From Parasphingopyxis lamellibrachiae (GTDB lineage: Bacteria > Pseudomonadota > Alphaproteobacteria > Sphingomonadales > Sphingomonadaceae), in contig NZ_QRDP01000004.1 of assembly GCF_003385775.1 (NCBI RefSeq), positions 496,001-560,000 of the forward strand: a stretch of 64,000 bases of DNA, read 5' to 3'. Every line of letters starts with the position of its first letter. Positions within the stretch are counted from its first letter, which is position 1. The notes under the pieces were generated by a model, which was not told where the DNA came from, searched no databases, and saw nothing but the letters and a program-made list of their open reading frames with translations. Below, piece after piece: positions 1 through 64,000 of this stretch. The position numbers and the translations under genes are program-made.

Positions 1-78
1 GCGTATCTCCTGCTTGTGCTAATGACGAATGCCTGCCGGTTCAGGTTCGAGCAATTGCGGTCCGTGCAGGCTGGGCCG

Positions 79-459
79 ATGGTAAACGCAAAGCCCGCCA
101 TCATCGTATCGGCCCTCATCCTGGCAGTCGCGCCGAATACTGCATTTGCCGATACTCGGGAGAGTGAAGACGCCGGGGCCGTTCACCGCCTGTCTCCGGA
201 AGAAATGGCGGAGATCACTGCGTCGAGCGCAGAACCGCGCATCGATGCGGAGGCATTGCTGGAGAACGATTCGGACGCTGAGTCGACTGGCCGTATCCAG
301 AGTGTAATCGGTTTTGGAATCGGCACGAACGGTTATCGCGAACTGAGCGCATCGACCCTAATTCCGATCGGAAAAGAAGGTTTCCTTTCACTTGGCTTTG
401 GCCATTTCGAAGACAATCTGCAGCGTCGCTACCGTTATCGACGCGGCTACCATTTCTAG
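79..459 (+). CDS. small exported protein of unknown function
   Basis: Not recognised. The frame is open from a TTG near base 16, but the ATG at 79 gives a clean Sec signal peptide (MVNAKPAIIVSALILAV, then an AFA-like cleavage site), so I start there (126 residues). The mature part has an acidic, Glu/Asp-rich stretch, then a glycine-rich region (IGFGIGTNGYRE, LSLGFGHF) that could form a few beta strands, and a basic, aromatic C-terminus (RRYRYRRGYHF). It probably sits in the periplasm or outer membrane. It converges on the VIT-family gene with a 22-base gap. Confidence 0.55.
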   Translation: MVNAKPAIIVSALILAVAPNTAFADTRESEDAGAVHRLSPEEMAEITASSAEPRIDAEALLENDSDAESTGRIQSVIGFGIGTNGYRELSASTLIPIGKEGFLSLGFGHFEDNLQRRYRYRRGYHF

Positions 460-481
460 GTCCGCTGAAACGGGATCATCG

Positions 482-1177
482 TTAGACTACTGCGCCCACT
501 AACGACCCAATTCCAGCCGTCGCCGCCATTGCGAGCGCTCCCCAGAACAGAACACGGACCGTAGCCGGCCAGAGCGCCGCGCCTCCCGCCCGTGCTCCCG
601 TTGCGCCGAGCATGGCCAGTGCAATGAGCGAGGCGAGTGCGACCAGCCAGATCATCGAGGATATCGGCGCGAGAAGGGCTGTGATAACGGGGACGGCAGC
701 GCCTGCCGTGAATGCCGCCGCAGAGGTCAGCGCCGCCTGGATCGGCCGCGCCTGCGTGATTTCCGAGATACCGAGTTCGTCTCTCGCATGCGCACCGAGA
801 GCATCCTTTTCCATCAGCTGGGTCGCAACGATGTCTGCCGTGGCCTTGTCGAGACCACGTTGTCGGTAGATCGCGGCGAGCTCGGCATGTTCGGCAAGCG
901 GAGCGGTTTCGAGTTCCCATTTCTCGCGCGCAAGATCTGCGCGCTCGGCATCGGATTGCGAACTGACGGAAACATATTCGCCTGCCGCCATCGACATAGC
1001 ACCGGCAACCAGCCCAGCCAGCCCGGCAACCAAAATCTCTTCGCGTCCGGCAGAGGCCGCCGCGACGCCGATAACCAGACTTGCCGTCGAGACGATGCCG
1101 TCATTGGCTCCCAGTACGGCGGCGCGCAGCCAGCCGATCCGTGCGACCACATGACGTTCGAAATGGAGACGGGTCAT
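482..1177 (-). CDS. VIT/CCC1-family membrane transporter (Fe2+/Mn2+ type)
   Basis: The 231-residue inner-membrane protein has the VIT-family N-terminal signature GANDGIVS at residues 23-30. A second hydrophobic segment rich in Gly/Ala and Met (GLVAGAMSMAAGEYVSVSSQ) follows, then a charged cytosolic region with Glu-rich helices, and three more membrane segments at the C-terminus. Family members export or store Fe2+ or Mn2+ using a proton gradient. It lies just downstream of the VWA gene on the same strand (2-base gap), so the two are probably co-transcribed, although no functional link is known. Metal specificity cannot be read from the sequence. Confidence 0.85.
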   Translation of the reverse strand: MTRLHFERHVVARIGWLRAAVLGANDGIVSTASLVIGVAAASAGREEILVAGLAGLVAGAMSMAAGEYVSVSSQSDAERADLAREKWELETAPLAEHAELAAIYRQRGLDKATADIVATQLMEKDALGAHARDELGISEITQARPIQAALTSAAAFTAGAAVPVITALLAPISSMIWLVALASLIALAMLGATGARAGGAALWPATVRVLFWGALAMAATAGIGSLVGAVV

Positions 1178-1179
1178 GT

Positions 1180-2358
1180 TTACGCTTTCCGCGTCAGTTC
1201 GCGCATTGCGTCATCCAGCCCGTCCAGCGTCAGGCCGTACATCCGGTCGTTCATCAGTTCGCGGATCACCTTGGTACTCTGGGAATAGCCCCATTGCGCT
1301 TCCGGTACGGGGTTGAGCCAGGCCGCGGCGGGATAGGTATTGGTCAGCCGGTGCATCCAGACCGCACCCGCTTCCTCGTTGAAATGCTCGACCGAACCGC
1401 CCGGATGGGTGATCTCATAGGGGCTCATTGATGCATCGCCGATAAAGATCAGTTTATAGTCATGCCCGAACTTGTGAAGCACGTCCCAGGTCGGTGTGCG
1501 TTCAGAGAATCTCCGGCGGTTGTCCTTCCAGAGACCTTCGTACGGGCAGTTATGGAAATAGAAGAATTCGAGATTCTTGAACTCGCTGGTCGCCGCGCTG
1601 AACAGTTCTTCGCACAGCTTGATATGAGGATCCATTGACCCGCCGACATCGAGGAACAGCAGCACTTTGATCGCGTTGCGGCGCTCGGCGCGCATATGAA
1701 TGTCGAGCCAGCCCTTGCGCGCCGTGCCGTCGATGGTCGAGCGGATATCGAGCTCATCCTGCGCGCCGTCCCGCGCGAATTTGCGCAGGCGCCGGAGTGC
1801 GACCTTGATGTTTCGCGTCCCCAGTTCCTTCGTGTGATCCAGATTCTGGAATTCACGTTTTTCCCAGACTTTGACAGCCTTACCATGTTTGCCCTTGCCG
1901 CCGATCCGTACGCCTTCGGGGTTATAACCGCTATGGCCATAGGGAGAGGTTCCGCCAGTGCCGATCCATTTGTTGCCGCCCTCATGGCGTTCCTTCTGCT
2001 CCTCAAGCCGTTCCTTCAACGTCTCCATAATCTCTTCCCAGGAACCCATTTTCTCGATGGCCGCCATCTCTTCCTCGGAGAGATATTTTTCGGCAACCGC
2101 GCGCAGCCAGTCTTCGGGAAGCTCGACGGCTTCGTCTCCATAGGTTGTTTCAATGCCTTTGAAGACCTTGGCGAACACCTGGTCGAACCGGTCGAGCAGG
2201 CCTTCGTCTTTCACAAAGGTCGCGCGGGCGAGGAAATAGAATTCCTCGGGCGTCTTCCGGATTACGTCCTTGTCGAGCGCGTCGAGCAGCGTGAGATGCT
2301 CTTTCAGGCTGGCCTGGATACCGGCGGAACGGAGTTCGTCGACAAAGGAGAAAAACAT
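1180..2358 (-). CDS. CoxE-like VWA-domain protein
   Basis: The 392-residue protein belongs to the VWA/CoxE-like family that works with MoxR AAA+ ATPases in metal-centre or complex maturation. Residues 1-110 are helical. Residues 110-165 are low-complexity and Gly/Lys-rich. The VWA fold begins near residue 230 with the metal-site motif DVGGSMD (237-243). The usual DxSxS is altered: the first Ser is Gly, while the second Ser is present. A second conserved strand (KLIFIGDASMSPYEI) carries the distal VWA Asp. The probable partner, a MoxR ATPase, is at 4139-5002 on the same strand but separated by two other genes. The start gives the full N-terminal helical domain. Confidence 0.85.
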   Translation of the reverse strand: MFFSFVDELRSAGIQASLKEHLTLLDALDKDVIRKTPEEFYFLARATFVKDEGLLDRFDQVFAKVFKGIETTYGDEAVELPEDWLRAVAEKYLSEEEMAAIEKMGSWEEIMETLKERLEEQKERHEGGNKWIGTGGTSPYGHSGYNPEGVRIGGKGKHGKAVKVWEKREFQNLDHTKELGTRNIKVALRRLRKFARDGAQDELDIRSTIDGTARKGWLDIHMRAERRNAIKVLLFLDVGGSMDPHIKLCEELFSAATSEFKNLEFFYFHNCPYEGLWKDNRRRFSERTPTWDVLHKFGHDYKLIFIGDASMSPYEITHPGGSVEHFNEEAGAVWMHRLTNTYPAAAWLNPVPEAQWGYSQSTKVIRELMNDRMYGLTLDGLDDAMRELTRKA

Positions 2359-2459
2359 GGGGCTATCGGTGCTCCGTACGATTATGCTTTACGTTAACGG
2401 CAATCATGGCAGATTGTTGGCTTCGATGAAACAGGACATTTGGACAGGAGAGCGGCAGG

Positions 2460-3179
2460 ATGACCGATTTTGCGGAAAAGCATGTGCTGGTGACGGGTGG
2501 AAGCCAGGGAATCGGGCTGGCGACGGCTCATGCCTTCGTTGAAGCCGGAGCAATCGTGACGATAACCGGCACCCGCGAATCCCCGTCCGACTATGATGAT
2601 GACCTGTCCGCCTTCGCCTATATCCAGTGCCAGATGAGCGAACCGGCCCAGCGAGCGGCGTTATGCGATGGTATCAGGGCGCTTGATGTGCTCGTCAACA
2701 ATGCCGGCCAGTCCGGTGGGCCAGATGAATTCGAACTGTCGACATTCATGAGGACGGTCGAGATCAACATGATTGCCGTGCATGACCTGTCCGAACGCTT
2801 GCTGCCGCTGCTGAGCGCGGGGCAGGGCGGTGCGGTGGTCAATATCGGCTCCTGCGCGTCATTCCTCAGCTATCCCAAGGCCCCCGCCTATACCGCCAGC
2901 AAGGCAGGGCTTCTGGGCCTTACGCGCGCGCAGGGCGATGCCTGGGCTGCGCAGGGCGTGCGCTCCAACATGGTCGCGCCGGGATTTGTCAGTACGCGGC
3001 TGACTGCCGGTGTTGAGCAGAATGAAAGTCTCAAGGGTAAGCTTCTGCGCACGGTTCCGATGCGCCGCTTCGCCGAGCCGTCCGAAATCGCCTCCGTGAT
3101 CCTGTTCTTGGCGTCAGACGCGGCCAGCTATGTGACGGGCCAGTCGCTGATCGTCGATGGCGGGCTGGTGCTGCACTAG
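2460..3179 (+). CDS. SDR-family NAD(P)-dependent oxidoreductase
   Basis: A classical short-chain dehydrogenase/reductase of 239 residues. It shows the cofactor motif TGGSQGIG (12-19), the NNAG motif, the catalytic Ser in NIGSCASF, the YxxxK pair in YTASKAG, and the C-terminal IVDGG. The substrate is not predictable. Ala/Gly after the second strand and no obvious basic residue leave NAD versus NADP open. A GGAG ribosome site precedes the ATG. It diverges from the VWA gene and its stop codon overlaps the stop of the DUF817 gene by four bases (CTAG). Confidence 0.9.
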   Translation: MTDFAEKHVLVTGGSQGIGLATAHAFVEAGAIVTITGTRESPSDYDDDLSAFAYIQCQMSEPAQRAALCDGIRALDVLVNNAGQSGGPDEFELSTFMRTVEINMIAVHDLSERLLPLLSAGQGGAVVNIGSCASFLSYPKAPAYTASKAGLLGLTRAQGDAWAAQGVRSNMVAPGFVSTRLTAGVEQNESLKGKLLRTVPMRRFAEPSEIASVILFLASDAASYVTGQSLIVDGGLVLH

Positions 3180-4030
3180 GATTGCTCCGGTTTCTCGGCG
3201 CGATTGACCAGCGCAACCAGCACAAAAGAAATAATCATCAACAGATACCAACTGCCTAACTTGGCAAAGCTGACCATTTCCCAGCCATCCTGTTGCCCCG
3301 GATAGGTCCATGCCCGCGCGAAGGTGCCGAGATTTTCAGCGAACCAGATGAAGAGCGCGACCAGCAGCCAGCCGAAAAGGAGGGGCATGCGCCGCCTGAC
3401 TTTCCAGGGTCTGAAAAACACCCGGCAACGCCAGAAGAGCATGGCCGTTATGCCGAACAACAGCCAGCGAATGTCGGCCAACCAATGATGGGCGAAGAAA
3501 TTCACGTAAATCGCTGTGGCCAGTCCGTAGCTTGCCCAATGTGACGGGTAGTGGCTGAAACGGAAATCGAATATCCGCCAGATACGGGCGATATAGCTAC
3601 CGACGGCGGCATACATGAAGCCGGAAAAGAGAGGGACATCGCCTATCCTGAGCAGGCTGCTTTCAGGATATATCCAGGAGCCATTGGCCGTCTTGAACAG
3701 TTCCATGATCGTTCCCACGACATGGAAAGCGAGAATGACCTTGGCCTCGCCCAGGGTTTCCAGTCGAAAGGCGAGCATTGCGATCTGGATCGCCAAGGCC
3801 GCCAGCGTCAGAAAATCATAGCGGGCGAGGGCGGCGTCCAGCGGATAGAAAAGATAGGTGCCAACGAGCAGCGCCAGCATCAGTCCGCCGAACAGGCAGG
3901 CCCAGGCCTGTTTCAGCCCGAACAACAGGAATTCGTAGATCCAGCGCTGCCATGGCCGGGCGAAGTCGACCGTTTCGAGCCGGGCCCTGATGCGCGCGAA
4001 GCGGGTGCGGTCGGTTTGGAAGCGTGGCAC
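3176..4030 (-). CDS. DUF817-family integral membrane protein
   Basis: The 284-residue protein has about eight hydrophobic segments and matches what I know of the DUF817 family: an aromatic-rich body with YPSHWASYGLATAIYVNFFAHHW and WTYPGQQDGWEMV-type stretches. Its function is unknown. A GTG start is used, and no nearby ATG would keep the first conserved block. It is flanked upstream by the palindromic repeat at 4060-4123. It lies between the MoxR and VWA genes on their strand, so it may be read through from moxR. Confidence 0.75.
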   Translation of the reverse strand: MPRFQTDRTRFARIRARLETVDFARPWQRWIYEFLLFGLKQAWACLFGGLMLALLVGTYLFYPLDAALARYDFLTLAALAIQIAMLAFRLETLGEAKVILAFHVVGTIMELFKTANGSWIYPESSLLRIGDVPLFSGFMYAAVGSYIARIWRIFDFRFSHYPSHWASYGLATAIYVNFFAHHWLADIRWLLFGITAMLFWRCRVFFRPWKVRRRMPLLFGWLLVALFIWFAENLGTFARAWTYPGQQDGWEMVSFAKLGSWYLLMIISFVLVALVNRAEKPEQS

Positions 4031-4059
4031 CGGAATCGCCTACACCAATCGGCCATTCG

Positions 4060-4123
4060 CGCGAAGGCGGGAATCCAGAGTCAGATTTGGTGCCGCCGAC
4101 CGTCCGGGACTCCCGCCTTCGCG
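4060..4123. repeat. REP-like intergenic inverted repeat
   Basis: The arms at 4060-4076 and 4107-4123 are complementary at 16 of 17 positions (arm core CGCGAAGGCGGGA), with a 30-base spacer. The text CCGCCTTCGCGGGCATGGCGA resembles the dispersed intergenic repeats common in sphingomonads. It sits between moxR and the DUF817 gene. It may also end or stabilise the moxR transcript, but there is no U-tract. This is the only copy I noticed in the window. Confidence 0.65.
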
Positions 4124-4138
4124 GGCATGGCGAAGGGC

Positions 4139-5002
4139 CTAGGCTCCCTCGCGCCGGCTCATAAAGGCGAGGCGTTCAAAGAGCATCACATCCTGCTCGT
4201 TCTTGAGCAGCGCACCGTGGAGCGGCGGGATGAGTTTCTTGGGATCGCGCGAAGTCAGCACGTCGAGCGGCATATCCTCGTGCAGGAGCAGCTTGAGCCA
4301 GTCGAGCAGTTCGCTCGTGCTCGGCTTCTTCTTGAGGCCCGGCACGTCGCGAACTTCGTAGAAGATATCCATCGCCTTGGAGACGAGCATCTTCTGGATA
4401 TCCGGGAAGTGCACATCGATGATTTCCTGCATCGTCTCGCGATCGGGGAATTTGATATAATGGAAGAAGCAGCGGCGCAGGAATGCGTCCGGCAGCTCTT
4501 TCTCGTTGTTGGATGTGATGACGACGATCGGGCGCTCTCTGGCGACGATCTGTTCCTTCGTCTCATAAACAAAGAACTCCATGCGATCGAGTTCCTGGAG
4601 AAGATCGTTCGGGAATTCGATGTCCGCCTTGTCGATCTCGTCGATCAACAGCACGGGAAGCTGTTCGCTGGTGAAGGCCTCCCAAAGCTTACCCTTGCGG
4701 ATATAGTTGGAGATATCATGGACCCGCTCGTCGCCAAGCTGGCCATCGCGCAGCCGCGCAACCGCATCATATTCGTACAGGCCCTGCTGCGCCTTGGTGG
4801 TCGATTTGACGTTCCATTCGATCAGCGGAGCCTCGATCGCCTTGGCGATTTCATGGGCCAAGACCGTTTTGCCGGTTCCGGGTTCGCCCTTGACGAGCAG
4901 CGGGCGGCGCAGCGTGACAGCCGCGTTGACGGCCACCTTCAAATCGTCGGTGGCAACATAATCCTTGGTTCCGTCAAAACGCACGTGCGGTCCTTCCTTC
5001 AT
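4139..5002 (-). CDS. MoxR-family AAA+ ATPase
   Basis: The 287-residue protein has Walker A GEPGTGKT (39-46), Walker B in PVLLIDEIDKAD, and an arginine-finger/sensor region around LPDAFLRRCFFHYIKFP. This is the typical MoxR layout. These ATPases pair with VWA proteins to insert metals or activate enzyme complexes, and CoxD of the CO dehydrogenase system is a close relative. The presumed VWA partner is at 1180-2358. It is preceded by the terminator of the upstream minus-strand gene, so it should have its own promoter in 5034-5130. Confidence 0.9.
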   Translation of the reverse strand: MKEGPHVRFDGTKDYVATDDLKVAVNAAVTLRRPLLVKGEPGTGKTVLAHEIAKAIEAPLIEWNVKSTTKAQQGLYEYDAVARLRDGQLGDERVHDISNYIRKGKLWEAFTSEQLPVLLIDEIDKADIEFPNDLLQELDRMEFFVYETKEQIVARERPIVVITSNNEKELPDAFLRRCFFHYIKFPDRETMQEIIDVHFPDIQKMLVSKAMDIFYEVRDVPGLKKKPSTSELLDWLKLLLHEDMPLDVLTSRDPKKLIPPLHGALLKNEQDVMLFERLAFMSRREGA

Positions 5003-5011
5003 GTTTGCATA

Positions 5012-5033
5012 AAAGGCCCGACAAGGGGCCTTT
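5012..5033 (-). terminator. intrinsic terminator of the 5131-5802 gene
   Basis: The 8-bp stem AAAGGCCC (5012-5019) pairs with GGGCCTTT (5026-5033) around a 6-base loop. On the minus strand the stem is followed by TTTTAT. It lies between the stop of the 5131-5802 gene and the moxR start, so it fits termination of that gene. The U-tract is short. Confidence 0.6.
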
Positions 5034-5130
5034 CCGTAAACGTCAAGTTGTTACCGATAAGCGGATGGATTGTGCGTTGCAACCTTAGCCTGTGCCGCAT
5101 CTCGAATTTTGCGCAGGTTTTGGAGTTGGC

Positions 5131-5802
5131 CTACCACATGTCTCGGGCGGCAACGCGGGCTTCAAGCAGATTCCACAACCCGCGATGCTGGGCAAGGATC
5201 TGTTCCGCGCCAAACGCGACGGCGCGCTGGATTGCCGGATTTTCGCCGAACGTGTCGGCCAGTGCCAGCGTGTCGCTGGCGACGGGCAGGGCGGAGCGCG
5301 GGGCTTCGATATCGAGCTTTTCGGCAGCAGCAAGGAGGACAGCGCGGATTTCCTGCCAGTCGAGGACCAGCGCCATGGCGGCACCAAGCGCGCATCCGGT
5401 CCTTTCCGATCGGGCTAGCGTTTCGATGGCGTGGCGCTGGCTGAGCACGGCGGCCTCGCTTTTGTCGTGGCCAGGCGTGCTCGGAAGCGGGCCTGCTGCG
5501 ACGGTGAGTTGGGAAAGGAATAGGCGCTCGCGGCCAAAGCCCTGCTCGGCCTGCTCCAGCCAGGTGCGGGCTTCCGGCAGCGCGGTCTTTAGCGAGGCCA
5601 GTTCGACAACACCCGGATTATGACCATGCAATATGCCGAGATAATGGACTGCATCGGCAAGATTGCGTGCGGCGTCGACATCGCTGTTGAGCTGAGCGCT
5701 CGATACATAGCGGTGGCCGGCCGACCCATCGCGTTCGATCAGCGCGGGCAGGCTCTCAACGAGGCTGTTGTGTCCAGCGGTTTTCGCCACGCCGTGCATC
5801 AT
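5131..5802 (-). CDS. conserved hypothetical protein (possibly DUF6975-like)
   Basis: Not firmly recognised. The protein is all-helical, cytoplasmic and Ala/Leu-rich, of 223 residues. The frame is open to 5862, but AAGGGAAG lies six bases before tandem ATG codons at 5802 and 5799, so I start there. It reads MMHGVAKTAG, followed by SLVESLPALIERDG and repeated helical stretches with conserved Trp and His. I recall similar unassigned proteins annotated only in sphingomonads as a DUF. A terminator follows, so it is probably monocistronic. Confidence 0.6.
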   Translation of the reverse strand: MMHGVAKTAGHNSLVESLPALIERDGSAGHRYVSSAQLNSDVDAARNLADAVHYLGILHGHNPGVVELASLKTALPEARTWLEQAEQGFGRERLFLSQLTVAAGPLPSTPGHDKSEAAVLSQRHAIETLARSERTGCALGAAMALVLDWQEIRAVLLAAAEKLDIEAPRSALPVASDTLALADTFGENPAIQRAVAFGAEQILAQHRGLWNLLEARVAARDMW

Positions 5803-5952
5803 TTCATTCTTCCCTTTGACCCGCGACAAACAGAGTTGCCGCTCTATGCAGGCCCCTGTCATAGGCAGTGCGCGTAAAGACCGGGTTTAAATGGCGTTAG
5901 GGTAGAATTGACGGAGGTTAAGACGCAGACATCGCTGTGTCCCTAAGCGGGA

Positions 5953-5979
5953 AACCGGGCAGCAATACACCGCCCGGTT
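5953..5979 (-). terminator. possible terminator downstream of rpoD
   Basis: A perfect 8-bp stem, AACCGGGC (5953-5960) with GCCCGGTT (5972-5979), has an 11-base loop and sits 16 bases past the rpoD stop. On the minus strand only TTT follows the stem, so efficiency is uncertain. Confidence 0.45.
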
Positions 5980-5994
5980 ATTCTCAGACTCTTC

Positions 5995-8031
<2,037 letters not shown>

Positions 8032-8054
8032 GTAAACCCTTGCGTTCTTTGCCG

Positions 8055-9878
8055 CTATGCAGCGGCTTCCCCTAACAATTCCAACTCATCGTGCAAGCGT
8101 TGCTTTTCTTCCATCAGCCGCTTGCGCCGTTCGGATTCCCTGTTCCAGACTCCTTCGAAATCTTCGGAGTCCGCTGCCTGTTCCAGATTGGCTCGGACAT
8201 GTTCCAGATTTTCGTCAAGTTCCTGACTGCGGGCGATAGTATCGATGGCGGCTTCCAAATCTCGTACCGCGATATCCGGGTCGGTCTTGCGATAGAAGAA
8301 TGAAAAGCCAAGATCGCGCCAAGAATGTCTCTTTTCCGCCGATTCCAACTCCGCATCCGCCAATATGGTCTCGATCATGTCTTCATCAAGGTCTGGGCGC
8401 TCAAAAGCCGCGGTGACCAACAGATCGCGCCAGCGAGAGAGCAAGCCTTCGCCGATATGGAGGGACTGGATCTGATCGGCGCGCGATTGCACCACTGCCG
8501 GATAGCGCGACAGGCCGAGTAGAATGGCGCGGATATAGAGATCGAGACCTTGAAGCGCATTGCGCGCGCCGGTCGCGGCCAGCGCATCGCGGACAAAATC
8601 GACCTCTTTTTTCTTCCAGCCAAACGTATCCCAGAAACGGTCGCGGAATTCACGGCCAAATTCTTCACGCATCGCGGGATCACCGATTGCGCCGGCAAGT
8701 TCGTTCAGGCGTCGCTTGAGCTTGGCACGGGCCGTCGGGCTTCTGGCATCGATCTGGCCGGATTCGTAGTGCCACATAAAGGTGTCGAGGCTGAGCGGGT
8801 CGGCGAACTGCTTGCGTAAATCCCCTGTGCCGCCGGAACGGATGATATCGTCCGGATCCTGCCCGGGGGGCAAGTGGACGAAAGCGAGAGAGCGTTCGGG
8901 CTGAACAGCAGGCATTGCCCTTTCGACCGCCCGCATCGCCGCTTTCTGCCCGGCGGAATCTCCGTCGAAACACAGGATCGGCGCTTCGTCGATCCGCCAG
9001 AGCATCGCGAGCTGATGCTCGGTCAGCGCCGTACCGAGGGGCGCGACGGCTTCCTTGAAGCCAGCCTGATCGAGCGCGATGACATCCATCTGGCCTTCGA
9101 CAACGATGATCCGCTTGGTATCACGGGCGGCGGGTGAAGCGCGATCGAAATTGTAGATCGTCCGGCCCTTGTCGAACAACGGCGTATCGGGCGAGTTCAG
9201 ATATTTGGGTTTGCCGTCACCGATGATCCGCCCGCTAAAGGCAATCACACGCCCGCGCTGATCGCGGATCGGAAACATCAGCCGGCTGCGAAACCGGTCA
9301 TAGGGGGAGCGTCCGGTTTCTTCCGGCACAGCAATAAGCCCAGCCTCGACCAGCTTGTCGCGGCCGAATTCCTTAAGCGCATCTTCGAGTTTCCCACGGG
9401 CATCCGGTGCATAACCCAGGCCAAAAGCTTGTTGGGTTTCTGCGCTGATACCACGCTGTTCAAGATAGGCACGCGTTTCCGCTCCGGCCGGGCTTTTCAG
9501 CTGATCGATATACCAGGTGGCCGCCGCTTCCATCACGTCGCGCAGCGAAGCCGACTTTTCCTGCCGTTCGCGCATCCGGGGGTCGGGCGCGGGAACCTGC
9601 ATGCCTGCGCCATCGGCCAGTTCTTTTACCGCATCGATAAAGGGCAGGCCACGGGTTTCGGTGAGAAAGCGAATGGCATCGCCATGCGCGCCGCAGCCGA
9701 AACAGTGGTAGAAACCCTTTTCGTCGTTAACAGTGAAGGAGGGGGTCTTTTCCTTGTGGAAGGGGCAACAGGCTTTCCATTCCCGGCCGGCCTTCTGGAG
9801 TTTGGTGTGTTTACCGATGACGCTGGACAGCGTCGTACGCATGCGTAGCTCATCAAGAAAGGCAGGCGATAGAGACAT
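8055..9878 (-). CDS. dnaG: DNA primase DnaG
   Basis: Synthesises the RNA primers for chromosome replication; 607 residues. The CHC2 zinc finger is complete: Cys38, His41, Cys59 and Cys62 (CPFH, then CFGC). The catalytic core follows, with the EQRGIS region and the TOPRIM motif [15 protein letters not shown] and the downstream [12 protein letters not shown] acidic cluster. The C-terminal third is a DnaB-binding helical domain. It is followed directly by rpoD and preceded by a lipoprotein and yqeY on the same strand. Confidence 0.97.
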
Positions 9879-9920
9879 GACCCTATTATAATCGGCCTAA
9901 CCTATATGCGCCGAAAACTC

Positions 9921-9939
9921 AATCGCCGTGCCGGCGATT
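9921..9939 (-). terminator. possible terminator of the 9938-10636 lipoprotein gene
   Basis: The 8-bp stem AATCGCCG / CGGCGATT with a 3-base loop overlaps the lipoprotein stop. On the minus strand it is followed by GAGTTTT. It may partly separate the lipoprotein gene from dnaG. Confidence 0.45.
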
Positions 9940-10636
9940 ATTCACACACAGCCGCGATCTCTCCGCCTTCGCTGGGCATGGGGCCGGGGCCGGTTGCTTC
10001 CAGCCCGTCTGCGACGAAGCGATATTCACCTTCGGGACCGGTTGGCGGCTGTGTGGATTGCCAGAAAAACGTGATGGTTTCGCCCGTGCTCCAGCCGGAT
10101 TCCTCAGGGAAGCTCCATGTGATCCGTCCATCCGCGCAGCTAATCGACGCGTTGAAACCGTCGGCAAGCACATCCTCGGCATCATAAACCGAATAGCCAG
10201 CAACCCCGGTAAATCCATGTGCAGGGAAGGAGAGGCCGAAGCTTGATGCGCTTTCCACAGGCTGCACCTGTTCGGGCATCGGGAAGGGCGGATCGTTGGG
10301 CCCGTCAAAGCCGGGCCGCACTTCGTGGATATAGGTGTAGATCGTGCCTTCTTCGGCGGTTTCCGGGTCGCATGGATCGACGCCATCGGGGCATTGGACG
10401 CGGCTTGCGATATCGCCAAGCGCCGTTTCATCGACAATCAGCGAAGCTTCCACTTCCGGGCCCAGCGGACCCTGAACTGTTCCGCCGAACGTCAGCGACG
10501 CGAAATCGGTCGGCGTTATGATGTGACTTGGCTCGGCAAGGGTCGCATCTTCCACAGGATCGACAGCCTCTTCGACCGGGCCGCCCGAACAGGCCGCGAG
10601 CATGAGGGGAAAAAGCAGAAAAGAAGCGGGGCGCAT
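9938..10636 (-). CDS. lipoprotein of unknown function
   Basis: The frame runs up to 10717, but the ATG at 10636 starts a textbook lipoprotein signal (MRPASFLLFPLMLAAC, lipobox LAAC), so I place the start there (232 residues). The mature protein is acidic. It begins with a Glu/Asp/Pro linker, then a domain with two Cys-containing segments (VQCPDGVDPCDPE, ASISCADGRITWSF) and a final Cys two residues from the end (AAVCE), suggesting disulfides in the periplasm. No family is recognised. It lies between yqeY and dnaG, where many relatives have the two genes adjacent. Confidence 0.7.
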   Translation of the reverse strand: MRPASFLLFPLMLAACSGGPVEEAVDPVEDATLAEPSHIITPTDFASLTFGGTVQGPLGPEVEASLIVDETALGDIASRVQCPDGVDPCDPETAEEGTIYTYIHEVRPGFDGPNDPPFPMPEQVQPVESASSFGLSFPAHGFTGVAGYSVYDAEDVLADGFNASISCADGRITWSFPEESGWSTGETITFFWQSTQPPTGPEGEYRFVADGLEATGPGPMPSEGGEIAAVCE

Positions 10637-10725
10637 CAAATATCCTGAATTTGGGCATGTCATGTCGGGAAACGAGTGCAATATGTCGGCACCCGATTCC
10701 CTGACGTCAACCCGCAAACGTAATC

Positions 10726-11184
10726 CTAACGGCCGATCAAGCGCGCCTTAACCAGTCCGCTGGCCTTGCCCATGTCGATCTCGCCGGCATGACGCGCCTT
10801 GAGCTGCCCCATGACTTTGCCCATGTCCTGAGGGCCTTGCGCTCCGGTTTCGGTGATCAGGGCATCGATAATCGCGCCAGTTTCCTCGTCGCTCATCATG
10901 GCGGGCAGAAATTCCTCGATAACAGCAACTTCGGCCTTTTCCGCGTCAGCCAGTTCCTGCCGACCGCCATTCTCATACATGGTAATCGATTCGCGGCGCT
11001 GCTTGACCATTTTTTGCAGCACCTCGACCACCATCGCATCATCGTCCTTCGCGCCGCCATCCGTGCGCAGCTCGATATCGCGATCTTTGATCTTGGAGAG
11101 AATTAGGCGGACGGCAGCTGTGCGAGGCTTGTCTCCGGCCTTCATGGCGGTGACCTGGGCGGCCTTGATATCGTCGCGGATCAT
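10726..11184 (-). CDS. GatB/YqeY-domain protein
   Basis: The protein of about 152 residues is the stand-alone YqeY family related to the tRNA-binding tail of the GatB amidotransferase subunit. Its role is not established. Typical segments are MIRDDIKAAQVTAMKAGD at the start, IEEFLPAMMSDEE, and the C-terminal QGPQDMGKVMGQLKARH and VKARL. I start at ATG 11184, which has GGAAAAG upstream, rather than at the frame limit 11247. It diverges from carA and leads the minus-strand cluster ending in dnaG-rpoD. Confidence 0.9.
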   Translation of the reverse strand: MIRDDIKAAQVTAMKAGDKPRTAAVRLILSKIKDRDIELRTDGGAKDDDAMVVEVLQKMVKQRRESITMYENGGRQELADAEKAEVAVIEEFLPAMMSDEETGAIIDALITETGAQGPQDMGKVMGQLKARHAGEIDMGKASGLVKARLIGR

Positions 11185-11253
11185 GGGGCTTTTCCTTTGC
11201 AAATTTGCGCATCGGTCTAGCTGGGGATAAAGCGATTGAACAGGCATTGACCC

Positions 11254-11270
11254 AGGGGGCGCTGCCCCCT
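11254..11270. promoter_or_regulatory. GC-rich hairpin in the yqeY/carA divergent region
   Basis: A perfect 7-bp stem, AGGGGGC with GCCCCCT, has a 3-base loop and lies 53 bases before the carA ATG, in the intergenic space between divergent yqeY and carA. There is no U-tract after it in either direction. It could be a leader hairpin of carA or a protein site. Confidence 0.35.
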
Positions 11271-11323
11271 AGCTGACAGCCGTTTGCGCGCCCGGCAAAC
11301 TTTATACATTGGGACTGATCATC

Positions 11324-12502
11324 ATGGCTGACGCCAAAACATCCAGCACGCCCGCAACAGCAACGGGCGTATTGGTTCTGGCGGATGGCGCCTGCGTCTG
11401 GGGCCGCGGCTTCGGGGCGGAAGGCGATGCGGTCGGCGAAGTCTGCTTTAACACGGCAATGACCGGCTATCAGGAAAGTATGACCGACCCAAGCTATGCC
11501 GGGCAGATCATCACCTTCACATTCCCCCATATCGGCAATGTCGGCGCGAATGCAGAGGATATGGAAAGCATCAACCCGCATGCGCTGGGCTGTATTGTTC
11601 GCGAGGATGTAACCGACCCCAGCAATTTCCGGTCGAGCCAGCATTACGATCAGTGGCTGAAGGTCAATGGACGGATCGGCCTGTCTGGCATCGATACCCG
11701 CGCGTTGACTCGGCTTATCCGCATGCAGGGCGCGCCCAATGGGGTGATCGCGCACAGTGCAGACGGCAATTTCGATATCGACGCGCTGAAAGCCAAGGCG
11801 GCGGAGTGGCCGGGACTGAAAGGCATGGACCTCGCCAGGACAGTCAGCACGACCCAGCAATATAATTGGGACGAAGGCGTGTGGAAGCTCGGCCAAGGCT
11901 TCGGGAAATCACCCGAAGGCGAGGGAGTCGACCGGCCTCATGTTATCGCCATCGATTATGGCGCGAAACGCAATATCCTGCGCCATCTCGTCAACGCCGG
12001 TGCGCGGGTGACGGTGGTGCCGGGCGAGGCAAGCTTCGAAGACGTGATGCGCCATGAACCCGATGGCGTGTTCCTCGCCAACGGCCCCGGCGACCCGGCG
12101 GCTACAGGCGAATATGCGGTGCCCGTGATTCGGCAACTGCTCGAAACCGGAAAGCCCATATTCGGCATCTGTCTCGGCCATCAGATGCTCGGCATCGCGG
12201 CCGGTGCAAAGACGATCAAGATGCATCAGGGCCATCGCGGCGCCAACCATCCCGTCAAGCGGCTGGGCGATGGCCGGGTCGAGATCACCAGCATGAACCA
12301 TGGTTTTGCGGTCGATATCGACAGCCTGCCCGAAGGGGTGGCTGCGACCCATGTGAGCCTGTTCGACGGCAGCCTGTGCGGGCTCGAACTGTCGGACAGG
12401 CCCGCGTTCAGCGTGCAGTATCATCCGGAAGCCAGCCCGGGTCCGCAGGACAGCGCCTATCTGTTCGCGAAGTTCGTCGGCCAGTTGAGCGCTGGCAAAT
12501 GA
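11324..12502 (+). CDS. carA: carbamoyl-phosphate synthase small subunit
   Basis: Glutaminase subunit that delivers ammonia from glutamine to CarB for pyrimidine and arginine synthesis; 392 residues. The N-terminal CPSase domain contains FNTAMTGYQESMTDPSYAGQ. The class I glutamine amidotransferase domain has the nucleophile Cys283 in GICLGHQMLG and the His-Glu pair in VQYHPEASPG. The start is the ATG of MADAKTSS, as an in-frame TTG 15 bases upstream has no ribosome site. A small lipoprotein gene separates it from carB. Confidence 0.96.
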   Translation: MADAKTSSTPATATGVLVLADGACVWGRGFGAEGDAVGEVCFNTAMTGYQESMTDPSYAGQIITFTFPHIGNVGANAEDMESINPHALGCIVREDVTDPSNFRSSQHYDQWLKVNGRIGLSGIDTRALTRLIRMQGAPNGVIAHSADGNFDIDALKAKAAEWPGLKGMDLARTVSTTQQYNWDEGVWKLGQGFGKSPEGEGVDRPHVIAIDYGAKRNILRHLVNAGARVTVVPGEASFEDVMRHEPDGVFLANGPGDPAATGEYAVPVIRQLLETGKPIFGICLGHQMLGIAAGAKTIKMHQGHRGANHPVKRLGDGRVEITSMNHGFAVDIDSLPEGVAATHVSLFDGSLCGLELSDRPAFSVQYHPEASPGPQDSAYLFAKFVGQLSAGK

Positions 12503-12643
12503 TCGGCGAACTGTACGCTTTCGCTGTGTGCATGATTTTTCCGCGCAAATCTGGCGATTGGGCAAGAATCATGCGAACGTGATTACGGGTGCGCTAAATC
12601 GACGGGGAATAGTCCGCGTCACTCAATTTGAAGGGGTAGTTTT

Positions 12644-12910
12644 ATGAAATATCTTGTTGTTCTGGCGGCTACGGTCGCGCTGGCCGGTTGTGGCGGTTCG
12701 GTTCGCGAGCAGGCCGAGGCGCAGTGCGCGCAGCAGACCGAGGCCATGGGTGCGCAGCTGACAGCAGCGGGCGTCGATCCGGCCGAATTCTGCACCTGCA
12801 TTCTGGCGGATATCGACGACAGCAGCTCGGTCGCCGACGCCAATGACGCGATCACCGGCCGCACGCAGCAATGCGTTGCCGAAGCTCTGCAGAGCGCAAC
12901 GGCCAGCTAA
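12644..12910 (+). CDS. small Cys-rich lipoprotein
   Basis: The 88-residue precursor has the signal peptide MKYLVVLAATVALAGC, with lipobox LAGC at residues 13-16. The mature part is short, acidic and has four further Cys (QCAQQ, FCTC, QCVAE), so two disulfides are likely in the periplasm. No family name is known to me. It lies between carA and carB and ends at a strong terminator, so carB probably has its own promoter or depends on readthrough. Confidence 0.75.
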   Translation: MKYLVVLAATVALAGCGGSVREQAEAQCAQQTEAMGAQLTAAGVDPAEFCTCILADIDDSSSVADANDAITGRTQQCVAEALQSATAS

Positions 12911-12920
12911 ACCTCTACCG

Positions 12921-12959
12921 GGCCGGCGCGTGCAATTGGGCACGCGCCGGCCTGTTTTT
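12921..12959 (+). terminator. strong Rho-independent terminator
   Basis: A perfect 13-bp GC-rich stem (12921-12933 with 12940-12952) has a 6-base loop, followed by TGTTTTT. It ends the 12644-12910 lipoprotein transcript 36 bases before the carB start. Confidence 0.92.
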
Positions 12960-12994
12960 GACGAACAACTCTGATTGGCAAGGAACACGGCCTC

Positions 12995-15900
12995 GTGCCT
13001 AAACGCACCGACATATCTTCCATCCTGATTATTGGCGCTGGTCCGATCATCATCGGCCAGGCCTGCGAGTTCGATTATTCGGGGACACAGGCGGTCAAAG
13101 CGCTCAGGGAAGAGGGCTATCGGATCATCCTCGTCAACTCGAATCCGGCGACGATCATGACCGATCCGGAGCTGGCTGACGCGACCTATGTCGAGCCGAT
13201 CACGCCGGACATTGTAGCCAAGATTATCGCCAAGGAGCGCGCTGAGCGACCGGACGATGTGCTGGCCCTGCTGCCGACCATGGGCGGGCAGACAGCGCTC
13301 AATACGGCGCTGGCGCTGCATGAAGACGGCACGCTTGAGAAATATGGCGTCGAGATGATCGGTGCGGACGCCGATGCCATCGACAAGGCCGAGGACCGCC
13401 TCCGTTTCCGCGATGCGATGTCGAAGATCGGTCTTGAAAGTCCGCGCTCTCTCATCGCACACAATATGGACGAAGCGCTGAAGGGGCTGGAGTTTGTGGG
13501 CTTGCCGACAATCATCCGGCCGAGCTTTACCATGGGCGGAACGGGCGGCGGTATCGCCTATAATCGCGAGGAATTCGAGGAAATCGTCCGCGGCGGCCTT
13601 TCCGCCAGCCCGACCACCGAAGTGCTGATCGAGGAATCCGTACTCGGCTGGAAAGAATATGAGATGGAAGTCGTTCGCGACAGGAACGACAATTGCATCA
13701 TCATCTGTTCCATCGAGAATGTCGATCCGATGGGCGTGCATACGGGCGACAGCATCACCATTGCACCTGCGCTGACGCTGACGGACAAAGAATATCAGAT
13801 CATGCGCAACGCGTCGATCGCCTGTCTGCGCGAAATCGGCGTGGAGACGGGCGGCTCGAACGTTCAGTTTGCGGTAAACCCGGCGGACGGCCGGCTGGTC
13901 GTGATCGAGATGAACCCTCGTGTATCGCGCAGCTCTGCGTTGGCATCGAAAGCCACCGGTTTTCCGATAGCGAAAGTCGCCGCGAAACTGGCGGTTGGCT
14001 ATACGCTCGACGAAATCGACAATGATATTACCGGCGTTACGCCTGCGAGTTTTGAGCCGACAATCGACTATATCGTGACCAAGATCCCGCGCTTTGCCTT
14101 CGAGAAATTCAAGGGTGCGGAATCCGTGCTGGGTACGGCGATGAAGTCGGTCGGCGAAGTGATGGCCATCGGCCGCAGTTTCCATGAAAGCCTGCAAAAA
14201 GCCCTGCGCGGGCTGGAAACCGGGCTGGTCGGGCTGAACTGGGTCGACGATCTGGTCGGTGCGCCCAAGGCCCGGATAGAGGCGGCGCTTTCCGATGTTT
14301 CGCCCGGTCGGTTGCTGGTGACGGCGCAGGCGCTGCGCGAAGGGCTGAGCGTCGAAGATGTGCATGCGATCACCAAATATGATCCATGGTTCCTGGAGCG
14401 ACTATCCGAGATAGTTGAGGCCGAGAAAGGCATAATCGAAAACGGTTTGCCCAACGATGCCGAAGGACTGCGCAAGCTGAAAGCGATGGGTTTTTCCGAC
14501 AATCGGCTGGCCCGGCTGGCACTGGTTTCCGTCCATATCCGCGAGGGCATGGAAAAAGCTGCGTATAGCCCCGGTCTGATCGGCGAGGCGCTACAGGCGA
14601 TGGCGGGTGCCGTAACCGAGAGCCAAGTGCGCGAGCTGCGCCACAAGCTGGGCGTGCGACCGGTCTTCAAGCGGATCGACACTTGCGCGGCCGAGTTCGA
14701 GGCGAAGACACCCTATATGTATTCGACCTATGAGGCGCCGAGCTTTGGCGAACCGGAATGCGAGGCGATGCCTTCCGACCGCAAAAAGGTCGTTATCCTG
14801 GGCGGCGGACCGAACCGGATCGGGCAGGGGATCGAGTTCGACTATTGCTGCTGCCATGCCTGTTTCGCCCTTGAGGAGCAGGGCTACGAAACCATCATGA
14901 TCAACTGCAACCCGGAAACGGTGTCGACCGATTATGACACGTCCGACCGGCTCTATTTTGAACCGCTGACTGCCGAAGATGTGCTGGAAATCCTGCATGT
15001 CGAACAGCAGAAGGGCGAACTTGCCGGTGTCATCGTGCAGTTTGGCGGGCAAACACCGCTTAACCTCGCAAAGGCACTTGAAGATGCGGGTATTCCAATT
15101 CTCGGAACGTCGCCCGACGCAATCGATCTCGCGGAGGATCGCGAACGCTTTGCCGACCTCGTTTCGCAGCTCGATTTGAAACAGCCGGAAAACGGCATCG
15201 CGCGCAGCGGCGAAGAGGCGCTTACGGTGGCTCGGCGGATTGGATATCCGGTGCTTATGCGGCCGAGCTATGTGCTCGGAGGCCGCGCCATGGAAATCGT
15301 CGACAGCGACGCGCAGCTTGAAGACTATATCCAGACGGCTGTGCAGGTGTCGGGCGATAGCCCGGTCCTGATCGACCAGTATTTGCGCGATGCCATCGAA
15401 GTGGATGTCGACGCCATTGCCGATGGCGATGACGTGGTCGTCGCCGGCGTACTTCAGCATATCGAGGAAGCCGGCGTCCATTCGGGCGACAGCGCCTGCA
15501 CATTGCCGCCCTACAGCCTGCCCGGGGATATCATCGCCGAGATTGAGCGGCAGACCGGGGCTCTGGCCGTGGCGCTCAAGGTGCGCGGCCTGATGAATAT
15601 CCAGTTCGCGGTCAAGAATGGCGAAGTCTATCTGATCGAGGTCAATCCGCGGGCCAGCCGCACCGTGCCGTTCGTGGCCAAGGCGATCGGCCATCCGGTT
15701 GCGAAGATTGCTGCACGCGTGATGGCCGGAGAAAAACTGGCGGACCTGCCGAAGATCGACCGGGCGATCGCGCATATTGCCGTGAAAGAAGCTGTTTTCC
15801 CCTTTGCGCGCTTTCAGGGTACTGATCCCGTTCTGTCGCCCGAGATGAAATCGACCGGCGAAGTCATGGGGATCGACAGCGATTTCGCGATAGCCTTCGC

Positions 15901-16345
15901 CAAATCGCAACTCGCCGGGGGGACCACGCTGCCGCAGGCGGGAACGGTGTTCGTATCGGTCAAAGAGAGCGACAAGCCGCATATCCTGCAGGCGATAAAG
16001 GATATCAGCAATTACGGATTTGCGATCATCGCGACGGCCGGGACGGCGAAATTCCTGCAGGACAATGGCGTGGAAGCGCAGCGGATCAACAAGGTTGCGC
16101 AGGGCAGGCCGCATATTGTGGATGCCATTGTCGATGGCGACATCGACCTGATCTTCAACACCACTGAAGGCTGGCAGTCGCTCAAAGACAGCGCATCGAT
16201 CAGGAAATCGGCGGTTTCCAGCCAGATTCCCTATTTTACGACCACGCCTGCAAGCGTCGCTGCCGTAAGGGCAATCGGTGCGCTGCGCACGACAGAGCTT
16301 GAAGTAAGACCATTACAGTCTTATTATTCGGTCGCCGATCGCTGA
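12995..16345 (+). CDS. carB: carbamoyl-phosphate synthase large subunit
   Basis: Makes carbamoyl phosphate from bicarbonate, two ATP and CarA-derived ammonia; 1116 residues. Two homologous ATP-grasp halves are visible, each opening with an ATP-site signature ([20 protein letters not shown], then [20 protein letters not shown]). The substrate loops [11 protein letters not shown] and [10 protein letters not shown] follow. The C-terminal MGS-like allosteric domain begins near [18 protein letters not shown] start follows AAGGAAC by nine bases. The family is usually about 1070-1110 residues, so this is full length. Confidence 0.97.
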
Positions 16346-16423
16346 TCCCGACAATTTGCGCGGAAAAAGCAGGCGGACCCGGAAGGGCCGCTGAACGGCA
16401 AGGTTTTGACGAAAGGTAAGGCA

Positions 16424-16903
16424 ATGGCGACGATTGAAAAGATGCCGATGTTGGTTGAAGGCTATGACCGGCTGAACGCGGAAGTGAAGCGTCTGAAAGA
16501 GATTGATCGTATCGAAGTTATCGATGCGATCGAGGAAGCGCGTGCACATGGCGATCTCTCGGAAAATGCCGAATATCATGCTGCAAAAGAACGACAGGGC
16601 CAGATTGAGGCGACGATCGGGGACTATGAGGACCGGTTGACCCGGGCCCAGGTTATCGACCCCAAGGATCTGTCGGGCGACAAGGTCGTCTTTGGCGCGA
16701 CGGTTCATCTGCTCGACGAGGACGACAAGCCGTCGAAATACCAGATCGTCGGCGAGATCGAGGCGGATGCAAATTCTGGTCGCATTTCCTACAATTCGCC
16801 CTTGGCCCGCGCGCTGATCGGCCGCAACAAGGGGGATGAGGTCGAATTCACCGTCCCGGCCGGCGACAAATATTACCTGATCGAGAAGATCGAATTCATT
16901 TGA
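16424..16903 (+). CDS. greA: transcription elongation factor GreA
   Basis: Rescues backtracked RNA polymerase by stimulating transcript cleavage. It has 159 residues from ATG 16424, preceded by AAAGGTAAGG; a TTG 18 bases upstream is less likely. The N-terminal coiled coil has the conserved tip ([17 protein letters not shown]) with its acidic pair. The C-terminal FKBP-like domain ends in IEKIEFI. It follows carB by about 80 bases. Confidence 0.97.
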
Positions 16904-16940
16904 GGCCGGGCACCCGGCGATAGAGCGAGGTAGTGGTTTC

Positions 16941-17567
16941 ATGGATTGGCAGGCCCGCCTCGTCCGTTCGTCTCTGACAGCCCGGATCATCATGGTCACC
17001 GGCATTTGCTGGGGGCTGGTTGCAGCGCTGGGGCTGGAGCGCTGGGCTTATGGCTTTGGCGGCTTCATCCCGCTCCGCTTCGACGAGGGATTTACGATTC
17101 CCGGTGCCGTACCGGCGATTTTGACACCGCTTTCGGCGACGTTTCTGCATGCCGATGCGATGCATATCATTTTCAATATGCTCCTTCTCTTCATATGCGG
17201 AAGGGGTGTGGAGGCGGCGCTGGGCGGACGCGGACTGATAGCGCTCTATATAATCGGCGCTTATGCCGCCGCGCTCGGCCACTATCTGTTCAATGCCGGG
17301 AGCGCGGGCCCGATGATCGGCGCCAGCGGCGCGGTTTCGGCAATTATCGGGGCCTATGCGCTGCTGTATTCAAAACCTCGAAACGGCGTCGGCGGGTGGC
17401 GACACGTTGCCGCGCTGGCCGGCGCCTGGATCGTGATCCAGTTGCTGATCGGCCTGAGCACCTACGGGTCGGCATCCCCGGTTGCCATCATGGCGCATAT
17501 TTTCGGTTTTGCAGCGGGACTGGCGCTGGCCCGGCCGCTGTTGCTCTGGCGCTACCGTGACGCTTAG
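16941..17567 (+). CDS. rhomboid-family intramembrane serine protease
   Basis: The 208-residue protein has six likely membrane helices. It shows the HxxxxHxxxN motif (FLHADAMHIIFNM), the catalytic Ser in GASGAVSA, and the second catalytic residue His in MAHIFGFAAGL. Rhomboids cleave transmembrane substrates inside the bilayer. The substrate is unknown. It follows greA by 37 bases and converges on the DUF4170 gene. Confidence 0.9.
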   Translation: MDWQARLVRSSLTARIIMVTGICWGLVAALGLERWAYGFGGFIPLRFDEGFTIPGAVPAILTPLSATFLHADAMHIIFNMLLLFICGRGVEAALGGRGLIALYIIGAYAAALGHYLFNAGSAGPMIGASGAVSAIIGAYALLYSKPRNGVGGWRHVAALAGAWIVIQLLIGLSTYGSASPVAIMAHIFGFAAGLALARPLLLWRYRDA

Positions 17568-17596
17568 TCAGGTGCCGGATTTACACCGTCCCGAAA

Positions 17597-17611
17597 TGGT
17601 CGGGCCGACCA
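17597..17611. other. near-perfect palindrome between convergent genes
   Basis: The 7-bp arms of TGGTCGG and CCGACCA surround one central G, between the rhomboid stop and the DUF4170 stop. It may be a weak bidirectional terminator or protein site; no U-tract is present. Confidence 0.3.
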
Positions 17612-17625
17612 AGGCCGTCTGAACC

Positions 17626-17862
17626 CTAATTCTTGTCGGGTACGATGATTTCCGGTTCGAACAGCCGGTGCAGATGGACGACAACATATTTCATTTCCGC
17701 ATCGTCGACCGTGCGCTGGGCATTGGCGCGCCAGGCCTCTTCGGCTTCCTCGTAACTGGGGAAAATGCCCACCAGATCGAGGGAATCGAAATCGTTGAAA
17801 TCCAGCGTGCGCGGATCGGATACCTTGCCGCCAAAGACGAGATGGAGTTTGTTTTCGCTCAT
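17626..17862 (-). CDS. DUF4170-family small protein
   Basis: The 78-residue cytoplasmic protein starts at ATG 17862 (MSENKLHLVFGGKV); the longer frame to 17913 lacks a ribosome site and runs into a hairpin. The core LDLVGIFPSYEEAEEAWRANAQ and the C-terminal VVVHLHRLFEPE are typical of the small alphaproteobacterial DUF4170 family. Function unknown. Confidence 0.75.
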   Translation of the reverse strand: MSENKLHLVFGGKVSDPRTLDFNDFDSLDLVGIFPSYEEAEEAWRANAQRTVDDAEMKYVVVHLHRLFEPEIIVPDKN

Positions 17863-17879
17863 GGCCGCGCCCCATAATC

Positions 17880-17911
17880 GAAAGGCGGCGATATTGCTAC
17901 CGCCGCCTTTC
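17880..17911 (-). terminator. hairpin terminator or attenuator after the mlaC-like gene
   Basis: A perfect 11-bp stem (17880-17890 with 17901-17911) has a 10-base loop, between the stop of the MlaC-like gene and the start of the DUF4170 gene. On the minus strand it ends in CCTTTC, a short U-run. It probably limits readthrough from the upstream gene. Confidence 0.6.
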
Positions 17912-17937
17912 ATTGTCCGAAAAATTCCGGGGACGGT

Positions 17938-18540
17938 TTAGGCGCCGCGGCTCGCCATGAACCGGACCAGCCGGTCGAACCCGTTGCGCTGGACATAGCT
18001 GTCGAAATCCTGTGCCTGGTTGAGGGTAAGATTAATGCCGGCAACCCGCATATTATAGACTTTATAGCTGCCACCGGAGCGCGTCAGATACCAGACTGCG
18101 GTAACCGGCCGCGAACCCGGATTGGTGATTCGCGTCTGGACAAGATAGGTGCTTCCGCGCTGGGTTGCGTTGGTTACTTCGACGTCAGCCCGGGCATAAG
18201 CCGAAAGCCGGTCGGCATAGGTGCCGAGGATGAAGCCGGGAAGCGCCCTTTGATAGGCGCTGTACTGGTTCGCGCTGATATCGTTGCGCCAGCGCTGGAT
18301 CAGCCGGTCGCCAATCCGGTTGATCGCGAAATGCTGGCCGAGGAGCGACCGGAAACGGGAGCGCCGTTCAGAGGCACTGCCGGTACGGAGCACGCCCAGT
18401 CCATCTGCCGCCAGGGATTCGACAAAAGCCGAAGGGCTGGCTTGACTGACCGCTGCTTGCGCAGGCGCTATGGCGGCGGGGGTCGCAAAAACCGCCGTCG
18501 AAAAGGCGCTGGCCAGAAGAAGCTTTGTGAAACGTGTCAT
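17938..18540 (-). CDS. MlaC/Ttg2D-family periplasmic lipid-binding protein
   Basis: The 200-residue precursor has a signal peptide with an AQA-like cleavage site before AVSQA (about residues 1-29). The MlaC-fold body carries the typical FRSLLGQHF, the YADRLSAYA region, TYLVQTRI, and the C-terminal YKVYNMRVAGINLTLNQAQDFDSYVQRNG. MlaC proteins shuttle phospholipids between the inner and outer membranes. The other Mla genes are not in the window, so this looks like a solitary member. Confidence 0.85.
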   Translation of the reverse strand: MTRFTKLLLASAFSTAVFATPAAIAPAQAAVSQASPSAFVESLAADGLGVLRTGSASERRSRFRSLLGQHFAINRIGDRLIQRWRNDISANQYSAYQRALPGFILGTYADRLSAYARADVEVTNATQRGSTYLVQTRITNPGSRPVTAVWYLTRSGGSYKVYNMRVAGINLTLNQAQDFDSYVQRNGFDRLVRFMASRGA

Positions 18541-18633
18541 AATCGGTCCAAAACCTTGTTATTTCAGCTGATTACGAGGTTTACTCTATCCCGGCTGAAC
18601 CGGAATTGAACTGATCTGTCGTGAGGCAGACAG

Positions 18634-19104
18634 TTAGTCCTCGCCGCGTACCTTGCTGGCCGCTGCGGCGCTTGCTTCGCTGGCCGCCGCTTTTGCCCCG
18701 TCCATGACCTTTTGTGCCGTTTCGCGGGCAGTCTCCTTGACGAAACCGAGCTCGTCCAGTTTTTCTTGGCCCACTGCCCGCACAGCATCGGCGGCATCGC
18801 GGGCGCGTCCCGTGATTTCGCTTCCATAGGAGCCCAGCAGTTCGGTTTCGCGGCGCGTTCGCGGTAACAAGGCGCCGATCAGCATGCCGATTCCGAGTCC
18901 TCCGACGACGGCGGCGAGCGGATTGCCCTGCACGGTATCCGCCGTGCGACGGCCTGCAATCGCCGCCTGTTCGCGGGCGCTGGCGTAAAGTGCGCCACTT
19001 CGCGCAGCTGCTGTTTCATATGCGTCTCCCGCGCGTGCGCGGGTGGCGCGATAGGATTCGCGGACCGTATCCCCGGCTTTGCTGGCGCTGTCTTTGATCG
19101 TCAT
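18634..19104 (-). CDS. YtxH/DUF3618-like small membrane stress protein
   Basis: The 156-residue protein starts at ATG 19104, preceded by AGGAGGT. The long frame to 19434 is the wrong frame over the neighbouring gene. It is Ala/Arg/Glu-rich and amphipathic, with repeated helical stretches (ASKAGDTVRESYRATRARAG). One short hydrophobic segment (LAAVVGGLGIGMLIGALLP) is followed by an RRE-type charged region. It is the last gene of the four-gene set 20376-18634, and its start lies 2 bases after the stop of the DUF3618 gene. Confidence 0.7.
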   Translation of the reverse strand: MTIKDSASKAGDTVRESYRATRARAGDAYETAAARSGALYASAREQAAIAGRRTADTVQGNPLAAVVGGLGIGMLIGALLPRTRRETELLGSYGSEITGRARDAADAVRAVGQEKLDELGFVKETARETAQKVMDGAKAAASEASAAAASKVRGED

Positions 19105-19106
19105 GG

Positions 19107-19496
19107 TCAAACCTCCTCGGTCAGTGCTGATTTTGGTGTCGGATCTGCAATAGGCCCCTGGCCCGATTGTCTTTCCTTCGTGAGCGACCGGATACCGGCC
19201 TTCGCCTTTTTCCGCCGGTCGATCCGGGTCCGAACTGCTGCGGCGATGGGCTTGCGGAATAGGAACAGCCCGATGGCTGCACCAACCGCTGCGATCGTGC
19301 CTGGCCGTTTGCGTACCGCACCGGATAGTTTGTCTGCCGCTTCGCCGGCACTTTCCCTGACCTGTTCCATGGCATCTTTTGCGATGGCGTCCGGCGCAAA
19401 CCGCGCCTGCGCGGTGCTGAGAGTTCCCAGCCACCGGGCCCGCGCCTCGCGTTCGGCGCGCCTTGCCTCATGAAGCCTGTCCGCAGCACTCTTCAC
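19107..19496 (-). CDS. DUF3618-family membrane protein
   Basis: The 129-residue protein has a charged N-terminal helix and one transmembrane segment (TIAAVGAAIGLFLFRKPIA) preceded by RKRP, the DUF3618 signature. Its tail is basic and disordered. Function unknown; relatives occur in stress-responsive envelope operons. A GTG start overlaps the stop of the holin-like gene (GTGA), indicating translational coupling. Confidence 0.75.
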   Translation of the reverse strand: MKSAADRLHEARRAEREARARWLGTLSTAQARFAPDAIAKDAMEQVRESAGEAADKLSGAVRKRPGTIAAVGAAIGLFLFRKPIAAAVRTRIDRRKKAKAGIRSLTKERQSGQGPIADPTPKSALTEEV

Positions 19497-19918
19497 AAGC
19501 TGGATCCTTGATCTGTCTCGCGCATGGCATGTTCTTCGTAGTCCGCCTGCATCGGCGCGACGTCGAATTCATCGTCTTCGAACAGCTTTTCGTCGAGATC
19601 GGGGAATGTCTTGATGCCCCAATAGGCAAGAAGGCCTGCAATGATGAGCCCGACACCGGAAACGATGATGCCCGCCCACAATGGGCCGACACTTTGCGAC
19701 AGCGCAAAGACCAGCGCCATCAACAGCGCAACCAGCGCTGCAGCGGTGATCAGAATCGCGGTAACGATAAGCAGAGCGGCCTTTCGCGCCTGCGAGACGC
19801 GATAGAAGACGATGGCCCGGTACAGTTTTATCCGGGATTTCGCGAATTGCTCGCCATCCTCCAGAAGTCCGGCAACTATCTGCCGATAGGACGCATCATT
19901 GTCGCGCGGGTCGCTCAT
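19493..19918 (-). CDS. phage-holin-superfamily III / DUF1469-like membrane protein
   Basis: The 141-residue protein has a soluble N-terminal helix and two transmembrane hairpins (LIVTAILITAAALVALLMAL and a second Gly/Ile-rich segment). An acidic C-terminal tail follows. Despite the family name this is a chromosomal envelope protein, not a prophage gene, and it lacks phage neighbours. Its ATG overlaps the stop of the upstream DUF883-like gene (ATGA), and its stop overlaps the next start. Confidence 0.8.
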   Translation of the reverse strand: MSDPRDNDASYRQIVAGLLEDGEQFAKSRIKLYRAIVFYRVSQARKAALLIVTAILITAAALVALLMALVFALSQSVGPLWAGIIVSGVGLIIAGLLAYWGIKTFPDLDEKLFEDDEFDVAPMQADYEEHAMRETDQGSSL

Positions 19919-20376
19919 GCGTCGTCCCGTTCGCCCAGTCCAGATTTGACGAGGCGGGCGATGGCGAATCCCGCCACCGCCGCGATACCGATTGCAATCA
20001 CCGGGCTGCGCCGGACAAAGGCTTCCGCGTCGCGAAGCATATCGTCGACTTCCTTGCCTTCGATCTTGTCGGCCAGGCTTGCGACCGCACCGGCGGCCTT
20101 TCGCGCATATTCGCCGTAATTCTCGCCGAGGCGTTCATCTACCGATTTGGCGGCGTCGTCCATTGCCGCCGAAACATCCTTGATCGCGCCCGTGGCCTTG
20201 TCCTTGCCCTGCGTCGCATAGTCGCGCGCATGTTCGGTTGCCTGTGTTCTGAGGTTGGTCGCTTCGTCCCTGATCCGTTCCTTGGCCTTGGCGACTGTGC
20301 TCAATTCGGCTTCTTCCGCGAGGGTTTCGACCGCCGCTCCGACGGCTTCAGAAGCGTCCTTTTTCTTGGCTGCCAT
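19915..20376 (-). CDS. DUF883/ElaB-like membrane-anchored stress protein
   Basis: The 153-residue protein is Lys/Ala/Glu-rich and helical in residues 1-110. It ends in a C-terminal hydrophobic anchor (VIAIGIAAVAGFAIARLV), the layout of the ElaB/YqjD/YgaM group, which bind the inner membrane and ribosomes in stationary phase in E. coli. It is the first gene of the minus-strand set and has an EcfG-like promoter candidate upstream. Confidence 0.75.
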   Translation of the reverse strand: MAAKKKDASEAVGAAVETLAEEAELSTVAKAKERIRDEATNLRTQATEHARDYATQGKDKATGAIKDVSAAMDDAAKSVDERLGENYGEYARKAAGAVASLADKIEGKEVDDMLRDAEAFVRRSPVIAIGIAAVAGFAIARLVKSGLGERDDA

Positions 20377-20412
20377 TTTTCTTTCTCCGTAGCGAATATT
20401 CTATGTGTGTAT

Positions 20413-20439
20413 TAAGCGCATAAAACGCAATCCGGTTCC
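20413..20439 (-). promoter_or_regulatory. candidate EcfG (general stress response) promoter
   Basis: On the minus strand GGAACC at 20439-20434 is followed after N15 (GGAAC-N16) by CGCTTA at 20418-20413. The alphaproteobacterial EcfG consensus is GGAAC-N16/17-CGTT, so the -35 element is perfect, the spacing right and the -10 element off by one. It lies 37 bases before the first ATG of the four-gene envelope set. Inference; the overlap with a small ATCCGG/CCGGAT palindrome is noted. Confidence 0.45.
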
Positions 20440-20484
20440 GGATTTTTTACACTCTACTCTATTTGCTTCGCGGGCGCAGCATAG

Positions 20485-21807
<1,323 letters not shown>

Positions 21808-21865
21808 CCACCCATCGCTCGCCAGATTCCATTCGTCGCAAAAACGCAACAATGAACGAATGCCC

Positions 21866-21895
21866 CTTGAATCCACGAGTCGCTTGTGATTCAAG
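21866..21895. promoter_or_regulatory. inverted repeat with two CcrM (GANTC) sites upstream of ftsB
   Basis: CTTGAATC (21866-21873) and GATTCAAG (21888-21895) form an 8-bp inverted repeat six bases before the ftsB ATG. Each arm contains a GANTC site, and a third GANTC is at 21825-21829. GANTC is the target of CcrM cell-cycle methylation in alphaproteobacteria. The hairpin could also overlap or hide the ftsB ribosome site. Confidence 0.4.
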
Positions 21896-21901
21896 ATAGG
21901 C

Positions 21902-22213
21902 ATGACCCGCACACGATCCCTCGCTAACATTCTGCGCTCCGCCGCAGCGCCGGCATTGGGGATTCTCGTGATCGCGAATTTTGCCGGTTATGCGCTGCTT
22001 GGGCCGAACGGGCTGTTTGCCTGGGGCGATTATGCGCGGTTGCACGATCAACGGGAGGTTGAACTCACCCAGCTCAACGAGGAACGTGATCGGCTTGCCA
22101 ATCGCGTAGAGCTGCTCAACCCGAACAGCGTCGATCCGGATTTTGCCGATGAACTCGTGCGCCGGAATACGGGGCAGGTTCGCGAAGATGAGCATATTGT
22201 CGTTATTGACTGA
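21902..22213 (+). CDS. ftsB: FtsB/DivIC-family septum formation initiator
   Basis: The 103-residue single-pass membrane protein of the divisome links FtsQ/FtsL to septal peptidoglycan synthesis. It has a cytoplasmic N-terminal tail, one membrane segment (LGILVIANFAGYALL), and a periplasmic coiled coil rich in Glu/Leu (LTQLNEERDRLANRVELL). The conserved end is NPNSVDPDFADELVRRNTGQV. It lies between eno and pdhA, the usual alphaproteobacterial position. Confidence 0.88.
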   Translation: MTRTRSLANILRSAAAPALGILVIANFAGYALLGPNGLFAWGDYARLHDQREVELTQLNEERDRLANRVELLNPNSVDPDFADELVRRNTGQVREDEHIVVID

Positions 22214-22295
22214 CTTTCCCTTCCGGTGACGTTGCGGAATCGGTAACGCTCGGCCATATCCAAAATCACAATCAGCAACAGGAAAGGCCGTACTC

Positions 22296-23402
22296 TTGGC
22301 CAAGGCACCGGCGTCACCGAAACGCGCTCCGCGCAAATCCCCCGCGAAAAAGCCGCCCGCCAAATCGGCGGCACGCAAATCCGCGGCACCGGCGGCTCCC
22401 AATAGGGAGCGCCCCGCTGAACCTGACCGCTACACGGCGTCGAAAGATGAGCTTCTCGAATATTATCGTCAGATGCTGCTTATTCGGCGCTTTGAAGAAA
22501 AGGCTGGCCAGCTCTACGGGCTCGGCCTGATCGGCGGCTTCTGCCATCTTTATATCGGCCAGGAAGCGGTCGCTGTCGGCCTGCAGTCTGCGCTCGACAA
22601 TGACAAGGACAGTGTGATTACCGGTTATCGCGATCATGGCCATATGCTGGCCTATGGGCTCGATCCGAAGGTCATCATGGCTGAACTGACCGGGCGTGCC
22701 GCCGGCATTGCGCAGGGCAAGGGCGGTTCGATGCACATGTTCTCCGTCGAGAAACGTTTCTATGGCGGGCACGGCATTGTCGGCGCGCAGGTGCCGCTGG
22801 GCTCGGGCCTCGCCTTCGCGCATAAATATCGGGGCGATGGCGGTGTATGCCTGGCCTATTTCGGCGACGGCGCCGCGAACCAGGGCCAGGTGTATGAAGC
22901 CTTCAACATGGCGGAGCTGTGGAAGCTACCGATCATCTTCGTGATCGAGAACAACCAATATGCAATGGGGACGAGCGTCAACCGCTCCTCCGCCGAAGAT
23001 CAGCTGTACCGCCGCGGCGAGAGCTTCCGCATTCCCGGCCTGCAGATCAACGGCATGGATGTTCTGGAAGTGCGCGGCGCAGCAGAAGTTGCGCTGGACT
23101 GGGTACGGAGCGGCAAGGGGCCGATCCTGCTGGAACTCAAGACGTATCGCTATCGCGGCCATTCCATGTCCGACCCCGCGAAATACCGGTCGCGCGAAGA
23201 GGTGCAGTCGGTGCGCGAAAAATCCGATCCCATCGAAGCGATCAAGAAAGAACTGGAGGCCGCTGGCGTAAGCGCAGAAGACATGAAAGCGACCGACAAG
23301 GAGATTAAGGCAATCGTGGCCGAGGCCGCGGATTTTGCCGAAAGTTCGCCTGAGCCGCATCCGGACGAGCTCTACACGGACGTTCTGGTGGAGCAGTATT
23401 GA
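22296..23402 (+). CDS. pdhA: pyruvate dehydrogenase E1 component alpha subunit
   Basis: Thiamine-pyrophosphate-dependent decarboxylase subunit of the pyruvate dehydrogenase complex; 368 residues. A TTG start follows GGAAAGG by eight bases. The first 45 residues are a Lys/Ala/Pro-rich tail. The enzyme body then shows [19 protein letters not shown] and the TPP motif [17 protein letters not shown] through [10 protein letters not shown]. The phosphorylation-loop counterpart is [11 protein letters not shown]. It overlaps pdhB by one base (TGATG), so the two are translationally coupled. Confidence 0.95.
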
Positions 23403-24781
23403 TGGCTATCGAATTGAAAATGCCAGCCCTGTCTCCCACCATGGAAGAGGGCACACTGGCCAAATGGCTGGTCAAGGAAGGCGATGAGATCAGTGCCGGC
23501 GACATCATGGCCGAGATCGAAACCGACAAGGCGACGATGGAATTCGAAGCCGTGGATGAAGGTGTGCTGGCCAGGATCGTCGTGCCCGAAGGCACGGATG
23601 AAGTGGCTGTTGGTGCTGTAATCGCAATACTCGCTGAAGAAGGCGAAGATGCCGATAGCGTCGAAGCGGCACCTGCAAGCGAACCCGCACCTCAACCCGC
23701 TTCGGCGGAAACTGCCGAACCGGAGGCGGATGACCCGCCACTGACGAAACCCGAAACGGTCGCCCGGGCTGCAGATCCCGATATTCCCGAAGGCACGGCG
23801 ATGGTCACGCTGACTCTGCGCGAAGCATTGCGCGATGCGATGGCGGAAGAAATGCGCGCCGACGAGCGGGTCTTTGTGATGGGCGAAGAAGTCGCCCAAT
23901 ATCAGGGCGCGTACAAGGTCACCCAGGGCCTGCTCGACGAATTCGGCGACAAGCGGGTTATTGATACGCCGATTACCGAATATGGTTTTGCCGGTATCGG
24001 AACGGGCGCGGCGATGGGCGGACTGCGGCCTATCGTCGAATTCATGACCTTCAACTTCGCGATGCAGGCGATCGATCACATCATCAATTCCGCGGGCAAG
24101 ACCAATTACATGTCCGGCGGCCAGATGCGCTGCCCGATCGTGTTTCGCGGCCCCAATGGCGCGGCGAGCCGTGTCGGTGCACAGCACAGTCAGAATTACG
24201 GCCCCTGGTATGCCGCGGTTCCCGGCCTGATCGTGATTGCGCCTTATTCAGCGGCGGACGCCAAGGGGCTGCTCAAATCGGCGATCCGCACAACAGACCC
24301 GGTTGTCTTCCTTGAAAATGAGCTCCTCTATGGCCAGAGCTTCGAAGTGCCCGATCTCGATGACTATGCGCTTCCCATCGGCAAGGCGCGCACCGTGCGG
24401 TCTGGCAACGACGTGTCGATCGTCTCCTATTCGATTGGCGTCGGTATTGCGCTCGAAGCGGCTCAGAAACTCGCTGAGGAAGGCATCGAAGCCGATATCG
24501 TCGATCTCAGGACTCTCAGGCCGCTCGACAAGGCTGCCGTGCTGGAAAGCCTCTCGCGGACCAACCGGATGGTCGTGGTCGAGGAAGGTTGGCCGGCCTG
24601 TTCGATAGCTTCCGAAATTGCGGCTATTTGCATGGAAGAGGGGTTTGACGATCTCGACGCGCCCGTGATGCGCGTAACCAATGAGGACGTGCCCATGCCT
24701 TATGCGGCCAATCTCGAAACGCTGGCGCTTGTCGATGCCGACAAGGTGGTCGCTGCCGCGAAGGCCGTGTCCTACCGCTGA
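23402..24781 (+). CDS. pdhB: pyruvate dehydrogenase E1 component beta subunit with N-terminal lipoyl domain
   Basis: The 459-residue protein starts at the ATG that overlaps the pdhA stop. Residues 1-78 form a lipoyl domain with the modified Lys in [13 protein letters not shown]. Then comes an Ala/Pro/Glu linker, then the E1-beta fold ([20 protein letters not shown], then [12 protein letters not shown]). The lipoyl fusion to E1 beta, rather than E2 only, is characteristic of alphaproteobacteria. The E2 and E3 genes are not in the window. Lipoate is presumably supplied by LipA at 52169. Confidence 0.95.
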
Positions 24782-24817
24782 TCTCTGTCCGCCAGAGCTG
24801 TCTTGGTCCGGCCTTTG

Positions 24818-25471
24818 CTAACAGCTGGCGACAGTGAGACCCTGCGTGTTCGTGATGTCCTGGTTCGTCCGGTCGCGGACGTTGAAGGCGCTTTCGTAAC
24901 GGATCTGACGGGTGCCTAGGATGCCCATGGTTGGTATCAAGGGCTGATAGTCATAGGTTACCTCGACAAACATCACGGCGGTGCCTTCGGCTGAAACGAT
25001 CTTGTTGCCCGCCGGGCCCATCCCGTCTTCCAGTGAATCATTGTAGCGGCCGTCATCTTCCTCGCCATAGGCGGGGTCAACGCTGGTCAACTGACCCATG
25101 CAGCGCTGCCAGTTGATCATCTGCCCTTCCTGCGATCCCGAACGGTTGTTGGGTTGCAGCGAAGATAGCACGACACGGCCATTTGCTTCGAAATCGATGG
25201 CCTCGCCGACAAGGTCTGCGCCGGCGAAAACTTCCCGGATATTGGCTTCGTCGATGGTCGTGTCGACGCGGCCTGCATTATCGGCGACGGTCATGGCGAT
25301 CTGGCTGACGCGGAGATGCGCGAGTGCAAAGTTCGCAGTTTCCAGCCCGCCGAAAATCAGGGCAAGCAGGATAGGCAGCGAGAATGCGAACTCGATCAGG
25401 GCAACGCCCTCGCTGTCCTTTTTCAACCTGCGGAAAGCTGCAAATCGCCTGAGATGTTTTCTGCTCGTCAT
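24818..25471 (-). CDS. TadE-like pilus/secretion protein
   Basis: The 217-residue protein starts at the ATG overlapping the previous stop (TAATG). The N-terminal region has the TadE signature: a basic start, DSEGVALIEFAFSLPILLALIFG with the conserved Glu, then a membrane helix continuing into ETANFALA. The rest is extracytoplasmic with three Cys. TadE/F/G pseudopilins belong to the Tad/Flp tight-adherence machinery; the remaining tad genes are not here. Last gene of a three-gene minus-strand set. Confidence 0.8.
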   Translation of the reverse strand: MTSRKHLRRFAAFRRLKKDSEGVALIEFAFSLPILLALIFGGLETANFALAHLRVSQIAMTVADNAGRVDTTIDEANIREVFAGADLVGEAIDFEANGRVVLSSLQPNNRSGSQEGQMINWQRCMGQLTSVDPAYGEEDDGRYNDSLEDGMGPAGNKIVSAEGTAVMFVEVTYDYQPLIPTMGILGTRQIRYESAFNVRDRTNQDITNTQGLTVASC

Positions 25472-26088
25472 TATGCACACACCGTTGGAGGAATGGCCTG
25501 GTCGGCGAAAGGCTGGTTACGGACCGCGGTTCGTGCGGTGATCGTGTAGTTTTGAGGTACGCCTATCAACGTCGCCACCGGCACAAGGCGCGGCATGGTG
25601 ATTGTCACTTCATAATAGACGACATCGTCGGCGCCGCCCCGTCCGGCATCGCCCGCATCGGTATCGAAAGCGCCGTTATTGTTTATGTCTTCGAAGCAAT
25701 CTCCAGTGTCATAGGCGCCATTGCCGTTATAGTCGGTCAGCAGCTTTTCAGCGTTGCCGACGCCTGAAAACTCATAGAAACTGGATTGCTCGACCGTATA
25801 GGTCGCACGGCGGGCGATGTTGTTCACCCGCTCCTTGATTGCATTCTCGATCCGATCCTCAATCGAAGCTCCGGTATAACCGCTGAAATTGGGGTTTTCG
25901 ACGGTCGCCGTCCTGGCAACATCGTTCAACACGCCCTGAAGCTGGGCACGGACATAGCTCTGATAGCCGAGATCGAGCGCACCGAGCAGGACGATCATCA
26001 GCGGCACCACGATGATACCGAACTCGACGGCTGCGATACCACGATCGTCGCGGGCAAGCCCGCGAATAGTGAAAGCAGGCCTTCTCAT
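25471..26088 (-). CDS. TadE-like protein with Ca-binding-type repeat
   Basis: The 205-residue protein has the TadE-type start (DDRGIAAVEFGIIVVPLMIV) with Glu following the hydrophobic core. After about residue 110 it carries two Asp/Asn/Gly-rich loops in tandem, DYNGNGAYDTGD and DINNNGAFDTDAGD, of the kind that bind Ca2+ in dockerin or thrombospondin type 3 repeats. I infer calcium binding or structural stiffening, which is unusual for TadE. It overlaps the upstream gene by ATGA and the downstream gene by TAATG. Confidence 0.75.
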   Translation of the reverse strand: MRRPAFTIRGLARDDRGIAAVEFGIIVVPLMIVLLGALDLGYQSYVRAQLQGVLNDVARTATVENPNFSGYTGASIEDRIENAIKERVNNIARRATYTVEQSSFYEFSGVGNAEKLLTDYNGNGAYDTGDCFEDINNNGAFDTDAGDAGRGGADDVVYYEVTITMPRLVPVATLIGVPQNYTITARTAVRNQPFADQAIPPTVCA

Positions 26089-27632
26089 TGAGTCAGCCTC
26101 AACCGACCGATACCGGCACCGATACGTTCGAATACCTCTTCGAGATCGGAGCCGTCGCTAACGAAAAAATGTCCGCTACTGGTTGCGCATGGCTCGATTT
26201 CGTCGGTGTCGCTAATATCCAGCGCGATGACCCAGATCGTCATGCCCATGGATTTCGCAGCGTTACAGGAAGAAAGGAAATGCGCGATATGGCGATTTTC
26301 CTGGCTGCCGCTTCCCGTCAATCGACGATCAAAATTATAGTTGCCATAGCTTGAATAGTTGCTGCTTGTAGGAACCAGATCGCCATCGGTCAGAAACACG
26401 ATATGCTTGGCGACGGGAACGCCGTTAAACTCTTCCGGGTTGCGCGATGCATTCATGCCGGTCGAGGAAAGCAGCCGAGCAGCCCACATTAGGCCCAGAT
26501 CATGATAAGTGTTGCCGCTTACAATCGCCGTCGCGTTGTTGACTGCGTTTTGGTAGCCAGTTTCATTCCCATAGGTACGCAGACGAGTTGCCGGCGAAGG
26601 GCAAACGCCATCATCGTCATAGTCATTCTCGTCCGGGTCCCAGCGGCCCCATTGCCGATCGGTGTCATTGTTGTTTCGCGCAATGAGATCGATATCATCC
26701 CTGGTGACGGTGAGGTCGATATCGAAATCGCCGTCATTGAAGTCGTTGCCAATCGTCGGGCGCTCCTCAACGCATGCGCTGCCATTCCTACGCCAGTCGC
26801 GAATACTGCGGTTTTGGTTGGAGCCGTTGGCCCATTCCGTATCAAGGATATTTACGGCTTCGAGCTCGTACTGATATGAGCCGCTGCGACATGATCCGTT
26901 GGACCAGTAGCGCGTACAGACATAGTTGCGTTTCGGATAGTAGGTATCCCGCAGAATATCGCGATTCCGCAAAAGGTTGCCGACATTCACGTTCATTGAA
27001 TAGGGCACAAAACCAAAGCGCGTACGTGTGTTCGATGCGCCTTCAAGCGCGCGATACAGGCCCATGGCGCCTGTCCGCAAACGGCTGATTTTCGATGCGC
27101 CGCCGCCGCTTGGTGATCGGCTCATCGATCCGGTGACGTCGAGCACGACCATGATGTCGTTGTTGCCGTAATCCTGATTGGCGTCGCATTCGACGCTGAT
27201 CGCGATTGTGTCGCGGCCGAAGAGCGACATCACCGTCGTCGGCACGTCGGCGCTGGCCGTCACATTGACGGTCGCACCGTCCGTTGTGCTTTGGGCAACC
27301 GTGCGCGTCACATTCTGCGAATTCATCGTTCCGGACGGGAAGTTGAAATCGAAGAAGCGTTCGCCTTCCGCACGGGCGCTGGTTGTCCAGGTTTCCCCTG
27401 ACATGTCCCGGCGGGCGGCGAGAGCGGCGGCGTCGCACGCATTCTGGAGCTTGGCTTGCGCCATATAGGCCCGGCTCATATCGAGCCCCGAACCGATCAT
27501 GCCGGCAATCGGGACAAGCGCGGCACCAGCCATGGCAAGTGTGTTGCCACGGCTGTCATGCAGCAGGCGCGTCAGGAAAGTGCCGGGTTTGGCGGCTTGC
27601 CCTGATGCTTTCTTCTTCGGCCAGATATGCAT
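26085..27632 (-). CDS. TadG-like protein with VWA domain
   Basis: The 515-residue protein begins with a TadG/pseudopilin-type membrane segment (DSRGNTLAMAGAALVPIAG) and a conserved DMSRAYMAQAKLQNACDAAAL helix. A VWA domain follows from about residue 155 with the metal-site motif DVTGSMS. A long, Asn/Asp/Tyr-rich insert between the VWA strands contains several Cys. The final third (HIVFLTDGDLVPT, WVIALDISD) completes the VWA fold. Such TadG proteins anchor Tad pili or mediate adhesion. First gene of the three-gene set, with an ATGA overlap to the next. Confidence 0.85.
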   Translation of the reverse strand: MHIWPKKKASGQAAKPGTFLTRLLHDSRGNTLAMAGAALVPIAGMIGSGLDMSRAYMAQAKLQNACDAAALAARRDMSGETWTTSARAEGERFFDFNFPSGTMNSQNVTRTVAQSTTDGATVNVTASADVPTTVMSLFGRDTIAISVECDANQDYGNNDIMVVLDVTGSMSRSPSGGGASKISRLRTGAMGLYRALEGASNTRTRFGFVPYSMNVNVGNLLRNRDILRDTYYPKRNYVCTRYWSNGSCRSGSYQYELEAVNILDTEWANGSNQNRSIRDWRRNGSACVEERPTIGNDFNDGDFDIDLTVTRDDIDLIARNNNDTDRQWGRWDPDENDYDDDGVCPSPATRLRTYGNETGYQNAVNNATAIVSGNTYHDLGLMWAARLLSSTGMNASRNPEEFNGVPVAKHIVFLTDGDLVPTSSNYSSYGNYNFDRRLTGSGSQENRHIAHFLSSCNAAKSMGMTIWVIALDISDTDEIEPCATSSGHFFVSDGSDLEEVFERIGAGIGRLRLTQ

Positions 27633-27765
27633 TATTCACCCCTACCGTTGCGGCACAGTTCACGGACATTTGAGATCGTTATGAACGGACAAACTTAAAC
27701 AGAGGTCTCGCATGAAGGTTAACGGGATGTTTGCCATGTTGGCCCGCTTAGGTAGGACGTTTCCA

Positions 27766-28428
27766 ATGACCGAACCTCTCTCCGACCCCGAGCGCGAACT
27801 TGCATTAAGCTACGCAGCAGCGCCGATACGCCCTCATTTGCGGACACTTTGGAGGCTGGATGAGAGATTCGGGGCGATTGTCGCCGGAACGACCGAGACG
27901 ACGATTGGCGAAATGCGGTTATTATGGTGGAGAGAGGCAATTGCGATCTCGGATGAGGGCGCGAAAGCCGAGCCGTTGCTGGAGCAGGTGGCCGGGGCGA
28001 TCGAAGCAACGCGAAGTGACGCCGCTGAATGGGGAGCGATGGCCGAGGGCTGGCACGCACTGTTGCAGGAGCCGCTCGAGGCCCAGGAGCTGGATCGCTT
28101 TGCAAATGAGCGGGGCGGTCGGTTGTTTACGCTTTCGGCCGAAATTCTCTCCGGCAGTGCTGAACCCTTTGTTACCGCCGCAGGGCGGGGTTGGGCACTC
28201 GCCGACCTTTCCAGTCGGATCAGCGATGCGGATGCCCGATCCGAGGCGCGAGCCATGGCCAGGAAAATGTTCGACGACGCCGGAAAAACTCGTTGGCCTC
28301 GTTCGCTGCGGCCGCTGGGCGCACTTGCCATGCTCGCGCGCCGGGATGCCGTTAGCCGCCGCCCGCGCCGGCAGGGATCGCCGGTCAGGGTTGCGCGCAT
28401 GGCATGGCACGGTTTGACCGGACGTTAG
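27766..28428 (+). CDS. squalene/phytoene-synthase-like protein (NDUFAF6-type)
   Basis: The 220-residue protein starts at ATG 27766 (MTEPLSDPEREL); the upstream frame to 27712 is unlikely. The sequence is all-helical and resembles the trans-isoprenyl synthase fold (LWRLDERFGAIVA, then GEMRLLWWREAI, which matches the NDUFAF6-like relatives). The canonical DxxxD magnesium-binding Asp pairs of squalene/phytoene synthases are not visible, so it may be non-catalytic and assist complex I assembly instead. The reading is tentative. Confidence 0.6.
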   Translation: MTEPLSDPERELALSYAAAPIRPHLRTLWRLDERFGAIVAGTTETTIGEMRLLWWREAIAISDEGAKAEPLLEQVAGAIEATRSDAAEWGAMAEGWHALLQEPLEAQELDRFANERGGRLFTLSAEILSGSAEPFVTAAGRGWALADLSSRISDADARSEARAMARKMFDDAGKTRWPRSLRPLGALAMLARRDAVSRRPRRQGSPVRVARMAWHGLTGR

Positions 28429-28484
28429 GGAATTTTGTCCGGCGCGGTTTACGCGCTAACATCGGCGAGAAAGGAGGTCTGGTC

Positions 28485-28946
28485 ATGGGCCGTTATTTCG
28501 CCGGAGTGCTCTCTGCGATGCTGTTGATCGCTGCAGGCCTGTTCATTTGGGAAACCGTGGCCCGGCAGGACGAGGCGCCGCCACCCGCCGCACCGCCGCC
28601 GGAAACAGAAAGGCCGGATCCCATGACGGCCGGCGAACCGGAGGGGACGGGGCCTCCACCGCCCGAAGCCACGGAGCTGACCCGCGAACAGAGGCGCTTT
28701 GGCCGTTATGACCGAGACAGAGATGGCGCAATTACCCGGACCGAGATGATGAGCAGCCGTACGAACAGTTTTCGTCAGCTCGACACCAATGGCGATAATT
28801 ATCTGACGTTCGAGGAATGGGCGGTGCGAACCAGCGACCGATTTGCCGGTGCGGATGGGGATGGGTCCGGCGCGCTGACACCGGAAGAATTTGCAACGAC
28901 ACGGCAACGACGATCGCCGACGAGCCGTTCGCGATGCAATTGTTGA
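28485..28946 (+). CDS. membrane-anchored EF-hand protein
   Basis: The 153-residue protein starts at ATG 28485, preceded by AAAGGAGGT; an upstream frame from 28404 is discarded. It has an N-terminal signal or anchor (FAGVLSAMLLIAAGLFIW). A Pro/Glu linker follows. Then three EF-hand-like loops appear: DRDRDGAITRTE, DTNGDNYLTFEE and DGDGSGALTPEE. A basic Cys-containing tail ends in CNC. It probably acts as a periplasmic calcium-binding protein of unknown role. It lies between the prenyl-synthase-like gene and the M20 peptidase. Confidence 0.75.
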   Translation: MGRYFAGVLSAMLLIAAGLFIWETVARQDEAPPPAAPPPETERPDPMTAGEPEGTGPPPPEATELTREQRRFGRYDRDRDGAITRTEMMSSRTNSFRQLDTNGDNYLTFEEWAVRTSDRFAGADGDGSGALTPEEFATTRQRRSPTSRSRCNC

Positions 28947-28982
28947 GTTGACGGGAGCATTCTGGCGCGAAACAGTTGCGCT

Positions 28983-30287
28983 ATGAAAACATGCTTTATT
29001 GCCTGCGCCGGCCTTCTCGCGCTCCCGCTCACACCGCTTTCCGCGTTTCAGGACGAGGCGGCTCCGATAATGGCGACCTATCAGTCCCAGATTGCGAATC
29101 TTCGCGAAGATGCCCGGATGGCGGCCGCCTTTGTTCATATTGCGGCAGGCCATGATGAGCATCTGCAGAATCTGATAACGCTGACAGAGGTGCCGGCTCC
29201 GCCTTTTGGTGAAGGGGCTCGTGCCGCCGTGTTTGCGGATATGATGCGCGCAACCGGGTTCGGCGAAGTCACTATAGATGATGCTGGCAATGTCGTGGCC
29301 CATCGTCCCGGCGCTGCCGCAACCCATAGTGTGATGATGGTGGCGCATCTCGATACGGTGTTTCCCGCGGAAACCGACGTAACGGTTCAGGTCGAAGGCA
29401 ATCGCTACACAGCACCCGGGATCGGGGACAATACGCGCGGGGCCGTCATGCTGCTCCAGATCGCTTCGGCGATTGCGGCGGCGGACATCCGGACGCAGGG
29501 CGACATCATTCTTGTCGGTAATGTCGGCGAAGAAGGCCTTGGCGATCTGCGGGGCGTCCGCCATCTTTTCCGGGATGCCGCCAACCGGCCCGATAGTTTC
29601 ATCGCGATCGACGGAGGCGATGATGCAAGGCTGGTAACCAGAGCCGTGGGGTCAACCCGCTTTCGGGTAACCCTTAACGGGCCAGGCGGCCATAGCTGGG
29701 GCGATTTTGGCGATGCCAACCCGCACCATGCGTCCGCCCGGGCGATAACGCGCTTCGTCAATGCTGCGCGCCCGATCACGCAGGACGGACCGCGCGCCAG
29801 CTACAATATCGGCCGTACCGGTGGCGGTACGTCGGTTAACTCGATTCCGTTCGAGAGCTGGTTCGAGGTCGATATGCGGTCTGGCGATCCGGCCAGGCTT
29901 GAGGCGCTTGTAGCGGTGTTCCAGCAAGCAATGGCCGAAGGCCTGGAGGCCGAAAACGCCGTTCGCGGCGATAGCGACCCCCTGACCATGACCATCGAAC
30001 CGATAGGAAGCCGCCCGGCCGGCGAAAGCGATCCGGCGTTGCCGCTCGTCCAGCGGGCCCGGGCATTGCTCGAGGCCGATGGGATCACTCCGGTGCTTAC
30101 GGCTTCTTCGACCGATTCCAACATTCCGATTTCGCTCGGTATCCCGGCGATCACCATCAGCCGCTGCGGAACGAGCGCGCGGGCCCATTCGCTCGATGAA
30201 TACTGGGAAGATGATGGCACTGTGCCCGCATGTACGATGCGCGGGCTGGCTCTGCTGATCGCCGAAGCCGAGCTCGCCGGGGATTAG
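28983..30287 (+). CDS. exported M20-family metallopeptidase
   Basis: The 434-residue precursor has a signal peptide ([21 protein letters not shown]). M20 zinc motifs are present: HLDTVFP (first metal ligand), the bridging Asp in [10 protein letters not shown], the catalytic Glu in NVGEEGLGD, an Asp in AIDGGDDAR, and the last His in [10 protein letters not shown]. The dimerisation lid contains [11 protein letters not shown]. It likely hydrolyses small peptides or amides in the periplasm. Its stop overlaps that of the convergent trmFO gene (TTAG). Confidence 0.88.
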
Positions 30288-31642
30288 GAAGCGGCTTTTC
30301 GGTCGATCTCGGCGAGCCATGCGGCCATTGCGCTGCGCGCGCGCGCCGTCATGGCTTCCTTGCGCTGTTTCTTGTGAACCTTTTCCGCAAAGGGCGGGAA
30401 CAGCCCGAAATTGATATTCATCGGCTGATAGTCCCGGGCGTCGGCACCGCCCGTAATATGACTGAGCAGTGCTCCCAGTGCAGTTTCCGCCGGCGGCGTA
30501 GGCAATGGTTCTCCGCGCAGTTCCGCCGCTGCATAGCGCCCCACCATCAGGCCAACCGCTGAGCTTTCGACATAACCTTCACATCCCGTGATCTGCCCGG
30601 CGAAACGGATATGCGGCGCGCTTTCCAGGCGCATCTCGCTATCGAGAAGCTTGGGCGAATTGATGAAGGTGTTGCGATGGAGCCCGCCCAGCCGAGCGAA
30701 TTCAGCCTTTTCGAGACCCGGGATTGTACGGAACAGCTCGACCTGTGCACCATGCTTCATCTTGGTCTGGAAACCGACCATGTTCCAGAGCGTCCCGAGC
30801 GCATTGTCCTGCCGAAGCTGGACGACCGCATGGGCCCAGCGGCCCTCTGGAAATTCAGGCGTGGCGCCGTGCGGATTGTCGAGGCCAACGGGTTTCATCG
30901 GGCCGTAGCGCAGCGTATCGATGCCGCGCGCCGCCATAACCTCGATCGGCATACAACCTTCGAAATAAGGCGTGTCCTTTTCCCAATCCTTGAACTCGGT
31001 TTTCTCGCTGTCGAGCAAACCCTGATGGAATGCGAGATATTGTTCCTTGTCCATCGGGCAGTTGATGTAATCGTCGCCGCCCTTGCCCCAGCGCGCGGCC
31101 TTCCAGCAGATATCCATATCGATGCTGTCCCTATGGACGATGGGCGCGATGGCGTCGAAAAAGGCGAGGGCGTCTGCCCCTGTCGCAGCGCCGATGCTTT
31201 CAGCGAGCGAAAGCGCCGTAAGCGGGCCGGTCGCGACGATGGTGAGGCCGCTTTCAGGCAGTCTGTCGATCCGCTCGCGGACAATCTCGATATTCGGGTG
31301 CTCCGAGAGGGTTCGGGTTACGGCGTCCGAGAAATGATCGCGGTCCATGGCCAGCGCCGATCCGGCCGGTACTTTATGTTCGTCCGCGCAGCGCATGATG
31401 ATCGAATTCAGGTCCCGCATTTCCTGATGCAGCAGGCCAACCGCATTGCGCTCTGCATCGTCGGACCGGAAACTGTTCGAACAGACGAGTTCCGCCAATC
31501 CGTCCGTCTGGTGCGCGGGTGTCATATCGCCGCCGCCCCGCATTTCCGACAGGCGCACCTTCACGCCCTGTTCGGCAAGTTGCCATGCGGCTTCGGATCC
31601 GGCCAGGCCGCCACCGATAATATGGATCTGATGATCGCTCAT
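30284..31642 (-). CDS. trmFO: TrmFO, folate-dependent tRNA(U54) methyltransferase
   Basis: Methylates U54 in the tRNA T-loop to ribothymidine using 5,10-methylenetetrahydrofolate and FADH2. The 452-residue protein has the FAD-binding [16 protein letters not shown] near the N-terminus and a second FAD segment ([14 protein letters not shown]). [17 protein letters not shown] and the C-terminal [20 protein letters not shown] block are family hallmarks. Cys of the NCPMD region is a candidate catalytic residue. Confidence 0.93.
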
Positions 31643-31740
31643 GATTCAATATCTCAAAACTAACCGGTAAACCTGGATGCGTTGCCTTGCCCGGTCCGCT
31701 TGGTACAAGGCGTTCAAGCAACAGGGGCCTGTAGGACAGC

Positions 31741-32415
31741 ATGACCGAAGAATCATCAACAAAAGCCGGTGGCCTTGTGTCGCTCGTCCTGATTGCGGCG
31801 CTGCTTGCCGGTATCAGCTATTATCTGGCATCGCGCATGATGGAGCCATCGGCTCTGCTGACGGTCTGGAAGGGAACGGGGGTCGGCCTGCTGGCTGTCT
31901 GGGCGGCGATGCAGGCGCGCTCGTTCGATGGCGCGCTGCTTGCGCTGGTGATGGCGCTTGGCGCGACCGGCGATGTGGTGCTGGAAACTACAGGTACAGT
32001 CGAGGGTGGAATGGCCTTCATGGCCGGGCACGTGATCGCGATTACTCTCTATTTCCGGAACCGCAGGTTGCAGACGAGCTTCAGCCAGAAATTGCTCGCG
32101 ATACTGCTGGTGCCGATCGTGATCTGGCTTTCCTGGTCCCTGCCAGCGGATCGCAGCAGTGCGGCCGGCATCGCTTTATATGCCGCGCCGCTGGCGCTGA
32201 TGGCAGCGCTCGCATGGACCAGCCGTTTCTCTCGCTTCACTGTCGGGATTGGCGCCATATTCTTTGTGATCTCCGACCTGTTCATTTTTGCGCGCATGGG
32301 GCCGCTCGCAAGCTCCATGCTTCCCGGCCTGCTGATCTGGCCGCTCTATTTCTCAGGGCAGGCGATGATCGCGATGGGCGTGGTGCGGACGCTGGCCACT
32401 GATACGCAGGCCTAG
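31741..32415 (+). CDS. YhhN-family membrane protein (lysoplasmalogenase-like)
   Basis: The 224-residue integral membrane protein has about eight helices. It shows the family pattern: GATGDVVLETT in the second third, followed by FMAGHVIAITLYF and SDLFIFARMG. Mammalian relatives (TMEM86) hydrolyse lysoplasmalogens; the substrate of the bacterial branch is not known. Its TAG stop is shared with the convergent gene (CTAG). Confidence 0.8.
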   Translation: MTEESSTKAGGLVSLVLIAALLAGISYYLASRMMEPSALLTVWKGTGVGLLAVWAAMQARSFDGALLALVMALGATGDVVLETTGTVEGGMAFMAGHVIAITLYFRNRRLQTSFSQKLLAILLVPIVIWLSWSLPADRSSAAGIALYAAPLALMAALAWTSRFSRFTVGIGAIFFVISDLFIFARMGPLASSMLPGLLIWPLYFSGQAMIAMGVVRTLATDTQA

Positions 32416-33218
32416 GTCGCCGGTTCCTCAGCGCAGTCGCCGGTCTCACAGGCGAGCAGGGCAACGAATTTTTCGGCGTTGATCGCAACATCGTCTTCGC
32501 CGATCTGGTCGAACGGATCTTCCAGATGCTCCTGGATATTGGAAAGCCCGACAAGGATGATCGAGAAGAGTATCGGCATCACATAGACCAGGGCCATGGA
32601 ATATTCTTCGGCCTCATGCGCAAAATAGGGGCCGTACAGCACCGGCAGGACGACGATGAAAAAGTCGCTAAAGGCGTTGAGCGTGCGTGGCGTGCGATAC
32701 TGGTAGATATGTTTGATCTGCTCGAACGAGACGATCATCTTGCTGATATACTGGTTGCACCGCGAACATTCGCCCGATGCCAGGCCTTCATTGCGCATCC
32801 GTTTTACAAAGTCGGACAGCTCTGAAAATGCTACATAGATCTGGCGCTCATGCACCGGCATTTCGCTCAGCGGACTTTTGAACATGTCGCGGCACCCGGT
32901 GAGAAGATGGCCCAGAATGACTTCAATCCTGCGCAACCGTGCGTCATCGCGTTCAGGCAGCCAGTCCCGCGCAGCGAAATATATCGCCCGGCCATGGGCC
33001 TTTATGATCCCATAATCGTCGAGCGCATTTTCGCGGCGTTTGAATGCGTGACCGATGGCGAACACGATCGGAAAGACGATGGCCGTGGCTATCAGCGTAA
33101 GGGGGAAATTCGCCGTGACTCCATAGCGCAAACAGGCCCATGTCGAGGCAATGGCAAGACCGCTGACGAGAAGGCTTTTGGCATCAATGACTTTCCGAAT
33201 TGCCAGCATATTGCGCAT
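32412..33218 (-). CDS. membrane protein with bestrophin-like C-terminal motif
   Basis: The 268-residue protein has two N-terminal membrane helices (SGLAIASTWACL and TLIATAIVFPIVFAIGH). A long cytoplasmic helical region follows, then two C-terminal helices (FIVVLPVLYGPYF and VMPILFSIILVGLSN). The closing NIQEHLEDPFDQIGEDDV resembles the bestrophin/YneE-type LEDPF motif, so it may form an anion channel. The central Cys-x2-Cys (GECSRCNQ) is also notable. Family assignment is tentative. Confidence 0.5.
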   Translation of the reverse strand: MRNMLAIRKVIDAKSLLVSGLAIASTWACLRYGVTANFPLTLIATAIVFPIVFAIGHAFKRRENALDDYGIIKAHGRAIYFAARDWLPERDDARLRRIEVILGHLLTGCRDMFKSPLSEMPVHERQIYVAFSELSDFVKRMRNEGLASGECSRCNQYISKMIVSFEQIKHIYQYRTPRTLNAFSDFFIVVLPVLYGPYFAHEAEEYSMALVYVMPILFSIILVGLSNIQEHLEDPFDQIGEDDVAINAEKFVALLACETGDCAEEPAT

Positions 33219-33263
33219 GAAGCCCGCCCATTCAGTTATTGGTCGGGTAAGGATAGCGGGCGA

Positions 33264-34118
33264 TTACCGCGCTTGGCGATACGCGCCTATCGTGGTCCTG
33301 TGGAGGATTCGGTCATGGCCTTCATAGCCGCCGGTTGCGCGGTGGAGCACTGAGCGGTTGTCCCACATGACGAGCATGTTGGGTTCCCAATTGTGCCGAT
33401 AGACGAATTCGTCGCGGGTCTGCCACTGGTAGAGTTCCATGAGCAGGGGCAGGGCCTCTTCCTGCGCCATGCCCTCGATCCCCGCGATATAGCCGATGCA
33501 GCTGAACAGGCCTTTACGACCGGTTTCCGGATGATCGCGGATGATCGGGTGGAGCTGTGTCGCTTCGGCTTTGCTCGAAGGGCGGATATCCATGGAGCGG
33601 CCCTTGGCCTTGTCGGCATCGCCATAAGTACCGTCGGGCGCATAGGCATTTTGTGCCGAATGGATGGCTTGAAGGCCATCGATCCGGGTGCGCAAGTCGG
33701 CGGGCATTGCGTCGAGAGCGGCATGCTGGTTCGCATAGAGCGTATCGCCGCCCATCGGCGGGATCGTGATCCCGTAGAGACAGGTTCCGGCCGGAGGGTG
33801 TTCCTGAAAGCTCCAGTCGGTGTGCCAGTTTTCGGCAAAGAGCGGCGCAGTTTCGTTCGCACCGCGCTGCACGGCGATAATATGTTTACGCTCCGGCAGT
33901 GGGGCGATAAACGGATCCTCGCCGAACGGACCGAAATACAGCGTATAGCGCTCGAGATCGTCGTCGGTGAGCGTCTGATCCGGAAAAGACAGGACATGAT
34001 GTTCGAGCCAGGCGGATCGGATCTCGGCAATCGCCGCGTCGGAAAGTGGCCGCGAAAGATCGATACCGGTGACGGTAGCGCCGCAGGCCTGGCCCGAAGG
34101 GGTGACCTTAATCGTCAC
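33264..34118 (-). CDS. TauD/TfdA-family Fe(II)/2-oxoglutarate dioxygenase
   Basis: The 284-residue protein shows the iron-binding HxD motif in ENWHTDWSF, the distal His in NRSVLHRATGGY, and the 2-oxoglutarate Arg further on (GHDRILHRTT). This group hydroxylates small organic acids such as taurine or alkylsulfates; the substrate cannot be told. It starts with a GTG lying inside the last codons of gyrA (11-base overlap), with GGAAAC just before it. No better downstream start is seen. It is thus likely translationally coupled to gyrA. Confidence 0.8.
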   Translation of the reverse strand: MTIKVTPSGQACGATVTGIDLSRPLSDAAIAEIRSAWLEHHVLSFPDQTLTDDDLERYTLYFGPFGEDPFIAPLPERKHIIAVQRGANETAPLFAENWHTDWSFQEHPPAGTCLYGITIPPMGGDTLYANQHAALDAMPADLRTRIDGLQAIHSAQNAYAPDGTYGDADKAKGRSMDIRPSSKAEATQLHPIIRDHPETGRKGLFSCIGYIAGIEGMAQEEALPLLMELYQWQTRDEFVYRHNWEPNMLVMWDNRSVLHRATGGYEGHDRILHRTTIGAYRQAR

Positions 34119-36831
34119 TGGTTTCCGTCTGTTCGCCCTCGGCTATCTCCGCCGCTACGGCTTCTTCCGCTGCGTCTTCGGGCTCATCCTCTTCGTCGAT
34201 CAGCGCAACGCCAACCACGGTTTCGCCCTTGGCGACATCGAGTAACGTCACACCCGCCGTGCTGCGCCCCATGACGCGGACATCGCCGACGCGCATGCGG
34301 ATCAGCTTGCCCTGATCGGTGATCAGCATGACCTGATCGCCGTCGCCTGCCGGGAAGCTGGCCACGACTTTGCCGTTGCGTTTGATATTGTCGATATTGA
34401 CCACGCCCTGGCCGCCGCGTTTCGTGACACGGTACTCATAGGCGCTGGAGCGCTTGCCATAGCCATTGGCGCAAACCGTGAGGATGAACTGCTCGGCCTC
34501 CGTCATTTCCGTCATCCGCTCCTCGGATAGCTCAGGCGCGTTGTCATTATCCTTCCAGGGCGCAGCCTTCAGATAGGCATCGCGTTCCTCGATCACCGTT
34601 CCGGTCGCGCCGGTAACCGAAAGCGAGATCACCTCGTCATCATCCTTCAGGGTTACGCCGCGGACGCCGGTTGCAGTCCGACTGGCAAAGGCGCGTACAT
34701 CGGTTGCGGCAAAGCGGATCGCCTTGCCGTTGCGCGTGGCGAGGAGAACATCGTCGCTTTCATTGAGCAGGGCGACGCCGATCAGCTTGTCGTCGCTGTC
34801 TTCGGCAAAGCGCATGGCGATCTTGCCGTTCGACGGGATGTTTTCGAACGCATCCATCGAGTTGCGCCTGACACTGCCCTGCGCCGTGGCGAACATCACA
34901 TGCAGTTTTTCCCATTCCGCTTCATCTTCGGGAAGCGGCAGCACGGTCCGGATGAATTCGTCCTCGGCCAGCGGCAGGAGATTCTGCATCGGCCGGCCCT
35001 TGGTTTGCGGTCCGCCTTCGGGCAGCTTCCAGACCTTCATCCGATATACCTGGCCCTTGTTCGAGAAGAAGAGCACCGGTGTGTGCGTCGAGGTGACGAA
35101 GAGCCGGGTCACGACATCCTCATCCTTGGTTGCCATGCCGGACCGGCCTTTGCCGCCGCGGCGCTGCGCACGGAAGGTGTCGAGCGGGGTACGTTTGATA
35201 TAACCGGAATGTGTGACGGTAACGACCATCTCTTCCCGGGCGATAAGATCCTCATCTTCGATATCGAAATCGCCGGCGGTGATTTCCGAAACGCGCGGCG
35301 TAGCGAACTGCTCGGAAATTTCGTCAAATTCTTCGAGCATGACGGCATAGAGTTTCGCCCGATCGCCAAGGATATCGAGCAATTCGGCAATCTTGATTGA
35401 CAGTTCTTTGAGCTCGGCGCCGATCTCGTCCCGGCCGAGGGCGGTAAGACGGTGCAGGCGCAGTTCGAGAATGGCCCGGACCTGCTCCTCGGAGAGCTTG
35501 TAGACATCGCCTTCGACCGCAGTTTCGACGGCTTCGATCAGCTGGATATAGGGACGGATTTCCCCGATCGGCCATTCGCGGGCGAGCAGGGCCGCGCGGG
35601 CTTCGGCGGGGTTTGACGAACCCCGGATGATCCGGACGACCTCGTCGAGATTGGTGACGGCGACGACCAGGCCGAGCAACAGATGCGCACGCTCACGCGC
35701 CTTGAACAGCTCGAACTTGGCGCGCCGGGTGATGACCTCTTCGCGGAACTGGACGAAAGCCTGGATAAAATCACGCAGCATCAGCGTTTCAGGTCGGCCG
35801 CCGCGGATGGCGAGCATATTGGCCGGGAAGCTCGATTGCGCAGGCGTATGCCGCCAGAGCTGGTTCAACGTCACTTCGGGTGTGGCTGCACGCTTCAGCT
35901 CGATTACGACGCGAACGCCTTCGCGGCTCGATTCGTCGCGAATATCGGCAACGCCCTCGATCCGGTCATCCTTGGCGGCTTCCGCGATCTTCTCGACCAG
36001 ACCCGATTTGCCGACCTGGAAAGGGATGGACGTTAAAACGATGGAACGTTTGTCGCCAGCCTTTTCCTCAATCGTATGGCGTGCGCGCATGATGACCGAG
36101 CCACGGCCCGTTTCGTATGCAGAGCGCGCGCCGCCACGCCCGAGAATAAGCGGTGCGGTCGGGAAATCCGGGGCAGGGACGATTTCGATCAGTTCGGCAT
36201 TGGTTATCGCAGGATTGGCGATATAGGCCCTGCAGGCATCGAGTACTTCGCCCAGATTATGGGGCGGGATATTGGTGGCCATGCCGACGGCAATGCCGCC
36301 CGCGCCATTGACGAGAATATTGGGGAAGCGGGCGGGCAGGACCTGCGGTTCGCTTGTCGATCCATCGTAATTGGGTGTGAAATCGACAGTGTCCTTATCG
36401 AGATCGTTGAGCAGGGTCATCGCGACCTTGTTCAGCCGCGCTTCGGTATAGCGCATCGAGGCGGCGGGATCGGGGTCCATCGAGCCGAAATTGCCCTGAC
36501 CATCGATCAGAGGCACACGCAGCGACCAGTCCTGCGTCATGCGGGCAAGGGCGTCGTATATCGCGCTGTCGCCATGCGGGTGATAATTACCCATCACATC
36601 GCCGACGATCTTGGCCGATTTGCGGTAGGGCCGGCCGGGAACGAATCCGCCCTCTTGGCAGGCGTAGAGTATCCGTCTGTGAACGGGTTTCAGCCCGTCG
36701 CGAACGTCCGGCAGGGCGCGCGACACGATCACGCTCATCGCGTAGTCGAGATAACTTGTCTTCATCTCATCAACGATGTTGATGGGGCTGATGTCCGATG
36801 GACTGGCCAACACGGTCTGGTCGTCGCTCAA
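34108..36831 (-). CDS. gyrA: DNA gyrase subunit A
   Basis: Catalytic subunit of gyrase that introduces negative supercoils. The N-terminal breakage-reunion region has [18 protein letters not shown]. The quinolone-determining stretch [10 protein letters not shown] has the susceptible-type Ser and Asp. The catalytic Tyr is in [10 protein letters not shown]. The GyrA box QRRGGKG opens the C-terminal beta-pinwheel, and the tail is acidic ([16 protein letters not shown]). The open frame begins with TTG at 36846, but the second TTG at 36831 (then SDDQT) has GGAAAG seven bases upstream, so I start there. Confidence 0.95.
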
Positions 36832-36979
36832 AGCGTTACTTTCCAATATGAAATAGTCGAGAAAACCCTAGCAAAACTGCAGGAAATTAGCGAGCAGAAA
36901 GCCGGATTTATCCACAGATGTTCGTGTGTCGCGTCCGTTGCGAAATACGCCGAGAATGCGGTTTTGTGACCGACCTCCG

Positions 36980-37738
36980 CTAACTGCGGACGAAGCGCCA
37001 GTTATCGTCGTCGGAGCCATCCTCAACGTAATGATAGCCATCGCTGTCGAAGGATTTGATCGCCTCGGGCTCGGCAAGTGCGTGCTCACAGATATACCGG
37101 GCCATCATGCCTCGCGCCCGCTTGGCTTCGAAACTGTTGAAACGCAGGCCCTGGGGACCCTCTTCACGGAAATCAATGGTGATAACGCGCTTGTCCTCAA
37201 GGGTGTCGGCGCCGTTCACGGCAGCCCAATATTCCTGGCTCGCAAGGTTGATAATGGTGTCCGAACTGTTTGCCTCCAGATCCGCAGCCACGACAGCGGC
37301 AATCTTGTCGCCCCAGAAATCGGTCAGCTTCTTGTATCGCGGCGCCCATCTTGTTCCCATTTCCAGCCGGTAGGGGCGAATCGCATCCAGCGGGCGCAGG
37401 AGCCCGTAAAGGCCCGACAGGATGCGCAGATGGCTTTGTGCAAAGCGGATGGCCTCATTACCGAGCGTTTTCGCTTCGAAACCCGTATAGACATCGCCTG
37501 AAAAGGCATAGATCGCCGCGCGCTCGGGTTGATCCCAGAAATCACGATACCGGCCGTGGTTGAGTGCGATCAGCTTGTCTGAAACAGGCATTATCTGTTG
37601 CAGCTTTTTCTTCGAGAGATTCGATGCAGCCGAAACGAGACGCTGCGTTTCTTCCGGGAAACGGGCCGTTGTCGCTGCGACCGAACCAATTTCGCTGTCG
37701 AAATCAAGCGATTTTGCGGGGGAAATCAGTATGAGCAT
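36980..37738 (-). CDS. yaaA: YaaA-family peroxide stress protein (UPF0246)
   Basis: The 252-residue cytoplasmic protein of the YaaA family limits intracellular iron under hydrogen peroxide stress in E. coli. Family signatures are MLILISPAKSLDF at the start, YRDFWDQPERAAIYAFSGDVY, and YGLLRPLDAIRPYRLEMG. It is a single gene on the minus strand, upstream of the secreted paralogue pair. Confidence 0.93.
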   Translation of the reverse strand: MLILISPAKSLDFDSEIGSVAATTARFPEETQRLVSAASNLSKKKLQQIMPVSDKLIALNHGRYRDFWDQPERAAIYAFSGDVYTGFEAKTLGNEAIRFAQSHLRILSGLYGLLRPLDAIRPYRLEMGTRWAPRYKKLTDFWGDKIAAVVAADLEANSSDTIINLASQEYWAAVNGADTLEDKRVITIDFREEGPQGLRFNSFEAKRARGMMARYICEHALAEPEAIKSFDSDGYHYVEDGSDDDNWRFVRS

Positions 37739-37801
37739 GGCGACCGGTTAGCGGCTTCCCCTGGCGGCGTCAAAAACCCATTTGTCTGTTTGAAACGAGC
37801 G

Positions 37802-37868
37802 GTTCAAGAAGGGTTCAGTGGCGATCCTCCACATATATCGGGACAGATCGCAACTTGTTCTCTGTCCC
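37802..37868. promoter_or_regulatory. direct and inverted repeats upstream of the secreted paralogue pair
   Basis: A perfect 8-bp inverted repeat, GGGACAGA (37840-37847) and TCTGTCCC (37861-37868) with a 13-base spacer, ends 70 bases before the ATG at 37939. Just upstream, GGTTCA repeats at 37801 and 37812 give a direct repeat at 11-base spacing. I read it as an operator or mRNA hairpin. Confidence 0.35.
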
Positions 37869-37938
37869 ATCCGTTAGTAGCATGGGGCAAACAGTTCATG
37901 ACGCAGGTTGTATGCGATATTTTGGGAGAAGATTTTAC

Positions 37939-39261
37939 ATGAAACGGGTTTCCACGACGAGCCTCGCTGCCGCACTGATATTTGGCGGTTCGACTGTAAT
38001 TGCGGTGGCACCAGTAGCCGCCTTGCAGGAAGCAGAGGTAGCTGAAGAGTTTAATGCCGGAGAATTGTCCGATGGCGTCCGCGCCGCTGTTGTAGCCGCG
38101 CAGACTGCGCTTGAAGCCGATGCAGCCGAGGCCGGTCCGGCTGATACGGCGGCTATTCAGGCGCAGCTCGAGGCCGCGATTCCGTTGATCCAGAATGAAG
38201 ATGACCGTTTTATCATTGGCCAGGTGATGTTGCAGAATGCAGCCAGGATACAGCAGCAGGGCGGTACGCCCGAGAGCATTCAGGCCGTGCAGCTTCAGGC
38301 GCTGGAACTGTCGCTGGCCAGTAATCGCGTACCGATTGCGAGCCGCGCCAGCTTCTGGCTGGCAATTGCCAATGCCTCAGCCAGTAGCGGCGACGATGCG
38401 AGGGCGGCCACCGCCTTCCAGAATGTGCTGCGCTACGACCCGAGCAACGGCGATGCGCTGATCCGGCTTGCCGACTCACAGTTCGGCGCCAATGATCATG
38501 CTACCGGATATGCGACAGCCTCAAGGGCTTTCCAGTCGCTGACAGAGGCTGGCGTGGAGATCCCGTCGAGCTGGCATGCAGTGCCGTTCCGGGCGGCCTA
38601 TCAGACCAATGATGTCCCCCGGGTCGTAGAATTCGGCGTGGCCTTCCTGCGTTCGCATCCGACCGCCCAGAACTGGAATGAGGTGTTACGTGTGTTCCAG
38701 ACCGCCGGGCGGCTTGAAGATCAAGCCAATCTGGATCTGCTGCGCCTGATGCGTGCAACCAATGGCCTCGATGTGAACAGCATCAATGAATATGTGCGCT
38801 TGGCAGCTTTGCGCGGGTTTCCGCGTGAAGCCCAGGTTATTTACGAGGGCAGCGTTGCTGGCGGCGCAATTCCGGCAAACCAGGAAATCGCATCGGAGAT
38901 AGCCGAGAATATCGCCGGGGATCGATCGGGCCTTGCAGAATCTGAAACGGCAGCGCGCAGCTCCGCCAATGGCCGCGTGGCCCTGAATACGGCGGATGCC
39001 TATGCGTCATATGGCGAAACGGCCAAAGCACTTGAGCTATATCAGCTTGCTCTGGACAAGGGCGGCGTTGACGCTGGCGTGGTGAACCTGCGCAGAGGTG
39101 CGACATATTATGCCGCGGGCCAGACCGACCAGGCTCGGGCCGCATTCGAAGCGGTGACGGGCGATCGTGCGCCGCATGCCGCTTTCTGGCTGCAATGGCT
39201 GGACGAACAGGCCGGTGCCAGTTCCGCTCCTGCCACTGCCGAGCCAGCAAGCGCCGAATAG
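37939..39261 (+). CDS. secreted helical-repeat (TPR-like) protein, paralogue 1
   Basis: Not in a family I recognise. The 440-residue precursor starts at ATG 37939 with a signal peptide (MKRVSTTSLAAALIFGG, then an ALQ-type site). The body is Ala/Gln/Glu-rich and helical, with TPR-like pairs (ALEDEA-type helices, FQNVLRYDPSNGDALIRLADSQ). The sub-blocks HPTAQNWNEVLRVF and YASYGETAKALELYQLALDKGG have clear counterparts in the next gene, so the two are tandem duplicates. The C-terminal tail is Ser/Ala/Pro-rich. It probably sits in the periplasm or on the cell surface. Confidence 0.65.
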   Translation: MKRVSTTSLAAALIFGGSTVIAVAPVAALQEAEVAEEFNAGELSDGVRAAVVAAQTALEADAAEAGPADTAAIQAQLEAAIPLIQNEDDRFIIGQVMLQNAARIQQQGGTPESIQAVQLQALELSLASNRVPIASRASFWLAIANASASSGDDARAATAFQNVLRYDPSNGDALIRLADSQFGANDHATGYATASRAFQSLTEAGVEIPSSWHAVPFRAAYQTNDVPRVVEFGVAFLRSHPTAQNWNEVLRVFQTAGRLEDQANLDLLRLMRATNGLDVNSINEYVRLAALRGFPREAQVIYEGSVAGGAIPANQEIASEIAENIAGDRSGLAESETAARSSANGRVALNTADAYASYGETAKALELYQLALDKGGVDAGVVNLRRGATYYAAGQTDQARAAFEAVTGDRAPHAAFWLQWLDEQAGASSAPATAEPASAE

Positions 39262-39366
39262 ACCGGGGCGCAGGACAAGCGGAAGAATATTGGGGGCGGC
39301 GCGATAGTATCGCCGTCCCCATTTCTTTATGCGCAGTATGACGATCGAAAAGGATTGAGGACGGAG

Positions 39367-40635
39367 ATGCTGAAAAAGTTCAAGGGGTTGGCAATAGCAG
39401 GTGTGATCGCAACGGCGGCGATCGCCGTCGCTGGACCGATCTTCGCTCAGGACGCCACGCTGCAATATTCTCTTTCCCGCGACGTCCGTGAGGCGGCCGA
39501 GCAGGCGCAGGCGGCAATTGCGCAGAGCAATTTTCCGGCCGCAACCAATTTTCTCAACCAGGCCGCCACTGCCGCCCAAACAGATGGCGACCGTTACGTT
39601 CTGGCAACCATGCAGCTTGATGTAGCGAACCGGACGTTCAACACCGCCGCGCAGGTGACGGCGATCAACGCGCTGCTTGCCAGTCCGTTGATCGGCGTGG
39701 AGCAGCGCGCGAACCTCTATTATCATCGTGCCCGCATTTCCTATCACGCGCAAAACAGCGATGCGGCCCGTACTGATCTGCAGGCCGCGATCAATGCAGG
39801 AACCAGCAACCCCCGGATATATGTCGCGATGGCAAGCCTGGTGGATGAAGCCGGCGACCATGCGGGTGCTCTGACTCTGGTCGACCGGGCGTTTGAAATT
39901 CACCGTACAGCCGGATTGGCGACGCCGGTCGACTGGTATCGCCGGGCCATCTCGATGGCCCAGGGTTTGAATGATGTCGGTCGGATCAGCGCCTATGGCC
40001 AATCCATGCTTGCCGAACATCCGGCCCAGCGAAACTGGCGAGACGTGCTTATCCAGCACCGGACGGCCTATGCGGCAGACCCCGAGGCCGCGATCGATTT
40101 ATGGCGATTGCAGGATGCCGCCGGTGCATTGACCGGCGAGTTTGATTACCGCGACTATGCACGGGTGGCGAATGGTCGCCGGCTGCCCGCCGAAATAGAA
40201 CGCATTGTGCAGGCGGGCCGCGCCAACAATATGCTCGACGGAGGCAATTCCGAAATTGCGACGCTTGATCGCGGGACAACCGCTGCAGCGCAGCGCCTTA
40301 GTAGTGCCCTGCCGGGGCGTGCCCAGGCTGCCGCAGCGGCTGCAACAGGGGCGAATGCCATGTCGGCAGCAGACGACTATGTCTCGCTGGGCGATTATGC
40401 CGCCGCGATCCCGCTCTATCGCGCGGCGATCGAGAAAGGTTCGATAGATACCGAACTGGCCAACATCAGACTGGGTATGGCGCTAGCCCGTACAGGCGAT
40501 GCTGCTGGCGCTCGAGCTGCGCTCGATCAGGTCGTCGGTCCGCGCGCGTCAATCGCCCGTTTGTGGCGAATATATGTCGATATGCCGCGTGCCACTTCGG
40601 CACCGGTGGCTCAGGAGGCCGCTGCCAGCGAGTAA
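39367..40635 (+). CDS. secreted helical-repeat (TPR-like) protein, paralogue 2
   Basis: The 422-residue precursor starts at ATG 39367 (after GGACGGAG), not at the in-frame TTG 12 bases upstream. It has a signal peptide ending in AIAVAGPIFAQ. It matches paralogue 1 in order: HPAQRNWRDVL with HPTAQNWNEVL, DYARVANGRRLPAE with EYVRLAALRGFPRE, and YVSLGDYAAAIPLYRAAIEKGS with YASYGETAKALELYQLALDKGG. Repeats of about 34 residues are TPR-like. The gap to paralogue 1 is 105 bases; probably one operon. Function unknown. Confidence 0.65.
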   Translation: MLKKFKGLAIAGVIATAAIAVAGPIFAQDATLQYSLSRDVREAAEQAQAAIAQSNFPAATNFLNQAATAAQTDGDRYVLATMQLDVANRTFNTAAQVTAINALLASPLIGVEQRANLYYHRARISYHAQNSDAARTDLQAAINAGTSNPRIYVAMASLVDEAGDHAGALTLVDRAFEIHRTAGLATPVDWYRRAISMAQGLNDVGRISAYGQSMLAEHPAQRNWRDVLIQHRTAYAADPEAAIDLWRLQDAAGALTGEFDYRDYARVANGRRLPAEIERIVQAGRANNMLDGGNSEIATLDRGTTAAAQRLSSALPGRAQAAAAAATGANAMSAADDYVSLGDYAAAIPLYRAAIEKGSIDTELANIRLGMALARTGDAAGARAALDQVVGPRASIARLWRIYVDMPRATSAPVAQEAAASE

Positions 40636-40669
40636 TATTTGTTCGCGAACCCTCTGCTGGAAGAAGATT

Positions 40670-41155
40670 CTAGGTATCGATGTCGACAGGTACGCCGGGA
40701 AGCGATTTGGAAGTGCGGATCGTGAGCGACGTTTTCACGCTTTCCACATTCGGGATTGTGGTGAGGCCGGAGGTCAGAAAGCCCTGAAAATGCTGAAGAT
40801 CCCGGGCAACAATTTTTAGAATGAAATCGATCTCGCCGTTCAGCATATGGCATTCTCGCACCAGCGGCAGGGTCGCAACATGATCTTCGAATGCGCGCAA
40901 ATCATCTTCGGCCTGACTCTTGAGGCTGACCATCGCGAAAACGGTAATTCCGTAGCCCAGTGTCCGGGGATCAAGTTTGGCATGATAGCTTTCGATCGCG
41001 CCATCATCCTCAAGCGCACGCACCCTGCGCAGACAGGGCGGCGCGGTAAGCCCGGCAAGACGGGCCAGTTCAACATTCGTGATACGGCCCTGATCCTGCA
41101 GCGTTGCCAGTATCAAGCGGTCAATATCGTCAAGCGAGGCCGACGCGGATTTCAT
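40670..41155 (-). CDS. Lrp/AsnC-family transcriptional regulator
   Basis: The 161-residue protein has an N-terminal winged helix-turn-helix (LDDIDRLILATLQDQGRI, then ELARLAGLTAPPCLRRVRAL). An AsnC-type ligand-binding domain follows (GITVFAMVSLKSQAEDDLRAFE). Ligand and targets are unknown. It converges on the secreted paralogue pair and diverges from the sensor kinase gene; either could be a target. Confidence 0.92.
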   Translation of the reverse strand: MKSASASLDDIDRLILATLQDQGRITNVELARLAGLTAPPCLRRVRALEDDGAIESYHAKLDPRTLGYGITVFAMVSLKSQAEDDLRAFEDHVATLPLVRECHMLNGEIDFILKIVARDLQHFQGFLTSGLTTIPNVESVKTSLTIRTSKSLPGVPVDIDT

Positions 41156-41321
41156 AGACTAATCCTTCAGAAAACTGACCGCTATTATAATTATGTGTCT
41201 CGCAAAAGCAATTGTCCCAGTATTGCACGGGTCGAAAAGGCAGCTTTCGTTAACCATTTGCAAAAGCTATCTGAGATGCCGGTGTTCGCGAGGGTAGCTG
41301 TCACCCGAAATGGGGATTTCG

Positions 41322-43004
41322 ATGCGATTTGACGATATGTTGACAACGGTGATGGCGCAGCCGCGCGACACGGTTGACGCACGCATATCGGCCTGGCGCC
41401 AACTGGTGGACGTTTTCGCCCAGCGCGAGGATGTCGCTCTCGATCCGAATCACATCCACGCCTTCGCCTTGCTCGATGAATGGCAACGCGATGTTCCGGC
41501 AGCCATACGGGCGGAAGCGGCGCGCTCCCTTGCCGGACGGCATATCCCGGGATGGCTGTGTGCGCATTTCGCCGAAGACACGCCAGAGATAGCGCGTCCC
41601 GTTCTGATGGGGTCGTTTCTGGATTCCGAAGACTGGATCGACCTTCTGCCGAAAATGCGGCCAAGCTCCAGAGCGCTGCTCAGGCACCGTTCGGACCTGG
41701 AACCGAAGGTGCGCGAAGCACTGGACCAGTATGGCGCGGCGGATATGATCCTCGAAGACCGGGCGGCTGAACCTGGCGCGGGAACCGCCGATGTCCTCGA
41801 ACTTGGCACGGCGGACGCGATTCCGGACTTGCCCGGGCAGAATGACGAGCGCGGGAACTTCGAGCAGATCAGGACGCTTGTCGAGCGGATTGAGGCTTTT
41901 CGTACTGCGCGGGACAGCGGCAGGGCTCCGGCTGTCGACGCACCGCCAGTTACCGAATTCCGGTTCGAGGCCGGACCCGACGGCGTAGTCAGATGGGTTG
42001 AGGGCGCGCCGCGCGGGCCGTTGATCGGTCAGACGATTGCCTTCAGCGCGGACGCGCTCGATTTCGGCGTCGATGGCCATGCTGCCGGAGCCTTCCGCCA
42101 GCGGGCACCGTTTCGCGACGCCCGGTTGATCGTTGCGGGCGAGGGGCCGGCATCCGGGGCCTGGCGGATTTCGGCAGTGCCGTTTTTCGGCGATGAGGAT
42201 GGCCGTTTTGCCGGCTATCGCGGCATGGCCCGCCGTCCTCGCCGTGACGAAGACGCAAAGACCGGTGTCGCGCCGCCAGAGGGATTGTTCGGTTCGAGCC
42301 TGGAGCCGGACTCCCTGCGTCAGCTCATTCATGAGCTGCGGACGCCGCTCAATGCGATTGTCGGCTTCTCCGAGATGATCGAGGGCCAGCTGCTCGGGCC
42401 GGTCTCCACGCTGTACCGGGAACGCGCCACGGCCATTGCCGGAGAAGCCACCCGCCTGCTGCAGTCGATCGAAGATATCGATACGGCCGCACGGGCCGAA
42501 ACGGATCGTTTGAGCTTTGACAGCGAAACGGTCGAGATTGTCGGGATTTTGCAAAGGTTGCACGATGTCTATGCCGCACAGGCCCAGGCGCGGGGCGTAA
42601 CGCTGGCCATCCGCATCGAGGAAGACCTGCCGGTACTGTCGGCGGACTCGATCGCCGTCGAGCGCATGGTGGAGCGTCTATTGTCTTCTACGGTAGGACT
42701 AGCTGTCGCAGGAGAGACGATCGCGGTCGGTTGCAAAACGGATGGGCGGCGAGGGGCGGTCATCGTCACATTCGAGCGGCCGGCATTGTTGCGCGGTCAG
42801 TCCGAAGCGGCTCTGCTCGACCCCGGTTATTCTCCCGATGGCGATTGGCCCGATGCGCCGGCCCTCGGTCTCGGCTTCGCGCTCAGGCTCGTTCGCAATA
42901 TCGCGCAAGAGGTTGAGGGAGCTCTCGATATCGAACCGGAAAATTTTGTTCTGCGATTGCCGGCAAAAGATGCTAGCGCCTTGCCGGGTGAACGGGGCAG
43001 ATAA
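41322..43004 (+). CDS. sensor histidine kinase-like protein with degenerate ATPase domain
   Basis: The protein has 560 residues from ATG 41322 (GGGGAT six bases before; another ATG lies at 41310). The N-terminal 150 residues are helical repeats similar to HEAT/DUF2336, followed by a PAS-like segment near residue 210 (FEAGPDGVVRWVEG). The HisKA box LIHELRTPLNAIVGFSEM has the phospho-acceptor His337. The ATPase region is divergent: no N-box Asn (VERLLSSTVGL), no DxGxG box, only a partial G2 (ALGLGFALRLV). It may therefore be a pseudokinase or phosphatase-type regulator. It is followed 16 bases later by the deacetylase. Confidence 0.75.
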   Translation: MRFDDMLTTVMAQPRDTVDARISAWRQLVDVFAQREDVALDPNHIHAFALLDEWQRDVPAAIRAEAARSLAGRHIPGWLCAHFAEDTPEIARPVLMGSFLDSEDWIDLLPKMRPSSRALLRHRSDLEPKVREALDQYGAADMILEDRAAEPGAGTADVLELGTADAIPDLPGQNDERGNFEQIRTLVERIEAFRTARDSGRAPAVDAPPVTEFRFEAGPDGVVRWVEGAPRGPLIGQTIAFSADALDFGVDGHAAGAFRQRAPFRDARLIVAGEGPASGAWRISAVPFFGDEDGRFAGYRGMARRPRRDEDAKTGVAPPEGLFGSSLEPDSLRQLIHELRTPLNAIVGFSEMIEGQLLGPVSTLYRERATAIAGEATRLLQSIEDIDTAARAETDRLSFDSETVEIVGILQRLHDVYAAQAQARGVTLAIRIEEDLPVLSADSIAVERMVERLLSSTVGLAVAGETIAVGCKTDGRRGAVIVTFERPALLRGQSEAALLDPGYSPDGDWPDAPALGLGFALRLVRNIAQEVEGALDIEPENFVLRLPAKDASALPGERGR

Positions 43005-43020
43005 TCAAGACCGGGGTAAT

Positions 43021-44067
43021 GTGAACGCATCCTATGAAGGCGCCGAACGGCGCGTGGGCCGTATAGACCGGCCGGCAGACAGCCGTGCGCATGCCCGATT
43101 TCCCGAAGATTTTGGACAGCATTTCGTCATTTTCGTCGATACCGAGGAAGAATTCGACTGGGAACAGCCGTTAAGCCGGGACAATGTATCCGTTACGGCG
43201 ATGGAAGGCCTTCCGGAAGCCCAGCGCTTCTTTCGCGAGGCCGGGGCACTTCCTGCCTATATGGTCGACTATCCGATCGTCGATAACGATCGCAGCGCGG
43301 CCATTATCCGCGAAATGCATGAGCAGGACGGTTGCGAGATCGGCACGCAGTTGCATCCCTGGGTCAATCCACCGTTCCAGGAAGGTCCGGACGACGGCTA
43401 TACAAGCTTTACCGGAAACCTTCCGCTGGACCTGCAACGCGCCAAGCTGGAGCGATTGACCGCGCGAATCGAGGAGCAGGTCGGCCAGCGACCCACCCTG
43501 TACCGCGCCGGTCGATATGGCATCGGCCAACATAGTGCGCGGCTGCTCGAAGCAGCCGGGTATCGGATGGACAGTTCGGCGCGCGCTCTCTTTGATTATT
43601 CGGGCGAGGGCGGTCCCGATTTCTCGAAGTTCCTCACTGAGCCTTTTTGGGCGGGGACGTCCCGGAGCCTGCTTGAACTGCCCCTGACATCGACATTTGT
43701 CGGCCCGCTTCGAAAATTCGGCATGGGGCTGTTTTCGCTGGGGGATACAATTCCCCTGTGGCGGACATTCCTTGCGCGGACGCGCCTGCTGCAACGCGTT
43801 TCGCTGACGCCGGAGGATTATCCTCTCAACCTGGCCCTAGAGGCGATCAGACGGCTGATCGACGATGGCATGCCGGTCATCGGCCTGTCCTATCATTCTC
43901 CCTCTGTGGTGCCGGGCCATACGCCCTACGTCCGCGATGCCGCAGACCTTAGGGCCTTTTATGCCTGGTGGGACGGTGTGTTTGAACTCTTTGCGCGCCA
44001 TGGCGTAACGGCTGTTCGCGCCGCCGAGATTGTTGCCGCGGCCGATCGGGCGCGATCCGGGAGCTGA
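43021..44067 (+). CDS. polysaccharide deacetylase-family protein
   Basis: The 348-residue protein starts at GTG 43021, which follows GGGGT; the long upstream frame overlaps the kinase gene and is discarded. The NodB-like fold shows the first Asp motif as FVIFVDTEEEFDW. The His pair region is EIGTQLHPWVNPPF, followed by RAGRYGIGQHSARLLEAAGYRMDSS. This arrangement is like the WalW/exopolysaccharide-associated deacetylases. Substrate and cell location are uncertain, as no signal peptide is seen. The kinase gene ends 16 bases upstream, suggesting co-expression. Confidence 0.85.
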   Translation: MNASYEGAERRVGRIDRPADSRAHARFPEDFGQHFVIFVDTEEEFDWEQPLSRDNVSVTAMEGLPEAQRFFREAGALPAYMVDYPIVDNDRSAAIIREMHEQDGCEIGTQLHPWVNPPFQEGPDDGYTSFTGNLPLDLQRAKLERLTARIEEQVGQRPTLYRAGRYGIGQHSARLLEAAGYRMDSSARALFDYSGEGGPDFSKFLTEPFWAGTSRSLLELPLTSTFVGPLRKFGMGLFSLGDTIPLWRTFLARTRLLQRVSLTPEDYPLNLALEAIRRLIDDGMPVIGLSYHSPSVVPGHTPYVRDAADLRAFYAWWDGVFELFARHGVTAVRAAEIVAAADRARSGS

Positions 44068-44089
44068 TCTATTCGATCTGTGCAAGATT

Positions 44090-44133
44090 AGCGGCTTGCC
44101 TTGGGCGATTGCCTTTGGCAGTGCGAAGCCGCT
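44090..44133. other. hairpin between deacetylase gene and tRNA gene
   Basis: AGCGGCTT (44090-44097) and AAGCCGCT (44126-44133) form a perfect 8-bp stem with an internal TGCC/GGCA pair. It has no U-tract, so it may be a weak transcript end or a precursor-tRNA leader structure. Confidence 0.3.
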
Positions 44134-44142
44134 GAAACGGTG

Positions 44143-44217
44143 GGGCCTGTAGCTCAATGGTAGAGCCGGCCGCTCATAACGGCTTGGTTGGGGGTTCGAG
44201 TCCCTCCGGGCCCACCA
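44143..44217 (+). tRNA. tRNA with CAT anticodon (elongator Met or lysidine Ile2)
   Basis: A 75-base cloverleaf with encoded CCA. Acceptor stem GGGCCTG pairs with CGGGCCC, the D-arm is TAGCTCAATGGTAGAGC, and the T-arm is GGGGGTTCGAGTCCCTC. Anticodon loop CTCATAA gives CAT at 44175-44177. The G1-C72 pair excludes initiator tRNA. The CTTGGTT variable region resembles E. coli ileX (CTTGGTC), so this may be tRNA-Ile with the wobble C modified to lysidine, otherwise tRNA-Met. Confidence 0.9.
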
Positions 44218-44267
44218 ATTCTTTGATTGCTCTTATGCCGTACACGGCCTAAGGGCGCTCTTCCGGT

Positions 44268-44344
<77 letters not shown>

Positions 44345-44554
44345 ACTTCAAACATGATCAGAATACGCGCTGAAATCAGGGCGCGCAGAAGTTAACCGGG
44401 TACGGCTAGCGATCGTCCGGCCGTTGACCGTTCAGGCAATCGACCAGACATCATTCAGCGTGAATCCGGGCGGATAGCAGGATCCTGAATCTTCTGATTC
44501 CCGGTCGAGGAGAGAAAAACGCCGAACGGCGACCAAGCACCGCATCTGAAGCGG
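44345..44554. other. gene-free stretch between tRNA-Pro and the lipoprotein terminator
   Basis: I see no coding region, promoter or mobile element here. The one visible pattern is a cluster of three GANTC sites (44462-44466, 44487-44491, 44496-44500). The last two form GAATC-TTCT-GATTC, a small inverted repeat. No direct repeat of the tRNA 3' ends suggests an attachment site. Confidence 0.5.
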
Positions 44555-44561
44555 TACAAAA

Positions 44562-44592
44562 AAAGGGCGCCACCCATGGGGTAGCGCCCTTT
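44562..44592 (-). terminator. strong terminator of the repeat lipoprotein gene
   Basis: The outer stem AAAGGGCGC/GCGCCCTTT and inner stem ACCC/GGGT, with an ATG loop and one mismatch, form a long hairpin. On the minus strand it is followed by a T7 tract reaching 44558. It lies about 37 bases past the stop of the gene at 44629-44883. Confidence 0.92.
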
Positions 44593-44628
44593 CTTATTTG
44601 TTGGTCAGCTCGAAGGCCAACCGCCAAA

Positions 44629-44883
44629 TTACATTGCGTCTTCAGCGGCTTCTTCGCCTTCAGCAACGGCTTCTTCGCCGGCTTCCATGGCTTCTTCGCC
44701 TTCAGCCATTGCTTCTTCGCCTTCAGCCATGGCTTCTTCGCCAGCGGCCATCGCGTCTTCAGCTACTTCTTCCGTTGCTTCAACGGCTTCAGCGCCTTCA
44801 TCGGCGGTTTCAGTTGCGGTTTCGCCGCATGCGGCCAGCGCGAAAAGGCTGACAGACGCAAGCGCAAAGCTAAGTTTCTTCAT
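44629..44883 (-). CDS. small Glu/Ala-repeat lipoprotein
   Basis: The 84-residue precursor starts at ATG 44883. It has the signal MKKLSFALASVSLFALAAC with lipobox LAAC. The mature part (about 66 residues) is highly acidic and consists of a heptad-like repeat, AMAEGEE with variants, five full copies, and ends in AAEDAM. At the DNA level these are 21-base repeats. It resembles small alphaproteobacterial lipoproteins that hold the outer membrane or bind cations. Function unknown. It ends at the strong terminator above. Confidence 0.7.
   Translation of the reverse strand: MKKLSFALASVSLFALAACGETATETADEGAEAVEATEEVAEDAMAAGEEAMAEGEEAMAEGEEAMEAGEEAVAEGEEAAEDAM
44649..44753. repeat. 21-bp tandem repeat array (5 copies)
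   Basis: Units starting with CTTCTTCGCC lie at 44649, 44670, 44691, 44712 and 44733, exactly 21 bases apart; a sixth is decayed near 44754. Each encodes seven residues of the lipoprotein. Copy number could vary by slippage. Confidence 0.85.
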
Positions 44884-45038
44884 TATATGTGCTCCCATAG
44901 CATTTAACCAGGGCCTGGCTCTGCGCCAATCCCAGCGCGTCGACATAGCGCCCATTCACGGAACGTCAACTTGTAATTGTGCATGCGTACCGAAATGAGC
45001 CGATGCCGATATTGCGGTGCGGAGCGGATTTCTGCCGA

Positions 45039-46466
45039 TTATTCGGTTGTTTGCGGGATTCCCAGGTCGGCCTGACTATTCGACATCACCGATAACATCA
45101 CTGTCCATGCAGCGACATTCTGTCGCATCTGGGCAGGGTCGATCTTGTCGAGCGTATCGTCTGGCGTGTGGTGCAGATCGAAATAGCGTGTGCCATCCTG
45201 TTGCAAATCGATTGCCCATACACCGCCGGCGACCAGCGGACTGGTATCGGCGCCGCCGGTGGCGGGTATCGGGCTGCGGGGAATGCCAAGCGGAGCCAGA
45301 AGGCTGGTGATACGGTCTGCATCGCCTGATGCACTGTCCGGCAAATTGAATTCTACGCGCCAAACCCGGTCTGCCCCGAAATCGGATTCGGAAGCGACGG
45401 CGTGTTCCGCCGCGGGATGGCGCTCCGCATAGGCACGGGCACCGAACAGCCCGACTTCCTCGGCGCCGGCCCATAACAGCCGGATCGTCCGCCGGGGCTG
45501 CGCGCCGCTTTCAAGGATGCGATGTGCGGCGGCGGTAATGATTCCGCACCCTGCGGCATCGTCGAACGCGCCGGTGGCAAGATCCCAGCTGTCGAGATGG
45601 CAGGCCGCGATGATCATTGGAGCATCGGGATCGCTGCCGGGTATATCGGCGATGACATTGCCGGATTCCCGATCGCCGAGCCATTGCGGCGTCAGGGTAA
45701 GGTGCATGGTGACCGGGCGGCCCAGTGCAACCATCCGTTCGAGATTGTCGGCGTCCGGATTGGAGAGGGCCCCTGCGGGGATCGGAGAAACGCCCTCGGC
45801 CCAGTTCGTGCCGCCAGTGTGCGGATTGCGATGATTGTCCGTGCCGACCGAGCGAATCACGATAGCCGCCGCGCCGCGCTCCGACGCCAGCGATGCGGCG
45901 AACCAGCGCGCTGGCCCGGCAAAGCCATAGCCGGACCCGTCCTGCGTGCGCATCATATGATGGCCGACATAGACGATCTTTCCATCAAGGCTGCTCATCG
46001 GGGCAGCGCGCAGTTGTTCGACGGTCTCGAAAGCAACGATCTCCGCACGAATTCCGGAATCACCTGTCGAAGCGCTGCGGCCGAGCGCTGTTACATGCAT
46101 GGCCTGGGGGTAGGGCGATACGATTTCGGCCGTTTCTGCGCCGCGTATCCAGGTCGGCATCTGATAGGTTTCGATCGCCACGTTGGAAAAGCCGAGGGCG
46201 GTCAGTCGCGCGACGCCCCAGGCACGGGCCCGAGCCTCGGCTTCGGTCCCGGCAAGCCGCGGGCCGATTTCCGTCGTCAGGCCTTCGGTGATTGCATAGG
46301 CGAGCGTGTCGCTCTCCATGGCTGCATCGCGCATTGCCGCAATCGCGTCATTGCCGGTTGCATGTGAATTCGTCCGAGACGACACGCTCGTCGCATTTGA
46401 TTGTGCGAAGGCGGTTGAAGGGAGGGAGGCGAGGGCGCAGAGCGCGGGGAGGATCAGCTTTTTCAT
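45039..46466 (-). CDS. exported M28-family metallopeptidase
   Basis: The 475-residue precursor has a signal peptide (MKKLILPALCALASLPSTAFA). The PA-like inserted segment (residues 120-230) precedes the M28 core. The core has the HxD motif CHLDSWDLATGAFDDAAGCG, the catalytic Glu in WAGAEEVGLFGARAY, an Asp in SESDFGADRV, and the final His in FDLHHTPDDTLDKIDP. The fold is carboxypeptidase Q-like. It likely trims peptides in the periplasm. Divergent from ettA. Confidence 0.9.
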   Translation of the reverse strand: MKKLILPALCALASLPSTAFAQSNATSVSSRTNSHATGNDAIAAMRDAAMESDTLAYAITEGLTTEIGPRLAGTEAEARARAWGVARLTALGFSNVAIETYQMPTWIRGAETAEIVSPYPQAMHVTALGRSASTGDSGIRAEIVAFETVEQLRAAPMSSLDGKIVYVGHHMMRTQDGSGYGFAGPARWFAASLASERGAAAIVIRSVGTDNHRNPHTGGTNWAEGVSPIPAGALSNPDADNLERMVALGRPVTMHLTLTPQWLGDRESGNVIADIPGSDPDAPMIIAACHLDSWDLATGAFDDAAGCGIITAAAHRILESGAQPRRTIRLLWAGAEEVGLFGARAYAERHPAAEHAVASESDFGADRVWRVEFNLPDSASGDADRITSLLAPLGIPRSPIPATGGADTSPLVAGGVWAIDLQQDGTRYFDLHHTPDDTLDKIDPAQMRQNVAAWTVMLSVMSNSQADLGIPQTTE

Positions 46467-46566
46467 GGCTACCGCTTAACGCGGGCTTCCGCGTTTGCCA
46501 ATTCGTGTCGGCGTCCCTACATCGCGGGCAGATTCCCAATACCCATAATCGGAGCGAAAACGACCC

Positions 46567-48240
<1,674 letters not shown>

Positions 48241-48246
48241 TCCGGC

Positions 48247-48978
48247 TCACCTCCGTCTTTGCGGCAACATTTCCACAAGTTGCTCGAGGGCAACCGATCC
48301 GTCGCCGTCTACGTCCAGCAGGCCATAACGGATATCGGCTGCAATCTGGAATTCTTCGCCGGTCACCCGTCGATCGATATTGCGATCAGCCTGCATTATC
48401 GGGTGATGGATTGGAAGCAAACCGAAGCGGGCTGCACCGCCTATCCGGCCTTGCGTTTGAGGCCTGGAGGGGCCGCCGGTTTCGTTCTGCCCGCCGGCGC
48501 TTCCTCTCTGGCCGCCGCCGCGTCCTCCTCGTCTGCCTCCTTGGCCGGAACGGCCTGCGCCGCCCGCGCCTTCGCCTCTGCCGCCCTGTCGGCCGCGTGT
48601 TCGGTTTCCGCGCCCTGACCAGCGGCTGACAATCTCGGGAAATACTTCCTGTTCGTAATGAGTCACTTCGGGGCCTTGGATATCGCCGTCGCCGTCGCGG
48701 TCGAATTCCGCGAAAGCGGCTGCGAAATCGGCCCGAAATTCATCAGCCCGAAGCACGCCGTCACCGTCTGCGTCAGCCTGTCCGAACCATTGCGCGATCG
48801 GCGTTGTTGCGGCCTGGGTGTTCCGGAAAGGTTTCCCGGCCGGGCTTACGAATAGCATTGCTCTTTGCGGCAGTCGCTCCGGGTCGAGCCGCGCGTGCTC
48901 CGGATGCCCGCTCGAACATGCGGCGACGGTCAGTGCAAACGACGCACCGCCTGCCATAATCGACATTTTCTTCAACAT
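48247..48978 (-). CDS. EF-hand lipoprotein with RGG-rich linker
   Basis: The 243-residue precursor has the lipobox TVAAC in MSIMAGGASFALTVAAC. Two EF-hands near the N-terminal third (DADGDGVLRADE, DRDGDGDIQGPE) are followed by a 55-residue Arg/Gly/Glu-rich low-complexity linker. Then comes a degenerate hand (DRNIDRRVTGEE) and a canonical one (DVDGDGSVALEQ). A calcium-binding envelope protein of unknown role. It converges on ettA with a 6-base gap. Confidence 0.75.
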   Translation of the reverse strand: MLKKMSIMAGGASFALTVAACSSGHPEHARLDPERLPQRAMLFVSPAGKPFRNTQAATTPIAQWFGQADADGDGVLRADEFRADFAAAFAEFDRDGDGDIQGPEVTHYEQEVFPEIVSRWSGRGNRTRGRQGGRGEGAGGAGRSGQGGRRGGRGGGQRGSAGGQNETGGPSRPQTQGRIGGAARFGLLPIHHPIMQADRNIDRRVTGEEFQIAADIRYGLLDVDGDGSVALEQLVEMLPQRRR

Positions 48979-49158
48979 GATAACGCTCCCTCAACATTGT
49001 TTGAGGCGGCGGGAGTGCGGGGCGGCAGGTGAACCGCGGATTTATTCTGACCCGAATAATTGTCGCAAATTGTAAGAGGCAGGATGATCTCCCGGATCGC
49101 CACTCGCCCATGGCAAACCAGTCGCCATCCTCTGTTTGGTTGGCGACAGTCGGCACAT
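48979..49158. other. intergenic region upstream of the EF-hand lipoprotein gene
   Basis: This 180-base gap lies between the EF-hand lipoprotein start and the stop of the NYN gene. It should hold the lipoprotein promoter. I could not pick a confident -35/-10 pair and saw no coding frame or strong hairpin. Confidence 0.4.
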
Positions 49159-49881
49159 TCACCGCAACCGCTTGACCCAGACCTGTCCATTTGCGCGTTT
49201 TTCGGTCTGAAAATTCGGGATCGTCTCGATCAGGTCGCTGAGCCGCGCATAGCCGTAATTGCGGACATCGAAGCTGGAGCGGTTGCCGGCCCGCTGGCCG
49301 ACTGCGCTTAGCGAGGCATAGCCGTTTTCGTCCCGCTTGGCCGCATCATAGGCGTCGATGAGCAGGGCGACGACTTCTTCGTCCACCGCGCCTTTCTCGC
49401 CGTTTGCGCCGCCGCTCTTGCGGTTTTCCGCTTTGATCAGCGCATCGACGTCGATGAAGCGCGTACAGGCCTGTTTGAAGGCGTCGGGCGTCTTGGCGCT
49501 GCCGAAGCCGTAGACGGGGAGGCCGTCCTGCCGGATGCGCATCGCCATCGGCATGAAATCGCTATCCGACGACATGATCCCGAACCCGTCTACCCGTTCC
49601 GAATACAGCAAATCCATCGCGTCGATCGTCATCTTCATGTCGGTGGCGTTCTTGCCCTTGGTGAGGTCGAACTGCTGCTGCGGTTCGATGCCGTAGCGGT
49701 GCAGCTTGTCGACCCAGTTCTTCAGCGCCTGTTTGCGCCAGTTGCCATAAGCACGCCGGATATTGACCGTGCCGAGTTCGGCGAGCACCGTCAGCACCGG
49801 ATCGATACCCTGGTGCGAGGCGTTGTCGGCATCGATCAACAGCGCGATGTTGGAACTGTAGCGGCTGTGCTCGTCGGGCAT
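49159..49881 (-). CDS. NYN-domain ribonuclease-like protein with OST-HTH/LOTUS domain
   Basis: The 240-residue protein starts at ATG 49881 (AAGGATC upstream); the frame to 49995 overlaps putP and is discarded. The N-terminal NYN (PIN-like) domain shows the acidic active-site residues in ALLIDADNAS, ATDMKMTIDAMDLLYS and GIMSSDSDFMPMA. The C-terminal part (VALLIDAYDAAKRDENGYASLSAVGQRAG) fits an OST-HTH/LOTUS RNA-binding domain. An RNA-processing role is likely. It lies downstream of putP with a 16-base gap. Confidence 0.85.
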   Translation of the reverse strand: MPDEHSRYSSNIALLIDADNASHQGIDPVLTVLAELGTVNIRRAYGNWRKQALKNWVDKLHRYGIEPQQQFDLTKGKNATDMKMTIDAMDLLYSERVDGFGIMSSDSDFMPMAMRIRQDGLPVYGFGSAKTPDAFKQACTRFIDVDALIKAENRKSGGANGEKGAVDEEVVALLIDAYDAAKRDENGYASLSAVGQRAGNRSSFDVRNYGYARLSDLIETIPNFQTEKRANGQVWVKRLR

Positions 49882-49897
49882 GGTTTTTGATCCTTGG

Positions 49898-51388
49898 TCA
49901 GGCGGTTCGCGCAGCACGAGCGCGTTCGAAGGTTTGCGTGATGGTGTCGGCGGGCTGGCGTCCGAACAGGCTGACGAGGATCGCCACGAGGCCACAGACG
50001 ATGAAGCCGGGGACGATCTCGTAGATCAGCGACGATAACGTAGCACCATTGGCGAGCACGGGCGTGTAGATCCAGAACAGCACGGTGGCCGCGCCGGCGA
50101 TCATGCCGAATAGCGCGCCGTTGCGCGTCATCCGGTTCCAGGTAAGGCTGAGCAGGATGATCGGGCCGAACGCCGCGCCGAATCCGGCCCAGGCGTTGCT
50201 GACCAGGCCGAGGACATTGCTGTTGGGGTTATAGGCGAGCGCGATGGCGACCAGGCTCACCGCGACCACGGAGAGCCGGCCGATAAGTACCAGTTCCTTC
50301 TGGCTCGCCTCCTTGCGCAGGAAGATGCCGTAGAAATCCTCGGTCAGCGAACTCGACGAGACGAGCAGCTGCGAGGAAATGGTGCTCATGATCGCGGCGA
50401 GGATGGCGGCGAGCAGGAAGCCAGCGATCAGCGGGTGGAACAGGATCTGCGAGAGAATGATGAAGATCGTCTCCGGATCGTCCACGGCCAGCCCGTTTTG
50501 CGTGGCATAGGCCAGGCCGATCAGGCCCGTGGCGAGTGCGCCGACGATTGTGACGCCCATCCAGGTCATGCCGATATTGCGCGCCCGAGGCACATCCTGG
50601 ACGCTGCGGATCGCCATGAAACGGACGATGATATGGGGCTGGCCGAAATAGCCAAGGCCCCACGCCATGGCGGAGATGATGCCGACAAGCGTTACGCCGC
50701 CGAACAGGTCGGTGAGGTTGGGATCGATCGCGTTGAGGGTCGTTCCGAGTCCTTCCATGCCGCCAACATCGGTCAGGGCAACGACAGGCACCAGCACAAG
50801 CGCGACGAACATGATGCAGCCTTGGACAAAATCGGTCATGCTGACCGCGAGGAACCCGCCGAACAGCGTATAGACGACGACCACGCCCGCCGTGATCCAG
50901 AGGCCCAGCGCATAATCCGCCCCGAAGGCGCTTTCGAACAGCTTCCCGCCCGCAACGACGCCGCTTGACGTGTAGAGCGTGAAGAAAATGACGATGACGA
51001 TGGAGGAGATGATGCGCAGCAGCCGGGTTTTATCCTCGAAGCGTTTCTCGAAATAATCGGGAATGGTGATGGCGTCATCGGCGATCTCGGTATGAACACG
51101 GAGGCGCGGCGCAACGATCACCCAGTTCAGAAATGCACCGATAAACAGGCCGATCGCGATCCAGCTCGCGCTGAGGCCGGAGACATACATTGCGCCCGGC
51201 AGCCCGAGCAGCATCCAGCCGGACATATCGGAGGCGCCCGCTGACAGGGAGGCAACTGCGGGACTGAGCTTGCGCCCGCCCAGCATATAACCGGAAACAT
51301 CGTCCGTGGTCGTCCGCCACGCGTAAAACCCGATACCGAGCATGAGGATGAAATAGAGGGCGAGGGAGATCAGTTGTCCGGTTTGCAT
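49898..51388 (-). CDS. putP: sodium/proline symporter PutP
   Basis: The 496-residue solute:sodium symporter has about 13 membrane helices. It begins LISLALYFILMLGIGFYAWR. The sequence YMLGGRKLSPAVASLSAGASDMSGW is the PutP/SSS signature. TM8 has the Na-site region AAILAAIMSTISSQLLVSSSSL. Length matches E. coli PutP (502). Imports proline as an osmolyte or nutrient. It is followed by the NYN gene. Confidence 0.9.
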   Translation of the reverse strand: MQTGQLISLALYFILMLGIGFYAWRTTTDDVSGYMLGGRKLSPAVASLSAGASDMSGWMLLGLPGAMYVSGLSASWIAIGLFIGAFLNWVIVAPRLRVHTEIADDAITIPDYFEKRFEDKTRLLRIISSIVIVIFFTLYTSSGVVAGGKLFESAFGADYALGLWITAGVVVVYTLFGGFLAVSMTDFVQGCIMFVALVLVPVVALTDVGGMEGLGTTLNAIDPNLTDLFGGVTLVGIISAMAWGLGYFGQPHIIVRFMAIRSVQDVPRARNIGMTWMGVTIVGALATGLIGLAYATQNGLAVDDPETIFIILSQILFHPLIAGFLLAAILAAIMSTISSQLLVSSSSLTEDFYGIFLRKEASQKELVLIGRLSVVAVSLVAIALAYNPNSNVLGLVSNAWAGFGAAFGPIILLSLTWNRMTRNGALFGMIAGAATVLFWIYTPVLANGATLSSLIYEIVPGFIVCGLVAILVSLFGRQPADTITQTFERARAARTA

Positions 51389-51467
51389 CGCGACCGTTTA
51401 GCAGCTGATTACGCCGCTGCTAACCACCAGTCTGTGGACGAACCGGATTTGCCTGTGGCCCGGTGCG

Positions 51468-52103
51468 TCAAGCGGGCTGGAAATCGCCGTTCGTCTCGTC
51501 GAGCAGGTGCAGCTTTCCGCTGCTGATGGCGAACCAGGAGCCGCGCAAGGCCAGCCGGTTGTCGGCTTCCCTTTCGGCGACGAAGGGGAAACTGCGCAAG
51601 TTGGAAAGGCTGGTCTTCACCGCCTCATGCTCCATTGCGTGAAGCGCCTCTTCGCCTTCGGTACCATGGTTGTGCACCACTGCTTCGCGGGCCTTGTCGA
51701 GCAGGCCGATCCAGTCGGCAATGAAACCGCCATGGCCGGGTTGCGTCCCTGCGAAACTGGCGCTTAGTGCTGCCTGGCAGCCACCGCACAGGCCATGGCC
51801 CATTACAACGACTTCTTCGACTTCGAGCTGGGTAACGGCAAATTCGAGTGCGGCGGAAACGCCGTGATACCCGCCGCCTGTCTCATAGGGCGGGACGAGA
51901 GCGGCTACATTGCGCACCACGAAGATTTCGCCCGGCGAAACGTCGAAAATCTGCGCCGGGTCCACCCGGCTGTCCGAACAGGCAATGATCATCACTTTGG
52001 GGCTCTGGCCGTGCGACAGTTCGGCCCAGCGTTCGCGCTGCGCGGTCCAGCCATTTTTGCGAAAGCGGTGGTAGCCGCGGACGAGATCTGCAAATCGGGT
52101 CAT
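51468..52103 (-). CDS. beta-class carbonic anhydrase
   Basis: The 211-residue protein starts at ATG 52103 ([14 protein letters not shown]). The zinc ligands are visible: Cys-Asp in ACSDSRVDP, and His-x2-Cys in GHGLCGGC. Interconverts CO2 and bicarbonate, the substrate for carboxylases and for CarB. It is upstream of putP by 79 bases and diverges from lipA. Confidence 0.93.
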
Positions 52104-52168
52104 GGCCGCATGATTGGCAGAGCCGGAAAGGGGTAGCAAGCCCGCTTGTCCATCGCTATCTGGAGCCC

Positions 52169-53089
52169 ATGACCGAGCCGCTACCGATCGCCAAGCCCGA
52201 ACGCCGCCGCAAGCCGGACTGGATCCGCGTCAAGGCGCCGATGGGCGAGACATTCAACGAGACGCGCAAGCTGATGCGCGAGCTTAACCTCAACACTGTG
52301 TGCGAAGAGGCCGCCTGCCCGAATATCGGCGAATGCTGGTCGAAAAAACATGCCACGGTGATGATTCTCGGCGACGTCTGCACACGGGCATGCGCCTTCT
52401 GCAATGTGAAAACCGGAATGCCGGCGATGGTCGACGCCCAGGAACCGCAGCATACGGCCGATGCGGCGGCGGCGCTGGGTCTGGAACACATTGTTGTGAC
52501 CTCGGTCGATCGAGACGATCTGCCGGATGGCGGGGCAAGCCAGTTCGTGAAGGTGATAGAGGCGCTGCGCCGGACCACACCGAAAACGACAATCGAGATT
52601 TTGACGCCCGATTTTCGCAACAAATCCGAAGCTGCGGTCGAAGCGATCGTTGCCGCCCGGCCCGATGTCTACAACCATAATCTGGAGACGGTGCCGCGGC
52701 TTTATCCGACGATCCGCCCCGGGGCCCGCTATTATGCGTCGCTCAGGCTGCTCGAACAGGTCAAACGCCACGATCCCTCGATCTTCACGAAATCGGGCGT
52801 GATGCTCGGCCTCGGCGAAGAGCGGATGGAAGTGCATCAGGTGATGGACGATATGCGCTCTGCCGGCGTCGATTTCCTGACCATGGGCCAGTATCTCCAG
52901 CCGACTCCCAAACATACCAAAGTTATCGATTTCGTCAGCCCGCAGGCTTTTGATTCCTATGCCGCAATAGCGCGGGCCAAGGGTTTCCTGCTCGTGGCCT
53001 CTAGCCCGCTCACCCGGTCAAGCTATCATGCCGGCGACGATTTCGAGAAACTGCGCGCCGCCCGCGAAGCGCAACTGGCAAAGGCCTGA
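52169..53089 (+). CDS. lipA: lipoyl synthase LipA
   Basis: Radical-SAM enzyme that inserts two sulphurs into octanoyl groups of lipoyl domains; 306 residues. The auxiliary cluster motif Cx4Cx5C is [12 protein letters not shown] and the radical-SAM CxxxCxxC is CTRACAFC. The conserved C-terminal RSSYHAG supplies the Ser ligand. It feeds PdhB and other lipoyl proteins. It leads a two-gene set with the RatA/COQ10 gene, 11 bases apart. Confidence 0.97.
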
Positions 53090-53100
53090 GACGAGCATTC

Positions 53101-53586
53101 ATGCCGCGCCATAACGAAACCCGGCACGTTCCCTACACAGCCGAACAGATGTTCGATCTGGTGGCCGATGTAGGGCGTTATTCGGAATTTCTGCCCTGGG
53201 TTGTCGCTACGCGCATCCGCACGAATAGCGAGGCGGAAATGGTGGCCGATCTTGTGGTCGGATTCAAATCCTTGCGGGAAACATTTACGTCCAAGGTAAA
53301 CAAGAACCGCCCCGGCCGGATCGCGGTCGACTATCTCGATGGGCCGCTCAAATATCTGCACAATGAATGGCATTTTCGCAATGACGGGAAAGGCGGTTGT
53401 GAGATCGACTTTTCTGTCGATTTCTCCTTTCGCAGCCGCGTGTTCGAAAGCCTTGCCGGCCAGGTGTTCGACCGGGCGCTTAGGAAAATGACCGACAGTT
53501 TCGAGGCGCGGGCCGATGCCCTTTACGGTGCGGGGGAGGCGGGTGTTTCCGGCAGCAGCAGTTCGAGCGCCCACAACGCAGCCTGA
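53101..53586 (+). CDS. RatA/COQ10-family START-like protein
   Basis: The 161-residue protein has the SRPBCC fold of the COQ10/RatA group: [34 protein letters not shown] at the start, [21 protein letters not shown] and [21 protein letters not shown]. The mitochondrial homologue binds ubiquinone; the toxin annotation of E. coli RatA should not be assumed here, since no RatB-like partner is present. It overlaps the convergent cinA gene by 64 bases at the 3' ends. Confidence 0.85.
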
Positions 53587-54056
53587 AGGCGAATGCCTGC
53601 GCGGCCGCGATTGGCGAAAAGTTTCTGGTCAGCATCGAGCTCATCGGGGTCAACGCCGCGCTCGGCTCTTGCGAATACCACGGTGCCGACCGGCTTTAAC
53701 TCCGACCCGCCGCCTGGCCCCGCAATTCCGGTAATTGCGACAACGACATCGGCATTGCTGTGTTTGAGCGCGCCCAGCGCCATCGCCCAGGCGACGGCGG
53801 GCGAAACGGCGCCGAACGTGTCGATGATGCCTTCATGAACGCCCAACAGGCTCATTTTGGCCTCGTCCGCATAGGTCACGAAACTCGCTTCGAAAACGTC
53901 GGACGAGCCGGGAATTTCGGTCAGGGCTGCCGCCACGATTCCGCCGGTGCAGCTTTCCGCAATGGCGATACGTCGCCCCGCAGCACGATTGGCTTCGATT
54001 ACCGCACGCGCTTTTTCGGCCAGTTCTACTGGCAGAAGCGTTGCCATGTCCGTCAT
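53523..54056 (-). CDS. CinA-type nicotinamide-nucleotide amidohydrolase
   Basis: The 177-residue protein is the short, stand-alone CinA C-terminal domain that deamidates NMN in pyridine-nucleotide salvage. It carries [22 protein letters not shown] with the catalytic Ser, [17 protein letters not shown], and [15 protein letters not shown]. The ATG at 54047 is an alternative start. Its last 64 bases overlap the RatA-like gene. It follows the small exported-protein gene by eight bases on the minus strand. Confidence 0.88.
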
Positions 54057-54064
54057 TGTCGTCC

Positions 54065-54595
54065 CTAAGCTGCGCTGCAGATGGAAAATGGCCGTGGGCT
54101 GCCCTCGTCATCGTCCGGGCCGCCCAGCTCGATTAGCAAAACGAGCAGACTCGAGAAATTACGCGGGGGCAGGGGCTCCAACACTGTGAAGACCCGGTTC
54201 GCGATGGGGCAGCTTGAGGCGTCCATTGCCTCGGCCATCGCGACGGCAATGCCCATCTCGAAGATGCCCAGCACGAGTTCACCACCTGAATCGCTATCAA
54301 GCGCGCCAGCTGACTCTCCATCGTCCAATATACGCAGGGCTATACCGGCTGCCTGTGGACGGGCAGCATCGGCGGCCGAAGTATATCGCTCGCTGAGCAA
54401 CTGGCTGCGCGCAATGAGGTCTGCATTGGCAGGCAGGAAAGAGCCGCATTGTTCACTGACATTGGTGATGAGGCTCGGCAATATGGCCTGTACCATCGTC
54501 TCGGCTTCGGCGTTGGTCAGGCAGGCTTGCTGGGCGGCGGCCTGTGTCGACAGCCCCAGCAGCGCTACGCTCGCAACAAATTTCTTAAACCGCAT
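54065..54595 (-). CDS. exported protein of unknown function
   Basis: The 176-residue precursor has a clear signal peptide ([22 protein letters not shown]). The mature part has four Cys (ACLTNAE, EQCGSF, SSCPIA, SICSAA) and is otherwise helical and Ala/Glu-rich. No family is recognised, though sphingomonads have similar ones. It sits between ispDF (1-base gap upstream) and cinA on the minus strand; co-transcription with them is likely. Confidence 0.65.
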
Positions 54596-54596
54596 G

Positions 54597-55739
54597 TTAT
54601 TCCTCCATTGTGCCGAGAGTGGCTATGGCCTGCGCGGCGATGCCTTCTCCGCGCCCGGCAAAGCCGAGCTTCTCCGTCGTGGTCGCTTTCACGCTGACAG
54701 ATTTTTCCGGAATCGCAAGGATGTCGGCAATCCGGGTGCGCATGGCGGCGCGATGCGGACCGATTTTCGGCGCCTCGCAGATAAGGGTGACATCGACATG
54801 GTGGATCACGGCCTTTTGTGCGGAGGCCAGATCGCGCGCATGCATCAGAAAACGATCAGAGGGAGCGCCTTTCCATTGTGCATCGCTTGGCGGGAAATGA
54901 TCGCCAATATCGCCTTCACTCAGCGCGCCGAGGATCGCATCGGTCAGCGCATGCAGCCCGACATCGGCATCCGAGTGCCCGGCAAGGGCGCGGTCATGCG
55001 GAATCCGCACACCGCACAGCCAGACATGATCGCCCTCGGTAAAAGCATGAACATCATAACCAAGGCCGGTGCGGGCGATGATAGGGGCGGGCATCGCGAA
55101 ATCCTCTGCAAAGGTGATTTTCTTGAGCGCGGGATCGCCTTCGACAAGATCGACCTTGTGGCCGACTGCGCGGGCGATGGCGGCATCGTCTGTTGCCGGC
55201 TCTGTCTCTGCCCATGCGCGATGGGCGGAGAGAATGATGTCAAAGTGAAAGGCCTGCGGTGTCTGGATCGCCACAAACTCAGATCGGTCGACGGTGGTCC
55301 CGTCGGTCCGGGCGATGCTGTCGACTACGGGAAGAGCGGGCACCGCGCCGCTTGCTGATCCGAGTGCATCGATCAGGCGATCGATCACGGCCATTGGCGT
55401 AAAGGGCCGGGCGGCGTCGTGGATCAGCACGATATCGGCGCCGTCCGTTGCTGCAATTTCTTCCAGGCCTTTGCGCACGGATTCTTGCCGGGTCGCTCCG
55501 CCTGTTACCGGTGGATCCAGTTCACGTTCTCCAATCGCGTCCCGATAGGTGGCTTCCTGTCCTTCGCCGATAACGACACGAATGCTGCTTATTGCGGCAT
55601 GGTTCGCAAAAGCATCGATGGCGTGGGCGAGCACTGCCTTGCCGCGGAGGGGGCGATATTGTTTCGGGTGCTCACCGCCCGCGCGCTGGCCTGTTCCGGC
55701 GGCGACGATCAGGGTGACTATGCGAGATTGGTCGGGCAT
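54597..55739 (-). CDS. ispDF: bifunctional IspD/IspF, MEP isoprenoid pathway
   Basis: The 380-residue fusion joins two MEP-pathway enzymes. The IspD half has [19 protein letters not shown] and the CTP-binding region with IHDAARPF. The IspF half starts near residue 220 with [16 protein letters not shown] and has the metal-binding His/Asp in [16 protein letters not shown]. It synthesises isoprenoid precursors. Such fusions are common in alphaproteobacteria. It diverges from dusB. Confidence 0.97.
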
Positions 55740-55841
55740 CGGAACCGCCTTAGCCGAGCCCCGACTTGCCCGCCAACGCCTTTATCCCTAGATGCGCGCC
55801 AGATATCAAAAATGTAGCGAAAAACGTAACGCAAAGGCCGA

Positions 55842-56840
55842 ATGACGCAACTTGCCCCGATCTCTGTTGGTCCGCTGACCATTGAAACGCCAGTCATCCT
55901 GGCGCCGATGACGGGCGTGACCGACCGGCCGTTTCGGCGGCTTGTACGTCGTTATGGTTCCGGCCTGAACGTTACCGAGATGATCGCCAGCCATGCGATG
56001 ATCCGCGAAACCCGCCAGTCGCTGCAAAAGGCCTCCTGGGATCCGATCGAGGAACCGGTATCGATGCAGCTTGCCGGGTGCGAGCCGGATGTGATGGCGG
56101 ATGCCGCGCGTCTGAACGAAGATCGCGGTGCGGCGATTATCGATATCAATATGGGTTGCCCGGTGAAGAAGGTCGTCAATGGCGATGCGGGATCGGCACT
56201 GATGCGCGATTTGCCGCTCGCGGCCTCCCTGATCGAAGCCACCGTGAAGGCCGTGAAAGTCCCGGTGACGGTGAAGATGCGGACGGGTTGGGACGATTCC
56301 AGCCGCAATGCGGCTGAGCTCGCCCATATCGCCGAAGATCTGGGGGCGCAGCTGATCACGGTCCATGGACGCACCCGGTGCCAGATGTATCGGGGCCATG
56401 CCGACTGGGCCTTTGTTGCCGAGGTGAAGCAGGCCGTATCGCTGCCGGTGATCGTCAATGGCGATATATGTTCAATCGAAGACGCGGAAGAGGCGTTACG
56501 CCTGTCCGGCGCGGACGGTGTGATGGTGGGGCGCGGTGCCTATGGAAAACCGTGGCTTCTCAGCCAGATGATGCATTGGTTCAAAACCGGGGAACGCAGC
56601 GCCGATCCGTCGCTCGATGAGCAGTATCGCGTGATCGCCGGCCATTACCGGGATATGCTCGATCTTTATGGTGCCGATGTCGGCGTCAAGGTCGCGCGCA
56701 AGCATATTGGCTGGTATACGAAAGGCCTTCCCGGGTCGGCCGAATTCCGCAACCGGGCCAATCAGGAAAACGACCCCGAGCAGGTGCTTCAGATGCTGGC
56801 CGATTTCTTCGGTCCCGCCATATCGCAAGCCGCAGCCTGA
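55842..56840 (+). CDS. dusB: tRNA-dihydrouridine synthase (DusB/NifR3 family)
   Basis: Reduces uridines in the tRNA D-loop with FMN and NADPH; 332 residues. It has the FMN-binding [17 protein letters not shown], the catalytic Cys in [30 protein letters not shown], and [17 protein letters not shown]. This gene (nifR3) stands at the head of the ntr cluster in alphaproteobacteria. Here it is followed directly by ntrY, with no ntrBC between. Confidence 0.95.
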
Positions 56841-56975
56841 GAATCCCCGGCTAAAGGTCCCCGGTACGATAATTATCGAATTTGCGACAGACCGCCCGCT
56901 GGCAGCGCCATTAGGCGGCCATAGTATGGGAAAACTGTGTTTTCTATGCAACGCAACTGTGTTAGCCGTGCAACT

Positions 56976-59243
56976 ATGGCGACCAATGCTGTTTCAGACG
57001 ATCTGATGGACGAAGAGGGCGGTCTGGACGGCCTGCGCCGTAAGAGCTGGTTCATGCCGTCGATCGAGCTGGTTACGCTCGGCACCTTCCTCGCCATGGT
57101 CGCGCTCAGCTATTTCATCCTGACGCGGCAGGGCTCTGACGATCTGTTCCTCACCCCGTTTCTGACCGCGCTTTTGCTCGTATCCCTTCTGGTGCCGGCG
57201 ATGTTCCTGATGGTTCTGGTCGCTCGCCGGATAGCCCAGCGCCGGGCCGCGCTTTCTCCCATAGGGGGCAAGGGCAAGCTGCATGTCCGTCTCGTGGCGC
57301 TTTTTTCCGGCATTGCGGCGGTACCGACCCTGCTGGTTGTGATCTTCGCTTCGCTGTTGTTCCAATATGGTGTCGAATTCTGGTTCTCCGAACGGGCGCG
57401 CGATACGCTGGAAAATGCCGGCAGTCTTGCGCAGGATTTCTATCTGGAAAGCCTGGAAGAGGTTGAAGCCGAAACCCGCACGATGGCGGCCGATCTCGCG
57501 CCGCTGGTCGAGGGTTCCGCATTCGAAACGGCGGAATTCGTCGAGAATTTCGCTTTCCAGGTTTATGCCCGCGAACTGTCCGATGCGGCGATTTTCACGG
57601 TCGGCGAGAATGGCGATGTGCGCACCGTCGCCCTTGTCAATCCGGACGACAGTTCGATGGAAACCCGCCTGACGGCATCGCTGTTGGCGACGCTGGACGT
57701 GGAACGCCAATCGGCTGTCAACGATGCCGGGGATCGGTTCGAGGCACTGGCCCGCTTTGGCGAAGGGTCCCCCTATCTCATATACGCATCCCGGGCATCC
57801 GATCCGCAAATGCAGCGCCAGACGGAACGCGCCCAGGCGATTCTCAACGATTATGACGAGTTGATAGATCGCGGCAAAGCCATGCAATTGCGCTTCAACG
57901 CCGCACTGCTGCTGATTTCGTTGCTGATTGTCGCTGCCGCGATCTGGATCGCGCTTACGGTTGCGGACCGGCTTGTCCGCCCGGTGGGGGCGTTGGTCGA
58001 CGCCGCACGCAAAATTGCGGACGGCGATCTTTCGACACGGGTTGCCGAACCGGAAGCCCGCGACGAGATCGGCACCCTGGCAAGCGCTTTCAATGGCATG
58101 ACCAGCCGGCTTGAGGAGCAGACGGGAGCCCTGGTGCTTGCCAACGACCAGCTCGACAGCCGCCGGGCCTTCACGGAAGCTGTCCTGTCCAGCGTCACGG
58201 CCGGCGTCGTTTCCGTGGATAGCGATCGCCGCGTTCGATTGATAAACCGCTCAGCGGCGGAACTGATGGAAGCGGATCAGCAGGCGGTGATGGGGCAGTG
58301 CCTGCGCGACATTGCGCCCGAGCTCGACCGGCTGATCGACGACGGGCCGAGCACGAGAGAGATCCAGATGACCAGCGGTGGAGAGCCGCGCACCCTGGCC
58401 GTGACCCTGGTGGAAGACCAAGGCGGCCATGTGCTGACCTTCGACGATATTACCCAGCAATTGCTGGATCAGCGCCGGGCCGCATGGTCGGACGTTGCAA
58501 GGCGGATCGCCCATGAAATCAAAAACCCGCTGACCCCGATCCAGCTGGCCGCCGAGCGGTTGCAGAGGCGTTTCGGCGCGGCGGCCGACCCCGATAGCGG
58601 TGTGTTCTCCAAACTGACCGAAACGATTGTCCGGCAGGTCGGCGATCTGCGGCGCATGGTCGACGAATTTTCGTCTTTCGCCCGGATGCCCAAGCCAATT
58701 TTCCGGGATGAATCCATCGTCGATATCTGCCGCCAGGCAATTTTCCTGCATGAGGTTGCGCATCCCGAGATCGCATTCACTCAGGCGGCCGAGGCCGATC
58801 TGCCTCCGCTCGTTTGTGACCGTCGCCAACTGGGCCAGGCGCTGACCAATGTTGTTAAAAATGCCGTCGAAGCGGTCGAACAAAAACACGGGGAGGGCGA
58901 AGAAGGCGGTATCGTGAAGCTTTCGATAGCGCGAAATGGCGGCCGGATTATCGTCGATGTGGAAGATAATGGCGTTGGTCTGCCTGCGGAACGGGAGCGG
59001 CTGACCGAACCCTATATGACAACCCGTGAGCGCGGCACGGGCCTGGGCCTCGCCATTGTAAAGAAGATTGTCGAGGAGCATTTCGGCACGATTGCATTTT
59101 CCGACAGGAAAGAGGGCGGAACCCGCGTCCGCGTCACGCTTGATATGGAAGCGCTCGCTCCGCTCAAGGATACGACGCCGAGCGCTCCCGATGAAGGGGA
59201 CCGCTTGTTCCAACTAACGCGTAACGATGAGGAGACACGCTGA
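56976..59243 (+). CDS. ntrY: nitrogen/redox sensor histidine kinase NtrY
   Basis: The protein has about 755 residues from ATG 56976. The frame is open to a GTG at 56937, and the start is uncertain. Three N-terminal membrane helices precede an extracytoplasmic sensor of about 150 residues and a fourth helix. HAMP (VADRLVRPVGALVDAARKIA), PAS, HisKA with the phospho-His in AHEIKNPLTPIQLAAERLQ, and an HATPase with N-box (NVVKNAVEAVEQ) and G-boxes follow. It overlaps ntrX by one base (TGATG). Confidence 0.93.
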   Translation: MATNAVSDDLMDEEGGLDGLRRKSWFMPSIELVTLGTFLAMVALSYFILTRQGSDDLFLTPFLTALLLVSLLVPAMFLMVLVARRIAQRRAALSPIGGKGKLHVRLVALFSGIAAVPTLLVVIFASLLFQYGVEFWFSERARDTLENAGSLAQDFYLESLEEVEAETRTMAADLAPLVEGSAFETAEFVENFAFQVYARELSDAAIFTVGENGDVRTVALVNPDDSSMETRLTASLLATLDVERQSAVNDAGDRFEALARFGEGSPYLIYASRASDPQMQRQTERAQAILNDYDELIDRGKAMQLRFNAALLLISLLIVAAAIWIALTVADRLVRPVGALVDAARKIADGDLSTRVAEPEARDEIGTLASAFNGMTSRLEEQTGALVLANDQLDSRRAFTEAVLSSVTAGVVSVDSDRRVRLINRSAAELMEADQQAVMGQCLRDIAPELDRLIDDGPSTREIQMTSGGEPRTLAVTLVEDQGGHVLTFDDITQQLLDQRRAAWSDVARRIAHEIKNPLTPIQLAAERLQRRFGAAADPDSGVFSKLTETIVRQVGDLRRMVDEFSSFARMPKPIFRDESIVDICRQAIFLHEVAHPEIAFTQAAEADLPPLVCDRRQLGQALTNVVKNAVEAVEQKHGEGEEGGIVKLSIARNGGRIIVDVEDNGVGLPAERERLTEPYMTTRERGTGLGLAIVKKIVEEHFGTIAFSDRKEGGTRVRVTLDMEALAPLKDTTPSAPDEGDRLFQLTRNDEETR

Positions 59244-60625
59244 TGTCACTCGATATTCTGGTGGTCGATGACGAAGCAGATATTTGCGATCTTGTCGCCG
59301 GAGTCCTTGAAGATGAAGGCTATGAAGCGCGTACGGCGCGCAGCAGCGATGCCGCGCTTGCCGCGCTTGAGGAGCGACGTCCGTCGCTTGTCCTGCTTGA
59401 TGTCTGGCTCCAGGGCTCCAAACTCGATGGACTGGAGCTTCTGGACGAAATCAAGCAACGGGATCCCAGCATTCCCGTGCTGATGATTTCAGGCCATGGC
59501 AATATCGATACTGCCGTAGCCGCCATCCGCCGGGGCGCTGTCGATTTTATTGAAAAACCTTTCGAGGCTGAACGATTGCTGCATCTGGTGGCACGGGCGA
59601 CGGAGACGGACCGGCTGCGCCGCGAAAATGAATCGCTGAAGGCCAGAATAGGGGAAGAAGACGAGCTCAACGGCAATTCAAGCGCAATCAACAGTGTACG
59701 GGCCACATTGAAGCGTGTTGCCGGCACCGGGAGCCGGGTGCTCATCACGGGCCCGGCAGGGGTAGGAAAAGAAGTTGCTGCGCGGTTGCTCCACAGCTGG
59801 AGTGGGCGCGCCAAAGCGCCTTTCGTCGTGGTCAGCGCAGCCCGCATGACGACCGAGCGCGTCGAAGAAGAATTATTCGGGACCGAAGATGAAAACGGCC
59901 CACGCCCCGGCCTTCTCGAACAGGCACATGGCGGTACGCTGTTTCTCGATGAGATCGGCGACATGCCGCTTACGGCGCAGGGTCGTATCTTGCGCGTTCT
60001 GACCGACCAGCGTTTCAACCGGATCGGCGGCCAGCGGCTTGTAAATGTGGATGTGCGGGTAATTTCGGCGACGGCGCGCGATCTGGAGACGGAAATCGCC
60101 GAAGGTCGGTTCCGCGAAGACCTGTTTTACAGGCTCAATGTCGTGCCGGTTCACCTTCCGCCGCTTGCGGAACGTCGGGAGGATATCCCGCCTCTGGTCG
60201 AACATTTTGCGGCGCGTTATGCAGCAGAGCGGCGTGTTGCCAATCCCGGGATTTCAGACGAGGCGATTGCGGCGATGCAGGCCTATGAATGGCCGGGCAA
60301 TGTTCGCCAGTTGCGCAACATTGTCGAGCGCACAATCATCCTTGCGCCCGGCGACCGCATCGAGCGCATCGATGTCGATATGCTGCCATCGGAGATCCTG
60401 GAGGACCAGATGCAGATCGCGCCGGACAAGGGCGCCCGGGCGATCATGGGAACGCCGCTGCGTGAGGCGCGCGAAACCTTCGAGCGCGAATATTTACGTG
60501 TGCAGATCCGGCGGTTTTCGGGAAATATTTCCCGCACGGCCACCTTCATCGGCATGGAACGCTCGGCATTGCATCGCAAGCTCAAGACATTGGGCCTCAA
60601 CGAAAATAAGAAGAACAACAACTGA
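59243..60625 (+). CDS. ntrX: response regulator NtrX
   Basis: The 460-residue two-component regulator has a receiver with phospho-acceptor Asp53 (VLLDVW) and a KPF loop ([10 protein letters not shown]). The AAA+ domain has a non-standard Walker A (GPAGVGKE) and Walker B ([10 protein letters not shown]). It lacks the GAFTGA loop that contacts sigma-54: in its place the text runs [22 protein letters not shown] Fis-type helix-turn-helix is at the C-terminus ([20 protein letters not shown]). It therefore probably acts as a sigma-54-independent regulator paired with NtrY. Confidence 0.93.
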
Positions 60626-60663
60626 TTGAAGTAGAGTGGCTTCCAACCTACATTTGCAAGAGA

Positions 60664-60725
60664 GGCGGGTCGCCGCCTTGTCGAGCAGACGTCGATCAAC
60701 GATGCCCAGCGGGCCACGACCCGCC
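60664..60725. promoter_or_regulatory. inverted repeat in the hfq leader
   Basis: A perfect 9-bp inverted repeat (GGCGGGTCG at 60664-60672, CGACCCGCC at 60717-60725) has a 44-base spacer containing a smaller TCGA-based pair. It ends 19 bases before the hfq ATG, just ahead of its ribosome site (CCGGAGG). It may control hfq translation or be an operator. Confidence 0.35.
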
Positions 60726-60744
60726 AAGAACCGGAGGCCGCAAG

Positions 60745-61230
60745 ATGGCTGAAAAGGTCAATATACTTCAGGATTTGTTTCTCAATACACTGCGCAAAGA
60801 CAAAACGCCCGTCACGATGTTCCTCGTTAAGGGCGTGAAGCTGCAGGGCGTGATTACCTGGTTCGATAATTTCTCGGTCCTGCTGCGCCGCGATGGTCAG
60901 TCACAGCTAGTATATAAACACGCGATTTCGACGATCATGCCCGGCGGCCCCATGGACATGGAAGAAATTGAAGCTGCATTTGCCGAAGACAAGCGCGGGA
61001 AACTGCTGCAGGAAATCTTCCTCAATGCCGTGAAGCGCGAACGCGATCCGGTGACGATGTTTCTCGTCAATGGCGTAATGCTGCAGGGAGAAGTTGCGGC
61101 GTTCGATCTGTTCTGCCTGATGCTCAATCGGGATGGGCAGTCCCAGCTCGTCTACAAGCATGCGATCTCGACGATCCAGCCGGCCAACGCCATTGATCTT
61201 GGCAGCGCAAATCCTGACGCCCAGCCTTGA
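60745..61230 (+). CDS. hfq: RNA chaperone Hfq, tandem double-Sm form
   Basis: The 161-residue protein holds two complete Hfq (Sm) domains, residues 5-66 and 85-146, joined by an acidic linker. Repeat spacing is exactly 80 residues: Gln9/Gln89, Lys58-His59/Lys138-His139. Both halves keep the Sm1 and Sm2 motifs (YKHAIST twice). Half 1 keeps the distal/proximal residues Asp10 and Lys32; in half 2 these are Glu90 and Met112. The rim is basic in both (RK, then KR). Three chains would form a pseudo-hexamer. It follows ntrX and overlaps hflX, its usual partner. Confidence 0.97.
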
Positions 61231-62537
61231 GCGTTTTCGACCGCGAAGAAACTGACGGATTTGCGCGCGGCGATCGCGCGCTCATCGTGTCTCCCGACTT
61301 TGGACGGGACGAGAGTCGCGATAGCGATGCCCGGCTCGAAGAGGCGGCCGGTCTTGCGGAAGCGATAGGGATCGAGGTTGTCGAAAAACGCGCCGTGAAA
61401 ATGCGTCAGGTGCGCCCGGCGACACTGTTCGGAAAGGGGCAGGTCGGGCAGCTGGCAACCGAGACGCGGCTTGCAAAGGCCGATCTGGCTATCGTCGATG
61501 CTGCTTTGACGCCGATTCAGCAAAAGAACCTTGAAGATGAACTCAAGATCAAGGTTATTGATCGTACCGGGCTGATCCTGGAGATTTTCGGCGAACGCGC
61601 GGCGACCGCGGAAGGGCGGTTGCAGGTGGAGCTTGCCCATCTCGACTATCAGGCCGGACGGCTCGTGCGCAGCTGGACCCATCTCGAGCGACAGCGGGGC
61701 GGTTTCGGATTCCTTGGCGGTCCCGGCGAAACCCAGATCGAGGCCGACAGGCGAATGATCCGGGATCGGATGGCAAGACTGCGCAAGGAACTCGAGCAGG
61801 TGCGGCGAACCCGCAGTTTGCATCGTGCACGGCGGCAAAAGGCGCCATGGCCGGTTATCGCGCTTGTTGGCTATACGAATGCCGGAAAATCCACACTTTT
61901 CAACAAGATGACCGGTGGTGACGTCATGGCGGCAGATTTGCTGTTTGCCACGCTCGACCCGACCATGCGGGAAATTACGCTGCCCGGACTCGACAAGGCG
62001 ATCCTGTCCGACACAGTGGGCTTCGTATCCGATTTGCCGACCCAGCTCGTGGCGGCATTCCGGGCGACTCTGGAAGAGGTGAACGCGGCCGATCTGATCG
62101 TCCATGTCCGCGATATTTCCCATGACGACAGCGATGCGCAATGCTCCGATGTCGAAATAGTGCTCAGGGAAATCGGTGCGCGCGACGGGGAGGGGAGTGC
62201 CCCGCTGATCGAGGCCTGGAACAAGATCGATGCTCTCGATGAGGCCGCGCGTGAGCAATTATGTAATGCGGCAGAGAGGCGGGACGATGTGGTTGCCGTT
62301 TCGGCGTTGACGGGCGAGGGGCTCGAAGAGCTTCGTTTGCTGATCGCCGAGCAGCTGGATCGCGGGAGCAGCGTTCACGATGTAGAGCTGAAGCTCTCCG
62401 ATGGTGAAAATCTGGCTTGGCTGCATCGTAACGGAAGCGTTTTGAATCAGGAGGTTGATGGCGATGTCATGCAGGTTTCTGTCAAATTGTCCGCAATAGA
62501 CTGGGATCGTTTCCAGGATCGCCTGAGCATCGGTTAG
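61227..62537 (+). CDS. hflX: ribosome-associated GTPase HflX
   Basis: The 436-residue GTPase splits 70S ribosomes under stress. The N-terminal HflX domain has [20 protein letters not shown] and [19 protein letters not shown]. The GTPase core has [14 protein letters not shown] (G1) and [11 protein letters not shown] (G3), with NKID as G4. A TTG start overlaps the hfq stop (TTGA), and no ATG nearby keeps the N-terminal domain. The stop is shared with convergent mazG (TTAG). Confidence 0.95.
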
Positions 62538-63328
62538 GTCTCATCCTGCTTGGCCGCAGTCCACAGATCTTCCATGGCGTCGAGCGAAAGCGCGGGAAAT
62601 TCGGCGCCGGCCCGATCTTCCATGAAGCGAAAACGCCGTTCGAACTTGGTATTGGCTGCCCGAAGCGCGGCTTCCGGGTCGATTTTCAAGTGCCGTGCCC
62701 AGTTAACGACCGCGAACAGTAAATCTCCAATCTCTTCAATACGTTCAGAATCGTTCTTCGCAAGATCGACTTCGCCGATTTCCTCTACGATTTTCCCTTT
62801 CGGGCCTTGTGAATCGGGCCAGTCGAACCCCGTACGCGACGCACGTTTCTGCAGTTTTTCCGCGCGGAGCAGGGCGGGAAGGGCCGTCGCTACGCCGTCC
62901 AGGGCGCTGTTGCCGCCCTTTTCCGCCCTTTCCGCCGCCTTGATAGCCTCCCAGCCGGGCCCGGCCTCGCCATTCTCGGCATCCGGACCGAAAACATGCG
63001 GGTGGCGGCGGACCATTTTGTCGGAAATGCCGTCGAAAATGTCGGCCAGCGTGAAATGTCCCAGTTCCTCGGCCATCCGCGCATGAAAGACGACCTGGAG
63101 TTGCAGATCGCCAAGCTCGTCCTTGAGCGCATCCATATCGCCGCGTTCGATCGCGTCGGCGACCTCATAGGCTTCCTCGATCGTGTATGGCGCGATCGAC
63201 GCAAAATTCTGCTGTACATCCCATGGACAGCCCGTCTCCGGGTCGCGCAACCGCTGCATGATCGCCGCCAGGCGTGAAATCCGGTCGCCGAGGCCATCCT
63301 CGGGTCGAGAGGGGCATTTTAGATCCAT
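62534..63328 (-). CDS. mazG: nucleoside triphosphate pyrophosphohydrolase MazG
   Basis: Hydrolyses NTPs to NMP and PPi, lowering non-canonical or excess NTPs and (p)ppGpp in E. coli. The 264-residue protein has two MazG domains; the metal-binding set EExxE...ExxD is seen in TIEEAYEVADAIERGD and EELGDLQLQVVFHARMAEE. The second copy is shorter (VEEIGEVDLAKNDSERIEEIGDLLF). It converges on hflX. Confidence 0.93.
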   Translation of the reverse strand: MDLKCPSRPEDGLGDRISRLAAIMQRLRDPETGCPWDVQQNFASIAPYTIEEAYEVADAIERGDMDALKDELGDLQLQVVFHARMAEELGHFTLADIFDGISDKMVRRHPHVFGPDAENGEAGPGWEAIKAAERAEKGGNSALDGVATALPALLRAEKLQKRASRTGFDWPDSQGPKGKIVEEIGEVDLAKNDSERIEEIGDLLFAVVNWARHLKIDPEAALRAANTKFERRFRFMEDRAGAEFPALSLDAMEDLWTAAKQDET

Positions 63329-63429
63329 GGATGCTTTATCCCGATAATATACATTATGTTAAATTATATGGGCTTCGCGGCCTCGAGTCCCCGTCAATTC
63401 CATGGCCTGCTGTTCAGTGGTTCGCGATC

Positions 63430-64000
63430 TCACGGCTCAAGGACCAGCCAATCGCCTTCCACGCTCCAGCTCGACAGCGATGACAGGAAGTTCATGCCCA
63501 GCACATTGGTACCGCCAAACTCTTCGGCGATGACAACCGGCATGTTCTCACGCCGGATCGTGCCCACGATAAGTGTACGGGCTTCCGCGCGGTCCGCTGA
63601 AATCGCTCCATTGGCGGTGTTCAGGATCATTGGATAGCCGTAACCGGGCTCGACGTCCGATCGCAGCGCAGCGCCGACCGACAATGCGGTTACCGTCGCG
63701 CCGCTGTCGATCAGGAACCGTTCCTCATTGCCATTGATGCTGACATCGACCCAGAAATGCCCGTCTGGCGATTTGCGGATGTGCAACGCCTCGCCCTCGG
63801 CCACGGTTTCCGGCGGGCTGATTTCATACCAGACTCGCTGGCCGAAAGCTTTGATATCATTACGAAATGCGTAGATTGTAAGGCCGATGGCGAAGATCGC
63901 GACCCAGGCCAGCGCCATTTTGGCGGCCTGCCCCATCGGAATCCGTCGGCTGAGCAGCGCACTAACGACGACGACCAGCATGACAACCGCCCAGATCAGA
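63430..64000 (-). CDS. TIGR02281-like clan AA aspartic protease, 5' end outside window
   Basis: The protein is anchored by two N-terminal membrane segments and a retropepsin-like domain with the active-site motif DSGATVTALS. It ends with VLGMNFLSSLSSW, the strand with the typical GMNFL signature. The first in-window ATG is at 63981, but the frame continues open and hydrophobic upstream (LIWAVVMLVVVV), so the true start is probably past base 64000. Such secreted or membrane aspartic proteases occur in alphaproteobacteria; substrate unknown. Confidence 0.8.
   Translation of the reverse strand, partial: LIWAVVMLVVVVSALLSRRIPMGQAAKMALAWVAIFAIGLTIYAFRNDIKAFGQRVWYEISPPETVAEGEALHIRKSPDGHFWVDVSINGNEERFLIDSGATVTALSVGAALRSDVEPGYGYPMILNTANGAISADRAEARTLIVGTIRRENMPVVIAEEFGGTNVLGMNFLSSLSSWSVEGDWLVLEP

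Follow-up and report, generated by a model that had tools for sequence, protein, structure and literature searches.

A regular division of the distal face and rim between the two Sm domains of the tandem Hfq of sphingomonads

Hfq usually forms a ring of six identical subunits, which means that without engineering one face of the ring cannot be changed in only some of its six places. Non-identical Sm domains are combined in the eukaryotic hetero-oligomeric Sm and Lsm rings, which are built from separate chains and have seven members, whereas a tandem Hfq carries two domains in one chain. A double Hfq of sphingomonads is reportedly mentioned in the work of Sun et al. 2002 on Hfq distribution.

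The closest described system is the tandem Hfq of Zymomonas mobilis (ZMO0347; PMC2877685), which, as described there, has the same architecture as the protein studied here. The 2010 publication reported the fusion, noted six other Sphingomonadales species and asked about a three-chain ring, while the words proximal, distal and K31 and the word stem asymmetr do not occur in its main text. The fusion is also represented by the NCBIfam annotation model NF010691 (PRK14091, RNA chaperone Hfq), which with its 176 positions is long enough for both halves, but whose description is silent on faces. The fusion, as the preliminary description of this DNA had supposed for sphingomonads, and the three-chain question are thus already known. 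The best solved relative by sequence is the Hfq of Caulobacter crescentus (PDB 6GWK, E 1.2e-31 to half 1), a hexamer whose acidic tail is described as packing on the rim (PMC6561178); it differs from the tandem form in having one Sm domain, with NGVKLQG as the aligned stretch. In the open-licence literature we found no report of the division at positions 28 and 31 described below, and the known fusion hides a very regular and apparently not previously described division of the distal face and the rim.

The tandem hfq gene (60745..61230, forward strand, as all features given here) encodes 161 amino acids plus stop and lies in the 64,000 nucleotides analysed, referred to as the window. A GGAGG seven bases before the ATG (60733..60737) is a candidate ribosome-binding site, read from the sequence. 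Pfam PF17209 matches twice in one frame (E 1.4e-30 and 6.0e-26; whole-protein E 1.2e-58), reaching 195.1 bits in two stretches against a cut-off of 27; TIGR02383 scores 188.5 against 61.7, and NF010691 scores 290.4 bits against a cut-off of 270, aligning protein residues 1-156 with profile positions 16-171 of 176 and spanning both domains. The first Sm domain (residues 8-66, 60766..60942), for which a helix at residues 7-19 and five strands are predicted, keeps the basic residues of the rim and K31 and has a lysine at E. coli position 28. It is followed by a linker of 21 residues with a net charge of -3 (60943..61005) and a predicted short helix at residues 73-78, by the second Sm domain (residues 88-146, 61006..61182), in which N28 is kept and K31 is lost, and by a C-terminal tail of 15 residues with a net charge of -2 (61183..61227). 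The two domains are offset by exactly 80 residues (Gln9/Gln89, Tyr57/Tyr137), as the preliminary description had stated. A profile search of the genome gave no Hfq match beyond the tandem gene, which speaks against a division of its work with another Hfq, and no match to ProQ.

According to NCBIfam, the gene is flanked by NtrX upstream and HflX downstream. An HflX match lies near hfq in 82 of 83 loci, counting the window and single-domain loci (L144 is without one), which indicates an ordinary hfq locus and not a new gene. A search for promoters and terminators near the gene gave no match. A candidate TTG start of hflX overlaps the hfq stop codon (TTGA, 61227-61230), so that translational coupling would be possible. 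The C-terminal tail is weakly acidic in the window protein, and its charge is -3 or lower in 77 of 80 named relatives. Within half 2, a stretch of 16 residues (61129-61176) is identical to half 1, while many relatives differ here (such as RDGYVQLAYKHAVSTI); since several codons differ within this shared stretch, half 2 was not copied from half 1 in recent times.

In a sample of 197 genomes of the order, two Hfq matches were found in 131 of the 136 genomes of the window's family, which rules out a fusion peculiar to this strain; a single match was found in the five others (G045, G089, G099, G110 and G132). Among the remaining 61 genomes of the order, the second match of G001 is partial and lies on another contig, and G078 is without a match. 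We translated 65 two-match loci, including the window, and found both domains in one frame in all of them. The count of 65 tandem and 44 single-domain loci leaves out 14 duplicate or truncated loci (L001, L002, L093, L106 and L113-L122), and the 44 single-domain rows include identical ones (L006, L007). No tandem Hfq was found among 381 genomes of the rest of the class, where the two matches of G244 represent two contigs, and none in the 283 other genomes of the phylum sample among the matches listed, best first; seven of these 283 genomes have two Hfq matches, which are separate genes in each case.

A set of named tandem loci, comprising the best 80 of 586 confirmed matches, includes Sphingomonas, Sphingobium, Sphingopyxis, Zymomonas, Qipengyuania and Aurantiacibacter. 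It shares at least three genomes (L151, L178, L201) with the 65 tandem loci, and the counts of the two sets are therefore not additive; the 52 sequences of the set A1 are those of the window and of 51 loci from the named set. The linker has 20-22 residues in 74 of the 80 named proteins, and the spacing from half to half is 79-81 residues in 53 of the 65 tandem proteins and 72-73 in the seven most diverged ones. Two records titled Bacillus sp. 2B10 (L153) and Actinobacteria bacterium 21-64-8 (L196) carry a sphingomonad-type tandem Hfq and are probably mislabelled or contaminated.

In a tree of NtrX and HflX (42 rows, 827 columns), in which the outgroup rows are without NtrX and thus filled in only about half of the columns, the 25 tandem rows form one clade (bootstrap 100, SH-aLRT 99), and the five single-domain members of the family fall outside it. 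The same arrangement appears (SH-aLRT 93) in a larger tree of HflX, which includes 44 tandem rows. The simplest reading is that one fusion took place after early single-domain lineages had branched off, with no reversion to one domain in the sample. That the five single-domain members once had a second domain and lost it is not favoured, since they branch outside the tandem clade. A tree of the separate halves (60 columns), from which columns 28 and 31 and the seven most diverged proteins had been left out, unites half 2 in one clade (SH-aLRT 94), but not half 1 (3 changes).

The halves differ most cleanly at a pair of residues that the preliminary description had missed, Lys29 and Asn109 of the window protein (codons 60829..60831 and 61069..61071). 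They correspond to position 28 of E. coli Hfq, the numbering used from here on, while Lys32 and Met112 (60838..60840 and 61078..61080) correspond to position 31. At position 28, half 1 has lysine and half 2 has asparagine in all of the 65 tandem proteins, with both AAT and AAC in use in half 2. The distal lysine at position 31 is kept in half 1 of the window, and among all half 1 rows the letter is K in 58 and R in 7; half 2 has M in 60, A in 3, S in 1 and L in 1, which leaves K or R in none of the 65. Taken together, positions 28 and 31 read KK (58) or KR (7) in half 1 and NM (60), NA (3), NS (1) or NL (1) in half 2, and their charges add up to +2 in each of the 65 chains, double what is usual for a single-domain Hfq. 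Of 61 columns, column 28 alone shows at least 90% fixation in both halves with a different letter in each. At columns 5, 28, 31 and 63, no chain repeats a letter between its halves, column 5 being variable. The named set gives the same picture: in 80 of 80 proteins, half 1 has a lysine codon at both positions and half 2 has an asparagine codon at 28 together with ATG at 31. The Z. mobilis locus (L174) has the pair KGVKLQG/NGVMLQG found in the window. Synonymous codons vary at position 28 in both halves, which fits selection on the residue. One locus, L162, deviates at the glycines adjoining the divided positions (KRVKLQC).

The seven most diverged tandem proteins also have K28 and R31 in half 1, together with N28 and no basic residue at 31 in half 2. 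This lineage (L105 and L107-L112, genus code g13), strongly diverged otherwise, has YKQ in place of YKH in half 1 of four of the seven proteins; its half 2 shows a variable Q33, F for Y55 and a first helix two residues shorter, and besides the half-to-half spacing of 72-73 residues it has a short C-terminal tail. The division at 28 and 31 coincides with the single origin of the fusion (tandem clade at 100/99). Since all tandem proteins stem from one fusion, 65 of 65 does not mean 65 independent events.

Judged from its sequences, single-domain Hfq has N28 and K31 usually, but not universally. The combination is present in all 44 high-scoring rows of the order and in all 60 taken from the class and phylum; for the most part, these 104 rows represent the best-scoring matches. 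A set of 38 weak or paralogous rows, of which 24 are loci with weak scores and 14 belong to the seven genomes with two genes, reads NK in 24, NR in 7, YK in 2, SQ in 2, NI in 1 and SK in 1, with one row truncated. The usual pair is thus replaced in 13 of the 37 weak-set rows showing both letters, three of which have a non-basic residue at 31. Lysine at 28 was found in none of the 141 single-domain rows long enough to cover this position (104 high-scoring and 37 of the 38 weak ones), and methionine at 31 in none of 142. Loss of K31 occurs also outside the tandem family, whereas gain of K28 was not seen outside it in the sampled rows. The three single-domain Hfq-like proteins without a basic residue at 31 (L279, L301 and L303 with SQ, NI and SQ) represent a natural control for a loss of K31 that is free of fusion. 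Two separate Hfq genes per genome are found at L278-L284 (with L271-L277) and L203, and also in G244 of the class; at position 31, R is present in five of the seven second copies in the two-gene genomes, while the other two have Q (together with S28) and K, respectively.

These counts bear on the main alternative to a functional division, namely that K31 of half 2 was lost soon after the fusion, that the gain of K28 in half 1 kept the distal charge, and that the pair was then locked without any new RNA preference. Such a frozen neutral exchange would account for the charge of +2 at 28 and 31 in 65 of 65 chains and requires only single-base steps, from AAC or AAT to AAA or AAG and from AAG to ATG; together with the presence of both changes in all 65 proteins, these steps place the gain of K28 and the loss of K31 most likely on the stem below the tandem clade. 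The non-basic residues at 31 in 3 of the 38 weak or paralogous rows indicate that K31 is not indispensable, which is a further point in favour of the neutral exchange. However, K28 is missing from all 141 single-domain rows with a letter there, and the division has been retained in the seven most diverged tandem proteins. We consider the neutral exchange a serious possibility, but not a probable one.

Read from the alignment, the proximal pore is the most equal face of the two halves, save for position 41 and the exchange D9E. Q8, K56 and H57 are present in 65, 65 and 61 of the 65 half 1 rows and in 65 of 65 half 2 rows each, and the window has all of them. Position 41, to which we ascribe a proximal role, is N in half 1 of 52 and L in half 2 of 47 of the 65 proteins, and at position 9 the second halves carry D in 45 cases, E in 19 and A in 1. 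The preliminary description had seen the main asymmetry on the proximal face, which the retention of Q8, K56 and H57 in all second halves speaks against. The five residues it named, Gln9, Asp10, Lys32, Glu90 and Met112, are all present, but Gln9 has Gln89 as its partner and is Q in both halves of all 65 proteins, and Asp10 and Glu90 form a proximal-face pair without being a conserved asymmetry. Unequal constraint at the named positions thus applies to Lys32, in part to Asp10 and not to Gln9. Its more general proposal, unequal halves with a conserved asymmetry at functional sites, is borne out by positions 28 and 31.

The base pockets are also largely retained. The A- and R-pocket positions 25, 26, 30, 32, 33, 52 and 61, the last of which presumably has a pocket role, keep the ancestral letter in 57-65 of the 65 proteins in each half, which would also be expected after a neutral exchange. 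In contrast to this expectation, the rim is altered in the same half that lost K31, which points to a division of labour. The ancestral letters N13, R16 and K19 are kept in 65, 65 and 58 of the first halves and in 9, 39 and 1 of the second, respectively, and at a one-residue insert half 2 has E instead of Arg in 51 of 65 proteins; the rim of half 2 is less worn in the window, with N94, K97, R98 and R100. On the aligned residues, the asymmetry therefore lies on the distal face (28, 31) and on the rim (13, 16, 17, 19 and the Arg insert). Half-specific letters are also found at positions 54 (V in 57 versus A in 33 or V in 29), 59 (I in 54 versus V in 44) and 63 (M in 56 versus Q in 61 of 65), which we assume to have an interface role.

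In E. coli, D9A is described as a proximal, R16A as a rim and Y25D and K31A as distal mutants (PMC12262471). Lys32 of the window matches this K31, whose amide is reported for the distal A site (PMC6422490), and does not belong to the proximal face, to which it had initially been assigned. As described in PMC6422490, the A pocket consists of Gln33, Gln52 and Leu32 with the Lys31 amide contacting phosphate, the R pocket is formed by Tyr25, Leu26', Ile30' and Leu32' of two neighbouring subunits, and six positively charged distal protuberances guide the RNA backbone; these would correspond to the turn bearing 28 and 31. An N pocket with Ile30 and the Asn28 backbone was proposed in PMC8121710. The reported contacts at 28 and 31 are made by the backbone (PMC8121710, PMC6422490), and side-chain changes may therefore matter less than we assume. 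The E. coli K31A mutation was reported to be mild in earlier reporter assays, while sRNA chimeras decreased down to 28% of the wild type (PMC12262471).

An AlphaFold2 model of the single chain (52 sequences) reached a pLDDT of 90.8 and a pTM of 0.85 and shows the helix and five-strand Sm fold in two copies. Lys29 and Asn109 are placed in the turn that connects strands one and two of their respective domains, and the strand that follows is predicted to begin with Lys32 and Met112, respectively. The best fold match in Foldseek is the Caulobacter Hfq 6GWK (78% identity over 64 columns); the listed 6gwk chains have an rmsd of 0.3-0.7 over 59-64 columns, and the displayed matches span one domain. 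Since a lower pTM would be expected from two free domains, the model implies a fixed arrangement, most simply that of neighbours in a ring, but the value of 0.85 may also reflect AlphaFold's memory of Hfq rings.

Based on the observed anatomy, the single origin in the trees, the reciprocal fixation at 28 and 31 and the constancy of charge, we favour the reading, with a probability of roughly 0.6, that charged and neutral distal posts alternate in a ring of three chains. The sole Hfq of the cell would be synthesized as a covalent dimer, and three chains would close into one ring with the two halves in alternation. The recognition residues of the proximal pore and the distal pockets are mostly kept in both halves, so that bases could still be read at all six places. 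The electrostatics, however, would alternate between half 1, with two lysines (28, 31) and an intact basic rim, and half 2, with a neutral distal turn (N28, M31) and a rim that is weakened in most species. Three doubly charged and three neutral distal posts would thus replace six singly charged ones at an unchanged total, and RNA would probably be gripped with three-fold symmetry. A more specific version, for which we see rather little probability, is that this pseudo-hexamer prefers a six-nucleotide register of A-R-N pairs to the usual three-nucleotide repeat and that only half of the rim promotes annealing. These readings and their alternatives overlap, and the probabilities attached to them do not sum to one.

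The same residues could also serve mainly as an assembly code, in which the differences at 28, 31 and 63 keep half 1 beside half 2 and block wrong ring registers, with RNA effects being secondary. Column 63 (M in 56 versus Q in 61 of 65), where no chain has the same letter twice, and an R pocket reported to be built by two neighbouring subunits (PMC6422490) would be in line with this. The halves are, however, already paired by their covalent linkage, and a register does not require the charge at 28 and 31 to be constant, which makes such a code rather unlikely. A different geometry would be two stacked rings made of six chains, with a half-1 hexamer tied to a half-2 hexamer; both rings would be uniform and there would be no alternation. 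By our estimate of its reach, the linker of 20-22 residues (74 of 80) could join two rings, and each half has retained both Q8 and K56 of the proximal face. A ring of half 2 only would, however, have little distal or rim charge, and the half-specific changes at 54, 59 and 63 would rather fit a mixed interface, as the chain-level pTM of 0.85 would fit docked neighbours. Stacked rings are therefore very unlikely in our view.

With alternating posts in a three-chain ring, the tandem family appears to have altered, by fusion, some of the six places of a face, and this has been kept in every tandem protein read. The family thereby offers a direct route to asking what number of charged posts or of rim patches is required by an Hfq ring, and would illustrate for bacteria the transition from Sm rings with identical subunits to mixed ones. 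It also allows a sharp prediction: the two residues concerned have known positions, and, according to the reports available, the loss of hfq has been studied in Z. mobilis and in Sphingopyxis strain TFA. The Z. mobilis hfq mutant is reported to grow more poorly with pretreatment inhibitors (PMC2877685), and in strain TFA the sRNA SuhB is described as repressing thnR in an Hfq-dependent manner (PMC6563040). From these reports we conclude that tandem Hfq is functional, the TFA protein being presumably of the tandem form by analogy with three other Sphingopyxis loci (L192-L194), which have the tandem form with the division at 28 and 31.
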